Assembly (NCBI GenBank): GCA_017415715.1
Contig: JAFQFD010000001.1
Span: 20,605 to 84,604 of the forward strand
DNA length: 64,000 nt
Source: Bacteroidales bacterium
GTDB lineage: Bacteria; Bacteroidota; Bacteroidia; Bacteroidales; UBA932
Reading direction: 5' to 3'
Every line of letters starts with the position of its first letter. The first letter of the stretch is position 1. Both the position numbers and the translations under genes were made by a program. The notes under the pieces are model-generated. The model did not search any database. It saw nothing but the letters and a program-made list of their open reading frames with translations, and was not told where the DNA came from. Shown here piece by piece: positions 1 to 64,000 of this stretch.

Positions 1-259
1 ATGAAATCATGAGATTGCCCATATCGGAGTATACGCATCCGCCGCCGCTCTTGCGACGGACAACCTGGACGCCTGCCTTACGGCAATACTCCATATTAAC
101 CTCATTTTCAAGGACCTGATTGCGGCCGATGATGACCGTCGGCTGCACACGCCATACAAAGAAGGCATCGCCGTCGACATTCTTCGCCACATATTCTTCT
201 GCGGCGAGATAGAATGCGAGACTCCTGCATCTTTTGTCCGGAAATACGACGTGCCTCAT
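1..259 (-). CDS. lplA: lipoate-protein ligase A, N-terminal part (runs off the window)
   Basis: This is the first 86 codons of a gene read leftward from ATG at 259-257 and cut by the window edge. The translation contains the BPL/LplA hallmark RRKSGGGCVYSDMGNL near residues 70-85, preceded by QPTVIIGRNQ, the segment that follows the first strands of the lipoate-ligase fold. The enzyme activates free lipoate with ATP and attaches it to lysines of lipoyl domains (2-oxoacid dehydrogenases, GcvH). A TAAATTTG -7 box lies about 20 bases upstream. The plus-strand frame opposite shows no start and is a shadow. The family call is firm; whether it is a full-length LplA with the C-terminal domain cannot be seen. 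Confidence 0.85.
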   Translation of the reverse strand, partial: MRHVVFPDKRCRSLAFYLAAEEYVAKNVDGDAFFVWRVQPTVIIGRNQVLENEVNMEYCRKAGVQVVRRKSGGGCVYSDMGNLMIS

Positions 260-279
260 GATTCACTTTTAAAATCCAC

Positions 280-287
280 CAAATTTA
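280..287 (-). promoter_or_regulatory. -7 box upstream of lipoate ligase
   Basis: On the minus strand this reads TAAATTTG, matching the Bacteroidota -7 consensus TAnnTTTG. It ends 20 bases before the ATG at 259. I see no clear -33 TTTG at the usual 19-21 base spacing, so this is only a moderate call. Confidence 0.4.
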
Positions 288-374
288 AAGAATATTTCTA
301 AAAAATGAAAAAATCATCCACGGAAATCGCTTCAGGTATCATATATGTTTTGACAGACTTCAAAAGACCGGATT

Positions 375-848
375 ATGGAAAAGAGAAACGGACTCACATT
401 CAGAAGAATATTCAGATACCTGATGGAAGAAAGGTATTATCCGCAATTCGAGAAAACCCACATACTATTCGAATTGGACGGAAACATGGCTGTGCTTGAG
501 TACGAGGACGGCATTCTGTCCGTCAGGCTTTTCTTCAGTATCGATGAAGAAGAATACGACAACTTCCTGGAAGCATCTAACGGCTGCATGCTTCGGACAT
601 TCATCGTCAAACCTGCAATTCTTGATGATGGAAAAACCATCATGTTCAGCTGCGAAAACATCTGTGAGAATTTCAGGGACTTCAGCCGTTTCTTTCCACG
701 GATGATTTCCGAACTGCGCCAGGGGCTGAAAGTCCATAAGGCGCAGATGAAGGAGATACTGCTGAGTGAGGAGATTGCAAAAGCAGCGCTGCCCGCCGTG
801 GAGGAGGGTGTCCTCGAGGCGGGCAGCGGCAGAAAAGTATTGTCCTGA
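375..848 (+). CDS. hypothetical protein, about 157 aa, YbjN/secretion-chaperone-like appearance
   Basis: This is a 157-residue acidic, soluble protein with no signal peptide or membrane segment. Its alternating hydrophobic strands (a stretch with LEYEDGILSVRLFFS, then a two-strand unit ending in TIMFSCENIC) followed by a helical C-terminal third are reminiscent of YbjN or type III chaperone-like alpha/beta sandwiches. That resemblance is by eye only. It faces nhaA tail to tail: its stop codon ends at 848 and nhaA ends at 849 with no spacer or terminator. The overlapping 64-codon frame at 305-499 is a weaker candidate. The start at 375 is the only ATG that keeps the hydrophobic pattern. Function unknown. 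Confidence 0.65.
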   Translation: MEKRNGLTFRRIFRYLMEERYYPQFEKTHILFELDGNMAVLEYEDGILSVRLFFSIDEEEYDNFLEASNGCMLRTFIVKPAILDDGKTIMFSCENICENFRDFSRFFPRMISELRQGLKVHKAQMKEILLSEEIAKAALPAVEEGVLEAGSGRKVLS

Positions 849-2195
849 TCAGTTGGCCTTAGGAAGGAACTTATTGAGAAGCACACAGCCAAGGACGGCG
901 GAAATGACTGAGCCGCAAAGGACTCCGAGCTTCGCCTGATTGAGGAGTGCGACTCCTGCTGCTCCGAGGCCGGCGTATGACAGGTCAGCAATGAACATTG
1001 ACACAGTAAAGCCGATACCGCAGACTACGCAGACGCTTGCGAATGACTTCCAGTCTGCACCGGCCGGCAATGCCACAACCTTGAGGCGGACAGCAAGCCA
1101 TGAGAAGCTGAAGACTCCGACAAACTTGCCGACTACAAGACCTGTCATTACGGCAAGGCCTACTCCTGAGAAGAGGCTTCCGACGCTCATCTGGGAAAGG
1201 TCGATTCCTGCGTTCGCGAATGCGAAGAGCGGGATGACTATGAAGTTGATGAGGAAATGGAGGTTGTCCTCAAGATCCTGGAGCGGACTGATCATCTTGT
1301 CGGCAGCTGACTCGATGCTCTTGAGGGTATGGATCTCCTCGTTGGTCAGCACGACAGTGTTGTGAAGATCATCAACCTCGATCACAGGGAACTTGCTGAT
1401 ATTCTTTCTGATACGCTCGAGATAGTGGCCTGTTCCCTTCTTGAGTGTCGCAGGGATGCAGAATGCCACGATCACTCCGGAAATTGTAGCATGGATTCCG
1501 GAATTGAGCATCATGTACCAAAGCACGAGACCTACGGTGACATAGAATGCCTTTGAGCGGATCTTGATGATATTCGCAGTAACCATCAGCGCCACACATG
1601 CTGCTGACAGAAGCATGAACATCATATTTATGTTCGAAGAGTAGAAAAGCGCAATCACAATGATGCCTCCAAGGTCGTCAGCCACCGCGAGAGCCGCAAG
1701 GAACACCTTGAGCCCTACAGGAACCCTGGTCTTGAATACGGCAAGAACTCCGAGTGAGAATGCGATGTCAGTCGCCATCGGTATGGCAAGTCCACGCTGC
1801 ATTGCAGCATCTGACGGGCATACAAGGGCGAAAAGAAGCACAGGAACGAGCATACCGCCGCATGCTCCGATTATCGGGAGAAGCGCCTTCTCTCTGGTCG
1901 AGAGTTCGCCAACCCTTATCTCTCTCTTGATCTCAAGACCCACAGAGAGGAAGAATATCGCCATGAGGAAGTCATTGATGACAGCCCCGAGGCTCATCGC
2001 ATGACCGTTATGGCTGAAGAAGTTGAAGTTTCCGACAGAGAACATCACTTCGTTCTGCCAAAGTCCGAAATACCAATCCTTTACAACAGGGATATTGGCG
2101 CATATGAGGGCAAGTACGGTGAAGAATATCAGCACCATACTGGCGTTCACATGTCTCTTGAATTTACTGAGGAAGCTATAGTTTGAATGGGACAT
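849..2195 (-). CDS. nhaA: Na+/H+ antiporter NhaA
   Basis: This is an inner-membrane antiporter that expels Na+ in exchange for H+. The 448-residue product has about 11-12 hydrophobic segments, and the family signatures are visible: FLMAIFFLSVGLEIKREI near residues 75-92, MATDIAFSLGVLAV near 140-153, and the paired aspartates in LAVADDLGGI near 168-177 that bind the ion in E. coli NhaA. Length is slightly above the 390-430 usual for single-domain NhaA because of an acidic loop near residues 260-310 between the two helical halves. It is monocistronic and divergent from the TPR/yebC pair, with which it shares a 170-base control region. Confidence 0.95.
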   Translation of the reverse strand: MSHSNYSFLSKFKRHVNASMVLIFFTVLALICANIPVVKDWYFGLWQNEVMFSVGNFNFFSHNGHAMSLGAVINDFLMAIFFLSVGLEIKREIRVGELSTREKALLPIIGACGGMLVPVLLFALVCPSDAAMQRGLAIPMATDIAFSLGVLAVFKTRVPVGLKVFLAALAVADDLGGIIVIALFYSSNINMMFMLLSAACVALMVTANIIKIRSKAFYVTVGLVLWYMMLNSGIHATISGVIVAFCIPATLKKGTGHYLERIRKNISKFPVIEVDDLHNTVVLTNEEIHTLKSIESAADKMISPLQDLEDNLHFLINFIVIPLFAFANAGIDLSQMSVGSLFSGVGLAVMTGLVVGKFVGVFSFSWLAVRLKVVALPAGADWKSFASVCVVCGIGFTVSMFIADLSYAGLGAAGVALLNQAKLGVLCGSVISAVLGCVLLNKFLPKAN

Positions 2196-2246
2196 AAGCC
2201 TCTGATAAATTAATATTGAAACATTACACTACTTACAAAATGGACG

Positions 2247-2254
2247 CAAAAGTA
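2247..2254 (-). promoter_or_regulatory. -7 box upstream of nhaA
   Basis: The minus strand reads TACTTTTG, a match to TAnnTTTG, 51 bases before the nhaA ATG. No good -33 element is visible at 19-21 bases. Confidence 0.45.
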
Positions 2255-2271
2255 GTCAATTTTTCAACAAT

Positions 2272-2303
2272 ATTGCGAGTTTGGACATTTTTTTATAAAT
2301 TTG
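2272..2303 (+). promoter_or_regulatory. promoter for the TPR protein/yebC operon
   Basis: A -33-like ATTG (2272-2275) and a -7 TAAATTTG (2296-2303) are separated by 20 bases, close to the Bacteroidota arrangement TTTG-N19-21-TAnnTTTG. The ATG at 2367 is 63 bases downstream. Confidence 0.5.
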
Positions 2304-2366
2304 CCGCCTGTTTTTCGGGCGCTTATCTGCACCTATGAAAGTAGACAAATATAAAACTATCAAGAT

Positions 2367-3047
2367 ATGGCTAAAGAAATCAAAAACGAAAGGGCTGAGG
2401 CGGTAGTCGAGGCTGTTTCAAAGACAGAGCAGTTCTTCAATGAGAACAAGAAGACCCTCCTTTACATCATCGGAGGCATCATCGTAGCTTGCGCTGCATT
2501 CTTCTGCTGGCACAAGTTCATCCATCAGCCAAAGGTTGAGGAGGCACAAGGACAGATGGCATTCGCAGAGGAGAACTTCCGCAATGCTGCTGACTCAACC
2601 GGATATGCTCTCGCTCTCTACGGTGACGGCAACGTCCTCGGATTCGAGCAGATCGCAAAGGAGTATGGCAACAAGGCAGGAAAGTCTTTAAACTTCTATG
2701 CTGGCGTATGCGAGTTCTACCTTAAGAACTATGAGTCTGCAATCAAGTATCTCAAGGCATACAATGGCAAGGACGAGATCCTCGCTGCACGCGCTCTTGC
2801 ATGCATCGGTGACTGCTATGTAAACCTCGAGGACTACAACACAGCACTCGGATATTTCGAGAAGGCTGTCGCTGAGGGTGACAACGCTTTCGCAGCAGAG
2901 TACCTCCTCGACGCAGGTCTCGTTGCCGAGAAGCTCGGTCAGAACGAGAAGGCACTCGGATACTACCAGCAGATCAAGGAGAAGTATCCAATGTCTATGC
3001 AGGCTTACGACGTTGACAAGTACATCAGCCGCATCGAGGCTAAATAA
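2367..3047 (+). CDS. membrane-anchored tetratricopeptide repeat protein
   Basis: The 226-residue protein begins with a charged cytosolic stretch, then one membrane segment near residues 31-50 (TLLYIIGGIIVACAAFFCW). The rest is a helical periplasmic part made of TPR units; the clearest are around residues 115-135 and 150-215, with repeats of the form CYVNLEDYNTALGYFEKAV and AEKLGQNEKALGYYQQI. The layout resembles YfgM, the TPR partner of the Sec translocon and BAM chaperone network in E. coli, and Bacteroidales proteins annotated simply as TPR proteins. It lies 14 bases upstream of yebC and is probably co-transcribed with it. Its exact partner is unknown. Confidence 0.8.
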   Translation: MAKEIKNERAEAVVEAVSKTEQFFNENKKTLLYIIGGIIVACAAFFCWHKFIHQPKVEEAQGQMAFAEENFRNAADSTGYALALYGDGNVLGFEQIAKEYGNKAGKSLNFYAGVCEFYLKNYESAIKYLKAYNGKDEILAARALACIGDCYVNLEDYNTALGYFEKAVAEGDNAFAAEYLLDAGLVAEKLGQNEKALGYYQQIKEKYPMSMQAYDVDKYISRIEAK

Positions 3048-3061
3048 TTACTGAAAGGATT

Positions 3062-3793
3062 ATGGGAAGAGCATTTGAGTTCCGCAAGGAGAGAAAGTTC
3101 AAGAGATGGGGTCACATGGCCCGCGTCTTCACCAAGATCGGAAAGGAAATCACTATCGCTGTAAAGCAGGGTGGCGCTGACGTGACAGGTAACCCACGTC
3201 TCCGCGCTCTCATCCAGACTGCACGCAGTGAAAACATGCCAAAGGACAACATCGAACGCGCTATCAAGAGAGCGACCGACAAGGACCAGGCAGATTACAA
3301 GGAGGTAGTATTCGAAGGATACGGTCCTCACGGCATCGCAGTTCTCGTAGAGGCTGCAACCGACAACAACAACCGTACTGTAGCTAACGTACGTTCATAC
3401 TTCACAAAGAGCGGCGGATCGCTCGGAACTTCAGGAAGCGTAGACTATATGTTCGACCGCAAGTGCATGTTCCGCATGAAGACCACAAATCCATACGACC
3501 TCGAGGAGCTTGAGCTTGAGCTCATCGACTATGGCGTAGAGGAGATCTTCGAGGAGGAGAACGAGAACGAAGAGACTGAAATCGTTCTTTACGGTGAGTT
3601 CACAGCTTTCAACAGCATCCAGAAATGGATCGAGGAGAACGGCTACGAGCTCGTTGCAGCAGAGTTCACCCGCCTTCCTAACGTAGAGCTCAAGGTCCTC
3701 GAGGGCGAGGCAAAGGCTGACGTCGAGAAGCTCATCGAGCGCATCGAGGAGGACGACGACGTACAGAACGTTTACACTACAATGCAGCCGTAA
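3062..3793 (+). CDS. yebC: YebC/PmpR-family protein
   Basis: The 243-residue product matches the YebC/TACO1 family over its whole length. It has an N-terminal basic region with FTKIGKEITIAVKQGG near residues 22-37, ENMPKDNIERAIKRA near 58-72, the central GYGPHGIAVLVEAATDN near 89-105, and an acidic C-terminal ferredoxin-like part. Family members act as DNA-binding regulators (PmpR) or, as shown more recently, as ribosome-associated factors that relieve stalling at proline-rich sites. Start at 3062 gives the usual family length. The gene is followed by a strong terminator, closing the two-gene operon. Confidence 0.92.
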   Translation: MGRAFEFRKERKFKRWGHMARVFTKIGKEITIAVKQGGADVTGNPRLRALIQTARSENMPKDNIERAIKRATDKDQADYKEVVFEGYGPHGIAVLVEAATDNNNRTVANVRSYFTKSGGSLGTSGSVDYMFDRKCMFRMKTTNPYDLEELELELIDYGVEEIFEEENENEETEIVLYGEFTAFNSIQKWIEENGYELVAAEFTRLPNVELKVLEGEAKADVEKLIERIEEDDDVQNVYTTMQP

Positions 3794-3813
3794 TTTCGGA
3801 TAAATAATCATAA

Positions 3814-3850
3814 GATGGCCGGTAATCGCAGGATTACCGGCCATCTTTTT
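3814..3850 (+). terminator. rho-independent terminator after yebC
   Basis: A perfect 14-bp stem (GATGGCCGGTAATC and its complement) with a GCAG loop is followed by TTTTT. Confidence 0.93.
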
Positions 3851-3934
3851 ATTTAAATTCCGCCCCGGATTTCTGAATTTTCGCCACACGGGGAGCAATT
3901 GCGGCGTAATAAGGCTATCTGTGGCAGGGTTTTA

Positions 3935-3964
3935 CTTGCACACATCAAAAAAATGCTAACTTTG
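3935..3964 (+). promoter_or_regulatory. promoter of the decarboxylase operon
   Basis: CTTG (3935-3938) and TAACTTTG (3957-3964) are separated by 18 bases, a good Bacteroidota-type promoter. The start codon of the first gene is 22 bases past the -7 box. Confidence 0.55.
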
Positions 3965-3986
3965 CCAAGGATGAAATAATATTTAT

Positions 3987-5498
3987 ATGAGTATTCAACA
4001 CGAAAAGATCAAGGAACTTGTCGAGCGTCGCGCTTCCGCACGCATGGGCGGAGGACAGAAACGCATAGATGCGCAGCACTCCAAGGGCAAGTTCACGGCA
4101 CGCGAAAGAATCGCGATGCTTCTTGACGAAGGCAGCTTCGAGGAGTTCGACATGTTCGTCCAGCATCGTTGCAACAACTTCGGAATGGAAAAGACAAAGT
4201 TCGACGGCGACGGAGTCGTAACCGGAATGGGTACTGTCGACGGTCGCCTTGTATATGTATTCGCACAGGATTTCACAGTCGCAGGAGGCTCTATGTCAGA
4301 GACCATGGCACAGAAGATATGCAAGGTCATGGACATGGCCGTCCGTAACGGCGCGCCTTTCATAGGCATCAACGACTCTGGCGGAGCACGCATCCAGGAA
4401 GGCATATGTTCGCTGGCCGGATTCGGTGAGATCTTCGAGAGAAACATCCTTGCTTCCGGCGTCATTCCTCAGATTTCCGGAATCTTCGGCCCTTGCGCCG
4501 GAGGAGCTGTATACTCCCCTGCTCTGACCGACTTCACAGTGATGATAAAGGACACTTCCTATATGTTCCTCACGGGACCTGGTGTAGTCAAGACCGTAAC
4601 AGGTGAGACGGTCACACAGGAGGAACTCGGTGGAGCGAGCGTACACGGCACCAAGAGCGGTGTAGCTCATTTCGCGGCCGAGAACGAGCAGGAGGGCATA
4701 GCAACAATCAAGGCACTCCTTTGTTTCCTGCCTTCCAACAATCGCGAGCATGCCCCTTTTGTCGAGACCAACGATCCGGCAGGACGCGTAGACGACGCCC
4801 TGAATGAAATAATCCCGGACAATCCTAACAAGGCATATGACATGTATCAGGTCATCGGCAGCATGGTCGATGACGGCAAGTTCCTCGAGGTTCACCAGAG
4901 CTGGGCAAAGAACATCATCGTCGGATTTGCGCATATGAACGGCAGGTCTGTGGGCATTGTGGCAAACCAGCCTAAGATTCTTGCCGGAGTGCTTGACATC
5001 AATGCATCACGCAAGGCCGCTCGTTTCGTGCGCTTCTGCGACGCATTCAACATTCCACTCGTAACTTTGGTCGATGTGCCAGGCTTCCTTTGTGGAACGC
5101 AGCAGGAATACGGCGGCATCATCACGCATGGAGCGAAACTGCTTTATGCCTATGGAGAAGCAACAGTGCCTAAGGTTACGGTCACATTGAGAAAATCTTA
5201 TGGCGGAGCGCATATCACAATGAGCTGCAAGCAGTTGCGCGGAGACATCAACTATGCATGGCCTTCTGCGAACATCGCCGTGATGGGAGCCGAAGGAGCG
5301 GTTGAGATCCTTAAGAACATTGAAGCCAAGGAATACAACGACCTGTTCTGCAACCCATACAATGCGGCAAGCTATGGATATGTCGACGATGTCATCGAGC
5401 CTCGCAACACCAGATTCCGCGTGATCCGTGCGCTTGAGCAGCTGGCAGAGAAGAAGCAGGAAAACCCGTGGAAGAAACACGACAACCTCCCACTCTAA
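3987..5498 (+). CDS. mmdA: biotin-dependent decarboxylase carboxyltransferase subunit (methylmalonyl-CoA decarboxylase alpha type)
   Basis: This is the carboxyltransferase that moves CO2 from a carboxylated acyl-CoA (most often methylmalonyl-CoA) to biotin on the carrier protein. The 503-residue protein has the two crotonase-like halves of the acyl-CoA carboxylase beta family. The first carries [14 protein letters not shown] near residues 127-140 and [16 protein letters not shown] near 168-183; the second carries [18 protein letters not shown] near 360-377 and an acyl-CoA site around GAHITMSCK. Its place as first gene before gamma, biotin-carrier and beta subunits of a sodium pump favours a decarboxylase over propionyl-CoA carboxylase. 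Glutaconyl-CoA is a less likely substrate because GcdA is longer and different. Confidence 0.88.
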
Positions 5499-5509
5499 TA
5501 ATATAAGGT

Positions 5510-5893
5510 ATGAATACATTCATGTTATTGCAGGTGTCGGAGAACGTTGTGCGCAAAAGCGCTGAGATGGCGGCAAGGGATCCTCATGGAGTCATCATCA
5601 CCGTGGTCTCTGTCGCAGTTGTGTTCACGGCTCTTGTAGTGCTGTACTTTGCATACACATTCGTCGGCAAGGCAGTCAACGGCAAGTTCGACTGGAAGAG
5701 TCTGGCCTGCCGCTTCAAGAGAAAGGCGGCCAAAGGCGCGCCTTCAGAAGAGGAGGCTGCGGCAATTGCATTGGCTCTTGACCAGGAACTCAACGGAGAG
5801 ACATATGCAGCCATAGGACTCGCGTTACATCAATACCTCAACGACACAGTCCACGACAACGAAAGCTATATCATAACAATCAAAAGGAAATAA
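5510..5893 (+). CDS. sodium-pump decarboxylase gamma subunit (OadG family)
   Basis: This is a 127-residue small membrane subunit with one hydrophobic helix near residues 27-52 (VIITVVSVAVVFTALVVLYF) and a charged, alanine/glutamate-rich cytosolic tail. That is the form of OadG/MmdD-type subunits that tether the carboxyltransferase to the membrane beta subunit. It starts 11 bases after mmdA and ends 2 bases before the biotin carrier gene. Sequence similarity in this family is weak, so the call rests mainly on form and operon position. Confidence 0.8.
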   Translation: MNTFMLLQVSENVVRKSAEMAARDPHGVIITVVSVAVVFTALVVLYFAYTFVGKAVNGKFDWKSLACRFKRKAAKGAPSEEEAAAIALALDQELNGETYAAIGLALHQYLNDTVHDNESYIITIKRK

Positions 5894-5895
5894 TC

Positions 5896-6327
5896 ATGAA
5901 AGAGTATAAGTTCAAGATAAACGGAAACGAATACAATGTCGCTGTAAATTCAGTGTCAGGAAACATTGCTGATGTCACTGTAAACGGCACGCCATATCAG
6001 GTGGAGATGGAGAACACCTCGGCTGCTCCTGTTCAGCAGGCTGTACCTGCGGCACCTGCCCCTGCAGTCACTCCGGTTTCTGCTCCGCAGCCTGCGGCCA
6101 AGCCTGCAACAGGCGGCAAGGCTGTCACATCACCGCTTCCAGGCGTGATCATCGCTGTGAAAGTCAATGTCGGAGATGCGGTCAAGGCCGGTCAGGTCGT
6201 AGCCATACTCGAAGCCATGAAGATGGAAAACGAGATCCAGGCAGAGTCAGACGGCACAGTTACAGCTGTGAATGTAGCAAAGGGAGATTCAGTACTCGAA
6301 GGAGCAGCAATAGTTACTATAGGATAG
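5896..6327 (+). CDS. mmdC: biotin carboxyl carrier subunit of the decarboxylase
   Basis: The 143-residue protein has three parts: a small N-terminal beta unit, a flexible Pro/Ala-rich linker (about residues 43-75), and a C-terminal biotinyl domain with the biotinylation motif EAMKMENEI, the modified lysine being residue 109. The biotinyl domain carries CO2 from the carboxyltransferase to the membrane beta subunit, where decarboxylation drives Na+ export. It sits directly between the gamma and beta subunit genes with 2- and 4-base gaps. Confidence 0.93.
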   Translation: MKEYKFKINGNEYNVAVNSVSGNIADVTVNGTPYQVEMENTSAAPVQQAVPAAPAPAVTPVSAPQPAAKPATGGKAVTSPLPGVIIAVKVNVGDAVKAGQVVAILEAMKMENEIQAESDGTVTAVNVAKGDSVLEGAAIVTIG

Positions 6328-6331
6328 TATT

Positions 6332-7474
6332 ATGCATACAGTTATAGAAAGCCTGCAGCAGTTCCTGCAATACACAGGCTTCGCAAACATGACATGGCAG
6401 CACGTCATAATGATAGCCATAGGTGTGGCATTCATCACTGTTGCCATAAAGAAAGATTGGGAGCCGCTTCTTCTGGTACCTATCGGCTTCGGTATGATCA
6501 TAGGCAACATTCCTTTCACAGAAGGACTTCAGATAGGCATATATGAACAGGGATCCGTTATGAACATCCTATACCAAGGTGTTCAGAAGGGATGGTATCC
6601 TCCTCTCATATTCCTTGGCATAGGCGCCATGACTGACTTTTCATCACTTATATCGCAGCCTCGTCTGCTCCTTATCGGAGCTGCAGCACAGATAGGAATT
6701 TTCGGAGCATATGTCGTAGCTCTTCACTTGGGCTTCACTCCTGCCGAGTCCGGAGCGATAGGCATCATCGGCGGCGCCGACGGCCCTACAGCCATCTTCC
6801 TGTCATCAAAGCTTGCCCCACACCTGATGGGAGCCATAGCTGTGTCGGCATACTCATACATGGCCCTTGTGCCTGTGATCCAGCGCCCTATCATGCTTCT
6901 GATGACAACCAGGAAGGAACGTCTCATACGCATGAAGACGCCAAGACCGGTAAGTCAGAAGGAGAAGATCATCTTCCCTATAGTGGGATTCATCCTCACC
7001 GCCCTCATCGTGCCTTCAGGAATGCCGCTGCTGGGCATGCTGTTCTTCGGTAACTTATTGAAGGAAAGCGGAGTAACCAAGCGTCTTGCAGAGACAGCAC
7101 GCGGTCCGCTCATCGACGTTGTGACCATACTGATAGGCGTAACGGTAGGCTGTTCCACACAGGCTGACGTATTCCTTACGACGACATCTGTCAAGATCTT
7201 CGCACTCGGTCTGATGTCATTCATAATAGCGACCATTTGCGGCGTAGGCTTCGCCAAGATAATGAACCTGTTCTGCAAGGAAGGTAACAAGATCAATCCG
7301 CTTATAGGAAATGCCGGAGTATCGGCCGTCCCTGACGCAGCTCGAGTATCCCAGAACGTCGGTCGTGAATTCGATCCGAGCAACCACCTGCTGATGCACG
7401 CTATGGCACCTAATGTTGCCGGAGTCATCGGCTCTGCCGTAGCAGCCGGCATCCTCCTCAGCTTCCTCGGATAA
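6332..7474 (+). CDS. mmdB: sodium ion-translocating decarboxylase beta subunit
   Basis: This is the integral membrane subunit that decarboxylates carboxybiotin and exports about two Na+ per turnover. The 380-residue protein has about 9-10 hydrophobic segments and the family signature GAIGIIGGADGPTAIFLSSK near residues 141-160; Asp150 in GGADGPT corresponds to the essential Na+/proton-binding aspartate of OadB/MmdB. A second conserved stretch, GNAGVSAVPDAARVSQ, lies near residues 326-341. It is the last gene of the operon and is followed by a long hairpin. Confidence 0.95.
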   Translation: MHTVIESLQQFLQYTGFANMTWQHVIMIAIGVAFITVAIKKDWEPLLLVPIGFGMIIGNIPFTEGLQIGIYEQGSVMNILYQGVQKGWYPPLIFLGIGAMTDFSSLISQPRLLLIGAAAQIGIFGAYVVALHLGFTPAESGAIGIIGGADGPTAIFLSSKLAPHLMGAIAVSAYSYMALVPVIQRPIMLLMTTRKERLIRMKTPRPVSQKEKIIFPIVGFILTALIVPSGMPLLGMLFFGNLLKESGVTKRLAETARGPLIDVVTILIGVTVGCSTQADVFLTTTSVKIFALGLMSFIIATICGVGFAKIMNLFCKEGNKINPLIGNAGVSAVPDAARVSQNVGREFDPSNHLLMHAMAPNVAGVIGSAVAAGILLSFLG

Positions 7475-7507
7475 TCACTGGCGCACATATAACTGATCAT
7501 CAACGCA

Positions 7508-7553
7508 TTATCAAAAGTTCGTGTTCCCCAAAGGGAGCACGAACTTTTGATAA
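7508..7553 (+). terminator. long hairpin after the decarboxylase operon
   Basis: TTATCAAAAGTTCGTG and its complement flank a short C/G-rich loop, giving about 19 paired bases with one mismatch. The stem carries its own A and T runs, so it can act as a terminator although no separate U tract follows. It lies between mmdB and metH. Confidence 0.75.
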
Positions 7554-7607
7554 CATACTGCACATCAAGACCATACGCACCAGCTATGAATATTGACAAA
7601 TTATGTC

Positions 7608-7615
7608 TATATTTG
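7608..7615 (+). promoter_or_regulatory. -7 box immediately before metH
   Basis: TATATTTG matches TAnnTTTG. It ends only 6 bases before the metH ATG, which would place the transcript start at or next to the start codon. No -33 match is obvious. Confidence 0.5.
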
Positions 7616-7621
7616 TAAGTT

Positions 7622-10600
7622 ATGATTGCATTGGGAGATAAGATACTGATTCTGGACGGTGCTATGGGCACCATGATACAGAAATACGGGCTGACTGAAG
7701 GTGACTACAGATGCGGTCCCTTTTCGGAGTGTGAGAAGGAACTCAAGGGCAATAATGAATGCCTCAACCTGACACATCCGGAGATCATCAAGCAGATTCA
7801 CAAGGAATACATAGCGGCAGGTGCCGATATCATAGAGACTAACACATTCAGTGCGAATATCATTTCACAGTCAGAGTATGATTGTGAGAAATTTGCTGCT
7901 CAAATGGCTCTGGCAGGTGCCAGGATCGCCCGCGAGGCGGCAGACGATGCGGCTGAAATAGCTGCAGCTGTGGGTCTGGAACGCAAGGTGTGGGTTGCCG
8001 GAAGCATGGGGCCTACATCCAAATCCCTGTCACTGTCGCCTGACGTGTCGGACCCGGCATTCAGACCATATTCTTTTGACGACATGTATGAGGCATATCG
8101 TCAGCAGGCAGAGGCCCTTATCCAAGGAGGCGTCGACCTGCTTCTGATCGAAACATGCTTTGACGCTTTGAATGTCAAGGCTGCCCTCAAAGCGATATCG
8201 GACATTCAGGCCGGACACGACAAGATCCCTGTAATCATTTCTGTATCAGTCGGAGACAGAAGCGGTAGAACGCTCACAGGCCAGACGTTGGAAGCGTTCT
8301 ATACAGCAGTAAGCCACTACCCTCTTCTGGCCTTTGGCCTTAACTGTTCGCTCGGTGCATCAGAGCTCATGCCTCTGATTGAAGACATCTGCAAATGGTG
8401 CAGATGCGGCATAAGCTGCTACCCTAATGCGGGACTTCCGAACGAGATGGGCGGATATGACCAGAGTCCTGATGACATGGCTCAGCAGGTCAAGGTCATG
8501 GCAGAAAAAGGCCTGGTAAACATAGTAGGAGGATGTTGCGGAACAACACCGGAACATATCAGGGCAATAGCAAAAGCCGTCAGAGGCATCTGCCCTTCCA
8601 CCAGAACAGCCTTAGCCGTAGATGACACACCACTGAAGGTCAGCGGCCTGGAAGCCGTGACCGTAGATGTCAAGCATAACAATTTCACGAATGTCGGAGA
8701 AAGGACGAACGTCGCAGGATCAAGGAAATTCGCCAGACTGATTGCAGAAGGGAAATATGACGAGGCCCTTCAGATCGCAGCGAAGCAGATCGAAGACGGA
8801 GCAGGCATCATAGACATCAACATGGATGATGCAATGCTGGACAGCACCAAGGAGATGGAGCGTTTCGTCAGATATGTTTCCAACGACCCGGCAGTCGCCA
8901 AGGCCGCTCTCATGATAGACTCGTCACATTGGGAGACACTGCTTGCAGGCCTGAAGAATGCCCAGGGAAAGTGCATAGTAAACTCCATCAGTCTCAAGGA
9001 AGGACCAGAGGCATTCGTAAGCAAGGCAAAAGCCATCAAGGAACTCGGAGCCGCCATGGTTGTCATGGCCTTTGACGAAGAAGGACAGGCCACAACATAT
9101 GACAGAAAGATCGCTATATGTCAAAGAGCATATGACCTGCTGACAAAAGAGGCCGGTGTTGCTCCAGGTGACATAATCTTCGATGTAAACATACTTTCTA
9201 TAGGAACAGGAATCAGCGAACACGCCAGATACGCCGTCGACTTCATCGAAGCGGTCAGATGGATAAAGGGTAATCTGCCGGGAGCGCTGACCTCGGGCGG
9301 AGTGTCAAACCTCTCGTTTGCATTCCGCGGGAACAATACCGTGCGTGAAGCCATGCACTCGGCCTTCCTCTATCATGCGATAAAGGCCGGTCTCGACATG
9401 GCCATTGTCAACCCTTCGATGCTTCAGATCTATGACGAGATCGAGCCCGAACTTCTGAAATGTGTGGAGGATGTGATCTTCGACAGGGATTGTCAGGCAA
9501 CCGAAAGGCTGATCGTGAAGGCGACACGTTTGAAGGAGGAGATTGCCGGTCAAGCCGGCAATGACGGGAAGGGTGGCAATGACGGAAAGGGTGGCTATGA
9601 CGGGAAGGACGAGTCTCGCCATGCTGACGAAGACTACGGAGCACGTCTTGCAGAAGCGATTGTCAAAGGTATGTCGACCGACCTTGAAACCGACCTGAAG
9701 GGGCTCCTCGACAAGGGAGAAAGCGCTCTGAAGATCATCGAAGGTCCGTTGATGGCCGGCATGGAAACTGTCGGAAAGTTGTTTGGAGACGGCAAGATGT
9801 TCCTTCCACAGGTCGTGAAGTCTGCAAAGATAATGAGGGATGCCGTCACCATCCTGGAACCATATATGGGCAAGGACGACAAAGCGTCCGAAAAGCCCGT
9901 AGTGGTCATTGCAACGGTAAAGGGAGATGTCCATGACATTGGAAAGAACATAACCGGCATAGTTCTGACATGCAACGGATTCGACGTTCATGACCAGGGA
10001 GTCATGGTCGACAAGGAGACCGTCCTGGACGAAGCGGAGAGACTCGACGCGGACATAGTGGCGGTCAGCGGACTCATAACGCCGTCTTTATATCAGATGG
10101 AGGAGATATGCAGGGAGATGTCTGCACGCGGGATGACAAGGCCTCTCTTCATAGGAGGTGCGACCACCTCAGCCCTGCATACCGCAGTGAAGCTCGCACC
10201 GCTCTATGGGCATGTGTATCATGGTGCTGACGCCTCAGCATCAGCTGTCATGGCAAAGAAATATATGATTGACCCTGAAGCATTCGAGAAAGAACAGCAT
10301 ACGGAGCAGGAACATCTCAGGGAACTGTATGAAAAAGCAGACGATTTCAAGGATAACTCCAAATCGACCTCGGTCGGAAGTGACGAATATGAAGGGAAGT
10401 TCCCGTTCGAGAGCTATCTCGAGAACTGTCCGCTTGACATTCCCGCCAAGGAGCTGGATCCTTCTGAAGTGATGCAATATTTCGACTGGAGAATGTTCTA
10501 TGCGATATGGGGCGTGAAATATGGAAGCGCATCGCCCGAAGCAATGGAACTCATGCAGCTCAGACAGGATGCCGAAGATGAGCTGGCTCTCGGAAATTAC

Positions 10601-11209
10601 AGGATAATGATTTCTGCCAGATTCATTCTTGGATCATCTGACGGAAGCAGCATAATCACACGCGAAAGGAAGATCCCGTTCATGAGACAGGAAACGGGAG
10701 AAGGCCTCTCGCTCTGCGACTATGTGATACCGCATAGTTCGGGCAGACGCTCCCCTTTCGGCGTGTTCACAATCTGTGTCAGACCAAGAAATGCCGCACA
10801 CGAAGAGGGCTGCTGCTGTCCGGCCTGCAGCAACAAGTATGAGGACATGGTGGCTAAGACGATCAGGATGACTTTGGCTGAGGCCGCTTCGGAATGGCTT
10901 GACGATCAGCTCCATAGGGATGGCATAAAGATCATAAGGCCGGCTGCAGGATATTCAAGCTGCCCTGACCACACGCTCAAGGACGATATAATGGAGATGC
11001 TTTCCGGAAGATTCGGTCTGGGCATCAAACTGACCGAGAGCTATGCAATGATACCCGAATCAAGCATCTGCGGATTCATATTCATGCATCCGGAGGCAAA
11101 ATACAGCGAGATACGCAGAATAAGCAAGGAACAATATGACGGATATGCGTCTGTCCGCGGCATGGACGAAGACAGAGCAAGACGTTTTTTAGGACATCTG
11201 TTGAAATAG
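7622..11209 (+). CDS. metH: cobalamin-dependent methionine synthase
   Basis: The enzyme transfers the methyl of 5-methyl-THF through cobalamin to homocysteine. All four modules are present in 1195 residues: a homocysteine/zinc domain (about 1-315, with GGCCGT near 302-307), a pterin-binding domain starting at FTNVGERTNVAGSRKF near 354, a cap and B12 domain with the cobalamin-ligand motif GDVHDIGKN near 768-776, and a C-terminal S-adenosylmethionine activation domain with RPAAGYSSCPDHT near 1106-1118. The linker before the cap domain holds an in-frame Gly/Asp/Lys repeat at about residues 641-664 that typical MetH lacks (separate entry). No other ATG lies upstream of the conserved ILDGAMGTMIQ, so the start is well fixed. 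metF follows after 3 bases. Confidence 0.97.
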   Translation: MIALGDKILILDGAMGTMIQKYGLTEGDYRCGPFSECEKELKGNNECLNLTHPEIIKQIHKEYIAAGADIIETNTFSANIISQSEYDCEKFAAQMALAGARIAREAADDAAEIAAAVGLERKVWVAGSMGPTSKSLSLSPDVSDPAFRPYSFDDMYEAYRQQAEALIQGGVDLLLIETCFDALNVKAALKAISDIQAGHDKIPVIISVSVGDRSGRTLTGQTLEAFYTAVSHYPLLAFGLNCSLGASELMPLIEDICKWCRCGISCYPNAGLPNEMGGYDQSPDDMAQQVKVMAEKGLVNIVGGCCGTTPEHIRAIAKAVRGICPSTRTALAVDDTPLKVSGLEAVTVDVKHNNFTNVGERTNVAGSRKFARLIAEGKYDEALQIAAKQIEDGAGIIDINMDDAMLDSTKEMERFVRYVSNDPAVAKAALMIDSSHWETLLAGLKNAQGKCIVNSISLKEGPEAFVSKAKAIKELGAAMVVMAFDEEGQATTYDRKIAICQRAYDLLTKEAGVAPGDIIFDVNILSIGTGISEHARYAVDFIEAVRWIKGNLPGALTSGGVSNLSFAFRGNNTVREAMHSAFLYHAIKAGLDMAIVNPSMLQIYDEIEPELLKCVEDVIFDRDCQATERLIVKATRLKEEIAGQAGNDGKGGNDGKGGYDGKDESRHADEDYGARLAEAIVKGMSTDLETDLKGLLDKGESALKIIEGPLMAGMETVGKLFGDGKMFLPQVVKSAKIMRDAVTILEPYMGKDDKASEKPVVVIATVKGDVHDIGKNITGIVLTCNGFDVHDQGVMVDKETVLDEAERLDADIVAVSGLITPSLYQMEEICREMSARGMTRPLFIGGATTSALHTAVKLAPLYGHVYHGADASASAVMAKKYMIDPEAFEKEQHTEQEHLRELYEKADDFKDNSKSTSVGSDEYEGKFPFESYLENCPLDIPAKELDPSEVMQYFDWRMFYAIWGVKYGSASPEAMELMQLRQDAEDELALGNYRIMISARFILGSSDGSSIITRERKIPFMRQETGEGLSLCDYVIPHSSGRRSPFGVFTICVRPRNAAHEEGCCCPACSNKYEDMVAKTIRMTLAEAASEWLDDQLHRDGIKIIRPAAGYSSCPDHTLKDDIMEMLSGRFGLGIKLTESYAMIPESSICGFIFMHPEAKYSEIRRISKEQYDGYASVRGMDEDRARRFLGHLLK
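9542..9613 (+). repeat. palindrome plus three 18-bp tandem repeats inside metH
   Basis: ATTGCCGG (9542-9549) and CCGGCAAT (9555-9562) form a hairpin with a five-base loop. It overlaps the first of three 18-bp units: 9560-9577, 9578-9595 and 9596-9613, each starting (a/t)ATGACGG. The unit length keeps the reading frame and encodes the GNDGKG-like repeats of MetH. On the opposite strand the translation gives strings like PVIAGLTGN, which I recall from dispersed palindromic repeats in Bacteroidales and other genomes. Confidence 0.85.
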
Positions 11210-11212
11210 ACT

Positions 11213-12169
11213 ATGAAAGTAACTGATATACTGGCAGGCAGCACGAAGGCCTTCCCATCACTGGAGATTGTCCCGCCCCTCAGGGGCATGACCAAAGACG
11301 AACTTCTTGAGAGCATCGCACCATTCATGGAGTTCAGTCCGAAATACATCAATGTCACAAGCCACAGGGACGAATACGAGTTCCGTGAAGAGAGTGACGG
11401 AAGCTTCAGCAGGCACCTTGTGCGCAATCGCATAAGTGAAACGACTGTATGCGCAGCAATCATGGACAAATATGACATAACAGTCATTCCACACATCATC
11501 TGCGCAGGCACGACAAAGGAAGAGATCGAAAGCAAGCTGGACAACCTTGCATTCCTCGGCATCAACAACATCGTAGCGCTCCGAGGCGACAGCATGAGCA
11601 GCGAGAAGCGTTTCACTCCAACTCCAGGAGGCTACAGCTATGCAAACGAGCTGGTGGAAGGCATCAGGAGCTATCAGGGCAGCAGTTCATACAGAAGAAG
11701 CCGTGGACTTGAAACCGACGACAGATTCTTCTGCATCGGAGTCGGAGCATATCCCGAGAAGCATTTCGAGGCTCCGAACATCGAGACTGACATCATGAAC
11801 CTGAAGAGGAAGGTGGATGCCGGTGCCGACTACATCATCACGCAGATGTTCTTCGACAACAAAGTCTATTATGATTTCGTGGACAAATGTCGCAAGGCCG
11901 GAATAACCGTTCCGATCATACCTGGCCTGAAACCGATATCCACTCTCAAGCAGATAAGCATGCTGCCCGAGTCGTTCTCGCTGGACATCCCGGTCGAGCT
12001 GACTGAAGAAATCAAGAAGGCCAAAGACAAAGAGGCGGTATACAGACTCGGCTCAGAATGGTGCGCTATGCAGTGCAAGGACCTGATTGCCAATGGTGTT
12101 CCCGCAGTACATTTCTACACCATGGGAAAGAGCGAAAACATCGTAAGCATTCTGAAAGAATGTTTTTAA
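11213..12169 (+). CDS. metF: 5,10-methylenetetrahydrofolate reductase
   Basis: This enzyme supplies 5-methyl-THF for MetH, reducing methylene-THF with a flavin. The 318-residue single-domain protein is a TIM barrel of the bacterial MetF type. Visible landmarks are LEIVPPLRGM near residue 17-26, the conserved loop ending in NIVALRGD near 118-125, GVGAYPEKHFEAPN near 177-190, and AGADYIITQMFFD near 202-214. It begins 3 bases after metH, so the two form a methionine-methyl-branch operon. No riboswitch is evident upstream of the pair. Confidence 0.94.
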   Translation: MKVTDILAGSTKAFPSLEIVPPLRGMTKDELLESIAPFMEFSPKYINVTSHRDEYEFREESDGSFSRHLVRNRISETTVCAAIMDKYDITVIPHIICAGTTKEEIESKLDNLAFLGINNIVALRGDSMSSEKRFTPTPGGYSYANELVEGIRSYQGSSSYRRSRGLETDDRFFCIGVGAYPEKHFEAPNIETDIMNLKRKVDAGADYIITQMFFDNKVYYDFVDKCRKAGITVPIIPGLKPISTLKQISMLPESFSLDIPVELTEEIKKAKDKEAVYRLGSEWCAMQCKDLIANGVPAVHFYTMGKSENIVSILKECF

Positions 12170-12187
12170 TATTTAAAAGCAGAATTG

Positions 12188-12219
12188 ATTGCTTTGTCAA
12201 GGTTTTATTATTAGATTTG
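12188..12219 (+). promoter_or_regulatory. promoter of the V-ATPase operon
   Basis: ATTG (12188-12191) and TAGATTTG (12212-12219) are separated by 20 bases, and the first start codon is at 12268. The AT-rich 98-base gap after metF holds no gene. Confidence 0.5.
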
Positions 12220-12267
12220 CAAGATAGATAAGAAAATTTAATCAAATACACATAATTAAGCAAAAAC

Positions 12268-12873
12268 ATGCAGAACAAATTGCAAGAACTGACAGACAAG
12301 CTCTACAATGAGGGTCTGGCAAAAGGAAAACAGGAAGGCGAGGAAATCCTTGCCAAGGCAAAGGTTCAGGCAGAAGAGATCGTAGCCAAGGCAAAGGCCG
12401 AGGCTGCAGCTATCGTCGCTGCCGCTAACAAGGAGGCTGAAGACCTTAAGACCAAGGTTCAGGGCGACCTCAAGATGGCGGCAAGCCAGAGCGTTGCTGC
12501 AACAAAGAAGGACATCGAGACCCTCGTAGTCACAAAGATGACCGGAACAGAGGTTGCAAACGCGCTTACTTCGGCTGAATTCGTGAAGGAAGTGATCCTC
12601 GCTGTTGCCAAGGGATTCAACGCAGAGGAGCCTGTAGACCTCGAGGTGATTCTTCCCGAGGCTCTCAAGAAGGATCTCGAGCCTTTCGTTACATCCGAGC
12701 TCGCAAAGGTGCTCAAGTCTGATATCCAGGCGTCATTCACCAAGAAGATTGCCGGAGGATTTACAATCGGTCCTAAGGACGGCGGCTACTTCATCAGCTT
12801 CACAGAGGAGACATTCAACGCCCTCATCTCAGAATACCTCAGACCTGCAACCAAGAAGATTCTCTTCGGATAA
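12268..12873 (+). CDS. atpE: V-type ATP synthase subunit E
   Basis: This is the peripheral stalk subunit of the V/A-type ATPase. The 201-residue protein has a long N-terminal alanine/lysine/glutamate-rich coiled coil (about residues 1-85, heptads such as EEILAKAKVQAEEIVAKAKAE) and a compact C-terminal alpha/beta domain, the usual shape of subunit E. Its stop codon shares one base with the next start (TAATG), indicating translational coupling. It is the first gene of a seven-gene operon. Confidence 0.88.
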   Translation: MQNKLQELTDKLYNEGLAKGKQEGEEILAKAKVQAEEIVAKAKAEAAAIVAAANKEAEDLKTKVQGDLKMAASQSVAATKKDIETLVVTKMTGTEVANALTSAEFVKEVILAVAKGFNAEEPVDLEVILPEALKKDLEPFVTSELAKVLKSDIQASFTKKIAGGFTIGPKDGGYFISFTEETFNALISEYLRPATKKILFG

Positions 12874-13499
12874 TGAACAATTACGAATATATCATAGCAA
12901 GTCTGCCGGACATCACCACCGGATGGAAATTCGGTGAAAAGACTCCGGAAGACTACATTGAAGAGATCGTCAGCCTCTGCTCGGAAAAGGACAGGGAAAC
13001 GATTGCCTTCCTCATGGACAGCTACAATGACGAGAAGCTCGACGCTGCGTTCTACAGTGTCGCTCTTGTTCATAAGGATGCCTTCATAAGGGAGTTCTTC
13101 CGTTTCGACCTGAATGTCCGGAATGCAAAGGTGAAATATCTGAACAAGGCTCTTGGAAGACCTGCTGACAAGGATGTGCTCACATTCGGTGAAGACACAG
13201 ACCCAAAGGTTCTCGAGGCTGCGGCATCAGAGTTTGAAGAAGCTGCAGACATGGAAACGGTCCTTGCGCAGACTGACATCCTGACCAGAGAGAGAGGTAT
13301 TGACGACCTGATGTGGGAAAAGATAAACACGCTGACCACATTCAACTATTTCGACATTGACGCCATCCTCGGCTTCATCACGAAGATGAACATAGTCGCA
13401 AGATGGTTCAGGCTCGACGAACAGACCGGACGCGAGATGTTCCAGAAGCTTGTGAATGAAGTAAGAGGCACATTCAAGGGTGTCGAGTATAACGGATAA
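12873..13499 (+). CDS. DUF2764 family protein of the V-ATPase operon
   Basis: The 208-residue, largely helical, acidic soluble protein sits between subunits E and A. Its start overlaps the stop of atpE. The opening NNYEYIIASLPDI and the C-terminal helical part (FDIDAILGFITKMNIVARW near residues 166-184) fit the DUF2764 proteins that accompany Bacteroidales V-ATPases. No gene for subunit C or F is visible in this operon, so this protein is a candidate for a subunit C-like central-stalk adaptor. That role is inference from position and size. Confidence 0.8.
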   Translation: MNNYEYIIASLPDITTGWKFGEKTPEDYIEEIVSLCSEKDRETIAFLMDSYNDEKLDAAFYSVALVHKDAFIREFFRFDLNVRNAKVKYLNKALGRPADKDVLTFGEDTDPKVLEAAASEFEEAADMETVLAQTDILTRERGIDDLMWEKINTLTTFNYFDIDAILGFITKMNIVARWFRLDEQTGREMFQKLVNEVRGTFKGVEYNG

Positions 13500-13522
13500 T
13501 AACAAAAACACAGATAATCATT

Positions 13523-15274
13523 ATGAAAACAACAGGTAAGGTTACGGGTATCGTATCAAACCTCGTTACAGTAGAAGTCAACGGTCCTGTGTCTCAGAAT
13601 GAGCTTTGCTTCATCACCGTAGGTGACACAAAGCTCATGGCCGAGGTCATCAAGGTCAACGGCAAGTTCGCTGCTGTACAGGTATTCGAGAGCACCCGTG
13701 GACTCAAGAACGGCAACGAAGTGGAGTTCGAGGACAAGATGCTCGAGGCCACTCTCGGCCCAGGTCTTCTCTCAAGCAGCTACGACGGTCTGCAGAACGA
13801 CCTGACTACAATGACAGGAGTATTCCTCAAGAGAGGAGAATACACCGACCCTCTCAACCATGAGAAGCTCTGGGACTTCACTCCTATAGCAAAGCCGGGC
13901 GACAAGGTGGTCGCTGCCGACTGGCTCGGAGAAGTGAAGGAAGGATGGCTCCCTCACAAGATCATGGTTCCGTTCGCATTCAACGGCGAATACACTGTAA
14001 AGTCTGTAGCTGAGGCAGGTCAGTACACTATCGACCAGACCATAGCGGTCCTGACAGATGCAGCAGGAGAGGACATCGAAGTGAACATGTATCAGAAGTG
14101 GCCTGTAAAGGTGGCCATCAAGGGATATAAGGAGAAGCCAAGACCATCACGCATCATGGAGACAGGTGTGCGCGTGATCGACACACTCAACCCTATCGCC
14201 GAAGGCGGTACAGGCTTCATTCCTGGTCCTTTCGGCTGCGGAAAGACAGTGCTTCAGCACGCGATCGCGAAGCAGGGTGACGCCGAGGTCATCGTGATGG
14301 CAGCCTGCGGAGAGCGTGCAAACGAGGTCGTGGAGATCTTCACGGAGTTCCCTGAGCTTATCGACCCGCACACAGGACGTCACCTCATGGAGCGTACAAC
14401 CATCATCTGCAACACTTCAAACATGCCGGTTGCAGCACGTGAGGCTTCAGTTTACACCGCAATGACAATCTGCGAATACTATCGCGCAATGGGACTCAAG
14501 GTCCTCCTCCTGGCAGACTCCACATCACGTTGGGCGCAGGCTCTCCGAGAGATGTCAAACCGTATGGAGGAGCTCCCTGGAGCTGACGCGTTCCCTGTAG
14601 ACCTTTCAGCGATCATCTCTGCGTTCTATGCACGCGCAGGTATGGTTGTCCTGAACAATGGCGAGACCGGTTCCGTAACATTCATCGGTACCGTATCACC
14701 AGCCGGAGGTAACCTCAAGGAGCCTGTGACAGAGTCTACCAAGAAGGCGGCACGCTGCTTCTACGCTCTCGAGCAGAACAGAGCAGACCAGAAGCGCTAT
14801 CCTGCTGTGAACCCTATCGACTCATACTCAAAATACCTTGAGTATCCGGAGATCCGCGAGCATCTCGCAGAGAAGATCAAGGCAGGATGGGTAGAGATGG
14901 TAGAAAAGACCAAGAACATCATCCGCAAGGGTAAGGATGCCAATGACCAGATCAACATCCTCGGTGACGACGGTGTGCCGATGAGCTACCACGAACTGTT
15001 CTGGAAATCAGAACTCGTTGACTTCGTCATTCTCCAGCAGGACGCATTCGACGCTATCGACGCACTCTGCCCTATCGAGCGCCAGAGCTACATGCTCGAG
15101 CTCGTACTCGGCATCTGCGACATGGAATTCGAGTTCGAGAACTATGAGGAGTGCCGCAACTTCTTCAAGGAAGTGATCAACCTCCTCCGTCAGATGAACT
15201 ACTCTGAATTCCAGAGCGAGAAATTCAATAACTACAAGCAGCAGCTTACAAATCTCCTCAGCAATGGCAACTAA
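13523..15274 (+). CDS. atpA: V-type ATP synthase subunit A (catalytic)
   Basis: This is the catalytic nucleotide-binding subunit of the V1 head. The 583-residue protein carries the Walker A motif GPFGCGKT near residue 234-241, preceded by the family-specific bulge region of V/A-type A subunits, and ADSTSRWAQALREMSNRMEE near 332-351. The length fits archaeal and bacterial V-type A subunits (about 580-600) and excludes an F-type beta subunit. The end overlaps the start of atpB by 11 bases. Confidence 0.97.
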   Translation: MKTTGKVTGIVSNLVTVEVNGPVSQNELCFITVGDTKLMAEVIKVNGKFAAVQVFESTRGLKNGNEVEFEDKMLEATLGPGLLSSSYDGLQNDLTTMTGVFLKRGEYTDPLNHEKLWDFTPIAKPGDKVVAADWLGEVKEGWLPHKIMVPFAFNGEYTVKSVAEAGQYTIDQTIAVLTDAAGEDIEVNMYQKWPVKVAIKGYKEKPRPSRIMETGVRVIDTLNPIAEGGTGFIPGPFGCGKTVLQHAIAKQGDAEVIVMAACGERANEVVEIFTEFPELIDPHTGRHLMERTTIICNTSNMPVAAREASVYTAMTICEYYRAMGLKVLLLADSTSRWAQALREMSNRMEELPGADAFPVDLSAIISAFYARAGMVVLNNGETGSVTFIGTVSPAGGNLKEPVTESTKKAARCFYALEQNRADQKRYPAVNPIDSYSKYLEYPEIREHLAEKIKAGWVEMVEKTKNIIRKGKDANDQINILGDDGVPMSYHELFWKSELVDFVILQQDAFDAIDALCPIERQSYMLELVLGICDMEFEFENYEECRNFFKEVINLLRQMNYSEFQSEKFNNYKQQLTNLLSNGN

Positions 15275-16583
15275 GGCATTTCAGAAAATATACACACAGT
15301 TGGAGGCCATCACTAAGGCAACCGTAGCGCTCCGCGCACAGGGAATCTCCAACGATGAGCTCGCTGTCGTGGACGGCAGACTGGCTCAGGTCGTAAAGAC
15401 CAAGGGTGACCTGGTCACTCTCCAGGTCTTTGCAGGTACCGAAGGCATTCCTACTAATGCTGAGGTGACATTCCTCGGCGCTCCTCCTACCCTCAAGGTA
15501 AGCGACGAGCTTGCCGGCCGCTTCTTCGACGCATACGGCCGTCCGCTCGACGGAGGTCCTGAGGTTGAAGGAAAGGAAGTGCAGATCGGAGGTCCTTCAG
15601 TAAACCCTTACAAGAGAAGACAGCCTTCGCAGATCATCCCTACAGGTATCGCGGGCATCGACCTCAACAACACCCTCGTGTCAGGACAGAAGATTCCATT
15701 CTTCGCAGACCCTGACCAGCCGTACAACAACGTGATGGCACAGGTTGCCCTCCGTGCGGACGTAGACAAGATCATCCTCGGAGGTATGGGTCTTACAAAC
15801 GACGACTACCTCTACTTCAAGCATGAATTCGAGGCGGCCGGAGCTCTTGACAAGATCATTTCATTCGTGAACACCACAGAGCAGCCTCCTGTAGAGCGTC
15901 TCCTCATCCCTGACATGGCGCTTACAGCTGCAGAGTACTTCGCTGTAGAGAAGAACGAGAAGGTGCTCGTGCTCCTTACCGACATGACCCTCTACGCCGA
16001 TGCGCTCTCGATCGTATCTAACCGTATGGACCAGATCCCTTCAAAGGACTCTATGCCAGGCTCTCTCTATTCAGACCTTGCAAAGATCTACGAGAAGGCC
16101 GTTCAGCTTCCTGACGGAGGTTCGATCACCATCATCGCGGTCACAACCCTTAATGACGGTGACATCACACATGCTATTCCTGACAACACAGGATATATCA
16201 CAGAGGGACAGCTCTTCCTCCGTGCGGATCCGGACTCAGGAAAGGTCATCATCGACCCGTTCCGTTCTCTTTCACGTCTGAAGCAGCTCGTTCAGGGCAA
16301 GCAGACACGTAAGGACCACAGCCAGGTGATGAATGCTTCTGTACGTCTGTATGCAGATGCTCAGAACGCAAAGACCAAGCTCGAGAACGGTTTCGACCTC
16401 AGTGACTATGACCACAGATGTCTGAAGTATGCAACTGCTTATGCTACAAGAATCCTTGCAATCGACGTAAACATCAAGATCGACGAGATGCTCGACACTG
16501 CATGGGAGCTCTTCGGAACATACTTCTCGAAGGCTGAGACCGGCATCAAGCAGGAATTCATCGATCAGTATTGGAAAAATTAG
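15264..16583 (+). CDS. atpB: V-type ATP synthase subunit B
   Basis: This is the non-catalytic nucleotide-binding subunit that alternates with A in the hexameric head. The 439-residue protein has the B-subunit landmarks IPTGIAGIDLNNTLVSGQKIPFF at about residues 126-148 (no functional P-loop, as expected) and LTDMTLYADALSIVSNRMDQIPSK at about 239-262. It overlaps the end of subunit A by 11 bases, so the two are coupled. A dispersed repeat lies between its stop and the next gene. Confidence 0.97.
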   Translation: MATKAFQKIYTQLEAITKATVALRAQGISNDELAVVDGRLAQVVKTKGDLVTLQVFAGTEGIPTNAEVTFLGAPPTLKVSDELAGRFFDAYGRPLDGGPEVEGKEVQIGGPSVNPYKRRQPSQIIPTGIAGIDLNNTLVSGQKIPFFADPDQPYNNVMAQVALRADVDKIILGGMGLTNDDYLYFKHEFEAAGALDKIISFVNTTEQPPVERLLIPDMALTAAEYFAVEKNEKVLVLLTDMTLYADALSIVSNRMDQIPSKDSMPGSLYSDLAKIYEKAVQLPDGGSITIIAVTTLNDGDITHAIPDNTGYITEGQLFLRADPDSGKVIIDPFRSLSRLKQLVQGKQTRKDHSQVMNASVRLYADAQNAKTKLENGFDLSDYDHRCLKYATAYATRILAIDVNIKIDEMLDTAWELFGTYFSKAETGIKQEFIDQYWKN

Positions 16584-16588
16584 TCCTA

Positions 16589-16617
16589 CTGTCATTTCGA
16601 CCGTAGTGGAGAAATCT
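16589..16617 (+). repeat. dispersed Bacteroidetes-type intergenic repeat
   Basis: The 29 bases starting CTGTCATTTCGACCGTAG and ending GGAGAAATCT match, as I remember it, a short repeat found between genes in many Bacteroidota genomes. It occupies almost the whole 41-base gap between V-ATPase subunits B and D, 8 bases before the atpD start. I found one copy in this window. Confidence 0.6.
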
Positions 16618-16624
16618 AAATTTT

Positions 16625-17245
16625 ATGGCAATAAAGTTTCAATATAATAAGACATCTCTTAACAACTTGAACAAGCAGCTCAAGATGCGTAAGAATGCCC
16701 TCCCTACCCTTAAGAACAAGGAGTCGGCGCTGCGTCTTGAGGTCCGCAAGGCCAAGGAGTATTCAGAGAAACTTATTGAAGATCTTGATGCCGCCCTGAA
16801 AAGATACGACTACCTCGCAGCCCTCTGGAATGAATTCGAGCCGGGTCTCATAGCAATCACTGATGTGACCCTGGAGACCGTGAAGGTCGCCGGAGTGAAG
16901 ACACCGGAGCTCAAGGACATCCAGTATCAGATCAACGACTTCAACGCCTTTGCAAAGCCGGCATGGTATGCAGACGGAGTCGCGATTCTGAAGGAGCTGT
17001 CAAGACTCGGAATCGAATCCGAGGTCTACAAGGAAAAGGCCCGTATACTTGACTACCAGAGAAAGAAGACCACTCAGAAGGTAAACCTCTATGAGAAGGT
17101 ACAGATTCCTGGATATCAGGAGGCCATCAGAAAGATCAAGCGATATATGGAAGACGAGGAGAACCTCTCCAAGGCAGCTTCCAAGATCGTGAAGAGCAGA
17201 CATGCAATCGAAGAAGAAGAGGAGGAGCAGAACAATGGTAGATAA
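16625..17245 (+). CDS. atpD: V-type ATP synthase subunit D
   Basis: This is the central rotor shaft of the V1 motor. The 206-residue, strongly helical protein has an N-terminal half starting with NKTSLNNLNKQLKMRKNALP, where the long antiparallel coiled coil begins, and a C-terminal coiled coil with QKVNLYEKVQIPGYQEAIRK near residue 151-170, which matches the conserved NxFE/Y-like region of subunit D. It overlaps the start of subunit I by 11 bases. Confidence 0.93.
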   Translation: MAIKFQYNKTSLNNLNKQLKMRKNALPTLKNKESALRLEVRKAKEYSEKLIEDLDAALKRYDYLAALWNEFEPGLIAITDVTLETVKVAGVKTPELKDIQYQINDFNAFAKPAWYADGVAILKELSRLGIESEVYKEKARILDYQRKKTTQKVNLYEKVQIPGYQEAIRKIKRYMEDEENLSKAASKIVKSRHAIEEEEEEQNNGR

Positions 17246-19097
17246 AATGATGAAATACTCCTTCATTCTCCTCAGCGGGGAGACTGAAGGCTTCCTGGAG
17301 AAGCTCCAGGAACTCGGCGTCGTCGACATCACCCGTTCTGCGAAGCCTGTTGATGACTGCTCTGCTGCTATGCTTGACTCAGTAGCTGCTGCCAAGAAAG
17401 TGATCGGCAGACTGGAAGGCATAAGCTATGAGAAGGATTCAGACTTTGAAAAGGTATCTAAGGCATATGCGGAAGCATCCACTCCTGTTGACGCAGTCAA
17501 GGAAGCACAGCTGGCACTCGTAGAATCAGCTGAACTTGAACTTGCAAAGGCAGCAGCAGAAAAGGAGGTAAAGGCAAGGCTTCCTTGGGGCGACTTTGAC
17601 AAAACACGTCTGGATTCTCTTGAAACTCTCGGCTACACCGTGAGGTACTATTCTGTAAACCGAAAGGCATATTCAGCAGAATGGGCTGAGACATATCCTC
17701 TTGAGGTAATATCTGAGGACAAGAATAATATCTGGTTTGTTACTGTCACTGCAAAAGGAGACGAATACTCACTCCCTGTCGATCCGGTTGCCGCACCTGA
17801 AGCCTCATGGAAAGAGGCACAGGCTGAAGTTGACGCTTTAGCGGAAAAAATCATACAGGTTAAGGGACGACTCCTCAGATGCAAGGATGCCATCTCCCAG
17901 ATAAAGGCTGAGTGCACAGAAACTCTGGTTGACCTCGACCTCTACCTTGCAAAAATGTCTACAGAAACAGCAGTGGACAACCGCATCAACGTGCTGGAGG
18001 GATTCGCGCCTGTAGAGCATGATGCAGAACTTTGCAAGGAATTTGACGAAATGGGCATCCTTTATATAAAGGAGGAGGCCGCAGAAGAGGACAACCCACC
18101 TATTAAATTGAAGAACAACTGGTTTTCAAGTCAGTTTGAAGTCCTTACAGGAATGTATGGAATGCCTGTTTATGGCGAATTCGACCCGACTTCAATCGTA
18201 GCTCCGTTCTTCCTCCTGTTCTTTGCAATGTGTATGGGAGATGCCGGATATGGTATCCTGCTCATCCTTATAGGCATGTTCCTCAAATACAAGATGGCAG
18301 ACAGCGGACTTGGCAAGATGCACAAACTTGTGACCTTCCTCGGAATCGGAACGTTGGTTATAGGATTCTTCCTTGGAACATTCTTCGGAATGAGCATCCT
18401 GGAAGCTTCCTGGGCACCACAATGGCTCAAGGCGATATGCGTTGACGGCTGGTTCCCTGACGGAAAGATAGCCGGTTTCCCTGCACAGATGGTTCTTGCT
18501 GTGGGCATCGGAGTATTCCACATCTGTCTGGCAATGGTGGTCAAGACAATCGGATTCACTAAGAGATTCGGCTTCAAGAGCACCATCAGCACCTGGGGAT
18601 GGACACTTCTGATAGTAGGTGGAATCATCCTGGCTGCTCTCGGAATGATGAATGTAATGGGACCAATGGCAATGAAATGGGCTGTAATAGGACTGGCTGT
18701 GATCAGCTGCCTTGCAATCTTCATATTCAACACTCCTGGACGCAATCCGCTGGTGAACATAGGATCAGGACTCTGGGATACATATAACATGGTCACAGGA
18801 CTCCTTGGAGACGTGCTCAGCTACATCCGTCTGTATGCTCTCGGGCTTGCCGGAGGAATGCTCGGAAATGCATTCAACATCATGGGTACCATGATACTTG
18901 ACATTCCTATTCCTGCTCTGAACTGGGTGTTCTGCATAGTGATCCTGATCTTCGGACACGTTCTCAATCTTGCGATGTCATGCCTTGGAGCATTCGTACA
19001 CCCGCTCCGTCTGACATTCGTAGAGTATTTCAAGAATTCCGGATATGAGGGTACCGGAAAATTCTACAGCCCCCTCACAACTGATAAAGAAGAATAA
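17235..19097 (+). CDS. atpI: V-type ATP synthase subunit I
   Basis: This is the membrane stator subunit that forms the ion half-channels next to the K ring. The protein has an N-terminal cytosolic domain of about 330 residues with coiled coils, and a C-terminal domain with about 7-8 membrane helices starting at VAPFFLLFFAMCMGDAGYG. The conserved GDVLSYIRLYALGLAGGM carries the arginine that faces the ring carboxylate. The frame is open from 17202, but the start at 17235 gives MVDKMMKYSF, the normal family N-terminus, and overlaps atpD by 11 bases. Its size, near 620 residues, is normal. Confidence 0.94.
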   Translation: MVDKMMKYSFILLSGETEGFLEKLQELGVVDITRSAKPVDDCSAAMLDSVAAAKKVIGRLEGISYEKDSDFEKVSKAYAEASTPVDAVKEAQLALVESAELELAKAAAEKEVKARLPWGDFDKTRLDSLETLGYTVRYYSVNRKAYSAEWAETYPLEVISEDKNNIWFVTVTAKGDEYSLPVDPVAAPEASWKEAQAEVDALAEKIIQVKGRLLRCKDAISQIKAECTETLVDLDLYLAKMSTETAVDNRINVLEGFAPVEHDAELCKEFDEMGILYIKEEAAEEDNPPIKLKNNWFSSQFEVLTGMYGMPVYGEFDPTSIVAPFFLLFFAMCMGDAGYGILLILIGMFLKYKMADSGLGKMHKLVTFLGIGTLVIGFFLGTFFGMSILEASWAPQWLKAICVDGWFPDGKIAGFPAQMVLAVGIGVFHICLAMVVKTIGFTKRFGFKSTISTWGWTLLIVGGIILAALGMMNVMGPMAMKWAVIGLAVISCLAIFIFNTPGRNPLVNIGSGLWDTYNMVTGLLGDVLSYIRLYALGLAGGMLGNAFNIMGTMILDIPIPALNWVFCIVILIFGHVLNLAMSCLGAFVHPLRLTFVEYFKNSGYEGTGKFYSPLTTDKEE

Positions 19098-19106
19098 AAA
19101 CAATAA

Positions 19107-19562
<456 letters not shown>

Positions 19563-19587
19563 TAGAATATAATCAATATAACTGAAA

Positions 19588-19621
19588 AACCAGTCTGAAG
19601 CCCGCTTCAGACTGGTTTTTT
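19588..19621 (+). terminator. rho-independent terminator of the V-ATPase operon
   Basis: AACCAGTCTGAAG and its complement form a perfect 13-bp stem with a CCCG loop, followed by TTTTTT. Confidence 0.94.
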
Positions 19622-19641
19622 CATATAACAAAGTTTTTAGT

Positions 19642-19649
19642 TATATTTG
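19642..19649 (+). promoter_or_regulatory. -7 box of gpsA
   Basis: TATATTTG matches TAnnTTTG and lies 25 bases before the gpsA ATG. The expected -33 position falls in the T run of the preceding terminator. Confidence 0.5.
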
Positions 19650-19674
19650 CCATATTAACGGAAACCCGAAAAGT

Positions 19675-20679
19675 ATGGCATTCAATATATCTGATAATAC
19701 GAGATGTGGCGTGATCGGCTACGGCAGCTGGGCGACAGCTCTGGTTCACACATTGGAGCGAAACAGGATTGAAGTGTGGTGGCACATCAGAAATGAGGAA
19801 GTGATGGAAAGCCTTCTCACAGAAGGCAGGAATGCCAAATACCTCAGTGACGTCGAGTTTCATCCGGACTTCATACATCCGACTCAGGATATCAATGAAG
19901 TAGTAAGAAACTGCGAGGTCATTCTGATAGCGACACCTTCCGCATTTCTCAAGAATGTCATGGCAGAACTCACCGAGTCACTCGACGGCAAGTTCATACT
20001 TTCTGCAACCAAAGGTATAATATCAGACGACAACTCGACAATTACAGAATACTTCAGAAACGCCTTCGGACTCTCATATGACAACCTTGGACTGATATCC
20101 GGCCCGTCACATGCAGAAGAAGTATCACGAAACAAGCTTTCATACCTTACAGTAGCTTGCAAGGACGAAGAGAATGCCCGAAAGATCGGTGAGATGTTCA
20201 GGAGCAATGATTTCAAAGTCAGCTACTCTACCGACATCTATGGCATTGAATACGCGGCAATTCTCAAGAACATCTATGCCATAGCCTCGGGACTCGCCTA
20301 TGGTCTGGGATACGGAGACAACTTCAGAGCAGTACTCACAGCAGCATGTGCAAAGGAACTGACAAAGTTCATCAACGAAAGCTATCCGTTCGAGAGGGAT
20401 ACAATGAACTCGGCATACCTTGGCGATCTGCTTGTGACCTCATATTCATCATTCAGCCGCAACCGCCGTCTCGGCCAGTTGATCGGCCACGGATGCACGG
20501 TAAAGAGTGCTCTCAACGAGATGACTATGATTGCAGAAGGCTACTACGCCGCTGCATGCATAAAGAAAAGCAACGAAAGGCACAACATAGAGATGCCTAT
20601 CGCCGACATGGTATATGACATACTCTACAAGAGAGTAAGTCCTAGAAAAAGAATGAAAGAGCTCACAGCGCTGCTGTAA
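19675..20679 (+). CDS. gpsA: NAD(P)+-dependent glycerol-3-phosphate dehydrogenase
   Basis: This enzyme makes sn-glycerol 3-phosphate from dihydroxyacetone phosphate for phospholipid synthesis. The 334-residue protein has the dinucleotide motif GYGSWATAL near residues 15-23, the family stretch ATKGI near 115-119, GPSHAEEVSR near 142-151, and the C-terminal domain with the catalytic lysine region AAILKNIYAIASGLAYGLGYG near 197-217. It is a single gene whose last codons lie inside a hairpin shared with the facing ndk gene. Confidence 0.95.
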   Translation: MAFNISDNTRCGVIGYGSWATALVHTLERNRIEVWWHIRNEEVMESLLTEGRNAKYLSDVEFHPDFIHPTQDINEVVRNCEVILIATPSAFLKNVMAELTESLDGKFILSATKGIISDDNSTITEYFRNAFGLSYDNLGLISGPSHAEEVSRNKLSYLTVACKDEENARKIGEMFRSNDFKVSYSTDIYGIEYAAILKNIYAIASGLAYGLGYGDNFRAVLTAACAKELTKFINESYPFERDTMNSAYLGDLLVTSYSSFSRNRRLGQLIGHGCTVKSALNEMTMIAEGYYAAACIKKSNERHNIEMPIADMVYDILYKRVSPRKRMKELTALL

Positions 20680-20691
20680 GCTCTTTCATTC
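20651..20691. terminator. bidirectional hairpin between gpsA and ndk
   Basis: GAATGAAAGAGCT pairs with AGCTCTTTCATTC across a loop that itself contains CAGCGCTG. The stem overlaps the last codons and stop of gpsA and lies just after the end of ndk, so it can serve both convergent genes. Confidence 0.75.
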
Positions 20692-20703
20692 TTTATATGA
20701 TTC

Positions 20704-21165
20704 TTAATATTCGTCCGGAGCGTACTTGAAAGGATCAAGCGGCGACTTGTAGTCGCAATAGTCTGACTCAACGAAAAATCTCTCCAGCTCTATCTTTGCA
20801 TTCTCAAGAGAGTCAGATGTGTGCACGATATTCTCCTGAGCGCTCAAGCTGTAATCGCCGCGGATTGTTCCCGGAACAGCCTTGCTTCCCTTTGTTGCTC
20901 CAGCCATGTCCCTTACAACCTGGACTGCGCTGTATCCTTCCCAGCAGCAGAGGATTACCGGAGCTGCCATCATGCCGTCACGGAGCCATGGGAAGAACGG
21001 ACGGTCAAGAAGATGGGCATAGTGTACTTTCAGGATTTCTTCATCAAGCTGTACCATCTTCATTGCGACAAGCTTCAATCCCCTTTTCTCAAATCTTGAG
21101 ATAACCTCGCCGATAAGACCTCTCTGGAGGCATCCAGGCTTCAGTATTACCAATGTTCTTTCCAT
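20704..21165 (-). CDS. ndk: nucleoside diphosphate kinase
   Basis: It transfers the gamma phosphate between nucleoside triphosphates and diphosphates by a phosphohistidine. The 153-residue protein has the family start ERTLVILKPG, and the active-site His115 in NIVHTSDS. It contains an insertion before the C-terminal part, ending DPFKYAPDEY, as in other Bacteroidales NDKs. It follows the lipoprotein gene after 5 bases on the same strand and may be transcribed with it. A hairpin closes the unit. Confidence 0.95.
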   Translation of the reverse strand: MERTLVILKPGCLQRGLIGEVISRFEKRGLKLVAMKMVQLDEEILKVHYAHLLDRPFFPWLRDGMMAAPVILCCWEGYSAVQVVRDMAGATKGSKAVPGTIRGDYSLSAQENIVHTSDSLENAKIELERFFVESDYCDYKSPLDPFKYAPDEY

Positions 21166-21170
21166 ATCAA

Positions 21171-22949
21171 CTAAATTTCTTCAGCACCGCTATATATTGT
21201 AATCGGGCCACTCCACTCACCTGAGATGTTGTTTGAGGCCTCTGAGTCATCATAGAGATTCCATACAAATTCAAACTGAGCCTCGCGTCCACCTGTTGCT
21301 ACAGCATAATCAGTAGTCCTCGTGACTGACACTGTTCCTTTAACCGCAGGAGCCATCTCATCCATGTTCTGCCAGGTTCCTTCCATGTAATGCAGATACC
21401 AGTTTCCTCTGTAGCCGCCATCCCATGTAAATCCGCGACGGGCATCGGTTCCTGTCATATAATGATAATCTCCCCAGTTAGGCTCATAGAATATGTCATC
21501 GTATGGACGGCCCATCCTGCTCACGCTCATATTATAAAGGAATTCGTCCATCGCAAGATTAGGCTGGATTGTATAAACATATTCCTTGTTGACCTCAGGA
21601 GCAATGTCTCCGCCGCTTCCAAGAGGGATGACAAACTCGAAGATCATGATATCTCCATTTGGATCCCAAGCCTCTATACGCTCATCCCAAGGAAGTTCTT
21701 TCTCCTCATCTGTCCACATCCTCGGCTGGAGCCACAGCTGCCATGCCTCTGCGATATCGATAGGATTCTCGGCTGAAGTAGTGTGAAGAGTCTCTATATG
21801 TGAAAGATAACCTCTTTCCACCCTGTACATGTCACATTCCACATCGTCTTCAAGTGTAGAAAGAATCACGCGGTCGCTGTCTGTAGAGGCATCGGTGATT
21901 TCCATCGCGCCAGTCCATGTTCCCTTGATCTTTCTTTTCGACGGAGTCGTGAACTCATATTCCAAAGTATACACATCATTGTATCCGACCTGAGAGCGGG
22001 TGACATTGACATTTCCTTCCATAATGAACTCCATCGCCTGGCTTCCCTTCGAATCAATCTGGAAGAGATATGTACCGAAAGGCATGCCATCCATGTTCAT
22101 TCCATAGAGCATGCTGAACTCCTGAGAATTGAATGAAGGATATACCGTATATGTTCCTTCAGAAAGGATAGGAAGTTCATCTCCTGAAGGCAGTTCGTCG
22201 AACATGTTCATCACTATCATCACGCCAGGCAATGTGCCGGTCTCATCCTCCACGAATCCTTCAGTGGAAAGCGATATTACATAGTTGGCTGTTCCGTAGC
22301 CAAACAGGTTTCCATAATATACTGCATCTATATCCGAGAATGGCATGTCGATTATGTCGTCAGTAACGGTCTGGAGACCTGCTGCAACAACCTTCCAGTC
22401 ATCGAACTTGATCGTACCGCTGTATGAATATGTAACCTCAAAAGTCTCGTCACCTTTCTTGATGACAAGGTCATCGGTAATAAGTTCGTAACCACCTTCT
22501 GAATTGTAAGACACTATTATGGATCCTGATACAAGTTCGTAGTGATACTGAGTATTGCCTACAAGTCTCTTTACATAGGAATTTGCAGTGTTCACGGTCT
22601 TATCTGCATCATCTGCTACCATATATGTACCTTCCGGAAGCATGACAGACTCGACTCCGTCAACTATCTTTGCATTGAACTCAAGGACAAGCATGTCTCC
22701 TTCAGAATCCAGATATGGAGTGCCGTATCCGTCACGGAAGCAAACCGCATCGCTGAACACGACGCTATATACTCCAACCGAATTGTGTCCGAGGTCTCCA
22801 TAATACATGCCGAACTCCTGATCGACAAGGTCAACCGGACCGTCATATATCACGATCGGAGCCTTTTCCACATCAGGCTGAGGCTGGTCACAGGAAACTG
22901 CGGCAAATACCGCTGCGACAAGTATAAACAAGCTGAAAAATCTTTTCAT
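21171..22949 (-). CDS. large hypothetical lipoprotein with repeated beta-rich units
   Basis: The 592-residue protein has a lipoprotein signal: basic start, hydrophobic core, and cysteine after AAVS at about residue 20 (AVSCDQPQP), so it should be anchored in the outer membrane. The mature part is acidic and rich in Tyr, Gly and Asp. It seems to hold about three similar units: the phrases YYGDLGHNSVGVYSVVFSD and YYGNLFGYGTANYVISLS, each followed by LPEGTYMV or LSEGTYTV, and then KIKGTWTGAMEI or ISGEWSGPITI. The repeated YYGDLG-type strand, EGTYT hinge and (K/S)GxW(S/T)G ending suggest a tandem beta-sandwich architecture. I do not recognise a functional family. It lies 5 bases upstream of ndk. 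Confidence 0.75.
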   Translation of the reverse strand: MKRFFSLFILVAAVFAAVSCDQPQPDVEKAPIVIYDGPVDLVDQEFGMYYGDLGHNSVGVYSVVFSDAVCFRDGYGTPYLDSEGDMLVLEFNAKIVDGVESVMLPEGTYMVADDADKTVNTANSYVKRLVGNTQYHYELVSGSIIVSYNSEGGYELITDDLVIKKGDETFEVTYSYSGTIKFDDWKVVAAGLQTVTDDIIDMPFSDIDAVYYGNLFGYGTANYVISLSTEGFVEDETGTLPGVMIVMNMFDELPSGDELPILSEGTYTVYPSFNSQEFSMLYGMNMDGMPFGTYLFQIDSKGSQAMEFIMEGNVNVTRSQVGYNDVYTLEYEFTTPSKRKIKGTWTGAMEITDASTDSDRVILSTLEDDVECDMYRVERGYLSHIETLHTTSAENPIDIAEAWQLWLQPRMWTDEEKELPWDERIEAWDPNGDIMIFEFVIPLGSGGDIAPEVNKEYVYTIQPNLAMDEFLYNMSVSRMGRPYDDIFYEPNWGDYHYMTGTDARRGFTWDGGYRGNWYLHYMEGTWQNMDEMAPAVKGTVSVTRTTDYAVATGGREAQFEFVWNLYDDSEASNNISGEWSGPITIYSGAEEI

Positions 22950-23004
22950 AAAAATATTATTGAATATCGCACAAAGATAATATTATTCTTGTGAATTACT
23001 ATAC

Positions 23005-24273
23005 TTAGAGAGGTTTTCTTGACAGCGGCATTGTCATACATCTCGCACCGCCTCCTCCACGCGGCAATTCCGAGCCGTCAATCGTCAGCACACAAGGTGA
23101 ATTTCCATAGACCGTAGAGTCAGCTGCGCCGGATATGAAGTCATTCGCCTTCACTATCTCGAAGCCGCTTTTAGAGAGTTCCTCCAAGGTATGAATGTTT
23201 CTTGCATATGATATGACCTTGCCAGGAGCAAATGCAAAGAAGTTCGCGCCGCTATGCCACTGTTCTCTCTCCTGGTCCCATTCGTCGGCACCTCCGCAGA
23301 CTATAGGCTTGAGATCCATGCCGAGCTTCTTGAGAACGCTCAGCAGTCCGGACACCGGACGGATGCTTGTCACCCTTCCATCTTCTATGATGATATGAAC
23401 TGTCTGATATTGATTGGCTTGCGTGATCAAAGGCTTGAAGACCATGCACTTGTCATTGTCAAGAAGCGTAAACACCATGTCAAGATGAATGAACGACTCC
23501 GGCTCGGAAGGGAGCTGCTGCACAATGACATTATACCTTCCGCGAGGAACTGACTTGCGGAAGCGGTCTATCATGAAGTCTATTCCCTGAGGCGTCGTCC
23601 TGACGCCGTTTCCTATGATGAGGATATCTTCCCTGGCTACGAGGATGTCACCTCCTTCCATAATCACCTCGGACTTATCGGTCTGGAGATAGTTTGCGTC
23701 GATTACAGAACATTCGAAGGCTCCGCTGCTGCGGTATATGGCATCCATGATGAACGATTCACGCATCCTGACCTTGTTAGCCATACGGCACACAAGTGCC
23801 TGATTGCCTATGGTCACAGCCGCGTCGCGGGTGAAATAGAAGTTGTAAAGCGGATAGAGGGCGTAATATTCATTCTTAAGGTATGCGGTCAGGGTGTTGA
23901 TCCTTGCAGGAAGGCCCTCGATCAGGACACGGGCAAGATCCGCAGACTTCATCTGCATGAGTTCCTCATAGTACGGCATGACATCTTCAGTCGTACAAAT
24001 CCTTCTGATCAGGTCCTCGCGAGGCTTTGCCTGCTCAAGAACATTGATCAGAAGCGATCGTACTTCATATACATCTGCAACTTTTGAAAGGACCCCGTAC
24101 AACTGTTCATATTCAGACTGGGCGATGGAGAGGTTAAGGATGTCACTGTATAATGCTCTCTGCACATTGAGAGGAGTCATGTTCTCCACCTCCGCTCCGG
24201 GGCGATGAAGAAGGACTGCATTGAGACTTCCGATTTCGGACTGGACCTCAATCTTTAATTTCTGCTTTGTCAT
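23005..24273 (-). CDS. arcA: arginine deiminase
   Basis: It hydrolyses L-arginine to citrulline and ammonia. The 422-residue protein has the guanidino-group modifying enzyme fold: SEIGSLNAVLLHRPG near residue 12-26, FTRDAAVTIGN near 148-158, EGGDILV near 205-211, HLDMVFTLLD near 263-272, and the catalytic cysteine near the C-terminus in RGGGGARCMTMPL. No arcB, arcC or arginine/ornithine antiporter gene is nearby, so it may act in arginine catabolism or acid tolerance outside a classic arc operon. It stands alone between fucosidase and the lipoprotein on the same strand. Confidence 0.92.
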   Translation of the reverse strand: MTKQKLKIEVQSEIGSLNAVLLHRPGAEVENMTPLNVQRALYSDILNLSIAQSEYEQLYGVLSKVADVYEVRSLLINVLEQAKPREDLIRRICTTEDVMPYYEELMQMKSADLARVLIEGLPARINTLTAYLKNEYYALYPLYNFYFTRDAAVTIGNQALVCRMANKVRMRESFIMDAIYRSSGAFECSVIDANYLQTDKSEVIMEGGDILVAREDILIIGNGVRTTPQGIDFMIDRFRKSVPRGRYNVIVQQLPSEPESFIHLDMVFTLLDNDKCMVFKPLITQANQYQTVHIIIEDGRVTSIRPVSGLLSVLKKLGMDLKPIVCGGADEWDQEREQWHSGANFFAFAPGKVISYARNIHTLEELSKSGFEIVKANDFISGAADSTVYGNSPCVLTIDGSELPRGGGGARCMTMPLSRKPL

Positions 24274-24333
24274 ATATCTTAAGGTCTATGGCCAATTTTT
24301 GTAAATTTAACAAATTAATGCGAAACTGCCAAA

Positions 24334-26316
24334 TCATCGTAAGAGGTTGATTCTTAAATTATGAAGTCCGCAATCCGTATGCGGAGACTCCCTGTCGGCA
24401 GCCTTCAGACTCACCTTGACCTTACGGCCTTTGACAGTGTCAGGCAGATCGACAACCATACGATATGCCTTCTGCTCGTCAGAGAGTCTGAATCCTGCGC
24501 ATGCAGTATTCTCAAACCTGTTATATGAGCGCAGGATCACTTCGATCTCCTCCTCGTACAATTCCATCAGCACCTTTTCGGTACGACTTTCCGTACGATA
24601 TGGATTCAGATGCTTCATCATGGTTTTTCCAGATACCTGCAGCTCTGCTCCATTGCCTGCAATCAAGTCAAACAAAGCAAGAGAATGCGCATCAGAAGCG
24701 ACATAAGCCTTGTAGAGATAATTCGAAAATCCTGCCGAAGGGACTTCTGCACAATCCCCTTCAGGCGATTTCCATTCCGGTACCCTCGCCTGGTCTATGG
24801 CATGGTCGAAAGTGCCGCCACGCATCCTTCCAAATTCCGCCCCCGACACATTGACCCATGATGCCAGATCCACAGGACTGCAATCATCAAGCTCAAGTAT
24901 CATTTCCTCATCACCTGCCCTCAGGCTTATCTTTCTTCCTATTTCCTCTGAAGTATATAATATCTCGACTGATGAGGCCGGACGACGCATATCGACATTC
25001 CATTCATATCCGACGACACTTCTGTAGTTGCTGTAATAGTCAAAACATGAATAACTGTATTCTGGGATTGCGTTCTTCCAGGTAAGCACGGAGCCATGAG
25101 GCAAGGTGTCTTCCATAATCTCCGGAAGACCATTTTCATATTCCAGCCTTATGACTTTGACATCGGACGGGTTGAACATTTCCGGGGTGACATGGACCTT
25201 TCGCCTACTTCCAGGCAGGACAATCATCTGAGACTCAGGGCATTCACCCGTAAGAAGCAAGTACAGGACATTCCCTTTCCTTGTAACATCTCCCCACTCG
25301 AATTCGGTCCTGTAAGGAGAAGGCTCAGTGCCATAGATTGCGTCTCCATTCTTTTCAAGCCATCGACCTATGGACTCTATGACTTTGCTTTCAAAAGGGA
25401 CAATGCTTCCGTCCGAGGCCGGGCCTATATTCAAGAGGAAGTTACCTCCACGCGACACGACATCGATCAAGGTGCGCAGTTTCTCGGCGACCTTGTCCTC
25501 GACCTCTCCCCTTTCCTGCCAGCTGCGGTAGCTCCATGTCTCCGGAAACATCGACACCGCGCTCTGCCAAGGGGCCTGCAATGCAGTCTGCGGCAGCTTG
25601 TTGTCTGCCATCACCGCAAAATCATAGACATCATTTCCAAGACGGCCGCTCACCATGCAATCCGGCTGAAGCGACTTCACCAGGTCATAGAGCTCGCGGC
25701 TCTGCCATGGCTCCAGGGAGCCCATGTCGAACCAGAGCTCCGACACAGGTCCGTACGAAGTAAGAAGTTCACGCACCTGGGCCTTGCTGAACTCGTGATG
25801 CTCTGGCGTCACGAAATCTGCATTGTGACTTGAGATCGGGTATGCATGAGGATAATTCCAGTCTATGAGTGAGAAATACAGTCCGAAACGCAGCCCCTTC
25901 CTGGCACACGCCTCAGACATTTCACGGACATAATCCCTTCCTGAAGGAGTCATCTCCACACTGTTATAGGAAGTCGTAGAGGTGCTGAACATGCAGAATC
26001 CGTCATGATGCTTTGTGGTGAATACCACTGAACGCATTCCTCCCCTGACGGCAAGCTCCGCTATCGCTTCCGCATCGAATCCGACAGGATCAAACTCATA
26101 TGCAGTTGCTGCATACCAGTCAGAGAATATTCCTGCAAAAGACTGGATCTGCTCGCTGTATCCCTGCCTGACGGGTTCACCCTCCCAGACACCGCCAAGC
26201 TTGGAATAAAGACCGAAGTGTACAAACATTGAATATTTGTCGGAATGCCAGTCCTGAGAGCGGAGATCGCCTGAGAAAACGAGAATGAGCGCAGATAGCA
26301 GAAGGGCCTTTTTCAT
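24334..26316 (-). CDS. secreted alpha-L-fucosidase (GH29)
   Basis: The protein has a cleavable signal peptide (about residues 1-20) and then the GH29 catalytic domain: FVHFGLYSKLGGVW near residues 31-44, VFTTKHHDGFCMF near 98-110, and SELWFDMGS, in which Asp197 fits the catalytic nucleophile. The C-terminal third is beta-rich. At 660 residues it is longer than minimal GH29 enzymes. It should release fucose from host or plant glycans in the periplasm or outside. No susCD pair or other glycosidase is next to it, so it is not in an obvious polysaccharide-utilisation locus. Confidence 0.9.
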   Translation of the reverse strand: MKKALLLSALILVFSGDLRSQDWHSDKYSMFVHFGLYSKLGGVWEGEPVRQGYSEQIQSFAGIFSDWYAATAYEFDPVGFDAEAIAELAVRGGMRSVVFTTKHHDGFCMFSTSTTSYNSVEMTPSGRDYVREMSEACARKGLRFGLYFSLIDWNYPHAYPISSHNADFVTPEHHEFSKAQVRELLTSYGPVSELWFDMGSLEPWQSRELYDLVKSLQPDCMVSGRLGNDVYDFAVMADNKLPQTALQAPWQSAVSMFPETWSYRSWQERGEVEDKVAEKLRTLIDVVSRGGNFLLNIGPASDGSIVPFESKVIESIGRWLEKNGDAIYGTEPSPYRTEFEWGDVTRKGNVLYLLLTGECPESQMIVLPGSRRKVHVTPEMFNPSDVKVIRLEYENGLPEIMEDTLPHGSVLTWKNAIPEYSYSCFDYYSNYRSVVGYEWNVDMRRPASSVEILYTSEEIGRKISLRAGDEEMILELDDCSPVDLASWVNVSGAEFGRMRGGTFDHAIDQARVPEWKSPEGDCAEVPSAGFSNYLYKAYVASDAHSLALFDLIAGNGAELQVSGKTMMKHLNPYRTESRTEKVLMELYEEEIEVILRSYNRFENTACAGFRLSDEQKAYRMVVDLPDTVKGRKVKVSLKAADRESPHTDCGLHNLRINLLR

Positions 26317-26354
26317 AAATGAATAATTTTATGCTAATATACTGATATTTTCAC

Positions 26355-26362
26355 TATTTTTG
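26355..26362 (+). promoter_or_regulatory. -7 box for the membrane protein/DPP-IV pair
   Basis: TATTTTTG matches TAnnTTTG, 16 bases before the ATG at 26379. It lies in the 62-base gap between the divergent fucosidase and this pair. Confidence 0.45.
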
Positions 26363-26378
26363 CATAAAAGAAAGTATT

Positions 26379-26762
26379 ATGAAAGGTAAAATCATCGGCA
26401 TCGCGTCACTTATTCTGGCCCTGGTACTTGCAGGCTTCATTTACTTCAAATTCTACTTCGTATTTGGAGAAGGGGTCAAGGCCGGAGAACTCAACTTTGT
26501 AGTCCGCAAGGGATATATCTTCAAGACCTACGAGGGCCGCGCCATACAGGCGGGCTTCGGCAAAGGCAAGGGAGTGAATGCCGGGGTCATACAGTCATAC
26601 GAATTCGACTTCTCCATCACAGATCCGGCAATCGCCGACTCGCTCATGAGATGTGGCGGAAAAGTCGTAGAGCTCCACTACAAGGAATACCTTGGAGCGC
26701 TCCCATGGAGAGGAAAGCAGGAATACATAGTCGACAAGATAGTTTCAGTCAGAGATAATTAA
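26379..26762 (+). CDS. small membrane-anchored protein of unknown function
   Basis: The 127-residue protein has one N-terminal membrane helix (about residues 4-27) and a periplasmic or cytosolic domain of about 100 residues with the phrase VVRKGYIFKTYEGRAIQAGFG. Proteins with this GYIFKTYEG motif are common in Bacteroidales; I recall that some carry a misleading 6-phosphogluconate dehydrogenase label, which this sequence does not support. Its last base is shared with the next start codon, so it is likely co-expressed with the DPP-IV gene. Function unknown. Confidence 0.75.
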   Translation: MKGKIIGIASLILALVLAGFIYFKFYFVFGEGVKAGELNFVVRKGYIFKTYEGRAIQAGFGKGKGVNAGVIQSYEFDFSITDPAIADSLMRCGGKVVELHYKEYLGALPWRGKQEYIVDKIVSVRDN

Positions 26763-28783
26763 TGACATATATGACAAGAATTTTCACAATCCTATGCCTG
26801 ATGAGCATAGGATTCGCTTTGTCTGCTCAGCCAGGCACGATCGCAGTACGTGAAGCAAATCCACAGTCAGGCAAGATCCTGACCATGGAGGAGACGATAC
26901 TTTCCAGGGCACTTTCTCCGGAAAACCTATGGTGCAGGTGGGACGGCAACGAGGACATCGTAATGATGAAGGATGGCCAGGCTGTTTCCTTCAACATCAA
27001 CACAAGGCTGGAGAAGCCATACAAGCCGGTCAGTCGCCAGGAGAAGATCTATGCTAAAAACAAGAGCCTGTATTATCGCACAGACAACGGGTTGGTCCTC
27101 ACTGTAGCGAAGAGCAAGGACCCGGACATTACATTCGGAGAATATGTCAGCCGCAATGAGTTCGGAATCAACGAAGGCATATTCTGGGCTCCGGACAGCA
27201 GCAAGGTGGCTTTCTACAAGAAGGACGAAAGCAAGGTCAGTTCATTCCCTCTGCTTGACATCACGACAAGGACAGGAACGCTCAAGGAGATAAAGTATCC
27301 GATGGCCGGCATGGATTCGGAAAAAGTCGAGCTCGGAGTATACAATCTGCTGACTTGCAAGGCTGTATACCTCAAGGTCAACGACTTCGGAGAAGACCAG
27401 TACCTTACCAACATCAGCTGGACTCCCGACGCGTCAAAGATCATAGTACAGGTGCTGGACCGCAGCCAGAAGCACATGCACATGAACCTGTACGACGCGG
27501 TCACCGGAACATTCATCAAGACTATCCTGACTGAAGACAACGATAAATATGTCGAGCCGCAGGACCCCGTGTGGTTCGTAAAAGGCTCCGACAACCTTTT
27601 CATATACAGGACAGACAACAGAGACGGATACAGAAACCTGTATCTGTGCGACCTCAAGGGCAACGTACGCAGGATAGCAGAGACCGACGCGGACCTGGCA
27701 TATGTCGGAAATGACGGAAGCCACATCTGGTACACTTCTGCAGAAGTCTCCCCTATCGAGAATCATCTGTTCCGCGTAAGCATCAAGGTTCCGAGTACAG
27801 CAATCTACAAGGGAGCTGAGGCTGTCAAGATCGGAAAGCCTCAGCAGCTCACTACAGAAGAAGGATGGCACGACATCGCGATGAGCCCGGACTGCCGACA
27901 CTATGTCGACTCGTGGAGCAGTCTGAACGTTCCGAGAATGACAAACCTCTGCACATCAGACGGCACTGCCATCAGGACAATGCTTACAGCGGACGACCCT
28001 ACAATGGATTACGCCTATACAGAAATCTCTCTTGGCAAGGTAAGAAGTGCAGACGGAAGGTTCGATAATTATTATCGTCTGATAAAGCCGAAGGACTTCG
28101 ACCCTGACAAGAAATACCCTGTCATCGTCTATGTTTATGGAGGACCGCACTCGCAGATGGTCAGGAACACATTCATGGGCGAGCTCCGCAGATGGGAGAT
28201 GTATATGGCCCAGAGAGGCTATCTGGTCTACGTGCAGGACAACAGAGGCACACAGAACCGTGGAGCCGCCTTTGAGAAGGCGATCCACCGTCAGTGCGGC
28301 CAGGCAGAAATGGCAGACCAGATGGAGGGCGTGAAGATGCTCATGGAACTGCCGTATGTCGACAAGGACCGCATCGGAGTACATGGATGGAGTTACGGAG
28401 GATTCATGACCATTTCACTCATAACAAACTATCCTGACGTATTCAAGGTGGCTGTGGCAGGCGGTCCGGTCATCGACTGGAAGTGGTACGAGGTGATGTA
28501 TGGCGAGCGTTACATGGACAGCCCGCATGTCAATCCCAAGGGATATGAGAAGACCAGCCTGATCAACAAGGCGAAGGATCTCAAAGGCAAGCTGCTCATA
28601 TGCCAGGGTGCCATAGACCCGGTAGTTCTCTGGGAACACAGCCTCAGCTTTGTCAGAGCATGCGTGGTCAACAATGTCCAGGTGGATTATTTCCCATACC
28701 CTTGTCACGAACACAATGTCATGGGCAAGGACAGAGTGCATCTGCACGATAAGATATCGATGTACTTTGAGGACTATTTGTAG
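26762..28783 (+). CDS. S9 family dipeptidyl peptidase IV
   Basis: This is a secreted serine peptidase that cuts dipeptides, usually after Pro or Ala, from peptide N-termini. The 673-residue protein begins with a signal peptide ending near ALSAQ. An N-terminal beta-propeller (about 30-420) is followed by the alpha/beta-hydrolase domain, where the catalytic serine lies in GWSYGG (Ser544), the aspartate in GAIDPV (Asp619) and the histidine in HEHN (His651). The start at 26762 overlaps the previous stop by one base; an ATG at 26771 is also possible and gives a shorter lead to the same signal peptide. Confidence 0.93.
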   Translation: MTYMTRIFTILCLMSIGFALSAQPGTIAVREANPQSGKILTMEETILSRALSPENLWCRWDGNEDIVMMKDGQAVSFNINTRLEKPYKPVSRQEKIYAKNKSLYYRTDNGLVLTVAKSKDPDITFGEYVSRNEFGINEGIFWAPDSSKVAFYKKDESKVSSFPLLDITTRTGTLKEIKYPMAGMDSEKVELGVYNLLTCKAVYLKVNDFGEDQYLTNISWTPDASKIIVQVLDRSQKHMHMNLYDAVTGTFIKTILTEDNDKYVEPQDPVWFVKGSDNLFIYRTDNRDGYRNLYLCDLKGNVRRIAETDADLAYVGNDGSHIWYTSAEVSPIENHLFRVSIKVPSTAIYKGAEAVKIGKPQQLTTEEGWHDIAMSPDCRHYVDSWSSLNVPRMTNLCTSDGTAIRTMLTADDPTMDYAYTEISLGKVRSADGRFDNYYRLIKPKDFDPDKKYPVIVYVYGGPHSQMVRNTFMGELRRWEMYMAQRGYLVYVQDNRGTQNRGAAFEKAIHRQCGQAEMADQMEGVKMLMELPYVDKDRIGVHGWSYGGFMTISLITNYPDVFKVAVAGGPVIDWKWYEVMYGERYMDSPHVNPKGYEKTSLINKAKDLKGKLLICQGAIDPVVLWEHSLSFVRACVVNNVQVDYFPYPCHEHNVMGKDRVHLHDKISMYFEDYL

Positions 28784-28805
28784 GCCCAATATCAAAAGAC
28801 TTTGC

Positions 28806-28813
28806 TAAATTTG
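28806..28813 (+). promoter_or_regulatory. -7 box of the serine dehydratase gene
   Basis: TAAATTTG matches the consensus. It supports the start at 28838 over the upstream in-frame ATG at 28802, which would lie in front of the promoter box. Confidence 0.55.
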
Positions 28814-28837
28814 CGCTGTTTTTGCGTTTTTAGAAAA

Positions 28838-30043
28838 ATGAGATCAGTAAAAGAGATATACAAGATAGGAAGAGGCCCGTCAAGCAGTCATACAATGGGT
28901 CCGTTCAAGGCAGTAAGAAACTTTGTCGAGAATCATCCTGAGGCAAAGAGTCTGAGGGTTACCCTGTATGGTTCATTGTCAGCCACAGGCAAGGGTCACC
29001 TTACAGACAGGGCCGTAACCGACGCCTTCGCTGACGGTGATGTCGAAATAATATGGGAGAAGGACAGTCTTCCCTTCCATCCCAACGGCATGGAAGTGGC
29101 ATCGGTTGACGGAGAGGGAAATGTCATAGACAAGTGGACATATTACAGCGTCGGAGGCGGAGACATCGTCTGCATCGAACACCCGATCGATGCTGAAGAC
29201 GGAGGCGAGGTTTACCAGATGAACACAATGAAGGAAGTGCTCGACTGGTGCAACTCGACCGGAAGGTCTTTCTGGGAATTTGTCGAGGAGAACGAGCGTG
29301 GCACCAAAGGCTTCTGGGAATATCTCGAGCTCGTCTGGAAGACTATGCAGAAGGCGGTGGAAAGAGGAATTGACGAGGAAGGTGCGCTTCCCGGACCGCT
29401 CAATATAAGGAGGAAGGCCGGAAGTTACTTCATCAAGGCTGACGGATACGGAGACGTGCTGCGCACAAGAGGCCTTATCTTCGCATATGCACTTGCTGTG
29501 AGCGAAGAGAATGCCTGTGGAGGAACGATCGTCACCGCGCCGACCTGCGGATCATGCGGTGTGTTGCCTGGCGCATTGTACCACCTCAAGAAAGTATATG
29601 GATTCAGTGACCAGCGAATCATCAGGGCCCTTGCCACAGCGGGCATCATAGGTAACATAGTAAAGCACAACGCATCTATTTCAGGTGCAGAAGTAGGTTG
29701 CCAGGGAGAGGTCGGCGTTGCATGCGCCATGACAGCAGGAGCGATCACCCAGCTTATGGGAGGAAGCCCGTCGCAGATCGAGTATGCCGCAGAAATGGGA
29801 CTTGAGCATCACCTCGGACTTACATGCGACCCGGTGTGCGGAATGGTTCAGATTCCATGCATAGAAAGAAATGCATATGCTGCAGCCAGAGCCATGGATG
29901 CCAGCATCTACTCACTCTACACTGACGGACGCCACAGAGTGTCATTCGATCAGGTAGTGAGAGTCATGAAGGAGACTGGAAAGGATCTTCCTTCTCTCTA
30001 CAAGGAAACCAGCGAAGGCGGTCTTGCAAAGCACCTTGACTAA
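28838..30043 (+). CDS. sdaA: L-serine ammonia-lyase, iron-sulfur type, single chain
   Basis: It deaminates L-serine to pyruvate with a [4Fe-4S] cluster. The protein is about 401 residues, with the N-terminal regulatory/beta domain beginning YKIGRGPSSSHTMGP and the catalytic alpha domain carrying the cluster cysteines in APTCGSCGVLPG and in LTCDPVCGMVQIPC. The domain order matches single-chain Bacteroidales enzymes. The frame is open from 28802, but the -7 box at 28806-28813 and the family start favour MRSVKEIYKIG at 28838. Confidence 0.93.
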   Translation: MRSVKEIYKIGRGPSSSHTMGPFKAVRNFVENHPEAKSLRVTLYGSLSATGKGHLTDRAVTDAFADGDVEIIWEKDSLPFHPNGMEVASVDGEGNVIDKWTYYSVGGGDIVCIEHPIDAEDGGEVYQMNTMKEVLDWCNSTGRSFWEFVEENERGTKGFWEYLELVWKTMQKAVERGIDEEGALPGPLNIRRKAGSYFIKADGYGDVLRTRGLIFAYALAVSEENACGGTIVTAPTCGSCGVLPGALYHLKKVYGFSDQRIIRALATAGIIGNIVKHNASISGAEVGCQGEVGVACAMTAGAITQLMGGSPSQIEYAAEMGLEHHLGLTCDPVCGMVQIPCIERNAYAAARAMDASIYSLYTDGRHRVSFDQVVRVMKETGKDLPSLYKETSEGGLAKHLD

Positions 30044-30050
30044 TACAACT

Positions 30051-30698
30051 ATGGGCAACAGAAAATTCGACACCTGCTTCTTCGAGAGGTATGCGCAGAT
30101 CTCGCTTGAGACTCTGCTGGGCGAGGACTATGCCGACCTCGTGAACGAAGACAGACCTGATCTCCAGAAACCGGACAAGAGTCTCGGCATTGAGGTGACA
30201 AGGGCCATGGAGCCGACAAAGGACGTTGCCCGGGCAATGCTGAAGGAGATGGCAGGTCTTCCTGTAAAGGAGGAAGACCGTGAGGAGATGGACCAGATCA
30301 TCAAGAGCGGTTACGGATATGGTCTCCAGGAAGGAAAGTATATAGGATCGCTTGAGTATGAATACTGGGCCCTCGCCCAGCCGCTTCGCAGGATCATAGA
30401 AAGCAAGGTCAGCAAGGTCGGATCAGGATTCTATGGAGATTTCAAGGAATTCGGCCTCTACATATTCTGCAAAGACGACCTCACTCCTGAAGAAGTCAGG
30501 CTGACTCTGGAGTACACCAGCGAACTGCAGAGACACCTGGATGTGAAGTATTCAAAGATGTATCTCTCACTGATCGACAAGCTGTATGTCTGCGACCTTA
30601 CGGAAGTAAACCGTCTCCACCACCCTACTACAAAATACACATCCTACGAGATAACCCGCAGGATGTGCAAGAAATTTTTCCTCGAATCTTTGGAATAA
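30051..30698 (+). CDS. hypothetical protein, about 215 aa
   Basis: This soluble protein of about 215 residues has no signal peptide or membrane segment. It begins GNRKFDTCFFERYAQISLE, and has DRPDLQKPDKSLGIEVTRAM near residues 34-53 and many charged helices. The combination of an Asp followed by IEVTRA on a short strand is what a PD-(D/E)xK nuclease-like fold would show, but no clear lysine partner is visible, so I do not assign it. The frame is open from 30024; the ATG at 30051 leaves a 7-base gap after sdaA and is preferred. It ends one base before pyrF on the opposite strand. Confidence 0.7.
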   Translation: MGNRKFDTCFFERYAQISLETLLGEDYADLVNEDRPDLQKPDKSLGIEVTRAMEPTKDVARAMLKEMAGLPVKEEDREEMDQIIKSGYGYGLQEGKYIGSLEYEYWALAQPLRRIIESKVSKVGSGFYGDFKEFGLYIFCKDDLTPEEVRLTLEYTSELQRHLDVKYSKMYLSLIDKLYVCDLTEVNRLHHPTTKYTSYEITRRMCKKFFLESLE

Positions 30699-31541
30699 CT
30701 ACAGATTCGCAGTCTGCGCCGCAGCAACGGCAGCCGCCTTTGCGAAGTCTTCTGAATGATCTGCGTAAAGAATACCCCTTGAAGAATTGATGAGAAGTCC
30801 GCCATGGTCATTTGATCCATGTGCAATCACTTCTTCAGCCGAGCCTCCCTGTGCGCCTACTCCTGGAACAAGGAAGAAGTTGTCAGGGCAGAAACTGCGG
30901 AGTTCTTCGAGCTTGTCAGCTTTTGTAGCACCTACGACAAACATCATGTTGTCCGGAGTAGAAATCTCCATCATCTCCTCCATCACCGCCTGATATAAAG
31001 GTTTGCCGTCCTTCTGCGCATTCTGGAACTGATACGCAGAAGCATTTGAAGTAAGTGCAAGCACAATCGCCCATTTGTCCTTATACTCAAGGAAAGGAGT
31101 GACGCTGTCTGCTCCCATGTACGGTGCTATCGTAACAGCATCAAAGTCCATTTCTTCGAAAAATGCCTTTGCATACATCTTGGCCGTGTTTCCGATGTCT
31201 CCCCTCTTTGCATCTGCAATGAGGAAGATTTCCGGATATTTTGATCTTATATAGTCAACTGTTGCGTCAAGAGCGCGCATGCCCTCTATGCCATAGCACT
31301 CATAGAAAGCGAGATTCGGCTTATATGCCACACAATGTGCAGCAGTTGCGTCTACAATCGCCTTGTTGAACTCCACGATAGATCGTGCCTTGCCGCTGAA
31401 GAGCCGGCCGTTCAGAGCAAGTTCGCCCTGAGTAGCAAGAGCCTTGACGTGCTCCGGCATCTTATCAAAGTCCACATCCAGGCCGACACAAAGCATGCTC
31501 TTCTTGGCCTGTATCTGCTGATATAACTGTTCTCTGTTCAT
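30699..31541 (-). CDS. pyrF: orotidine 5'-phosphate decarboxylase (type 2)
   Basis: It makes UMP from OMP in pyrimidine synthesis. The 280-residue product has SMLCVGLDVD near residues 15-24, the catalytic loop DAKRGDIGNTAKMYA with the essential Asp-Lys pair, and the phosphate-binding GVGAQGG near the C-terminus. This is the longer subfamily 2 form. The frame stays open to 31775, but that extension translates the MITE-like repeat at 31556-31666 and is spurious; the ATG at 31541 opens the conserved protein. Confidence 0.95.
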   Translation of the reverse strand: MNREQLYQQIQAKKSMLCVGLDVDFDKMPEHVKALATQGELALNGRLFSGKARSIVEFNKAIVDATAAHCVAYKPNLAFYECYGIEGMRALDATVDYIRSKYPEIFLIADAKRGDIGNTAKMYAKAFFEEMDFDAVTIAPYMGADSVTPFLEYKDKWAIVLALTSNASAYQFQNAQKDGKPLYQAVMEEMMEISTPDNMMFVVGATKADKLEELRSFCPDNFFLVPGVGAQGGSAEEVIAHGSNDHGGLLINSSRGILYADHSEDFAKAAAVAAAQTANL

Positions 31542-31555
31542 AATTATCTTATTCC

Positions 31556-31666
31556 GGTGGGATGGTATTATTTTGAAAACCGTGGCCGCCCGTGGCCTCG
31601 TGAACGGGAGGGGCCCGCCGCGCAGCGGTGGGAGGGATTTAGTTTTCAAAATAACACCATACCGCC
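31556..31666. mobile_element. MITE-like element with 25-bp terminal inverted repeats
   Basis: The left arm 31556-31580 (core ATGGTATTATTTTGAAAAC at 31562-31580) and right arm 31642-31666 (core GTTTTCAAAATAACACCAT at 31642-31660) are inverted copies with about three mismatches over 25 bases. Between them lies a 61-base GC-rich segment containing GGGCCCGCCGCGCAGCGG. The element fills most of the 136-base gap between the M20 peptidase gene and pyrF. It encodes no transposase. Confidence 0.75.
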
Positions 31667-31677
31667 ATATTGTATAT

Positions 31678-33024
31678 TTAGTAATATCTATAGAATAATG
31701 CGATGGCTTCCATGCCGGCGAAGAGCTGCTTGAGGAGGTAGCTCTCGTTTGGTGAGTGGATCGTATCCCTCTCAAGACCGAATCCCATCAGAAGCGGATC
31801 AATCTCAAGGATGCGCTGAAGGTCAGCCAGGATCGGAATCGATCCGCCGCCACGTGACGGCACAGGCTCTATGCCATATACTTCTGTCATAGCCTTCTCT
31901 GCTGCCTTGTATGCAGGTGATGAAATCGGGATAAGGAATCCGTTTCCGCCATGATGAGGCGTAACCTCAACCTTCACATAATCAGGGGCTATCGCCTTGA
32001 AATGCTCCTCAAAGAGTCTTGTTATGGTCTCGCTGTCCTGATTCGGAACAAGACGCATGGATATCTTTGCGTGGGCTACTGATGGAAGGACAGTCTTTGC
32101 GCCTTCTCCGATATAACCGCCCCATATGCCGTTTACATCGAGGCATGGACGGATACCCGTACGCTCGAGCGATGTATATCCGGCCTCGCCCTTGACCTCC
32201 TTGATATCAAGAAACTCCTTATATTCCTCAAGATCGAACGGAGCGCGAGAGAGCTTTGCCCTGTCCTCAGCAGAAAGTTCGACTACATCATCGTAGAATC
32301 CCTTTACCGTGATATGTCCATCCTTGTCAATAAGGGACGAAATCATGTTGCAAAGCACATTGATCGGATTTGCCACAGCACCGCCGTAGTGACCTGAATG
32401 AAGGTCCTTGTTCGGTCCTGTAACCTTCACCTCCACATACGACAGTCCACGCATTCCACAGTTGATGGATGGTACCGACTCCGAGATCATTGTAGTATCG
32501 GAAACCAGAATGATGTCTGCAGCAAGACGCTCCTTATTCTCCTTCGCCCACGCTGCAAGCGAAGGGCTTCCGATCTCCTCCTCTCCCTCGAGGATGAACT
32601 TGACATTATGCTTCAGTGTGCCCTGACGTACCATGAACTCAAATGCCTTGATGTGCATGAAGAGCTGGCCCTTGTCATCATTGGCTCCGCGCGCATAGAT
32701 TGCTCCGTCCCTGATTTCCGGCTCGAAAGGATCTGAATGCCATAGTTCGATAGGATCCACAGGCTGAACATCGTAATGTCCATATACCAGGACTGTCGGA
32801 AGCGACGGATCGACAAGCTTCTGGCCGAAAACCACAGGATGACCTGTCGTAGGATAGACAGCAGCCTCGTCAGCTCCCGCTTCCATAAGAAGCTCGACGA
32901 GCCTTTCAGCACAACGCTTCATATCCGGCTTATGCTGCTCCAGAGAGCTCACAGACGGAATCCTCAACAGTGAGAAGAGTTCCTCAAGAAATCTTTCCTT
33001 GTTAGTTTCAATGTACTGTTTCAT
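31678..33024 (-). CDS. M20 family metallopeptidase (dipeptidase type)
   Basis: The 448-residue protein is a zinc-dependent exopeptidase of the M20A/CNDP-like group. Metal-site landmarks are GHYDVQP near residues 82-88, GANDDKGQLF near 114-123, and EGEEEIGSPS near 146-155, followed by the dimerisation (lid) domain and a C-terminal PSRGGGSIP segment. There is no signal peptide, so it is probably a cytosolic peptide hydrolase. It begins 21 bases after the SDR gene on the same strand and may be the tail of the clpP-clpX block. Confidence 0.92.
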   Translation of the reverse strand: MKQYIETNKERFLEELFSLLRIPSVSSLEQHKPDMKRCAERLVELLMEAGADEAAVYPTTGHPVVFGQKLVDPSLPTVLVYGHYDVQPVDPIELWHSDPFEPEIRDGAIYARGANDDKGQLFMHIKAFEFMVRQGTLKHNVKFILEGEEEIGSPSLAAWAKENKERLAADIILVSDTTMISESVPSINCGMRGLSYVEVKVTGPNKDLHSGHYGGAVANPINVLCNMISSLIDKDGHITVKGFYDDVVELSAEDRAKLSRAPFDLEEYKEFLDIKEVKGEAGYTSLERTGIRPCLDVNGIWGGYIGEGAKTVLPSVAHAKISMRLVPNQDSETITRLFEEHFKAIAPDYVKVEVTPHHGGNGFLIPISSPAYKAAEKAMTEVYGIEPVPSRGGGSIPILADLQRILEIDPLLMGFGLERDTIHSPNESYLLKQLFAGMEAIALFYRYY

Positions 33025-33045
33025 TGTATTATGTGTTAGTATTTG

Positions 33046-33840
33046 CTAAAGGTTGTAGTAAAGAGAGAGTATCCATGCAAAGACCGGCTTCGGCAGAAGC
33101 CATTTTGCAAATACGGCCAGACGCTGAAGGAATGAGGCCACCACATAATTGTATGCAGGCTTCCTTTTCCTTACTATGCGCGATATCTTATCTGCAAGAA
33201 ACTCCGGTTTCAGACCTCCCGTCTCATCTTTCTCTATTCCTGCCAGCGACCTTTCATAAGAAGGATAAGCTTGCGCTACGTCTGCAGGACATACTGACTT
33301 GCGCTTCGCTGTGAAGTCTGTCGAGAAGTCACCTGGCTCTATCACTGTCACAGACACCCCTGTTCCGCGGAGTTCCAGACGAAGGGACTCACAATATCCC
33401 TCTACAGCAAACTTGCTTGCAGAATACGCTCCCTGATAAGGAAGTCCCATCAGGCCCCCGATGCTGCTCATGCAGAATATCTTACCGGAACCTTGCCTTC
33501 TCATCACCGGCACGACATGTGAGATCCACCTGACCATTCCCATGAAGTTTACATCCATCTGCCTGGCGACCTCTGACGGAGTGCAATATTCAAGAGGTCC
33601 TCCTATGCCCATTCCGGCATTGTTGATGAACACATCAAGCCTTCCTTCCGCCGCCATCAGCTGAGCGAAAGCGTCAGCAACGGCAGCCTCATCCTGGACA
33701 TCGGCATTGAGATACGTCACCCCATCTATTGGCTCTACATGGCGTCGCACTGTGCCATAGACTTTATGTCCGTCTTTTGCAAGACGGGTTGCAATGGCCT
33801 TTCCAAAGCCAGATGACACACCGGTTACAAGTATTACCAT
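33046..33840 (-). CDS. short-chain dehydrogenase/reductase, candidate 3-ketosphinganine reductase
   Basis: The 264-residue classical SDR has the cofactor motif TGVSSGFG at residues 6-13, NNAG at 73-76, catalytic Ser126, and Tyr139/Lys143 in YSASK. A C-terminal hydrophobic tail (about residues 235-260) could associate with membrane. It starts 3 bases after the serine palmitoyltransferase gene, whose product 3-ketosphinganine needs an NADPH-dependent reduction of exactly this type. The substrate is inferred from the neighbour and from the C-terminal hydrophobic tail; other lipid or keto substrates remain possible. Confidence 0.85.
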   Translation of the reverse strand: MVILVTGVSSGFGKAIATRLAKDGHKVYGTVRRHVEPIDGVTYLNADVQDEAAVADAFAQLMAAEGRLDVFINNAGMGIGGPLEYCTPSEVARQMDVNFMGMVRWISHVVPVMRRQGSGKIFCMSSIGGLMGLPYQGAYSASKFAVEGYCESLRLELRGTGVSVTVIEPGDFSTDFTAKRKSVCPADVAQAYPSYERSLAGIEKDETGGLKPEFLADKISRIVRKRKPAYNYVVASFLQRLAVFAKWLLPKPVFAWILSLYYNL

Positions 33841-33843
33841 ATA

Positions 33844-35031
33844 TTAAAGTATTTCGAGAGACTTGAAGACCTTCGTAAGTTTCTCCACCGCAAAGTCAAC
33901 CTGCTCCTTAGTATGAGTTGCCATCAAGGCAAATCTGATGAGTTCATCGCCTCTTGCTACTGCCGGGGCTATGACCGGAGTTACAAATACTCCTTCCGCC
34001 AAAGCCAGACTCACAATGGCCATAGCCTTCTCTGTATCACGCACAAAGAGAGGAATTATCGGCGACTCAGTCCTGCCGGTATCGAATCCGGCATCCTTGA
34101 ATGACTTCTGCGCATACCTGGTAAGCTCCCAAAGGTGCTCGAATCTCTCGGGTTCTGTCTGCATTATTTCAAGAGCCTTGCCAGCAGAAGCCACTGCTGC
34201 TGGAGTCATCGAAGCGCTGAAGATCAATGCCCTGGAATTATGCTTGAGATAATTCAGGATCTCATGATCTCCGGCGATGAATCCTCCGAGAGAACCGAAT
34301 GACTTCGAGAAAGTTCCCATGATAAGGTCCACCCTGTCAGTCAATCCGAAATGATCGGCAGTACCACGTCCGTTCCTTCCAAGAACTCCAAGGGAATGAG
34401 CATCATCCACCATCACCGAGGCATTATACTGATCGCAGAGATCGCAGATCTGCGGAAGCGGAGCGATGTCTCCTTCCATAGAATAGATACCGTCGACAAC
34501 GATCAGCTTGCAGCTGTCCGGTTCGCAGAGCTTGAGTTTGCGCTCCAGATCCTCGACATCATTATGCTTGAACTTCAGAACTTTAGCAAAGCCCAGACGA
34601 CTTCCGTCTATGATTGAGGCATGGTCCTGGGCATCAAGAAGAATATATCCTCCACGGAACCCGAGGGCAGAAACCACCCCAAGATTGACCTGCATTCCAG
34701 TGCTGTAAGTAACTACTTCCTCCTTGCCGACAAACTCAGCGAGCCTTTGTTCCAGGTCCACATGGATATCCAGTGTACCGTTGAGGAAACGGGAGCCCGA
34801 ACAGCTTGAGCCATATTTATCTATGGCATTCTTTGCAGCCTCCTTGAGACGAGTATCATTGGAAAGTCCAAGGTAACTGTTCGAACCGAACATCAGAACA
34901 TCCTTGCCTTCGATCTTCACGACAGTCGACTGTTCTGAACTGATCGGCGTGTAGTAAGGGTAAATTCCCTTCTCCTTGCACTGCTGCGGGAGAGTGTACT
35001 CTCCACAGATGCGGTTAAGTAGTCTTTTCAT
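33844..35031 (-). CDS. spt: serine palmitoyltransferase (alpha-oxoamine synthase family)
   Basis: It condenses L-serine with a fatty acyl thioester to 3-ketosphinganine, the first step of sphingolipid synthesis. The 395-residue PLP enzyme has DVLMFGSNSYLGL near residues 44-56, GSRFLNGTLDIHVDLE near 79-94, the PLP-stacking histidine in DHASI (His137) and the Schiff-base lysine in GTFSKSFGS (Lys243). The whole sequence closely resembles, from memory, the Bacteroides and Porphyromonas enzymes. It is 11 bases downstream of clpX and 3 bases upstream of the SDR. 8-Amino-7-oxononanoate synthase is the main alternative but is less like it. Confidence 0.9.
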   Translation of the reverse strand: MKRLLNRICGEYTLPQQCKEKGIYPYYTPISSEQSTVVKIEGKDVLMFGSNSYLGLSNDTRLKEAAKNAIDKYGSSCSGSRFLNGTLDIHVDLEQRLAEFVGKEEVVTYSTGMQVNLGVVSALGFRGGYILLDAQDHASIIDGSRLGFAKVLKFKHNDVEDLERKLKLCEPDSCKLIVVDGIYSMEGDIAPLPQICDLCDQYNASVMVDDAHSLGVLGRNGRGTADHFGLTDRVDLIMGTFSKSFGSLGGFIAGDHEILNYLKHNSRALIFSASMTPAAVASAGKALEIMQTEPERFEHLWELTRYAQKSFKDAGFDTGRTESPIIPLFVRDTEKAMAIVSLALAEGVFVTPVIAPAVARGDELIRFALMATHTKEQVDFAVEKLTKVFKSLEIL

Positions 35032-35042
35032 ATAGGTTAAGG

Positions 35043-36251
35043 TTATTTTTCCAATCTTGCCTTGGCGTAATCAAGTGTCAGGACAAATACATCTTCATCG
35101 GATGAAGGTGCTTCATACATCACATCTGTCATTATCGCCTCGCAAATTGAACGCAAGCCACGCGCTCCAAGTTTATTCTCGATAGCTGTGTCAACTATCA
35201 GATCAAGTACCTCCGGCTCAACTTCAAGCCTCATTCCGTCAAGTTCGAACATTTTTTCATACTGACGGATGAGGGCATTCTTAGGCTCGACAAGTATCCT
35301 CTTAAGAGCATCTCTGTCAAGGTGGTCAAGGTATGTGATAACAGGGAGACGTCCTATGATCTCCGGTATCAGTCCATAAGAGCGAAGATCCTGAGCCTCA
35401 ACATACTGCAGAAGATTGTTCTTGTCAATTTTCTGCTTGTCTGCTGCGCCGAAACCTATGACCTGTGTGTTAAGTCTCTGAGCGATCTTGCGTTCTATGC
35501 CTTCGAATGCACCTCCGCAGATGAAGAGGATATTCTGAGTATTTACATGCAGGAACTCCTGCTCAGGATGCTTGCGTCCTCCCTGTGGCGGCACATTCAC
35601 AATGCTGCCCTCAAGGAGCTTGAGCATGGCCTGTTGTACTCCTTCTCCAGAAACGTCCCTTGTAATCGAAGGATTGTCGCTCTTGCGGGCAATCTTGTCG
35701 ATTTCATCGATAAAGACTATACCCCTCTCCGCCTTTGCCACATTGTAGTCAGCTTCCTGAAGCAGACGGGACAGGATGCTCTCAACATCCTCTCCGACAT
35801 AACCTGCCTCTGTAAGGACAGTTGCGTCCACAATTGTGAAAGGCACATCAAGGAGCTTTGCTATTGTTTTGGCCATCAATGTCTTACCAGTACCGGTAGG
35901 ACCGACCATCAATATATTTGACTTCTCCAGTTCAAACTCGTTGTCAGACGCCAGATTGTTGTTCAGTCTCTTGTAATGATTGTAGACCGCAACAGCAAGA
36001 AGCTTCTTCGCCCTGTCCTGACCTATGACATACTGGTCAAGAAAAGCGTGAATATCTTTCGGCTTATGTTTTGTCTCAACCACTCCGACAGGATCAGCAT
36101 CCTTTTTATCAAAGTCCCTGACATAGTCTTGAGCGATCTTGACGCAGTCCGAACAGATGCAGGCGTCAAGTCCCTGCAGCAGAAGCGACACTTCGCGTTC
36201 GCTTCTGCCGCAGAACATGCAACGGCTTCTCTGGTTATCAGATTTTGCCAT
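35043..36251 (-). CDS. clpX: ClpX, ATP-dependent unfoldase
   Basis: This AAA+ unfoldase feeds substrates to ClpP. The 402-residue protein has an N-terminal zinc domain (Cys11, Cys14, Cys33, Cys36), Walker A GPTGTGKT near residue 113-120, Walker B FIDEIDK, a sensor/arginine region, and the ClpP-docking IGF-type loop in [11 protein letters not shown]. It starts 5 bases after clpP on the same strand, the usual clpP-clpX order. Confidence 0.97.
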
Positions 36252-36256
36252 ATTTA

Positions 36257-36925
36257 TTATTTCTTCTTTGTAAGGATCTCATCGATCATTCCGTACTCGA
36301 GAGCCTCCTGAGAATTTAGCCAGAAATCACGGTCTCCGTCTGCATAGATCTTCTCGATCGGCTGTCCGGAATGCTCTGAGATTATAGTGTAAAGCTCTTT
36401 CTTGATCTTCTCGATCTCCTGAGCCGCTATGAGTATGTCAGAAGCCTGACCCTGAGCACCGCCGAGCGGCTGATGGATCATGACCCTGGCATGCTTGAGT
36501 GCAGATCTCTTTCCGTGTGCACCTGCACAAAGAAGTACTGAGCCCATTGAGGCTGCCATTCCTGTACAGATTGTCGCCACATCAGGTTCGATGATCTGCA
36601 TTGTGTCATAAATGCCAAGACCCGAAGAAACGACACCTCCCGGAGTATTCAGATAAAGCGAGATATCGCTTGTGTTATCTGTAGATGCAAGGAAAAGGAG
36701 CTGAGCCTGTATGATATTAGCGACGTCATCATCAATTGGAACGCCCAAAAAAATTATTCGATCCATCATCAGGCGGCTGAATACATCCATAGATGCGACA
36801 TTGAGCTTTCTCTCCTCAATGATTGTAGGATTGATGTATGCATCCATTACAGACTGATATCTATGCATTGTCATTGAGCTGATTCCATGCTCAAGAACGG
36901 CGTATTTCTGAAATTCCTTATTCAT
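36257..36925 (-). CDS. clpP: ClpP, proteolytic subunit
   Basis: This is the serine peptidase of the ClpXP machine. From the ATG at 36925 the protein has 222 residues and the triad Ser126 (GMAASMG), His151 (MIHQP) and Asp200, which keeps the E. coli spacing (25 and 49 residues). The frame is open to 36958, but that region is the T run of the upstream terminator, so 36925 is preferred. It leads the block clpP-clpX-spt-SDR with gaps of 5, 11 and 3 bases. Confidence 0.96.
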
Positions 36926-36946
36926 AGCTTTGTGTATTAATCGGAT

Positions 36947-36982
36947 GAAAAAAAACAAAGGCCAGCTTTGCGAGCCGGCCTT
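36947..36982 (-). terminator. terminator after trigger factor gene
   Basis: Read on the minus strand, AAGGCCGGCT pairs with AGCTGGCCTT around a short loop (one mismatch). A G and then a run of eight Ts follow. It ends 21 bases before the clpP start and 11 bases after the tig stop. Confidence 0.85.
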
Positions 36983-36992
36983 ATAGTGTAGA

Positions 36993-38300
36993 CTAGTTCA
37001 ACTCGCGGAACTTGTCAACTGAAATCTTCTTTTTCTTGAGAGTGACAACCTCGCGAACGGCAGCGAAAGTCTTCTCGTTCTCAACCTGGTCGAGAATCCT
37101 TCTGCCCTGCTCCTCCTGTGCAAGGATGTTCTTTGCAAATGCCTCAAGCTGCTCCTCAGGAACATTGTTCATTCCATACATTGCGAACTGGTAAGCGGCA
37201 AATCCCTTTGCGCTTGCAAGAAGGTCAGCCTCCTCTACCTTCACGCCATACTTGTCCATGAGGTATCCGCGTACCATCTGCCACTTGTAGTCAACGATGA
37301 AGAGATCCCAATCCTTCTCGATGTCCTCCATTGTGAACTTGCCCTCGTTGATGACATAGATCCATCTCTTGAGGAACTTCTCGGCGATGGTAAGGTTCGC
37401 CTTCTCGAGAAGATATGTCTTGGCATCCTTAGAGAAACGGAAGTCTGCCTCCTGCGCATACTCTGCACGGATTCTCTCCTCGATCTTTGCATCGAACTCT
37501 TCCTCAGTCTTCACGCCGAAGATCTTCTCGAATGTTTCCTCAGTAAGAGGCGCGTTGACGAATGTCTTCACGCTCTGAACTGTCATCTTGAACATAGGGT
37601 CAAGAGTTGCGAGCTCGTCCTTGCTTACCTTGAGCATAGATGCGCGGTCTGTCTCATTCTCGAATGCCTCGTTTACATTCACGTCAAGAACATCACCTGG
37701 CTTGACGCCTACGAATGACTTTCTTACAGCCTCAGCCACATTGCGGAGAGCGACATATGTACCCTCCACCTTGGTCTCACCCTGCTCGAAGTCTACGATG
37801 ATGAAGTCATCTGCCTTTGCCTTCTTGCCATCCTCGAGTGAGCCATACTGCTTGAGGAGGTTGTCCTTCATCTCCTTCTTTGCAGCCTCAGTCACTGTGA
37901 TGGTGTAATATACGATCTCATCATCCTTTGAAAGCTCGAATGAAACCTCCGGATTCTGAGCTATGTCAAACTTGAAAGTGAAGTCACCTGCATTTGCCCA
38001 GTCATTCTGTGGATTGTCCTCGCTTGGAAGAGGCTCACCAAGAACCTTGAGCTCGTTCTCACGGATAAAGTCGTTGAGTGCTGCAGAGATAACATCGTTC
38101 ACTGCGTCTGCAAGAGCCTGCTGGCCATACATCTTCTCTACGAGAGACATTGGCACCATACCCTTTCTGAAACCTCTGATGTCAGCCTTCTTTCTGAAAT
38201 CATTGAGTCTCTTCTTTCTGCTGTCTGCATAGTCCTCAGCTGAAACTGAAAGCGTCAGTTCGAGATTGAGGTCGTCAATTCTGTTCTGTTCAATTTTCAT
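36993..38300 (-). CDS. tig: trigger factor
   Basis: This ribosome-bound chaperone meets nascent chains. The 435-residue protein has the N-terminal ribosome-binding domain with RGFRKGMVPMSLVEKMYG near residues 40-57 (the GFRxGxxP signature), a central region corresponding to the PPIase domain (degenerate, as in Bacteroidota), and a long helical C-terminal part. It stands upstream of clpP on the same strand, the usual tig-clpP-clpX order, but a terminator separates them. It has its own consensus promoter. Confidence 0.95.
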   Translation of the reverse strand: MKIEQNRIDDLNLELTLSVSAEDYADSRKKRLNDFRKKADIRGFRKGMVPMSLVEKMYGQQALADAVNDVISAALNDFIRENELKVLGEPLPSEDNPQNDWANAGDFTFKFDIAQNPEVSFELSKDDEIVYYTITVTEAAKKEMKDNLLKQYGSLEDGKKAKADDFIIVDFEQGETKVEGTYVALRNVAEAVRKSFVGVKPGDVLDVNVNEAFENETDRASMLKVSKDELATLDPMFKMTVQSVKTFVNAPLTEETFEKIFGVKTEEEFDAKIEERIRAEYAQEADFRFSKDAKTYLLEKANLTIAEKFLKRWIYVINEGKFTMEDIEKDWDLFIVDYKWQMVRGYLMDKYGVKVEEADLLASAKGFAAYQFAMYGMNNVPEEQLEAFAKNILAQEEQGRRILDQVENEKTFAAVREVVTLKKKKISVDKFRELN

Positions 38301-38331
38301 ATCAATTGTTTTTAATCATTTCCCACTACAT

Positions 38332-38388
38332 AAGCGCACAGGCGCTTGTAAAGCGCGCAAAGTTAATCATTTTGCACGATATTTCAAA
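38332..38388 (-). promoter_or_regulatory. consensus promoter and leader hairpin of tig
   Basis: On the minus strand TTTG (38385-38388), 19 bases, then TAACTTTG (38358-38365): a full match to the Bacteroidota consensus. The leader downstream contains a perfect hairpin AAGCGC-loop-GCGCTT at 38332-38347. Confidence 0.8.
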
Positions 38389-38391
38389 ATA

Positions 38392-40419
38392 TCATTTCCC
38401 GGCCTTTTCCTTCCTTTTAGGATATGATACACGGGAGTGATACATCTGCTGAAGATAGGCCTTCATAACCTGACGGACTACATTGACCTCCCTGAGTGAA
38501 ATGTCCGAATCAGAAAGTTGTCCGTCATCAGCCTTTCCGTCAATGATCCTGTCGACAAGTCCCTCGATGCTGGCAGGAGAATAGTCCTTAAGACTCCTCG
38601 AGGCTGCCTCGACAGCATCACAGAGCATTAGGATCACTTCTTCCTTTGTCGAAGGCTTGACTCCATTATAATAGAATTCAGACACCTCGTCAGGATTACC
38701 TCCGTCATTGAGATACTGATTCAGGAAATATCCTGTTGCAGTTGTGCCGTGATGCGAGCGTATGAAGTCCTTCAGAACATCCGGAAGCCCATATTTGTCT
38801 GCCATTGCAAGACCGTCAGAGACATGGCGTATGATCTCCTGGGCGCTTTCCTTCGGAGAAAGCCCCTCGTGGAACTTGACACCGGGAGTCTCATTTTCGG
38901 TAAAGCACTGAGGATTGGCTATCTTTCCCACATCATGGTACAATGCAGCAGCGCGGATAAGCGGTATGTTTGCATCGATCGATCTTGCAGCGGCGTCTGC
39001 GAGGTTCATGACCTGGAGAGAATGCTGGAAGGTGCCGGGGGCCTTGTCCGCCAGAAGGCGGAGAAGAGGCCTGCTGGTATCGCTGAGCTCGACAAGCTTT
39101 GAGGATGACACGAGCATGAAGATCTTCTCGAACAAGTATATCAGAGGATATCCGGCAACGGCAAGGAAAGCTGCAAGCGACAGTTGCCAGAGCTGCCTTA
39201 TGTTCATCATGCCCTCCATGCCGTCTGCAAGCCTGAATGCACCCCAGACAACAGCCATCACGGCAAATGTCACAAGCGCAAGCACGAATTGCAGCCATCC
39301 CTTGTTGAAGTAGTCAAACACATAAATTGCCGCAATACCTCCAGCCAGATATATGAAGAACAGTTCGACTCCGTCAGGAGCGGCTATCAGCATCGGCAGC
39401 AGAGATATGAGATATACGAGAAGCACCAGTCTCCTGGTAAAGAATGCAAGCAGATAAAGGACTATCAGCGTAAACGGAATCATATAGAAATACGCCGGTT
39501 CTATCTCTACAACAAGGAAGGAAGATACTGCAGAAAGCGTAAAGACGAGCAGGATATACAGATATTTGTTAAACTGCTCGAATATATGATAGTTGCAGAA
39601 GTATATCGAAAAGAAAAGGATCAGCACCAGAAACAATGCGATCAATGCATTCCCAAGCCACTGAAGGAACTCCGGTCCGTCATATCCGACATTCGCCTCA
39701 TATTCTTTCTTGTAAGAGTCAAGGAGCAGTTCAAGGTCAGCAGTCACAAGTTCACCTTTCGACACAAGGGTCTGGCCAGCCTTGATGATACCGAGGGTCG
39801 GAGATACAAGAGCGACATTCTCCTCATGTATGAGGTCGGTAACCTGCTGGTCGAAGACAAGGTCTGAGGACACAAGCGGAGCAAGGAACGCATTGTATAT
39901 TGAGTCCACAGGCGCTTCAGGCAACACAGACGCGAGCGATGAACGGAGGGCATCCTCCGCCTCCGCAATCGTATAGAGTTCTTCTACAGGAACCTTCGCA
40001 GCTCTCATATCCCTCTGTACATACACAAATCCGACAATGTCGGACTGATGGGAAGCCGGCAGGATTCCTTTCGAATATATATCCTGCAACGCCACATTCA
40101 GAGCCGGTCTGGCAGAGGAATACTTACCCAACTCCGCAGAGGCGAGTGCAGACTGCGCAGACTGGAAAACCGACGGGTCATACCTGAAAACGGGTATGAC
40201 GCTGGAACCTGCCTTCTGAAGGTCTGACTTCAACTGCTCCTCTGACTTGAGCAGAGGAAAGTCAAACTCAGACACAAGGTCTTCATACATCCAGGGAGCA
40301 CCTTTCTTATAGTCATATTGGAATTTCGGGCTTCTTGGCATCACCAATGTCAGCAGCACAAAGAGCGCCACCAGCGGCAAATAGACCTTATACCCCCGAG
40401 GGAACCTGCTTTTCTCCAT
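38392..40419 (-). CDS. 7TM-HD phosphohydrolase (PgpH-type)
   Basis: The 675-residue membrane protein has an N-terminal anchor, a periplasmic/extracellular domain of about 230 residues, about seven hydrophobic segments (about 265-440) and a C-terminal HD domain with YHDVGK near residue 492-497 and RSHHGTT further on. Members of this architecture (PgpH of Listeria) degrade cyclic di-AMP; whether this one uses c-di-AMP is inferred from family. It is the last gene of the block gyrB-AOS-condensation-like-HD, 5 bases after its upstream neighbour. Confidence 0.88.
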   Translation of the reverse strand: MEKSRFPRGYKVYLPLVALFVLLTLVMPRSPKFQYDYKKGAPWMYEDLVSEFDFPLLKSEEQLKSDLQKAGSSVIPVFRYDPSVFQSAQSALASAELGKYSSARPALNVALQDIYSKGILPASHQSDIVGFVYVQRDMRAAKVPVEELYTIAEAEDALRSSLASVLPEAPVDSIYNAFLAPLVSSDLVFDQQVTDLIHEENVALVSPTLGIIKAGQTLVSKGELVTADLELLLDSYKKEYEANVGYDGPEFLQWLGNALIALFLVLILFFSIYFCNYHIFEQFNKYLYILLVFTLSAVSSFLVVEIEPAYFYMIPFTLIVLYLLAFFTRRLVLLVYLISLLPMLIAAPDGVELFFIYLAGGIAAIYVFDYFNKGWLQFVLALVTFAVMAVVWGAFRLADGMEGMMNIRQLWQLSLAAFLAVAGYPLIYLFEKIFMLVSSSKLVELSDTSRPLLRLLADKAPGTFQHSLQVMNLADAAARSIDANIPLIRAAALYHDVGKIANPQCFTENETPGVKFHEGLSPKESAQEIIRHVSDGLAMADKYGLPDVLKDFIRSHHGTTATGYFLNQYLNDGGNPDEVSEFYYNGVKPSTKEEVILMLCDAVEAASRSLKDYSPASIEGLVDRIIDGKADDGQLSDSDISLREVNVVRQVMKAYLQQMYHSRVSYPKRKEKAGK

Positions 40420-40424
40420 AACTT

Positions 40425-41693
40425 TTACTTTATCGGTTCAAATGAATATCTGTCAGCGACATATGCCTCTATGCTGTTTTCCTGCATGAGTTCCACCAGC
40501 CTTCGGCATACCTCTGATACATTTTTCCTGCCACAGACCGTGATCACCAGCTCCCCCCTGTAAACCTCGACGGTCACGGAAAATGCCTTTGATCCGGAAG
40601 GAACGACAGGATAGAATTCCGTCACGAGTCTCTGCATGCTGTCGGGCATCATGACATTTCCGACTCGGGTTATCTCATAAGTCGACTTCTTGGCAAGACG
40701 TGCCTTGTAATCATCAAAAGCCGCATTGAGTTCTTCCATCGTATGCGCTTTCTCACATACCCTTTCCACTTCCGCAATGACCATCTGCGCACTGTAGGCC
40801 AGTGTATCATTCTTCAACTGGGCCTCCAGAAGCTTCTTCTGTGACATCAGCACCGTGTTATACGGATAGTCGGAAAGATTTCTGTTATATGCCAGGTATA
40901 CTGGCGTATGATACGGACGCAATGACGGTGAAGGATAATATGGTCTGAGGTTGACCTTGACTCCCGCAACGACATATTCTCCCACTTCTATCTCACTTCC
41001 TATCAGTTCATGGACAGCATGCGAGAAGAAAGGAGCTACATATGTGACAGGTATGTTTGTCATGTCAAGATAGTCCTTCTTGAGCTTGGCCACAGGAACA
41101 CGCACCTGAGCCACATCTTCCTTATCCGTCTGCACCGGAGCGGCAACTGCAGCCTTCGCATCCATATACCATATAGGACGCGAAGCGACGACATCATCCA
41201 TATGCGGCATCGGGTCCTCGCCTTCGGCCTTGAAATATTCTCCGGAAAGCAGCTTCACGGAGCCGTCTGTCCTTACGGGATAGCCTGACAGCTCCAGGTA
41301 TCTCAATAGGACAGCCTTGACGAAGGACATCATTCCAAACTCATCTGCGATGGATCGATGGAAATCGAAATACACCGTCTTATGTGAGTATGAAACCATG
41401 AACAGATAGCCCGCCAGAGCCGTATCGCCGAAAGTCTTCGGCAACGATGCAGACGCCTCGAAAACAGGCACCGGGGCATCTACAGGGCAGAATACATACT
41501 CTTCGTTTTCTATAGCAAGCCCCACAGCAAACTGCGGGAATCTGGATATCCCCTCAGCAAGCGCATTGGCAAGAACCTCAGGGTTTATATGCATAGTCAG
41601 TGCCGTCACAATACGTGACGACACTGATGCATCGGCCTGTGAGCCGTATAAATATGTCCTCCCGCAAAGAGGAGGAACAAGGTATTCCTTCAT
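40425..41693 (-). CDS. condensation-domain/alcohol-acetyltransferase-like protein with degenerate active site
   Basis: The 422-residue soluble protein has the overall look of CoA-dependent acyltransferases of the condensation superfamily: an N-terminal half with SRFPQFAVGLAIE near residue 49-61 and a candidate active-site segment YFDFHRSIADEFG near 107-119. In the HHxxxDG motif this reads HRSIADE, so the catalytic second histidine and the glycine would be missing. The C-terminal half has VTYVAPFFSHAVHELIG. It is 6 bases downstream of the second AOS-family gene and 5 bases upstream of the HD gene. A scaffold, regulator or acyltransferase with altered chemistry are all possible. Confidence 0.55.
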   Translation of the reverse strand: MKEYLVPPLCGRTYLYGSQADASVSSRIVTALTMHINPEVLANALAEGISRFPQFAVGLAIENEEYVFCPVDAPVPVFEASASLPKTFGDTALAGYLFMVSYSHKTVYFDFHRSIADEFGMMSFVKAVLLRYLELSGYPVRTDGSVKLLSGEYFKAEGEDPMPHMDDVVASRPIWYMDAKAAVAAPVQTDKEDVAQVRVPVAKLKKDYLDMTNIPVTYVAPFFSHAVHELIGSEIEVGEYVVAGVKVNLRPYYPSPSLRPYHTPVYLAYNRNLSDYPYNTVLMSQKKLLEAQLKNDTLAYSAQMVIAEVERVCEKAHTMEELNAAFDDYKARLAKKSTYEITRVGNVMMPDSMQRLVTEFYPVVPSGSKAFSVTVEVYRGELVITVCGRKNVSEVCRRLVELMQENSIEAYVADRYSFEPIK

Positions 41694-41699
41694 AAGCAG

Positions 41700-42965
41700 C
41701 TAGATTGCCATGTCCACGATGTCGTTCTCGTCGCCATCATAGTATCCGGCATCAAGCTTTGCACGAACCTCTGTAAACGCCTTGAGTGTACGCTCCACAT
41801 CCTCCATAGAGTGAGCTGCAGTAGAGATAATGCGGAAGATTACCATACCCTTAGGAATTACAGGATAGATGACTACCGAGCAGAAGATTCCGTAGTTTTC
41901 GCGGAGATCGACCGCCATTCTTGAAGCCTGTCCTACACCGCCCTTGATCTGCACAGGTGTAACGCATGCTTCAGCAGGTCCGATCTCGAATCCGAGATTG
42001 CGGAAACCGTCCTGGAGAGCCTTGGTGATGGTGAAGAGCTTCTTGCGGAGTTCGTCACCCTCCTTGCTTCTGATGATCTCAAGTCTCTTGAGACCACCCT
42101 CAACGAGAGCCATAGGAAGAGACTTTGCATAGATCTGCGAACGCATGTTGAAACGAAGATAGTTGATGATCTTCTTAGGACCTGCAACGAATCCGCCGAT
42201 TGATGCCATCGACTTTGCATAGGCTCCGATATAAAGGTCAACCTCGTCCATCACGCCGAAGTGCTCTGATGTACCACGGCCTGTCGGGCCCATGTTACCG
42301 AATCCGTGGGCATCGTCGATGAGGATTCTGAACTTATATTTCTTCTTGAGCTCGACAATCTTGTCAAGGAATCCGAGGGCGCCTGTCATACCGTATACAC
42401 CTTCAGTGATGAGGAGGATGCCGCCACCGGTCTCTTCGCAAAGTCTTGTAGCTCTCTGGAGAGTCTTCTCGCAGCTTTCATAATCATTATGACGGAATGT
42501 CATTCTCTTACCCATATGCATGCGCGCACCGTCGATAAGGCAGGCATGAGCCTCTGAATCGTATACGATCACATCGTGACGGTCCATGAGAGCGTCTATA
42601 GTCGAAAGGATTCCCTGATATCCGAAATTGAAGAGGAATGCATCCTCCTTGCGCTCGAACTCTGCAAGTTCGCGCTCGAACCTTTCATGAAGATCGGTGT
42701 GACCTGTCATCATACGGCTTCCCATCGGATAAGCAAGGCCCCACTTAGCAGCAGCTTCAGCATCTGCCTTTCTGACCTCAGGATGATTTGCGAGGCCGAG
42801 GTAGTTGTTAAGACTCCATACAAGAACGTCCTTGCCCTGGAATTTCATATGAGGGCCAAGTTCACCTTCAAGCTTCGGGAACATGTAGTAACCGAATGCC
42901 TTTGCAGCATACTGTCCGAGAGGACCACCTGAATGCTTCTCGATTCTTTCAAAAATGTCAGTCAT
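41700..42965 (-). CDS. second alpha-oxoamine synthase family enzyme (SPT- or cysteate acyltransferase-like)
   Basis: The 421-residue PLP enzyme has WSLNNYLGLANHPEV near residues 50-64, GSRMMTGHTDLHE near 82-94, His140 in SEAHAC for cofactor stacking, and the Schiff-base Lys251 in GAYAKSMASIGG. It is clearly a paralogue of the enzyme at 33844-35031 but divergent. Bacteroidota commonly carry this second type, which I recall as the group containing cysteate fatty acyltransferase for capnine and sulfonolipids. The exact substrate (serine, cysteate or another amino acid) cannot be read here. It lies 40 bases after gyrB and 6 bases before the condensation-like gene. Confidence 0.8.
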   Translation of the reverse strand: MTDIFERIEKHSGGPLGQYAAKAFGYYMFPKLEGELGPHMKFQGKDVLVWSLNNYLGLANHPEVRKADAEAAAKWGLAYPMGSRMMTGHTDLHERFERELAEFERKEDAFLFNFGYQGILSTIDALMDRHDVIVYDSEAHACLIDGARMHMGKRMTFRHNDYESCEKTLQRATRLCEETGGGILLITEGVYGMTGALGFLDKIVELKKKYKFRILIDDAHGFGNMGPTGRGTSEHFGVMDEVDLYIGAYAKSMASIGGFVAGPKKIINYLRFNMRSQIYAKSLPMALVEGGLKRLEIIRSKEGDELRKKLFTITKALQDGFRNLGFEIGPAEACVTPVQIKGGVGQASRMAVDLRENYGIFCSVVIYPVIPKGMVIFRIISTAAHSMEDVERTLKAFTEVRAKLDAGYYDGDENDIVDMAI

Positions 42966-43005
42966 AACTGTCAGATTGTTGTTTTGGTTTAGTACTTTCT
43001 ATAGA

Positions 43006-45012
<2,007 letters not shown>

Positions 45013-45023
45013 TTACAAACGGA

Positions 45024-45054
45024 CAAATATAGCAATTTTTCCTATAAATTCAAG
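45024..45054 (-). promoter_or_regulatory. gyrB promoter
   Basis: On the minus strand CTTG (45051-45054), 19 bases, then TATATTTG (45024-45031). It overlaps the last codons of the upstream outer-membrane gene. The gyrB ATG is 27 bases downstream. Confidence 0.7.
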
Positions 45055-46811
45055 CAAATTCCAATGGTAAAATTAACCCCTTTTTCTGCATAAAGAGGGT
45101 TGCGCTGTATGGTCATATTGAGCAGGTTTCCAGCTCTGAGCCAGAACGACAGGCTCCTTGTTGCAGCATACTCAAAATAGAGGCCCAGATCTGCATAGCC
45201 AGGTATCCTCGCTTCATATGTCTGACTCTGAAGCACATCCACCACACTCCCCTTTCGCCCTGTTGCAAACAGGCAGTCGACACCCGCATAGATTCTTCTG
45301 CTCCAGTTATATTCAAAGGCTACATCGCCTGTGAATGCAGACGGCAAGAAGAGTCCGGCGACGTCCTCTGCCGCTCCCCAGCAATGCGCATATGTGAGAT
45401 TTCCATCAAAACGCAGGCTCTCGTTCTTCCAGTTCCAGTCAAGAGCCGCGTAAAGCTTCTGATACGGTGCATAGCCGAATCCTGCGACATACTGAGAATC
45501 AGAAGCATAGTGAACCTGGTCGATCATGACTGCGTCCAGCAGTGCGTTCTTATAGTTGACGTATCCTCCACAAAGGTCATAAGAGAATTTTGACCCTATC
45601 CTTCCGGCCAGACCGAGGGATGCGGAAACACGTTCTACCGTCACATCCATCACAGGCCAGATTCCGCGTCCGAAAGATGGATCGAAATGATGGTTTTCCT
45701 TAAGCAATGAATGATATGTATTCAAACGGCTGCCGCCTCCAATATAAGAATAAAGCCTCATGGCGTCCGGAATGAGATCGAACCATGCCTTCACATCCGG
45801 ATATACCATCTGCTCCTTTGTAGAGAAAAGCTGTTCAGCTGCCTCTGACCTCAACATGGCCGAGATACACAGGCCGGCATCGACACTCCACCTCTCTCCG
45901 TTGAACACATAATGAGGAACTATATGGAACTTTGCGGCAGTCGAGCCGAAGTCCTTATGAGAATATGAAGCAAGGTCCAGACCTACGTCAAAGAGGACAT
46001 TATGCTTTCTTTCAAGCACTTGACCTACTGTTGCATTGACATTGAAGAGATGCTCACCAAGATATGCATCCACGCCGCGGATTTCAGAATTATCCTCGGC
46101 AAACGAATATCCAGCCTTTATATCATACATGAAATATGTATCCTTATCCGACTTCGAAGACACTCCAAACCTGGCATCGAAACTGTCGTAATGTCTTGTC
46201 TTTATCTGCTCCTTGCCCGCAATACCGTAATATGCGAGGTCAAAGCGGAAGGCGCCTTCCTTCCAGTCATATCCACCATCGACACCGGCACGTGTCTCAA
46301 GGTCATATCCCTTCCAGCCGCCATGATTTCCTCCAGACTGAACCCATCTGTCGACAATAAGAGTCTCCCCCGCAACAGGAGCCGGCTTGAAAGTGCGATA
46401 TTCGCCGACATATGAACGGTGCATCGCATAGACATCAAGAGTGAATCCCTTGCTTCTTATCGGAGACCACACAAGGTCAAAAGTCGGATGCAAGGTATAG
46501 CCCGCACCAGCCTTGAGATAAAGACGCTTCGGAGCCTGCACGGAAGAAGCCGGCTGCATTGTCAGCACATACGGATTGAATTCGTAGGCACCCATATATG
46601 GCTTCTCGAACACAGAGTAGTCGAAGTCAAGGTCAAACCTGGCGACAGTGTCAGGAACAGCCATGTCTACCGAAGGCTTGTGTACCTCCATCAGCTGTCC
46701 CTCATAAGCCCTGTTCACGACTACAGTAGGATCAAGATCCTGAGCTTCAGCCATATAAGACACTACGCATAGAAGCGCTGCATATAATATCGTTTTCTTC
46801 ATAATCTTCAA
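45042..46811 (-). CDS. outer-membrane beta-barrel protein, plugless TonB-receptor-like
   Basis: The product is about 586-589 residues with a signal peptide (MKKTILYAALLCVVSYMAEAQ from the ATG at 46802, which is preferred over 46811). After about 90 residues it becomes a run of alternating amphipathic strands rich in Tyr, Gly and Asp (such as RLYLKAGAGYTLHPTFDLVW), and it ends in a barrel-type strand, VNFTIGICLNL. No plug domain is visible. It starts 3-12 bases after the TPR gene upstream, so the two are a unit. Substrate unknown. Confidence 0.8.
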   Translation of the reverse strand: MKIMKKTILYAALLCVVSYMAEAQDLDPTVVVNRAYEGQLMEVHKPSVDMAVPDTVARFDLDFDYSVFEKPYMGAYEFNPYVLTMQPASSVQAPKRLYLKAGAGYTLHPTFDLVWSPIRSKGFTLDVYAMHRSYVGEYRTFKPAPVAGETLIVDRWVQSGGNHGGWKGYDLETRAGVDGGYDWKEGAFRFDLAYYGIAGKEQIKTRHYDSFDARFGVSSKSDKDTYFMYDIKAGYSFAEDNSEIRGVDAYLGEHLFNVNATVGQVLERKHNVLFDVGLDLASYSHKDFGSTAAKFHIVPHYVFNGERWSVDAGLCISAMLRSEAAEQLFSTKEQMVYPDVKAWFDLIPDAMRLYSYIGGGSRLNTYHSLLKENHHFDPSFGRGIWPVMDVTVERVSASLGLAGRIGSKFSYDLCGGYVNYKNALLDAVMIDQVHYASDSQYVAGFGYAPYQKLYAALDWNWKNESLRFDGNLTYAHCWGAAEDVAGLFLPSAFTGDVAFEYNWSRRIYAGVDCLFATGRKGSVVDVLQSQTYEARIPGYADLGLYFEYAATRSLSFWLRAGNLLNMTIQRNPLYAEKGVNFTIGICLNL

Positions 46812-46814
46812 TCT

Positions 46815-49800
46815 TTATTTAGACGCCATCAGTTCCTGAAGCTTCTCAAGACGCATCTTCACATTATCCATCACATCATCTCCTGCGCCCAATGGCTTAT
46901 AACCGTCACGGACACTCTCGAATGTAGCCTTGGCCTGAGCGAGTTCATCTCTGTCAACAAACGAATCGCCAAGCACGATGAAACTCTTCGCCAGCCAGTA
47001 TGTCTGAGGTGAGCCAGCATCAGAGAATGCATAAACCTTGTTTTCCACTTCAGCAAACTCAGCCTTGTCATAACTGTCCATAATCAGCACATACGCCGCT
47101 TCAGCACCATATGCATCCGAGACATCCGCAGCAAGCTTTTCCATTATCGAGAGTGCCTCCGTCCTGCGGCTTGTCGCCATGTACGACTTCGCCTTGACAT
47201 ACTCTGCCTCGCGCTTGACCGCATCACCCATTCTGCTGTCAAACAGAACCTTGTCGGCATTCTTCAAAGCCTCTGCCCACATTCTGCCCTTGAATGCAGA
47301 GCGCATCATGCCGGTCATCGCCGTAAGCCTGTTGTTCTCAAACCTTGCTGATGCATAGAGAGAAGAATATCCACCATATGCATCCTCCCAACGCTCAAGC
47401 TTATACGAAAGTTCCGAGAAATTGAGCATTGACAGTTCGACGAAAGAGCCAGAACCGTCAGCTATGACCTTTTCATAGCTGTCACAGGCCTGCTCATATT
47501 TACCCAACTGCTTATATGAATCAGCGATATAGAATTCAGCATTGTATGCATACTTGCCAGCAGGATAAGTATCAAGATATGACTGCAGAGACGCCAGTGC
47601 CCTCTGGTAGTTGCCAGAAAGGTAGTTCTGCTCGGCTGCATTGAATATCATCTTTTCCTTCTCATCTGCAGTCTTGGTCGCGCCCTTGCCTATACTGTCG
47701 ATGTACCTCAAATACTCCTCCGGCTCGTTCCTGGTCTGATATATAGACTCGATTGCAGCAAGGGCATCCTCCGCATAACCGGAAAGAGGCATCTCCTCTA
47801 CTACTGTCTTATAATAGCCAAGGGCATCATTGAACTGTGACTGATTCCTTGAAATCGATCCCATTTCGATATACGCCTTCGCCACATATGTAGTATCCTT
47901 GGCAGTGTCGGCAAGCTGTCTGAAACAGTTGAACGCCACATCATCCTTTCCCCTGATCACGTATGCACGTCCGAGTTCATAGACAGCCTCTGGATAGAAC
48001 TGTGAAGAAGGATCTGCATTCAAGGCATTCTCAAGCAGCTTTATCTTCCTCTCCAGATTGCCTGACAAGCCGTAAGAAAGCGCGGACTGATAATATGGAT
48101 AAATATCATTCACATTATAGAAATCCCTCACCGAAAGATCATAGGATGCACTCGCATTCTTATAGTCCTTTGCGATGAAATAGCAGTCTCCGATACGTTC
48201 CAGGGCATCTTTTCTGAACTTGACCTCAGAGCCGTCAAGATATGTGTTGAACCACTTCCTTGCAGTCTTGTAGTCATTCTCCTTGAAATAGCAGTACGCT
48301 ATGTTGTATGGGATCAGATATGACTCAGGCTGACGATACAGCGCCGACTGGTTATACAGTTCGGTGAAGAGTTCCCTTGACTGCTGGTACTGATCGTTCC
48401 TGTAATATGATTCGGCAAGCCAGTATCTGGTCAGCTGATTGAACCTGCTGCCCTTGTCCGAGTAGTATCCTGCTACCCTGAGACAAGGTATGGCCATACG
48501 ATAAGAACCATTTGAAACAAGCTGATGCGCCCTCAGATAATTGGCCTTCATGTAGTTGTTTCTCATGTCATCATCAAGCTCATCTATCATTCCGTATGCA
48601 TCCACGGCTCCAGCATAATCCTTGTTGTGGAGTGCAGCGACAGCCATATAGCTGTATATCTTATCGTCCTTCTCCCTGTCGGAATATCTTCTCATATAGT
48701 CCTGGAATACAGACGGATCGTTATTGATGTCAAATGCAAGCTTCGCCCAGTTGAAATATGCATCCTCTGACACTGCAGGATCATACGATGACATGGACGC
48801 ATCCTTGAATGCTACAAGGGCAGCCACCTTGTTCTTTGTCTGTATGTAGCTGTATCCCATGTGGTAGTTGGCGATCTGACCGAGCGAGTCAGCACGCATT
48901 TCCATATTGCTGAAGCTCTCTATGGCTCCTTTGTAATCCTTTACCGCATACAGCACCGAACCACTGTAGAACCAGTCTGTCCTGGTCTTTGGTTCGCCGT
49001 TGGCATTTGCAGTCAGCTCATAGTACTTACGCGCCTCGGAAGCATTGCCAAGGACCAGCCACGACTCTGATATTATCCTGGCAAGATGCGGCTTGCGCTC
49101 ATCGGACACCGCCTGGTACATCTTCTCGCCGTATCTTGTCACATACTCATAGTCCTTGAGCATAAAACGGCATTCCATGATGTAATAGTTCGCCATCTGA
49201 GTGAATCTTCCGTCAAGAGCGGCCTTCTCGAACCATCCGAGAGCGTCAAAGAAGTTCTTCTTCTCGTAGTTGATGTACGCGATCGAATACTTCGCAGGAG
49301 CCGTATAATCCGATATCGGGCGTTTCTCAAGCTCCACAAACCTCAGCAGGGCCCTGTCAACATCTCCCCTCTCAAGCTCGCAATATGCCTTCTTGAAGAG
49401 ATATTCATCCACCTGGGATTTCTCTATTTGTGTCGGAGACACCTCGTCAAGAAGCTCTCCCGCCCTTATATAATCCTGAACATCAAAGAGATTGAGAGCA
49501 TGACGATACAGTATCTGCGGCACGAGCACAGAGTAAGGGTGCTCGTCCATGAATCTCTGCATGCGATATTCGTAGCCAGGTACATTCATTATCACATCGC
49601 TCAATATGGCATAGCCCTCCGGATCGGCTTTTGCCGACACATCGGACAGATTTTCAAACAGAAGCCTCGAACGGCTGTGCATTCCGTTCTCCTGAAGACG
49701 CAGGATCTCCCTGTACTCTCTTGAACGCGGCGTCACAAGCTTTGAAGATGTGCCGTCTCCGGCTGCGGAAAGCATGGTCGAAGACAGAACTGCGACGGCA

Positions 49801-49832
49801 AAAGCCGACATTATGAATTTCATATTCATCAT
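46815..49832 (-). CDS. large periplasmic TPR protein (1005 aa)
   Basis: The protein has an N-terminal signal sequence (about residues 1-23) and then an almost continuous solenoid of TPR units, about 20 or more, with repeats such as KYSIAYINYEKKNFFDALGW, AYCYFKENDYKTARKWFNTY and AEFYIADSYKQLGKYEQACD. Proteins of this kind in Bacteroidota serve as periplasmic scaffolds. It is directly followed by the barrel protein gene (3-12 bases), which suggests that it works with that barrel, perhaps in its assembly or in an envelope complex. Function not established. Confidence 0.85.
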   Translation of the reverse strand: MMNMKFIMSAFAVAVLSSTMLSAAGDGTSSKLVTPRSREYREILRLQENGMHSRSRLLFENLSDVSAKADPEGYAILSDVIMNVPGYEYRMQRFMDEHPYSVLVPQILYRHALNLFDVQDYIRAGELLDEVSPTQIEKSQVDEYLFKKAYCELERGDVDRALLRFVELEKRPISDYTAPAKYSIAYINYEKKNFFDALGWFEKAALDGRFTQMANYYIMECRFMLKDYEYVTRYGEKMYQAVSDERKPHLARIISESWLVLGNASEARKYYELTANANGEPKTRTDWFYSGSVLYAVKDYKGAIESFSNMEMRADSLGQIANYHMGYSYIQTKNKVAALVAFKDASMSSYDPAVSEDAYFNWAKLAFDINNDPSVFQDYMRRYSDREKDDKIYSYMAVAALHNKDYAGAVDAYGMIDELDDDMRNNYMKANYLRAHQLVSNGSYRMAIPCLRVAGYYSDKGSRFNQLTRYWLAESYYRNDQYQQSRELFTELYNQSALYRQPESYLIPYNIAYCYFKENDYKTARKWFNTYLDGSEVKFRKDALERIGDCYFIAKDYKNASASYDLSVRDFYNVNDIYPYYQSALSYGLSGNLERKIKLLENALNADPSSQFYPEAVYELGRAYVIRGKDDVAFNCFRQLADTAKDTTYVAKAYIEMGSISRNQSQFNDALGYYKTVVEEMPLSGYAEDALAAIESIYQTRNEPEEYLRYIDSIGKGATKTADEKEKMIFNAAEQNYLSGNYQRALASLQSYLDTYPAGKYAYNAEFYIADSYKQLGKYEQACDSYEKVIADGSGSFVELSMLNFSELSYKLERWEDAYGGYSSLYASARFENNRLTAMTGMMRSAFKGRMWAEALKNADKVLFDSRMGDAVKREAEYVKAKSYMATSRRTEALSIMEKLAADVSDAYGAEAAYVLIMDSYDKAEFAEVENKVYAFSDAGSPQTYWLAKSFIVLGDSFVDRDELAQAKATFESVRDGYKPLGAGDDVMDNVKMRLEKLQELMASK

Positions 49833-49867
49833 CAGATAAAAATTTTACAAATTTAACCAATTTCCAC

Positions 49868-49875
49868 TATATTTG
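49868..49875 (+). promoter_or_regulatory. -7 box of the ftsE-like operon
   Basis: TATATTTG matches TAnnTTTG, 23 bases before the ATG at 49899. A candidate box for the divergent TPR gene, CAAATTTA on this strand, is at 49848-49855. Confidence 0.5.
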
Positions 49876-49898
49876 TGTGATTAATATCATTTTTTAAC

Positions 49899-50612
49899 AT
49901 GTCAGACAACACACCTATAATCTCCTTCAGGAACGCAGACATCCTTAACGGAGAGGCAACTGTAATCTATGGACTCAACATGGATGTATATCCGGGCGAC
50001 TTTGTATACATTGTCGGAAAGGTCGGCACCGGAAAGACATCGATAATCAGGACCATAATAGCCGAAAACTCCCTTGAGCAGGGAGAGGGCGAAGCCTGCG
50101 GTTTCCAGCTGAACGGAATCTCGCAGAAGGACATCCCGTTCCTGCGCAGGAAGATGGGTGTTGTATTCCAGGACTTCCAGCTCCTTATGGACAGAAGCGT
50201 CGAGGACAACCTCCGCTTTGTCCTCGAGGCGACAGGATGGAAGGAAGAAGAGAAGATTGCAGCAAGGATCACAGAGGTGCTGGAAGCAGTCGGAATGGGA
50301 CGCAAGGCGCACAAGATGCCGTTCCAGCTCTCTGGAGGCGAGCAGCAGCGCATCGCCATCGCCCGCTCGCTCCTCAATGACCCGCAGGTCATCATCGCTG
50401 ACGAGCCTACAGGAAACCTTGACAACGAGACCGCAGACGGCATCATGCAGCTCCTGACCAGGATCAACATCGAGAAAGGCACAGCCGTCGTGATGGTGAC
50501 CCACAACAGGCAGATTTTCGAAAAATACCCGGGCAGAGTAATGGTGTGCAAGGACGAGGTCTGCACCGAGCAGATGCCTGACGAACCAATAGACTTAGAG
50601 CTTACCATCTGA
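49899..50612 (+). CDS. ftsE: FtsE-like ABC transporter ATP-binding protein
   Basis: The 237-residue ATPase has Walker A GKVGTGKTS at about residues 40-48, the Q-loop in VVFQDFQLL, signature LSGGEQQRIAIARSLL, Walker B VIIADEPTGNLD and the H-loop VMVTHN. The VFQDFQLL-LMDRSVEDNL region resembles FtsE, which with FtsX controls cell-wall hydrolases at division. No ftsX gene is adjacent: the next gene is nth, whose ATG follows at once with one shared base. A general LolD-type ATPase is the alternative. Confidence 0.85.
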   Translation: MSDNTPIISFRNADILNGEATVIYGLNMDVYPGDFVYIVGKVGTGKTSIIRTIIAENSLEQGEGEACGFQLNGISQKDIPFLRRKMGVVFQDFQLLMDRSVEDNLRFVLEATGWKEEEKIAARITEVLEAVGMGRKAHKMPFQLSGGEQQRIAIARSLLNDPQVIIADEPTGNLDNETADGIMQLLTRINIEKGTAVVMVTHNRQIFEKYPGRVMVCKDEVCTEQMPDEPIDLELTI

Positions 50613-51256
50613 TGGAAAGACACGACCTTTTCCACAGAGTCACCCAGTGGTTCTCTGACAACATGGAGTCGCCGCAGACCGAACTGCACTACGACTCCCC
50701 TTTCCATCTGCTCATAGCAGTCATCCTGTCCGCACAGTGCACTGACAAGCGTGTCAACATGTACACTCCGCAGATATTCACACGTTTCCCCGAACCGGCA
50801 GACCTCGCATCTGCATCATTCGAGGAGGTGTACGAACTGATCAAGTCGATATCATTCCCGAACAACAAGGCAAAGCACCTGATCGGTATGGCAAAGAAGC
50901 TGGTCGAAGACTTCGGTTCCATAGTTCCTGCAGACACGGAACTCCTTGAGACAATGCCGGGCGTCGGACGCAAGACAGCCAATGTCATCGCTTCAGTAAT
51001 ATATGACAAGCCTGTCATAGCCGTAGACACACACGTGTTCAGAGTCTCAAGAAGACTCGGACTTTCCGATGGCACCACAGTCGAGGCTGTAGAGAAAGAC
51101 CTCACAGAAGGATTTGCCCCGGAGCTGCGCCCGAAGGCACATCATTGGCTCATCCTTCACGGCAGATATGTATGCACCGCACGCAAGCCAAAGTGCCACG
51201 AATGCGGTCTACAGGACATCTGCAGGGAATACATTGAAAACAATGTCCGAATATGA
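50612..51256 (+). CDS. nth: endonuclease III (DNA glycosylase/AP lyase)
   Basis: It removes oxidised pyrimidines. The 214-residue protein has the helix-hairpin-helix with catalytic Lys121 (PGVGRKTAN) and Asp139 (VDTHV). The C-terminal [4Fe-4S] loop has Cys188, Cys195, Cys198 and Cys204 with the C-x6-C-x2-C-x5-C spacing. These positions are each one residue higher than in E. coli. It overlaps its upstream neighbour by 1 base and its downstream neighbour by 4. Confidence 0.97.
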   Translation: MERHDLFHRVTQWFSDNMESPQTELHYDSPFHLLIAVILSAQCTDKRVNMYTPQIFTRFPEPADLASASFEEVYELIKSISFPNNKAKHLIGMAKKLVEDFGSIVPADTELLETMPGVGRKTANVIASVIYDKPVIAVDTHVFRVSRRLGLSDGTTVEAVEKDLTEGFAPELRPKAHHWLILHGRYVCTARKPKCHECGLQDICREYIENNVRI

Positions 51257-52857
51257 TCAGGCCATTTCCTGAAGACTTCTGCGTCAAGTTCCCCTCGAGC
51301 ATGGACAATCCTTTCCGCTACTCTCCGCACCCTCTTGTGCAGAAGGCAGCGGAAATGCTTATGCAGGAAATAGATTCATCAGAGGATCTGTCCCTGTTGT
51401 TTTCGGAAGGAAAGATGCTTGGAGTGCTGGCAGTAGAGGCTGAAGGGAAAACAGGATACCTTGCCGCCTTTTCAGGAAACGTCGGAGGCAAGAGCATTAT
51501 AGATGGTTTTGTTCCGCCAATATACGACCTCACGGATCCTGACGGGTATTTCAAGACAAAAGAAGCTGAAATCAGCGCTCTGAACCGGGACATAAAAGAG
51601 TTCCAGCAGAATGGAATGATCTCAAGCCTGAAGGCCGGGCTGAAAGAGGCAGAAAGGAAGATGCAGGAGGAAACCTCTATGCAGAAAGCCAGGATGGCAC
51701 TCTTGAAGCATAAACGCGATGAGATAAGAAGCGAGACTGAAGATCCTTCCGGAGAGGAGGAACTGATCCGTCAGAGTCAGCATGAGAAAGCCGAACTCAG
51801 GCGAATAAAACGCAGGTGGGAAGAGAAAATCGCAACCATAAGATCAGAGATTCATCTTCTGGAAGAATCCGTAGAAGAGACGAAGCGGAGAAGAGCCGAA
51901 ATGTCAGACGAACTCCAGAAGTGGATATTCACTCAATATGTAGTCCGCACCTCGGACGGCAAATCCTTATCCATATCTGACATATTCGCAGAACAAGGAC
52001 TGGTCCCTCCTGGCGGCACAGGAGAGTGCGCTGCTCCGAAACTGCTCAACTATTGTTTTGCACATGGCTATACACCCCTGTGCATGGGGGAATTCTGGTA
52101 TGGACAGTCACCGGAAACTGCAGTCAGGACGCACGGACATTTCTATCCTTCCTGCACAAGCAAATGCGGACCGCTGTTGAAGCGTATGCTGAACGGATTT
52201 GATTTCAGTGAAGACACCGTTCACGGAATCCCGGAAATATTGCATGAAGACAATTCGATAATAGTCGCCTCCAAGCCGTCCGGAATGCCATCGGTTCCAG
52301 GATTGGACGGAAAGGTTTCAATGCTTGAATGGATTGGAACAGACAAGGTCAAGGCCGTACACAGACTTGACATGGACACCTCCGGACTGATCATATTCGC
52401 CAAAAACGAAAAGGCCGCAACATGCCTCAGACAACAGTTCCAAGAGCATACCGTACACAAGACATATCACGCCCGATTGTCAAATGCACCGGAAGGCTGC
52501 ACCTTGAAATCAGGCGACAAGGGGACCATAAGACTCCCGCTCAGCGCTGATTATGACGAGAGACCGAGACAGAAGGTTGACACTTCGCAAGGCAAGGAAG
52601 CTATGACCGAATATGAAATTACATCAATCTCCCAGGACGGTGCGATCGAAGTCATATTCAAACCATTTACAGGCAGGACGCATCAGCTTCGCGTCCATTC
52701 CGCCCACATCCGTGGTCTTGGCCACCCCATCGCAGGCGATCTGCTTTACGGAGGAGCATGCGCAACTCGATTATGCCTGCATGCGGCTGAAATCACGTTC
52801 ATTCATCCCGAGTCAGGAAGTCCCGTGACATTTCAGACTGAACTCAATCATTACTGA
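51253..52857 (+). CDS. RluA-family pseudouridine synthase with long N-terminal extension
   Basis: The C-terminal part (about residues 325-534) is an RluA-type rRNA/tRNA pseudouridine synthase with the catalytic Asp373 in HRLDMDTSG and the later GRTHQLRVHSAHI. The first 320 residues are unusual: an alpha/beta start, a long charged coiled coil (about 100-225, for example KAELRRIKRRWEEKIATIRS) and a segment with paired cysteines (GHFYPSCTSKCGPLL) that could bind metal. Such long forms exist in Bacteroidetes and some gamma-proteobacteria. Its ATG overlaps the nth stop by 4 bases. The RNA target is unknown. Confidence 0.9.
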   Translation: MIRPFPEDFCVKFPSSMDNPFRYSPHPLVQKAAEMLMQEIDSSEDLSLLFSEGKMLGVLAVEAEGKTGYLAAFSGNVGGKSIIDGFVPPIYDLTDPDGYFKTKEAEISALNRDIKEFQQNGMISSLKAGLKEAERKMQEETSMQKARMALLKHKRDEIRSETEDPSGEEELIRQSQHEKAELRRIKRRWEEKIATIRSEIHLLEESVEETKRRRAEMSDELQKWIFTQYVVRTSDGKSLSISDIFAEQGLVPPGGTGECAAPKLLNYCFAHGYTPLCMGEFWYGQSPETAVRTHGHFYPSCTSKCGPLLKRMLNGFDFSEDTVHGIPEILHEDNSIIVASKPSGMPSVPGLDGKVSMLEWIGTDKVKAVHRLDMDTSGLIIFAKNEKAATCLRQQFQEHTVHKTYHARLSNAPEGCTLKSGDKGTIRLPLSADYDERPRQKVDTSQGKEAMTEYEITSISQDGAIEVIFKPFTGRTHQLRVHSAHIRGLGHPIAGDLLYGGACATRLCLHAAEITFIHPESGSPVTFQTELNHY

Positions 52858-52861
52858 TAAC

Positions 52862-52899
52862 AAAAAAGCCGGCCTGCATATCTGCGGACCGGCTTTGTA
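52862..52899. terminator. bidirectional terminator between pseudouridine synthase and rpmE2
   Basis: AAAGCCGG (52865-52872) pairs with CCGGCTTT (52889-52896), with an A run on the left and part of a T run on the right. It can serve both convergent genes. Confidence 0.85.
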
Positions 52900-52917
52900 C
52901 CGTATGTCTTGGAAGAA

Positions 52918-53166
52918 TTACTTCTTCTTTGCGTATCTCTGGTAGAATTTGTCAACGCGACCTGCAGTGTCGACGAGCTTCATCTTACCAGTGTAGAAAG
53001 GATGAGAAGTGTTAGAGATCTCAAGCTTTACTACAGGGTACTCAACGCCCTCGATTTCGATGGTCTCCTTAGTGTTCGCGCATGAGCGGGTGATGAACAC
53101 TACGTCGTTTGACATATCCTTGAAAGCTACAAGACGGTAGGTTTCGGGATGGATTCCTGTTTTCAT
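52918..53166 (-). CDS. rpmE2: 50S ribosomal protein L31 type B
   Basis: The 82-residue protein starts MKTGIHPETYRLVAFKDMS and contains SNTSHPFYTGKMKLVDTAGRVDKFYQRY, typical of L31. It lacks the CxxC zinc pairs of the type A (C+) form and keeps one cysteine in TRSCANTKE, so it is the zinc-free type B. It is monocistronic, with its own promoter and a palindromic leader. Confidence 0.96.
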   Translation of the reverse strand: MKTGIHPETYRLVAFKDMSNDVVFITRSCANTKETIEIEGVEYPVVKLEISNTSHPFYTGKMKLVDTAGRVDKFYQRYAKKK

Positions 53167-53176
53167 AATGCTTATA

Positions 53177-53234
53177 AAATTTAGTTAACTAATTTTGCGG
53201 CGCAAAAGTAATGTTATTTTTCCAAACAAACAAC
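53177..53234 (-). promoter_or_regulatory. rpmE2 promoter and 20-bp palindrome in the leader
   Basis: On the minus strand GTTG (53231-53234), 20 bases, then TACTTTTG (53203-53210). Between this and the ATG lies a palindrome at 53177-53196 centred on TTAGTTAACTAA (53181-53192 perfect), with one mismatched pair in ten. It ends 10 bases before the start codon. Confidence 0.6.
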
Positions 53235-53245
53235 ATTTATACGAT

Positions 53246-54313
53246 TTATTTTATCCTGTATGGCTGATCGTCGTACAAAAGAAACTTTTTGGCCTTCCTG
53301 ATCCACTTCTGCTCCTCGACTTTCACATGCTCACGCATATCCTCTGTAGAGATCTTGCCTTCAATATAATCCAGAAGCACAGGATCGGCAAGTTTTGCGG
53401 CAAAGCCATCTTCCAGACGGAAATCTTCATACCTCTCCCGGAAGAATCTCATCAGTTGCAGGGTGTGCATTAGAGAGTGATATTCAACTCCAGGGGATCG
53501 CATCAGCTGATAGCCGTAACACTTCTCACCTGCATACCTTCCGCATGAGGGTGTGAACGAACAAGGCCGGAGCATGATGCCTTCAGCGACAGGCACAGGC
53601 TCGCGGTGAGCCGTCTTGATGAAAGGAGCTCCGAAATACTCATATGGCCTGGCAGTTCCAATGGCAGGAGTAATATTGGTATTGTTCCATAATCCGCCTC
53701 CGCTATACACATCACATGTGAAGAGACCTGGAATATCAGAAGCAGGAGCTATGGTCCATGGCATGAGGTGATGGTTTGAATCCGTCGCCAAGGCTGAGAT
53801 AACATGAAGGGCGAACTTCGCACCTATTTCATGATAGTACAGATTGGCAAGCTCACCAAGTGTCAGACCATGCCTGTGCGCTACCTTTGGCACATGCATC
53901 TCAGACCCATCTGCCGGCATTGTGCCTTCCACTACCCTTCCCGCGGGATTGATATGGTCAACAATATACAGAGACGGAGCCTCCTCCTTCATGGACTTCA
54001 ACACCTCCATCAGGTGCATGACATCCTTTGTGTAGTTGAAGTATCTGGATCCTACATCCTGGATCTCCACAACCACGGCCGAGAGTTCCTTAAGATCCTC
54101 GACACTGAATTCTATGTGGTTGGTCAGAGGAGTCAGCTCAGTATCCCTCGGATTGAAAATGACCTGAAGATTGCCCCTTTCCTGAAATATGTCATAGAGG
54201 TATCGTCCCCGGTCTGTATCCCAGCAGTTCTGGGTGCAGAAGCACCCGACCCGGCCTTCCTGCAATGCCTTGTCGAGCTGTTCCTCCAATGATGTCGTCC
54301 TGAATGAGAACAT
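53246..54313 (-). CDS. DUF1343 protein (NamZ-like exo-beta-N-acetylmuramidase)
   Basis: The 355-residue protein belongs to the DUF1343 family by VEIQDVGSRYFNYTKDVMHLM near residues 81-101 and the later HRHGLTLGELANLYYHEIG and PSCGRYAGEKCYGYQL. The characterised family member NamZ of Bacillus removes terminal MurNAc from peptidoglycan fragments (GH171). No signal peptide is seen here, and the N-terminus is shorter than in secreted homologues, so a cytosolic recycling role is possible. It shares one base with the end of glmM upstream on the same strand (the gene starts at the glmM stop). Confidence 0.8.
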   Translation of the reverse strand: MFSFRTTSLEEQLDKALQEGRVGCFCTQNCWDTDRGRYLYDIFQERGNLQVIFNPRDTELTPLTNHIEFSVEDLKELSAVVVEIQDVGSRYFNYTKDVMHLMEVLKSMKEEAPSLYIVDHINPAGRVVEGTMPADGSEMHVPKVAHRHGLTLGELANLYYHEIGAKFALHVISALATDSNHHLMPWTIAPASDIPGLFTCDVYSGGGLWNNTNITPAIGTARPYEYFGAPFIKTAHREPVPVAEGIMLRPCSFTPSCGRYAGEKCYGYQLMRSPGVEYHSLMHTLQLMRFFRERYEDFRLEDGFAAKLADPVLLDYIEGKISTEDMREHVKVEEQKWIRKAKKFLLYDDQPYRIK

Positions 54314-55764
54314 TAGCCGATGATCTTGTTTGCTATTTCAATGATCTGCTGCGCCAGTGCGTCTGCTGCCTCTTTTGTCGCAGCCTCTGCATAGATGCGG
54401 ATTATAGGCTCTGTATTTGAACGACGTAGATGAACCCACTCCTTGCGTGACTCGAATGAGATCTTGACACCGTCTATCGTATTGACATCCTCTGCAGCAA
54501 AGACTGTCTTCACCTCGTCAAGGATCTTGTCTATGAGAGCGCTGTCAGAAAGCTCGATCTTGTTCTTTGCGATCACATACTGAGGATAAGTCTTGAGAAG
54601 CTCGGAAACCTTCATCTTCTTATATGCAAGATTGGTAAGGAAAAGAGCTACACCGACCATTGCGTCACGTCCATAATGGAGAGCAGGATATATGACACCT
54701 CCGTTGCCCTCGCCTCCGATGAGAGCTCCGCACTCTTTCATCTTAGTAGTCACATTGACCTCACCTACCGCCGCTGCACAATACTCTCCGCCATACTGCT
54801 CGGTCACATCACGAAGCGCCCTTGAAGAAGAAAGGTTTGAAGATGCCGCCATCTGATATGGGGCAGCCACCTCTTCAAGAGACTTTCCTGTCTTGAGAGA
54901 TTCGTCATATACTCTTGAGAAAAGATAGTCTGCCACGCTCACGAGAGTATACTCCTCGCCGAAAGGCTTGCCATCTTCGCATATCAGAGCAAGACGGTCC
55001 ACGTCAGGATCAACAGAGATACCGAGGTCGGCATTATTTGCAACAACCGCTTCACTGAGTTCAACCAGATTAGATGGAAGCGGCTCCGGATTATGTGCGA
55101 ACTCTCCCGTAGGGTCGCAGTTCACACATACGCACTCAACGCCCATGCGCTCAAGAAGGCGAGGCATTATGATGCCGCCGACTGAATTGACAGCATCAAG
55201 GGCCACCTTGAAATGAGCATTGCGTACAGCCTCGACATCTACCATAGGAAGGGCAAGCACTGCATCGAGATGAGCGTCTGTAAAATCTTTTTCCTCAATC
55301 AAGCCGAGATCATCAACCTGCGCAAAGCAGAAATCTTCAGCCTCTGCACATGCAAGAATCGCTGCTCCCTCCACAGCATTGAGGAACTCGCCTTTCTCAT
55401 TGAGAAGCTTCAAGGCATTCCATTGCTTTGGATTATGAGACGCTGTAAGGATGATGCCTCCGTCCGCTTCCTCGAAAACCACTGCCATTTCTGTTGTTGG
55501 TGTCGAACAGAATCCCGCCTTAACGACATCAACTCCGCACGCGATGAGAGTACCGCACACAAGGTGCTCGACCATATCACCTGAAAGACGCGCGTCTTTG
55601 CCCACAACAACCTTGTAGCGCTCGCAACATGGCTTCGGACGACGCTCGCGCATCTTCTCGCAATATGCATAAGTGAACTTTACGATATCAAGTGGCGAAA
55701 GGCTCTCGCCCGGAGCGCCTCCGATTGTGCCACGAATTCCGGAAATAGATTTTATAAGTGTCAT
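54313..55764 (-). CDS. glmM: phosphoglucosamine mutase (phosphohexomutase family)
   Basis: This enzyme isomerises glucosamine 6-phosphate to the 1-phosphate for UDP-GlcNAc and peptidoglycan. The 483-residue protein has the active-site phosphoserine Ser109 in TASHNPKQWN, metal-binding DPDVDRLAL, the sugar-binding GGEGNGGVI, and the phosphate-binding RRSNTEPIIRIYAEA near the C-terminus. The first residues KSISGIRGTIGG are typical of GlmM. Coupling with the DUF1343 muramidase fits amino-sugar recycling. Phosphomannomutase is the alternative. Confidence 0.9.
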   Translation of the reverse strand: MTLIKSISGIRGTIGGAPGESLSPLDIVKFTYAYCEKMRERRPKPCCERYKVVVGKDARLSGDMVEHLVCGTLIACGVDVVKAGFCSTPTTEMAVVFEEADGGIILTASHNPKQWNALKLLNEKGEFLNAVEGAAILACAEAEDFCFAQVDDLGLIEEKDFTDAHLDAVLALPMVDVEAVRNAHFKVALDAVNSVGGIIMPRLLERMGVECVCVNCDPTGEFAHNPEPLPSNLVELSEAVVANNADLGISVDPDVDRLALICEDGKPFGEEYTLVSVADYLFSRVYDESLKTGKSLEEVAAPYQMAASSNLSSSRALRDVTEQYGGEYCAAAVGEVNVTTKMKECGALIGGEGNGGVIYPALHYGRDAMVGVALFLTNLAYKKMKVSELLKTYPQYVIAKNKIELSDSALIDKILDEVKTVFAAEDVNTIDGVKISFESRKEWVHLRRSNTEPIIRIYAEAATKEAADALAQQIIEIANKIIG

Positions 55765-55791
55765 AACCTCGCAAAATTACATTTTTAATAT

Positions 55792-55799
55792 TACTTTTG
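55792..55799 (+). promoter_or_regulatory. -7 box of the DUF486 gene
   Basis: TACTTTTG matches TAnnTTTG, 21 bases before the ATG at 55821. It also argues against the TTG start at 55797, which lies in the box. Confidence 0.5.
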
Positions 55800-55820
55800 C
55801 AACCCAAACTGATAAACACG

Positions 55821-56189
55821 ATGAAAGCAATCTGGACAATACTTCTTCTGATAGCATCGAATGTATTCATGACATTCGCATGGTATGGTCATCTGAAGCT
55901 TCAGGAGATGAAAATCTCTACAAGCTGGCCTCTGATTCTGGTCATTCTGTTCTCATGGGGAGTGGCATTCCTGGAATACTGCGCGCAGGTTCCGGCGAAC
56001 AGGATAGGATATGTTGAAAACGGAGGTCCGTTCAATCTCATGCAGCTCAAGATCATCCAGGAGGTGATTTCTTTGACTGTGTTCACAATTCTGGTTACGG
56101 TAATGTTCAAAGGACAGTCTCTGCAGTGGAACCATTTTGCCGCTTTCTTCTGCCTTATCATGGCCGTTTTCTTCGTTTTTCTGAAATAA
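55821..56189 (+). CDS. DUF486 / DMT-type small membrane protein
   Basis: The 122-residue protein has four hydrophobic segments (about 5-25, 37-57, 71-95, 101-120) and the family phrases FMTFAWYGHLK and WGVAFLEYCAQVPANRIGY near residues 46-64. DUF486 proteins are members of the drug/metabolite transporter superfamily with unknown substrates. It is a single gene between glmM (divergent) and the tRNA pair. Confidence 0.88.
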   Translation: MKAIWTILLLIASNVFMTFAWYGHLKLQEMKISTSWPLILVILFSWGVAFLEYCAQVPANRIGYVENGGPFNLMQLKIIQEVISLTVFTILVTVMFKGQSLQWNHFAAFFCLIMAVFFVFLK

Positions 56190-56271
56190 TTGCATTTTTT
56201 GCAAAAAAATTGCAGAAAAATTTGGAACATTAAAAATTTTGCGTACCTTTGCAATCCCAAAACGATAACAT

Positions 56272-56343
56272 GGTCGGTTCGTATAACGGTTAGTACTCAA
56301 GATTCTCAATCTTGCAATAGGGGTTCGATTCCCCTACCGACTA
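56272..56343 (+). tRNA. tRNA-Glu (anticodon CTC)
   Basis: 72 bases from GGTCGGTTCG. The anticodon stem CAAGA/TCTTG holds the loop TTCTCAA with anticodon CTC at 56305-56307. The T arm is AGGGGTTCGATTCCCCT. The acceptor pairs well except for a G1-U72 wobble. CCA is not encoded. It reads GAG codons only. Confidence 0.93.
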
Positions 56344-56348
56344 CAAAG

Positions 56349-56371
56349 AGCAGTCAGCAGACTGCTTTTTT
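56349..56371 (+). terminator. terminator after tRNA-Glu
   Basis: AGCAGTC, loop AGCA, GACTGCT, then TTTTT. It separates the two tRNA genes, which are thus probably independent transcripts. Confidence 0.85.
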
Positions 56372-56391
56372 ACTAAAGTTCTAAAACATAC

Positions 56392-56468
56392 GGGGGTATA
56401 GCTCAGTTGGCTAGAGCGCCTGCTTTGCAAGCAGGAAGTCGTCGGTTCGACTCCGACTATCTCCACCA
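56392..56468 (+). tRNA. tRNA-Ala (anticodon TGC), CCA encoded
   Basis: 77 bases from GGGGGTATAGCTCAG to the encoded CCA (56466-56468). The anticodon stem CCTGC/GCAGG holds the loop TTTGCAA with anticodon TGC. The G3-U70 identity pair is kept. The T arm is GTCGGTTCGACTCCGAC. Confidence 0.97.
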
Positions 56469-56470
56469 GC

Positions 56471-56505
56471 AACCCACTCAGATACGTTTCTGAGTGGGTT
56501 TTTTC
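56471..56505 (+). terminator. terminator after tRNA-Ala
   Basis: AACCCACTCAG pairs with CTGAGTGGGTT (11 bp) around an eight-base loop, followed by TTTT and a T-rich stretch. Confidence 0.92.
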
Positions 56506-56523
56506 TTTTTGGGAGGGGTGAAA

Positions 56524-56562
56524 TGTACCCACATTGTACCCACATTTTGAATGTACCCACTT
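56524..56562 (+). repeat. three 11-bp repeats TGTACCCACAT downstream of tRNA-Ala
   Basis: Copies at 56524-56534 and 56535-56545 are identical and adjacent. A third, TGTACCCACTT, is at 56552-56562 after a six-base gap. They stand 55 bases after the tRNA-Ala CCA end, where integrase arm sites or att sequences are usual. Confidence 0.75.
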
Positions 56563-56577
56563 CGCTGAAAATGAAAT

Positions 56578-56611
56578 GATCCCGGAAATATCTTGCGATA
56601 TCTGCGGGATC
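56578..56611. repeat. 34-base imperfect hairpin
   Basis: GATCCCGGAAATATC and GATATCTGCGGGATC pair with two mismatches around TTGC. No T run follows, so it is not an evident terminator. Confidence 0.6.
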
Positions 56612-56677
56612 GTGACGAAAAATTTGAACTTGCTTTGCAAATTCACTGCAAAATTAACGAAAAAACACAATTTATCA

Positions 56678-56685
56678 TATCTTTG
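56678..56685 (+). promoter_or_regulatory. -7 box of the lysis cassette
   Basis: TATCTTTG matches TAnnTTTG and lies 109 bases before the holin start. No -33 match is apparent. The leader between contains no gene. Confidence 0.4.
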
Positions 56686-56794
56686 CTATGGGGAATTGGC
56701 ATTAGTGCCGAGTCCTCTTTTTTTGTTTGGTGCTGTGCCGGTTCCTGTTGGGGATGGAATTGTTTCTATCGTTTAACAGTTTATTGTAATAGGA

Positions 56795-57301
56795 ATGACA
56801 CAGTTGTCTATAGTGTTCGAGAGGATTCTCGATAGTATTCAGAAGGTGTTCAGCAATCTTTTCGGCTGGATCATCGCTGTTTTCACGGCTTATCTTTCTT
56901 GGCTTGGTGATGATTCGGGAAGTATTCTTCTTGTGATTGTTGCTTTGGTGTGGGATATGGCTTGGGGAATTGCAGCTGCTATGAAGCGGCATAATTTCGT
57001 TTTGTCTTATCTTTTGCGTGAGACTTTTTGTAAGATCATTGTTTATGTCGGTGCTATGAGCATTGTTCTTTTTGCGGAGAGGATGCTGGGGCTGACTTCG
57101 GGGCTTACTGTCAGGATCATTGCGGTTATCGCTACTTCTGTGGAGTTGTTTTCTTCTGCAGGAAATATTCTCATTATCAAGCCGGATTTTGTTTTTGTCC
57201 GGTTTTTCGGGAAATACCTTGTCGGGGAGATTGCTGACAAGATGAAGATTTCCCACGATGAGGCTCGTCAGATGTTGGATGGAAATTTTAGTAAGGAGTA
57301 G
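56795..57301 (+). CDS. phage holin family protein
   Basis: The 168-residue membrane protein has about four hydrophobic segments (about 23-38, 43-65, 77-95, 100-125). The central motif VALVWDMAWGIAAAMKRHNF followed by LLRETFCKIIVYVG matches the toxin-secretion/phage-lysis holin family, whose usual form is a DxxxGxxxA motif in a helix pair. It is the first gene of a three-gene cassette with endolysin and spanin-like genes. Codons here are clearly richer in T at third positions than in the core genes to the left, suggesting foreign origin. Confidence 0.85.
   Translation: MTQLSIVFERILDSIQKVFSNLFGWIIAVFTAYLSWLGDDSGSILLVIVALVWDMAWGIAAAMKRHNFVLSYLLRETFCKIIVYVGAMSIVLFAERMLGLTSGLTVRIIAVIATSVELFSSAGNILIIKPDFVFVRFFGKYLVGEIADKMKISHDEARQMLDGNFSKE
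57293..57298 (+). promoter_or_regulatory. Shine-Dalgarno site before the endolysin gene
   Basis: AAGGAG, eight bases before the ATG at 57307 and inside the end of the holin gene. Core genes in this window mostly lack such sites. Confidence 0.75.
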
Positions 57302-57306
57302 CTGCT

Positions 57307-57753
57307 ATGGAAAGAAATGAGATTCTTAAAAAGATAAAGCAGTTTTTCAGTATTGAAGAGTTGGTTTGTCCTCATGCGTATCGGAAGTGGGGTCAGCGTG
57401 CCTGGCAGTTTCTTGATACGGATTTTCTTGAGACTTTGTATGTGATCAGAAAGGACATTCTTGGTGTGCCGATGTATTGTAATGTGGGAGATTATACGCA
57501 GAGGGGGCTTCGTTGCAATAAGTGTAAGATGGTCGCGAATAAGAGTGTGTCGTATCTGTCTGCTCATGTGCTTGGTAAGGCAGGAGATTTCTCTGTTGAT
57601 GGGATGACTGCTGCAGAGGCACGGAAAAAGATAATCGAGAATGCCGACAAGCTTCCGCATCAGATCCGGATGGAGGCGAATGTTGCCTGGTTGCATATCG
57701 ATGTGCTGGAGCAGTATGGTGTTGATGAGAGGATCCATCTTTTTGAGCAGTAA
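57307..57753 (+). CDS. peptidase M15-type endolysin
   Basis: The 148-residue protein resembles phage L,D- or D,D-endopeptidases of family M15. The zinc-site candidates are SAHVLGKAGDF near residues 83-93 (the H-x6-D pattern) and WLHIDV near 127-132, which supplies the third ligand and the general base. FSIEELVCPHAYRKWG near residue 14-29 is typical of the start of such enzymes. It has no signal peptide, so it needs the holin to reach the cell wall. It follows the holin after 5 bases and ends 3 bases before the spanin-like gene. Confidence 0.85.
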   Translation: MERNEILKKIKQFFSIEELVCPHAYRKWGQRAWQFLDTDFLETLYVIRKDILGVPMYCNVGDYTQRGLRCNKCKMVANKSVSYLSAHVLGKAGDFSVDGMTAAEARKKIIENADKLPHQIRMEANVAWLHIDVLEQYGVDERIHLFEQ

Positions 57754-57756
57754 GTG

Positions 57757-58242
57757 ATGAGACGGATCTTTTTATTTATGGCCATAGCATTGCTATGCTC
57801 TTCTTGTGCTACTTGCTGGAACTGCCGAAACATTGCCCTAAACTCTACTGATAAGAGGGATTCGGTCATTATAAAGGAGACTATCGTTTATCGAGACAGT
57901 CTGATTCCGGTACTTGTCAAGGATACGACTGCCATTGTGCATACAGTACCGGCGGACACGGCCAGGGCGGAAACTGATCTTGCAAAGGCGAAAGCCTGGC
58001 TCGAAAGTGACAGTCTCAAGCTGACGATTACAAATAAACCAAGCCCGATTCCTCCTGTCAAGGTCAGTATTCCGGAGAAGGCAAAGACGGAACTCCGGAC
58101 ACAGACTATTAAAGAATTCAAGACGGTTGAAGTCAATCGGCTCACGCCCTGGCAGAAAGGTATGATTTCACTTGGGTATATCTTTATAGGTGTTTGTGTC
58201 TCGTTGATTGTATTCCTTTTGTTGAAACTCTTACGGAAATAA
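57757..58242 (+). CDS. spanin-like lipoprotein with C-terminal membrane helix (candidate u-spanin)
   Basis: From the ATG at 57757 the protein has 161 residues: a lipoprotein signal ending ALLCSSC (lipid-bearing Cys near residue 17), a polar central part with VIIKETIVYRDSLIPVL and AKAWLESDSLKLTITNKPS, and a C-terminal membrane helix (about 137-157) before KLLRK. An outer-membrane lipid anchor together with an inner-membrane helix in one chain is the architecture of unimolecular spanins, which fuse the two membranes at the end of phage lysis. The position after holin and endolysin agrees. A GTG at 57754 is an alternative start. The function is inferred from architecture. Confidence 0.7.
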   Translation: MRRIFLFMAIALLCSSCATCWNCRNIALNSTDKRDSVIIKETIVYRDSLIPVLVKDTTAIVHTVPADTARAETDLAKAKAWLESDSLKLTITNKPSPIPPVKVSIPEKAKTELRTQTIKEFKTVEVNRLTPWQKGMISLGYIFIGVCVSLIVFLLLKLLRK

Positions 58243-58255
58243 TCTGTCATAAAAA

Positions 58256-58285
58256 TTCCCCTCAGGACTGTTGTCTTGAGGGGAA
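58256..58285. terminator. bidirectional terminator at the convergence point
   Basis: TTCCCCTCA and TGAGGGGAA form a perfect 9-bp stem around 12 bases, with AAAAA to the left and TTTT a few bases to the right. It lies between the lysis cassette and the facing minus-strand cluster. Confidence 0.8.
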
Positions 58286-58333
58286 TGGTTTTGTTGGGGA
58301 ATTGGTTGCCTCTGATGAGGCTGATGTTTGAGG

Positions 58334-59038
58334 TTACTCGCCAGCTGCGGCATCTTCCTTAAGCGTAACCATTGTCATCATCTCTCCGGATTTTTCGCCG
58401 GTCTTGGTATTTACGAAGAAATACTTGATAAAGACTTTCGGACTGGTTGCGTTCGGAACTCCGTGCTTGTCGTCGTAGTCCTGCTTGATGTCGTACTCTT
58501 CGGTTACAGGCTCGAATACGTTGCCGATCTGGACTGCCTTGCTGTAGGCACGGGTAACACCGTTTGACTGCGGAGCTGATGCCTGGATGATGAGTTTGAG
58601 GTTTGCGACATCTGCCGGCTCTCCTTCGAGTTCGAATGTGAACTTGGTCGGCGTGAGGGTTACGATTGCTTCTGTCGGAGCCTCTACGCCCTGGAGTGCA
58701 GGAGGATTGCTGAGTGCTTCACCTCCGCAGGCTACGATCCAGTAGTTGAGACGTGAATAGAGGTTGGCTCCGGAGATCTTCGATGTGGTTCCGAGGACGG
58801 ACTTGCCGGCCTGGGTCTGTGCGAGGGCATTCCAAGCCAATATCTGTGCATTGGTCAGATTACGCCAGCTCTGCGACAGCTGCTTGAAGATGGATTTCAC
58901 GGCAGCCTGTGCAGCTGTTCTCGCTGCTCCACCGTAGCCACGATTGCGGATATACTTGCGACCACGCACCTTGGCTGCGGTCACACCCTTTGCGGAGCCT
59001 GACATTTCGTCGAAGGCGATTGAAGGAACATACTTCAT
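58334..59038 (-). CDS. paralogue A of a repeated phage-like family (234 aa)
   Basis: This is a 234-residue soluble protein with no signal. The N-terminal 110 residues hold a recognisable module: FDEMSGSAKGVTAAKVRGRKY, an Ala-rich TAAQ segment, LSQSWRNLTNAQILAWNALAQ, and ISGANLYSRLNYW. The C-terminal half is a beta-rich domain ending in the conserved FFVNTKTGEKSGEMMTMVTL. Genes B (59822-60892) and C (62042-62737) have the same two landmarks. From memory, similar SGxxG...TxAQ...LSxxWRxLTxxQxxAWN...SGxNLF proteins occur in phage and uncultured-bacteria sequences without known function. It is last in the minus-strand cluster. Confidence 0.8.
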   Translation of the reverse strand: MKYVPSIAFDEMSGSAKGVTAAKVRGRKYIRNRGYGGAARTAAQAAVKSIFKQLSQSWRNLTNAQILAWNALAQTQAGKSVLGTTSKISGANLYSRLNYWIVACGGEALSNPPALQGVEAPTEAIVTLTPTKFTFELEGEPADVANLKLIIQASAPQSNGVTRAYSKAVQIGNVFEPVTEEYDIKQDYDDKHGVPNATSPKVFIKYFFVNTKTGEKSGEMMTMVTLKEDAAAGE

Positions 59039-59087
59039 AATTTGTTAAGTGTTTTTAAGGGGTTAATATTTTGTTTTACGCGCGTTT

Positions 59088-59807
59088 CTATTTGTTTCTC
59101 ACACAAACAGCATACAGGAAATGATCTCTCGGCATACCGCCCCAGCCGAACTGAATATTCTTGACTGTCAGCACTGCATTCCTGATAGTTGCCTGAAGCA
59201 TATCACAGCCATAGACCTGGACACTGTTCACATTGTCGCCGACAAATGGCAGCTCAACATCCACATCATCCGGAAATCCAGACAACTCCACAACATCATC
59301 AAAGGGATTGACTTCTGAGTTGTATCTGCCGGTCATCAGACCTATCAAACACCAGTTGTCATCGACATAACAGGTCTTATAATATCCATAGTTGTTCTGC
59401 GAAGTCGTATTGTTCAGAGTCAGTTTGGTCTCTGTTCCACACTCAAACACTCCACGCTGACCTTTCGGAACATAGAGGCTGAGAAGATAGATTGTGTATT
59501 CATCCGTCTGCTCCGGCCAGTAGTCGAGTTTCTCAATGCAGACAGTCTTGCTGTTCTTCAACCAGGTCTTCACAGTCGTTCCATAAAACTTGCCCTCTGT
59601 CTCGAACATTATATATGCACCGCTCATTCCGCTTTTTGGAATCGAGAGTTCCGGCACATAGACTTCAAGGACAGAAGCTGCAGCAAACGCCTCAGACTTG
59701 TTGCTGAACGAAAACTTACCGTTCAAGACAACCAGTTTCTCATTCTGGAAGGTGTTCAGGATGATTTCTCCTGCACCGAAATTATTTCTTGTAGATGTGA
59801 TATTCAT
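59088..59807 (-). CDS. hypothetical protein, 239 aa, phage-cluster associated
   Basis: This is a soluble, beta-rich protein of 239 residues with no signal peptide. It begins with NITSTRNNFGAGEIILNTFQ and contains FAAASVLEVYVPELSIPKS near residues 40-58 and a C-terminal LTVKNIQFGWGGMPRD. It does not share the SGSAK/TAAQ module of its neighbours. It lies between paralogues A and B (gaps 49 and 14 bases) on the same strand, so co-expression is likely. I do not recognise a family with certainty; the beta-strand pattern would suit a virion or adhesive protein. Confidence 0.7.
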   Translation of the reverse strand: MNITSTRNNFGAGEIILNTFQNEKLVVLNGKFSFSNKSEAFAAASVLEVYVPELSIPKSGMSGAYIMFETEGKFYGTTVKTWLKNSKTVCIEKLDYWPEQTDEYTIYLLSLYVPKGQRGVFECGTETKLTLNNTTSQNNYGYYKTCYVDDNWCLIGLMTGRYNSEVNPFDDVVELSGFPDDVDVELPFVGDNVNSVQVYGCDMLQATIRNAVLTVKNIQFGWGGMPRDHFLYAVCVRNK

Positions 59808-59821
59808 AGCTGATTCTCTGA

Positions 59822-60892
59822 TTAAAGTTTATAAATCGGTGCAGATCCGAATACCTCTGCCAATTCTGACTCATACTGTCCTGCTCGATGTGCAAATGTT
59901 CCCTCAGTTTCTCCCTGCCATGTCTGAATCCACACTGCGAAAAGGTTAGGACGAGCCATCCAATTCCGCTCAGGATTAGAACAACGACCAAGAACATAGG
60001 CTTCCAAGTTTGGAATGCTTTTGTTGACTTTCTTGAGAGTGAACTGACCGGAAGCAACTCCCGTGTCATTTGAATATTGAGCATCCACTGACAGAATGGT
60101 AGAGCCATGCGACAGCTCAAAATCAAGAGTTTCGAATCCCTGACTGTCTGCAACCTCATTAAGAGTTACCCTGGCACGCGGAGTATATTCAGCGGCATAC
60201 GCTGTCGAACTCTCCTTGCAAACCGCACTGATGGCCATAGATTCGCCCGTGAAGCCGGTCTTCTTGTCAAGCCAATAGAACTCACAGAAATACTTCTTGC
60301 CAGCCTCTGGTGCTACGCCCATAACCGACGTATAAAGAGCTGTCAAATCTGCATCGCCCCAATCGGGAGCCATGCCAGGAGTGATGATGACAGTCTGACC
60401 CCATCCGGAAGACACTCCAGGACTGAGCGCCGGAGTCATCTTGAACACAAGCACATGACTCTCTGACGGCTGCTGCAGACCAGTAAACACAATCATATCC
60501 GGAGAAATCCAAAGGTCATCATATATAACCTCAGGAACATCGTTCAGATACACCGGAGCATCAGTAAGCATAGGCTCACCGACCATCTGCAGATTGGTGT
60601 TGATTCTGACAAATGCGTTATGCGGAGTAAGTTCTGCAGCCTGGCCGAATGTCGAGATACCTTTCATCTTCTCTGCAAGAACAGCCCATCCGTTCATCTG
60701 AACAGATGTGAGTTTCTTATATGTTCTGGAGATTTTTGATAGGCGGTTTCGTGAGGTCGCTTGTGCAGGAGTCACGACCTTTGAATGTTGGGCTTTGCTT
60801 GACAGGATATTCCTGCCCTTGACATTCCTGGCAGTAACATCCTTTGCGGATCCGGCGAAGTCGCTGAATGCGATAGAGGGTTTGACAATCAT
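59822..60892 (-). CDS. paralogue B of the repeated phage-like family (356 aa)
   Basis: The N-terminal module repeats that of A: IAFSDFAGSAKDVTARNVKGR, TPAQATSRNRLSKISRTYKKLT, MNGWAVLAEKMKG, then HNAFVRINTN in place of SGANLYSRLN. The second domain ends in FYWLDKKTGFTGESMAISAV, the counterpart of the A motif near its C-terminus. B then has an extra domain of about 120 residues (from about residue 240) with LDFELSHGSTILSVDAQYS and a Trp-rich end, absent from A and C. Upstream there is a 178-base gap with a terminator from the hydrolase gene, so B probably has its own promoter. Confidence 0.8.
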   Translation of the reverse strand: MIVKPSIAFSDFAGSAKDVTARNVKGRNILSSKAQHSKVVTPAQATSRNRLSKISRTYKKLTSVQMNGWAVLAEKMKGISTFGQAAELTPHNAFVRINTNLQMVGEPMLTDAPVYLNDVPEVIYDDLWISPDMIVFTGLQQPSESHVLVFKMTPALSPGVSSGWGQTVIITPGMAPDWGDADLTALYTSVMGVAPEAGKKYFCEFYWLDKKTGFTGESMAISAVCKESSTAYAAEYTPRARVTLNEVADSQGFETLDFELSHGSTILSVDAQYSNDTGVASGQFTLKKVNKSIPNLEAYVLGRCSNPERNWMARPNLFAVWIQTWQGETEGTFAHRAGQYESELAEVFGSAPIYKL

Positions 60893-60989
60893 AGGACTAA
60901 ATCATTACATTTCACTCAATTACAGAGGCAAATGTAATATTCCGTCCAAACAATCCAAATTCCTGCAGAGTTTTCAGAAAAACACATAG

Positions 60990-61027
60990 AAAAAGCAGGA
61001 GCAATGCTGTCAAACACTGCTCCTGCT
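60990..61027 (-). terminator. terminator after the hydrolase gene
   Basis: On the minus strand AGCAGGAGCA pairs perfectly with TGCTCCTGCT around 14 bases, then TTTT follows. It ends the transcript of the 61071-61997 gene. Confidence 0.9.
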
Positions 61028-61070
61028 GATATTAGGTTTGCCCGATAAACGGGAATTTAACGAACACTAT

Positions 61071-61997
61071 TTACAGATTCTTTCTGCTCACATCCTGCCA
61101 GCTTTCATTATTTAGTATCTCCGCATCGGAGCCGATAAAGCATTTTCCCGCCTCGGCGTCGTCGCAGAGCCAATAGCGCATCCAGGCTGTCATATAGGCA
61201 TTGCCACGTGGTAGCATGTCGCTGTGGTCAATGCCTTTGATGCGCCCCATAATACGTTGCTCCGATCCAATGCCTTCATAAGTTTTCTGCATCTCTTCCA
61301 ACCTGCAGCCGATCTTCGCGTCGAAGTCTCCGCAGCCGCCCATCAGCAGCATGGGAGCCTTCACGTCTTTCAGGAAGTCTGCGCCAAGGCTGTCAACAAG
61401 CATGGTCGCGGTGCCGCTTTGGGCGCAGAGAGCTCTGTACAGGCGGCTGTTCTCAAATAGTGAAGCGGATGTATAGATGCACATACCCCCTTGTGAATGC
61501 CCGGTCAGGCCAACGTGTGTCGTATCCACTTTCTGATAGAAGATACTCGACGGGTCGGCATTTGCCCTCAACATCATGTCAAGTGACTTGCTGACGGATT
61601 TGCCGTCCCACGTCCACTCGTCTTCATTGCCTACTACGATGAAGCCCCAGGAAGCCAGATGTTGGAAGATGGCTTTGTACTTGGACGCCCGTATGCCCGT
61701 TCCATTCGCCATGAGTACCAAGGGCCATGCCCTCTGTTCGGTCTTCAAATCAGTAGGATAATACACCTGGAGAAGTTTGATTCGCTCGTCGCTGTCTTCC
61801 TGTGTGAACAACTCCACCTGGTAGTCTCCGTCGTAAGCATACTTTTTCTCCCATGCTCCCGGGTAATCAAACTTGTTCTGATATCCATTGGCAACGGCCT
61901 GAATCTTATCCCAGAATGAGCCGCAAGAGGTGCAGAATGTCATTGTTATTATAGACAACATCGCACGCACAACCGTCTTCCAAAACCTAACAAACAT
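61071..61997 (-). CDS. lipoprotein alpha/beta-hydrolase (dienelactone hydrolase/chlorophyllase-like)
   Basis: The 308-residue protein has a lipoprotein signal ending MTFCTSCGSF, so it should be membrane-anchored outside the cytosol. The hydrolase fold follows, with oxyanion stretch VLMANGTGI near residue 92-100, nucleophile Ser in GLTGHSQGGM, Asp candidate in GGCGDFDAK and His in IKGIDHSDML. It probably hydrolyses esters or lactones; the substrate is unknown. It lies between paralogues B and C of the repeat family but ends in its own terminator, and looks like a passenger (moron-like) gene. Confidence 0.85.
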   Translation of the reverse strand: MFVRFWKTVVRAMLSIITMTFCTSCGSFWDKIQAVANGYQNKFDYPGAWEKKYAYDGDYQVELFTQEDSDERIKLLQVYYPTDLKTEQRAWPLVLMANGTGIRASKYKAIFQHLASWGFIVVGNEDEWTWDGKSVSKSLDMMLRANADPSSIFYQKVDTTHVGLTGHSQGGMCIYTSASLFENSRLYRALCAQSGTATMLVDSLGADFLKDVKAPMLLMGGCGDFDAKIGCRLEEMQKTYEGIGSEQRIMGRIKGIDHSDMLPRGNAYMTAWMRYWLCDDAEAGKCFIGSDAEILNNESWQDVSRKNL

Positions 61998-62041
61998 ATA
62001 AATCCCGATTTATTTGTGCAAGATAGTGATTTTCTAATAAT

Positions 62042-62737
62042 TCAGACCTGAAATCCCACAGAAATCTGTTTCCAGTGGGTGCGATATCCAGTTTGGGAGT
62101 CGATGAGAAAGTATCTGATATGTGCTTTGTACTCAGGAAGATTTAGATTCCAGAGGGTTTTGTAATCGTGGATGAGAAAGGCGACGAGTTCCTGGTTGTC
62201 TTGTATTGGAACCGATAGGAACGATCTCATCAAGCCTGGTCTGACACCACCGCCGGGAAATGTCAGCTGGACCTTGGCCACTATCCGGAAACGGTCGTCT
62301 GTGTTCTTGCTGAATATCATCAGCAGATCCTTTTCCTCTACTACGATGGCCGAGTCAAAGGTGATCGAGAACTGAGGGAACGATATGAATGGTTTAGGCT
62401 CCGGAGTGTGTTCATTGCCCAGCTGTGCAAATCCGTGATAGGCACTGACGAAGAGATTATAACCGCTGATGTGGCTGCAAGGGTTGAATGGTGGTCTTCT
62501 TGAGGGAACGCCTTTGGCTATGGCCGTCCACTCCAGTTGCTCATCGTGGTCGAGTTTACGCCAGGCATCGAGTGCCCTGCGATGCAGTCCTGAGTTGTAT
62601 GATTGTGCCGGTGTGTTCTGGAACACTGTTGTGGGTTTTGTCCTCCAGTAGCATTTCCCGTTTCGATGATAGAATGATATGTTCCCCATCGAGCCCCAGC
62701 AGTCTAAAAATCTTGTGTTTGGGTTGTAGAGTGGCAT
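62042..62737 (-). CDS. paralogue C of the repeated phage-like family (231 aa)
   Basis: This is the most divergent copy: GSMGNISFYHRNGKCYWRTK replaces the SGSAK region, then FQNTPAQ, LDAWRKLDHDEQLEWTAIAKG and HISGYNLFVSAYHG keep the TxAQ / WRxL / xWxxxA / SGxNLF order of A and B. The C-terminal half is beta-rich and ends YFLIDSQTGYRTHWKQISVGF, matching the ending motif of A and the internal one of B. It is the first gene on the minus strand after the non-coding right end, and the hydrolase follows after 44 bases. Confidence 0.78.
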   Translation of the reverse strand: MPLYNPNTRFLDCWGSMGNISFYHRNGKCYWRTKPTTVFQNTPAQSYNSGLHRRALDAWRKLDHDEQLEWTAIAKGVPSRRPPFNPCSHISGYNLFVSAYHGFAQLGNEHTPEPKPFISFPQFSITFDSAIVVEEKDLLMIFSKNTDDRFRIVAKVQLTFPGGGVRPGLMRSFLSVPIQDNQELVAFLIHDYKTLWNLNLPEYKAHIRYFLIDSQTGYRTHWKQISVGFQV

Positions 62738-64000
62738 TGTGTTCTGTGTTTCCGGCGAAGGTAATGTTTGGGGCGGAGATTTCCATATTGTGCAGGATAA
62801 GGAAGAAAGGGAGTGTAATTATAGGCGAAGTCTTAACCACAGAGGTAATTCATAGGGTGTTTCGCCAGGGTTTATATGTATATATGTATGTCGCCGGCAA
62901 GTCTTCCGGGCGGGGCACGACGGTGAGTTCAGCACCGACGCGGAAGCGTCCGTCAGCTCTCTTTGGCCTATGGTGTTTGACGACGGTTTTCGCGTCCGCG
63001 ACAGCGGATGCGGAAACTGACGGCAAATGCCATAGGGGGCAAGCCCGTAGGGCGCGGCAGGAGCCGGACGCACTGAGGTTCGAGCGGGAGATAGGGGTCT
63101 TTCCGGCTCTGGCACTTACGGTGATTAAGAACTACAAACGCCACGACCTTGATGCGTACCTTGGCGAGTCTGTGGGATTTATGGAGAGGAGCGACAGCGG
63201 AACGGAATAAATCACACAGTCTCGCCCTGCCCGCCCTCGGAAGATTTGAAAGACTTTTTGAGCAGCAAAAAGACTTTCAAGTCTGGAGAGGAAAAAGCGG
63301 GCAGTATTGACAACATCGGCGAAAGCCGATACCTTGCCTACGGAAGGCTTTTATGACTGACTGAGCTTGCGAAGGAAGTGATAAAAGACTGGAGAAGGCC
63401 CGCGGCTGCGCCGCTAAGGCTGGCAATTCCTTTTGGACTTTCGGCCTGCAAAGAAGAGATATACAATCCCTTATCCACTGACATTCATTCGGAGAATACG
63501 CCTTACGCAACCATCGCCGAAAGTCCTAAGCCCCTCGACGGGCTTGGAGGCCGGGAGCCCTTGAGAGGGGCTCATTATTGCCAGCCGCCTCGACAGAGAG
63601 CATTAACGCACTTCCTTTCCAACGTGCTCTAACACAGCTCCTTAACATAATCGATATTGTGTAATCTGACGCCTGCAAGACGTTCTTTCGTGCGAATGTC
63701 TGCCACTAAACACCATCCTTTCAAGCGAGGAATACCGGTGGAAGTCTGTTACACAATTTAGGTCCGATTATGTTATGTTTCGGCCGGTCCGCACTATGGC
63801 TCAAGCGAGGCACGGCCTGCTCTCTGTCGGTCATTCTCCCCTGTGGGGTCGGGGGCATTGACCAGCTGGAGTCTTTTGGCTTTTGGAGGAGGAAATTTTG
63901 CATAAAGAACGCAGAGATTTTGTCCGTAGGCAAAATCGCGGAGTTCGCAAAATTTGCCGGGGGAAAAAGACGAAAGTCTCCAGACCGCTGTTTGTTTAAT
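62738..64000. other. 1.26 kb without a convincing gene; structured, GC-rich, mobile-element-like
   Basis: The only long frames here are shadows or have no family resemblance. One plus-strand frame ending at 63210 has a protein-like tail (VIKNYKRHDLDAYLGESVGF), which may be a gene remnant. The composition differs from the surroundings (GC-rich blocks at 62900-63100 and 63380-63430). Structures visible include GCGGC-TGC-GCCGC at 63402-63414 and the large inverted repeat listed separately. The overall look recalls the non-coding mobilisation region of Bacteroidales conjugative elements, which I cannot confirm without a search. Confidence 0.5.
63643..63775. repeat. long imperfect inverted repeat with internal hairpin
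   Basis: TAACATAATCG (63643-63653) and ATTGTGTAA (63656-63664) are mirrored by TTACACAAT (63749-63757) and CGATTATGTTA (63765-63775). The 84-base interior holds a hairpin AGACGTTC/GAATGTCT near 63678-63701. A direct repeat TCAAGCGAGG occurs at 63721-63730 and again just outside at 63801-63810. Confidence 0.8.

Follow-up and report, generated by a model that had tools for sequence, protein, structure and literature searches.

Organization of the locus and homology of its proteins

The window, the whole 64,000-nucleotide stretch of DNA analysed here, ends on the right at the end of its contig. Close to this end lie five minus-strand genes, at the positions given in the original prediction, together with tRNA genes, lysis-type genes and conserved non-coding DNA:

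56272-56344, plus strand: tRNA-Glu, chromosomal edge (ARAGORN and Rfam)
56392-56468, plus strand: tRNA-Ala, 3' end toward the element, likely attachment site (ARAGORN and Rfam)
56524-56545, plus strand: direct repeat with an 11-bp period, TGTACCCACAT twice, putative arm-type site of an integrase
56795-57301, plus strand: holin-like membrane protein, 168 aa (Pfam Phage_holin_4_1, E 0.016, weak and below the cut-off)
57307-57753, plus strand: endolysin, M15-type peptidase, 148 aa (PHROG 894, E 1.1e-16)
57754-58242, plus strand: spanin-like lipoprotein with a C-terminal membrane segment, 162 aa (homology to sister loci, E 3.7e-7)
58334-59038, minus strand: gene A, 234 aa; basic N-terminal segment, three-helix module and beta domain (via alignment to B)
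59088-59807, minus strand: gene D, 239 aa; two tandem beta-sandwich domains predicted by AlphaFold2
59822-60892, minus strand: gene B, 356 aa; N-module, Ig/FN3-like part and additional C-terminal beta-sandwich (about residues 240-356) predicted by AlphaFold2
61071-61997, minus strand: PETase/PAF-AH-like alpha/beta hydrolase, 308 aa (Pfam PETase, E 8.1e-10)
62042-62737, minus strand: gene C, 231 aa; third paralogue
62907-64000, plus strand: conserved non-coding block, truncated by the contig end
63642-63664, minus strand: dif-like Xer site 1, TTACACAA-6 nt-TTATGTTAA
63749-63775, plus strand: dif-like Xer site 2, inverted relative to site 1, TTACACAA-11 nt-TTATGTTA

The phage-like setting originally proposed for A, B and C is supported. 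It is correct that the window holds no head, tail, terminase or integrase gene nearby, but the three lysis-type genes at 56795-58242 and the two tRNA genes at 56272-56468 had been overlooked. The spanin-like gene matches the PHROG spanin only at E 0.78, so that its assignment, like that of the holin, is weak. The hydrolase is cargo between B and C in the window copy only, and the related loci compared contain no homologue of it.

A, B and C belong to one family, as had been suggested: profile comparisons gave E-values of 1.2e-34 for A-B, 3.3e-11 for A-C and 7.5e-10 for B-C, and the alignments span nearly the full length of the proteins. A search of the window's own genome with A retrieved B at E 2.9e-20 and C at E 1.6e-3. 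The profiles of B and D could not be aligned, and D is unrelated by sequence to the other three. The NTKTG, DKKTG and DSQTG ends and the TxAQ steps described as common to the family are present, but the WRxL and GxNLY/F motifs are weaker than claimed and absent from B, which has YKKL and HNAF at the positions where A and C carry them.

The AlphaFold2 models of B (pLDDT 81, pTM 0.63) and D (pLDDT 89.5, pTM 0.89; a 240-residue double beta-sandwich) are rich in beta-structure and weakly resemble fibre-head, tail and FN3 structures. The best match of B has an E-value of 3.6e-5, with TM scores of at most 0.25 of the query; virus fibre heads are among the weak matches of its C-terminal domain, and tail and FN3 proteins also occur. 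D has no match at E<=1e-3 in either structure library. Among its weak matches are fibre heads and a turret protein from an archaeal virus; those listed include no known double-jelly-roll capsid protein.

None of A-D has a meaningful match in Pfam, PHROGs or NCBIfam, and A, B and C are not distributed among different known families; no database family claims any of them. Among 50,697 phage records A has no match, and B and C match only at E 2-9, including a Phocaeicola phage match to the N-module of C at E 3, which falls in a gene of 3,105 nt located downstream from a terminase. Because these records hold no worthwhile match to A, B or C, the role of A-D cannot be tied to any virion protein whose function is known. 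A, the only one of the proteins searched against plasmids, has no match there. The N-terminal half of DUF6266 (PF19781) resembles the N-modules of B (hhalign probability 67, E 5.1e-5) and C (probability 56, E 1.1e-4); the profile of A does not match it (probability 0.5). Pfam detects PF19781 neither in A, B and C of the window nor, at E<=0.01, in 45 homologues of C and 51 of B, and the window's own genome contains no match.

Conservation of the gene block and boundaries of the mobile element

The order B-D-A on one strand is preserved in all 58 non-redundant loci that hold A, B and D. A spanin-like gene is present in 46 of 90 non-redundant loci and an endolysin in 22 of 90, the latter of one of three unrelated types (Phage_lysozyme and Amidase_3 of Pfam, and PHROG 894 as in the window); holin-like genes, too, often accompany the block. 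Three loci (L125, L129 and L133) lack D and differ in the order of the lysis genes. The dN/dS ratio is 0.05-0.16 in ten of eleven pairs and not computable in one, the values being rough because dS is high (0.4-2.2). The reading of the repeated copies as recent diversification or copy-number change is not supported: A, B and C form separate, old ortholog groups in fixed order under purifying selection. Judged by sequence, they are anciently duplicated paralogues, each with its own ortholog group. Of 101 genomes from the window's genus, 37 contain the family, all genomes counted and redundant ones included; 11 of 101 loci have a family protein identical to that of another locus.

Of 55 tRNA or tmRNA genes in the scanned loci, 50 lie within 3 kb of the block with their 3' end toward it and one at such a distance points away, redundant loci included. 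The facing genes are spread over 46 loci, or 39 after loci with an identical family protein are dropped. The best-bounded copy (G097) extends 16.6 kb from tRNA-Phe to an integrase, and a 13-nt repeat of the tRNA-Phe end, 16.6 kb apart from it, lies 190 bp outside the integrase gene. This copy encodes the integrase, a repressor, McrBC, a C5 methylase, a DUF6371 protein, a primase/helicase-like AAA_25 ATPase and an amidase. No capsid, portal, terminase, head or tail gene, and no rolling-circle Rep, was recognised among its proteins scanned. In a second copy (L128), a 29/30-nt repeat at tRNA-Arg bounds a 5.47-kb unit made up solely of C, B, D, A and non-coding DNA.

An integrase gene lies within the fetched flanks of 14 of 101 loci, to which L226, L228 and L204 add three; in longer stretches, integrases are located beyond the 10-kb flank. 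A far-side repeat of the tRNA end gave nothing convincing in 15 of 17 tRNA-bearing loci tested. No second copy of the tRNA-Ala end was found in the window, where the sequence stops at the contig end. A weak tRNA-Phe repeat in L041 sits in the non-coding block and was judged spurious. The arm-type repeat of the window was equalled in none of 200 shuffles, and such repeats lie beside the tRNA genes of 24 of 28 loci at P<=0.05. That the A-D block belongs to a mobile element is well supported, and this element family of gut Bacteroidales is apparently undescribed so far.

A conserved pair of inverted dif-like sites

The non-coding block is 75-90% identical in DNA sequence to blocks adjoining C in other species, and its only two copies in the window's own genome are both next to C. 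Iterated nhmmer detected its core in 59 of 115 loci. A pair of inverted dif-like Xer sites occurs in 35 of 111 loci, and in none of the reversed-sequence controls. The centre of site 1 is 6 nt in all 35 loci and that of site 2 is 10-12 nt, with 8-89 nt between the sites and an 85-nt loop in the window. The spacers of the hairpin are complementary at 65 of 72 positions, as compared with a mean of 50.4 when re-dealt, and 0 of 5000 re-dealings reach 65. Covariation is 0.418, against 0.147 for shuffled and at most 0.139 for slid alignments. The stem is therefore kept by pairing, beyond the Xer arms alone, and the conserved, covarying pair of inverted dif-like sites is well supported. Folding of the window hairpin as single-stranded DNA is modest when taken alone (z -2.1, with 2 of 100 shuffles equally good) and stronger in L039 (z -5.8). 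Since covariation does not distinguish RNA from folded single-stranded DNA, the block may also function as RNA; no Rfam family covers it in the window or in seven loci.

The CTX phage of cholera bacteria enters chromosomes via such a hairpin, and its attP(+) consists of two inverted dif-like sites about 90 bp apart, with centres of 6-7 and 12 nt, as described in the cited part of PMC3089051. The inverted pair and the unequal centres are shared, and by this analogy the hairpin may be a folded single-strand Xer attachment site. The present site, known from its sequence, differs in that the elements carrying it otherwise use an integrase of their own to insert at tRNA genes, and no copy of the element was seen at dif. 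The single dif-type site with the same arms is located elsewhere, and the loci examined have no further such site beside the block that would mark integration at the host dif. The hairpin had been considered as an explanation for missing integrases; this was dropped in view of the integrases beyond the 10-kb flank and the arm-type repeats. Of 46 stretches of viral contigs with the long-centre dif pattern, none has the full core, the single short matches being at E 0.026 or worse; the full core is present in two viral contigs found via C (L203 and L204).

Possible nature of the element and role of A-D

The best reading of the models and gene content is that A-D may be surface proteins made late by a phage satellite or by an unrecognised tailless phage. 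Phage satellites (PICI, PICMI and kin) are described as integrative elements of about 7-20 kb with an integrase and replication genes and without structural genes (cited parts of PMC13376191 and PMC10803314). G097 resembles them in its size, integrase, repressor/HTH and replication genes, fixed chromosomal site, defence cargo and lack of recognised structural genes, although A-D may themselves be structural. The element differs in that it brings lysis-type genes of its own and a conserved set of four late-type proteins rich in beta-structure, and Bacteroidales is not among the host orders named in the cited parts of these sources.

The element would reside at the 3' end of a tRNA or tmRNA gene, kept there by its repressor. 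Upon induction, its tyrosine integrase would excise it, and the AAA_25 and DUF6371 proteins would replicate it. The B-D-holin-spanin-A operon and the endolysin would then be expressed, and the lysis-type genes would burst the host cell. The shared N-terminal module may attach A, B and C to a particle on which they display the Ig/FN3-like domain and, in B, also the fibre-head-like domain. A binding or surface role, as originally proposed, is the most plausible one in view of the Ig/FN3-like part of the B model, its weak fibre-head matches and the InlB-type repeats in which some homologues of A terminate. We consider it about an even chance that A, B and C together with D make up the late-type block conserved in integrative phage-like Bacteroidales elements of about 16-17 kb and furnish the adsorption surface of the particle carrying them. 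We infer that this particle belongs to a helper phage, as for a satellite, rather than to the element itself.

It is possible, though on the unlikely side, that the element is itself a tailless, autonomous temperate phage whose capsid, spike and vertex proteins are A-D, with folds that present libraries do not recognise. A pure parasite would hardly need the lysis-type genes of its own that many copies carry; apart from these and the replication genes, A-D are the only conserved ones, and the double beta-sandwich of D has the turret protein and fibre heads among its weak matches. In its 16-17 kb, integrase and defence locus the element resembles the 12-15-kb tailless prophages of Vibrio (cited part of PMC11630473). 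The link to dif and Xer is shared with small elements of the same phylum, namely microvirus and PhiCjT23-like proviruses, some of the former with an extra inverted dif-like site, and a temperate tailless ssDNA phage of Flavobacterium that resides at dif (cited parts of PMC3091885 and PMC9719478); compared with these, the present element is larger and has a tyrosine integrase, tRNA sites and no recognised Rep or capsid protein. Against an autonomous phage speak the absence of a recognised packaging ATPase in G097 and of a known double-jelly-roll protein among the matches listed for D, the L128 unit without lysis genes, and A, the most conserved protein, which is unlike a capsid protein in sequence. 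We regard as unlikely the bolder proposal of a new small temperate phage lineage of gut Bacteroidales, with a particle made of A-D and two ways into chromosomes: double-stranded DNA would be inserted at tRNA genes by the integrase of the element, and folded single-stranded DNA by the XerC/XerD of the host. With no known hallmark gene, such a lineage would escape virus-finding tools.

That the block is the distal tail-fibre and lysis end of tailed prophages, as a remnant or through exchange among them, is very unlikely and was already weakened. In the viral contigs L137 and L204 it does lie beside an integrase belonging to a longer prophage-like region, inspection by eye suggests a terminase large subunit among the L204 proteins, and B weakly matches tail and FN3 proteins. 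However, searches with A or with profiles of B and C found the family in only 3 of 2.9 million viral contigs, against 167 genome stretches encoding relatives of A; G097 lacks head and tail genes, and conserved order and purifying selection speak against debris. Least probable is that A-D are effectors set free by lysis, or resemble bacteriocins, and that the element serves as their carrier: lysis-type genes adjoin the block and the C-termini are modular and varied, with InlB-type repeats in some and the extra domain in B, but nothing positive favours the toxin or immunity role once suggested, no toxin or immunity family is matched, no small immunity-type partner is conserved, and the joint retention of four proteins suggests assembly.

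The otherwise nameless family sits in mobile elements that are barely represented in standard viral collections. Should A-D build or decorate a particle, a widespread kind of gut phage or satellite has escaped notice. A conserved folded Xer hairpin in integrase-bearing elements at tRNA genes would be an unforeseen second instance of the CTXphi strategy.

Kinship, order and spread of the block genes

The block of the window (58334-62737) encodes three related proteins, A, B and C, and a beta-rich protein, D, with a hydrolase gene between B and C, and this five-gene arrangement is as the original prediction gave it. The kinship of A, B and C that it proposed is real: a search of the own genome with A retrieves B with an E-value of 2.9e-20 and C with 1.6e-3, and the three profiles, built from 54 sequences for A, 51 for B and 45 for C, match one another along most of the protein (A-B 1.2e-34, A-C 3.3e-11, B-C 7.5e-10). 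The proposed set of shared motifs stands in part, as B deviates from two of them. Profile comparison detects no relation of D to the A/B/C family, and profile searches of PDB sequences with A, B, C and D found nothing. The hydrolase, a lipoprotein-like protein of the PETase/PAF-AH type (61071-61997), has no counterpart among the related loci compared; in three loci (L081, L085, L094) the slot between B and C is occupied by another gene, Abi-like by eye.

The N-terminal module shared by A, B and C was compared with DUF6266, a Bacteroidetes family. B and C have modules that align with a DUF6266 profile of 10 sequences (prob 67, E 5.1e-5 for B; prob 56, E 1.1e-4 for C); A (prob 0.5) and D (prob 0.2) do not align with it. 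The module and DUF6266 may be distantly akin, judging from these alignments; A, B and C do not qualify as members of DUF6266. Of 60 genomes from the order, 10 encode DUF6266; the own genome lacks it, and the literature searched does not name the family.

Gene order was compared in 90 loci, after removal of 11 of 101 loci with an identical family protein, using a purpose-written simple gene caller. A, B and D occur together in 58 loci, always in the order B-D-A on one strand; in the loci that also have C, its strand is that of B in 39 cases and the opposite one in eight. Many loci are truncated by contig ends, so the gene-content counts are lower bounds: a spanin-like gene is present in 46 of the 90 loci, an 84-residue membrane protein gene in 36, an endolysin cluster in 22, and at least one gene of a lysis-type cluster in 64. 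The endolysins are of three unrelated types, Phage_lysozyme and Amidase_3 (Pfam) and an M15 type (PHROG 894; cluster 28 by eye). The window carries genes of this kind, which the original prediction had missed together with two tRNA genes.

Window features absent from the original prediction
within 56795-58242: endolysin of M15 type (PHROG 894, E 1.1e-16)
within 56795-58242: holin-like gene (weak)
within 56795-58242: spanin-like gene
56272-56468: two tRNA genes

The dN/dS ratio is 0.05-0.16 in 10 of 11 pairs of A, B, C, D or spanin-like genes (Nei-Gojobori; the eleventh is saturated), which, because dS is high, tells only that the genes are constrained. A variant layout (L125, L129, L133) is without D and has an A-like protein of about 600 residues with a long C-terminal extension, formed in L125 by InlB-type repeats (Pfam Flg_new_2, E 1.1e-54). 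In locus L083, an abiF RNA match (Rfam, 6236-6272) lies directly past A.

The own genome contains a second, diverged block on contig C35 (91449-96892; locus L009, 11447-16895), the A of which is 88% identical. There, rep and integrase genes adjoin, C is inverted, the copy has its own hairpin, and the contig also ends shortly past it. Matches to A at E<=1e-3 occur in 37 of the 101 genomes of the genus, the own genome among them, and in a phylum-wide draw of 148 genomes the A profile matches the own genome only (E<=1e-5). A scan of GTDB contigs yielded 167 stretches encoding relatives; the 80 listed are Bacteroidales records by title, among them Candidatus Cryptobacteroides, Rikenellaceae, Alistipes, Muribaculum and Prevotellaceae, with one Oscillospiraceae. 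The phage records searched hold no credible relative. Three contigs of the viral_contigs set encode relatives; in two viral contigs (L137, 7231-12450; L204, 8163-17446) the block or C adjoins the integrase of a larger prophage-like region.

A mobile element at tRNA genes

The block is part of a mobile element. ARAGORN identified 55 tRNA or tmRNA genes in 101 loci; 50 within 3 kb of the block face it with their 3' end and one faces away. The facing genes are spread over 46 loci (39 with redundancy removed) and include those for Ala, Glu, Arg, Phe, Cys, Leu, Met, Ser and Lys, and tmRNA. Close to the tRNA end, on the element side, direct repeats with a period of 11-12 bp occur in 24 of 28 loci (P<=0.05, shuffling); they vary in sequence between loci and are read as putative integrase arm sites.

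Clear ends were found for two copies, in genome G097 and locus L128; the other 15 of the 17 loci tested have no convincing tRNA-end repeat. In G097, the last 13-nt region of tRNA-Phe recurs 16.6 kb away, 190 bp outside the integrase, and the enclosed element contains no recognised capsid, portal or terminase. The L128 copy is bounded by a tRNA-Arg repeat (29 of 30 nt) and is 5.47 kb long; apart from non-coding DNA it contains just C, B, D and A.

Content of the G097 element
Integrase (Phage_integrase), C, conserved non-coding DNA, Cro/C1-type repressor
McrBC, C5 methylase
DUF6371, AAA_25 primase/helicase-like ATPase, HTH protein (homologue in L009: an HTH_17 protein)
B, D, two membrane proteins, A, amidase

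Within the flanks examined, the integrase model matches 14 of 101 loci; a longer stretch of one genome (L226) has an integrase about 12 kb past C. Ten proteins encoded close to the non-coding end in four loci with a tRNA gene or cargo were compared with protein families; matches were to Eco57I, T5orf172, N6_N4_Mtase, NOV_C, Peptidase_C13 and DUF2971, and four of the ten had none.

A hairpin of paired dif-like sites

The non-coding DNA beside C, about 1-2 kb long, is conserved between species; the own genome has it next to its two blocks and nowhere else. Its core is present in 59 of 115 loci, and its centre consists of two inverted copies of a dif-like site, the hairpin. Of 101 genomes in the genus, 60 have a single-copy TTACACAA-N6-TTATGTTAA site (none with the reversed pattern as control); its centre is TTTATA in 52 of the 60 (counted from the list) and TGCACA in the own genome (C35:31249). 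We take this site to be dif, because its XerD arm TTATGTTAA is identical to that of V. cholerae dif in the passages of PMC3089051. In G000 (C35), G013 (C8), G097 (C2) and G123 (C44) the block and the putative dif share a contig and are about 54-122 kb apart; short contigs would bias any reading of this as clustering of the elements near the terminus.

A search that permitted centres of 4-8 and 9-13 nt found paired sites in 35 of the 111 loci, which represent 33 distinct contexts, and none in the reversed control. The centre of site 1 has 6 nt in all 35 loci and that of site 2 has 10-12 nt, with a loop of 8-89 nt. Across 12 distinct pairs, the two centres can base-pair at 65 of 72 positions (re-dealt mean 50.4; 0 of 5000 reach 65). 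In 30 aligned sequences, 91.7% of cells pair and covariation is 0.418 (shuffled 0.147, slid at most 0.139); further pair types are the weak measure, reached by 26 of 500 shuffles. The L128 hairpin (12150-12190) retains the XerD arms and has a new perfect stem in place of the XerC arms.

The design is the same as that of CTXphi attP in the passages and Table II of PMC3089051. However, two points count against a simple reading: none of the hairpin copies found is at dif, and covariation by itself does not separate single-stranded DNA from RNA.

Predicted structures and the nature of the element

In the AlphaFold2 model of B (51 aligned sequences; pLDDT 81, pTM 0.63), the first 40 residues are disordered or form a hairpin, residues 42-103 make up three helices, and two beta regions follow: a domain at 126-224 and a sandwich at the C-terminus (240-356). 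Eleven predicted viral structures match the B model at E<=1e-3, the best of them at 3.6e-5, with a TM no higher than 0.25 of the query; they include BIG2, FN3 and tail proteins, an adenovirus fibre and a reovirus sigma 1. The D model (56 sequences; pLDDT 89.5, pTM 0.89) is composed of two beta-sandwiches without a structural match in PDB or BFVD at E<=1e-3; weak matches above this threshold include bicupins, the adenovirus fibre head and the STIV A223 turret protein.

No published account of these elements was found in a search mainly of openly accessible papers. The element is most likely a phage satellite or a tailless phage. The data show the element, the order of its genes and the hairpin, whereas the particle is inferred; A-D are read as the surface or particle proteins of the element, which would be made late in its cycle and then freed by lysis.
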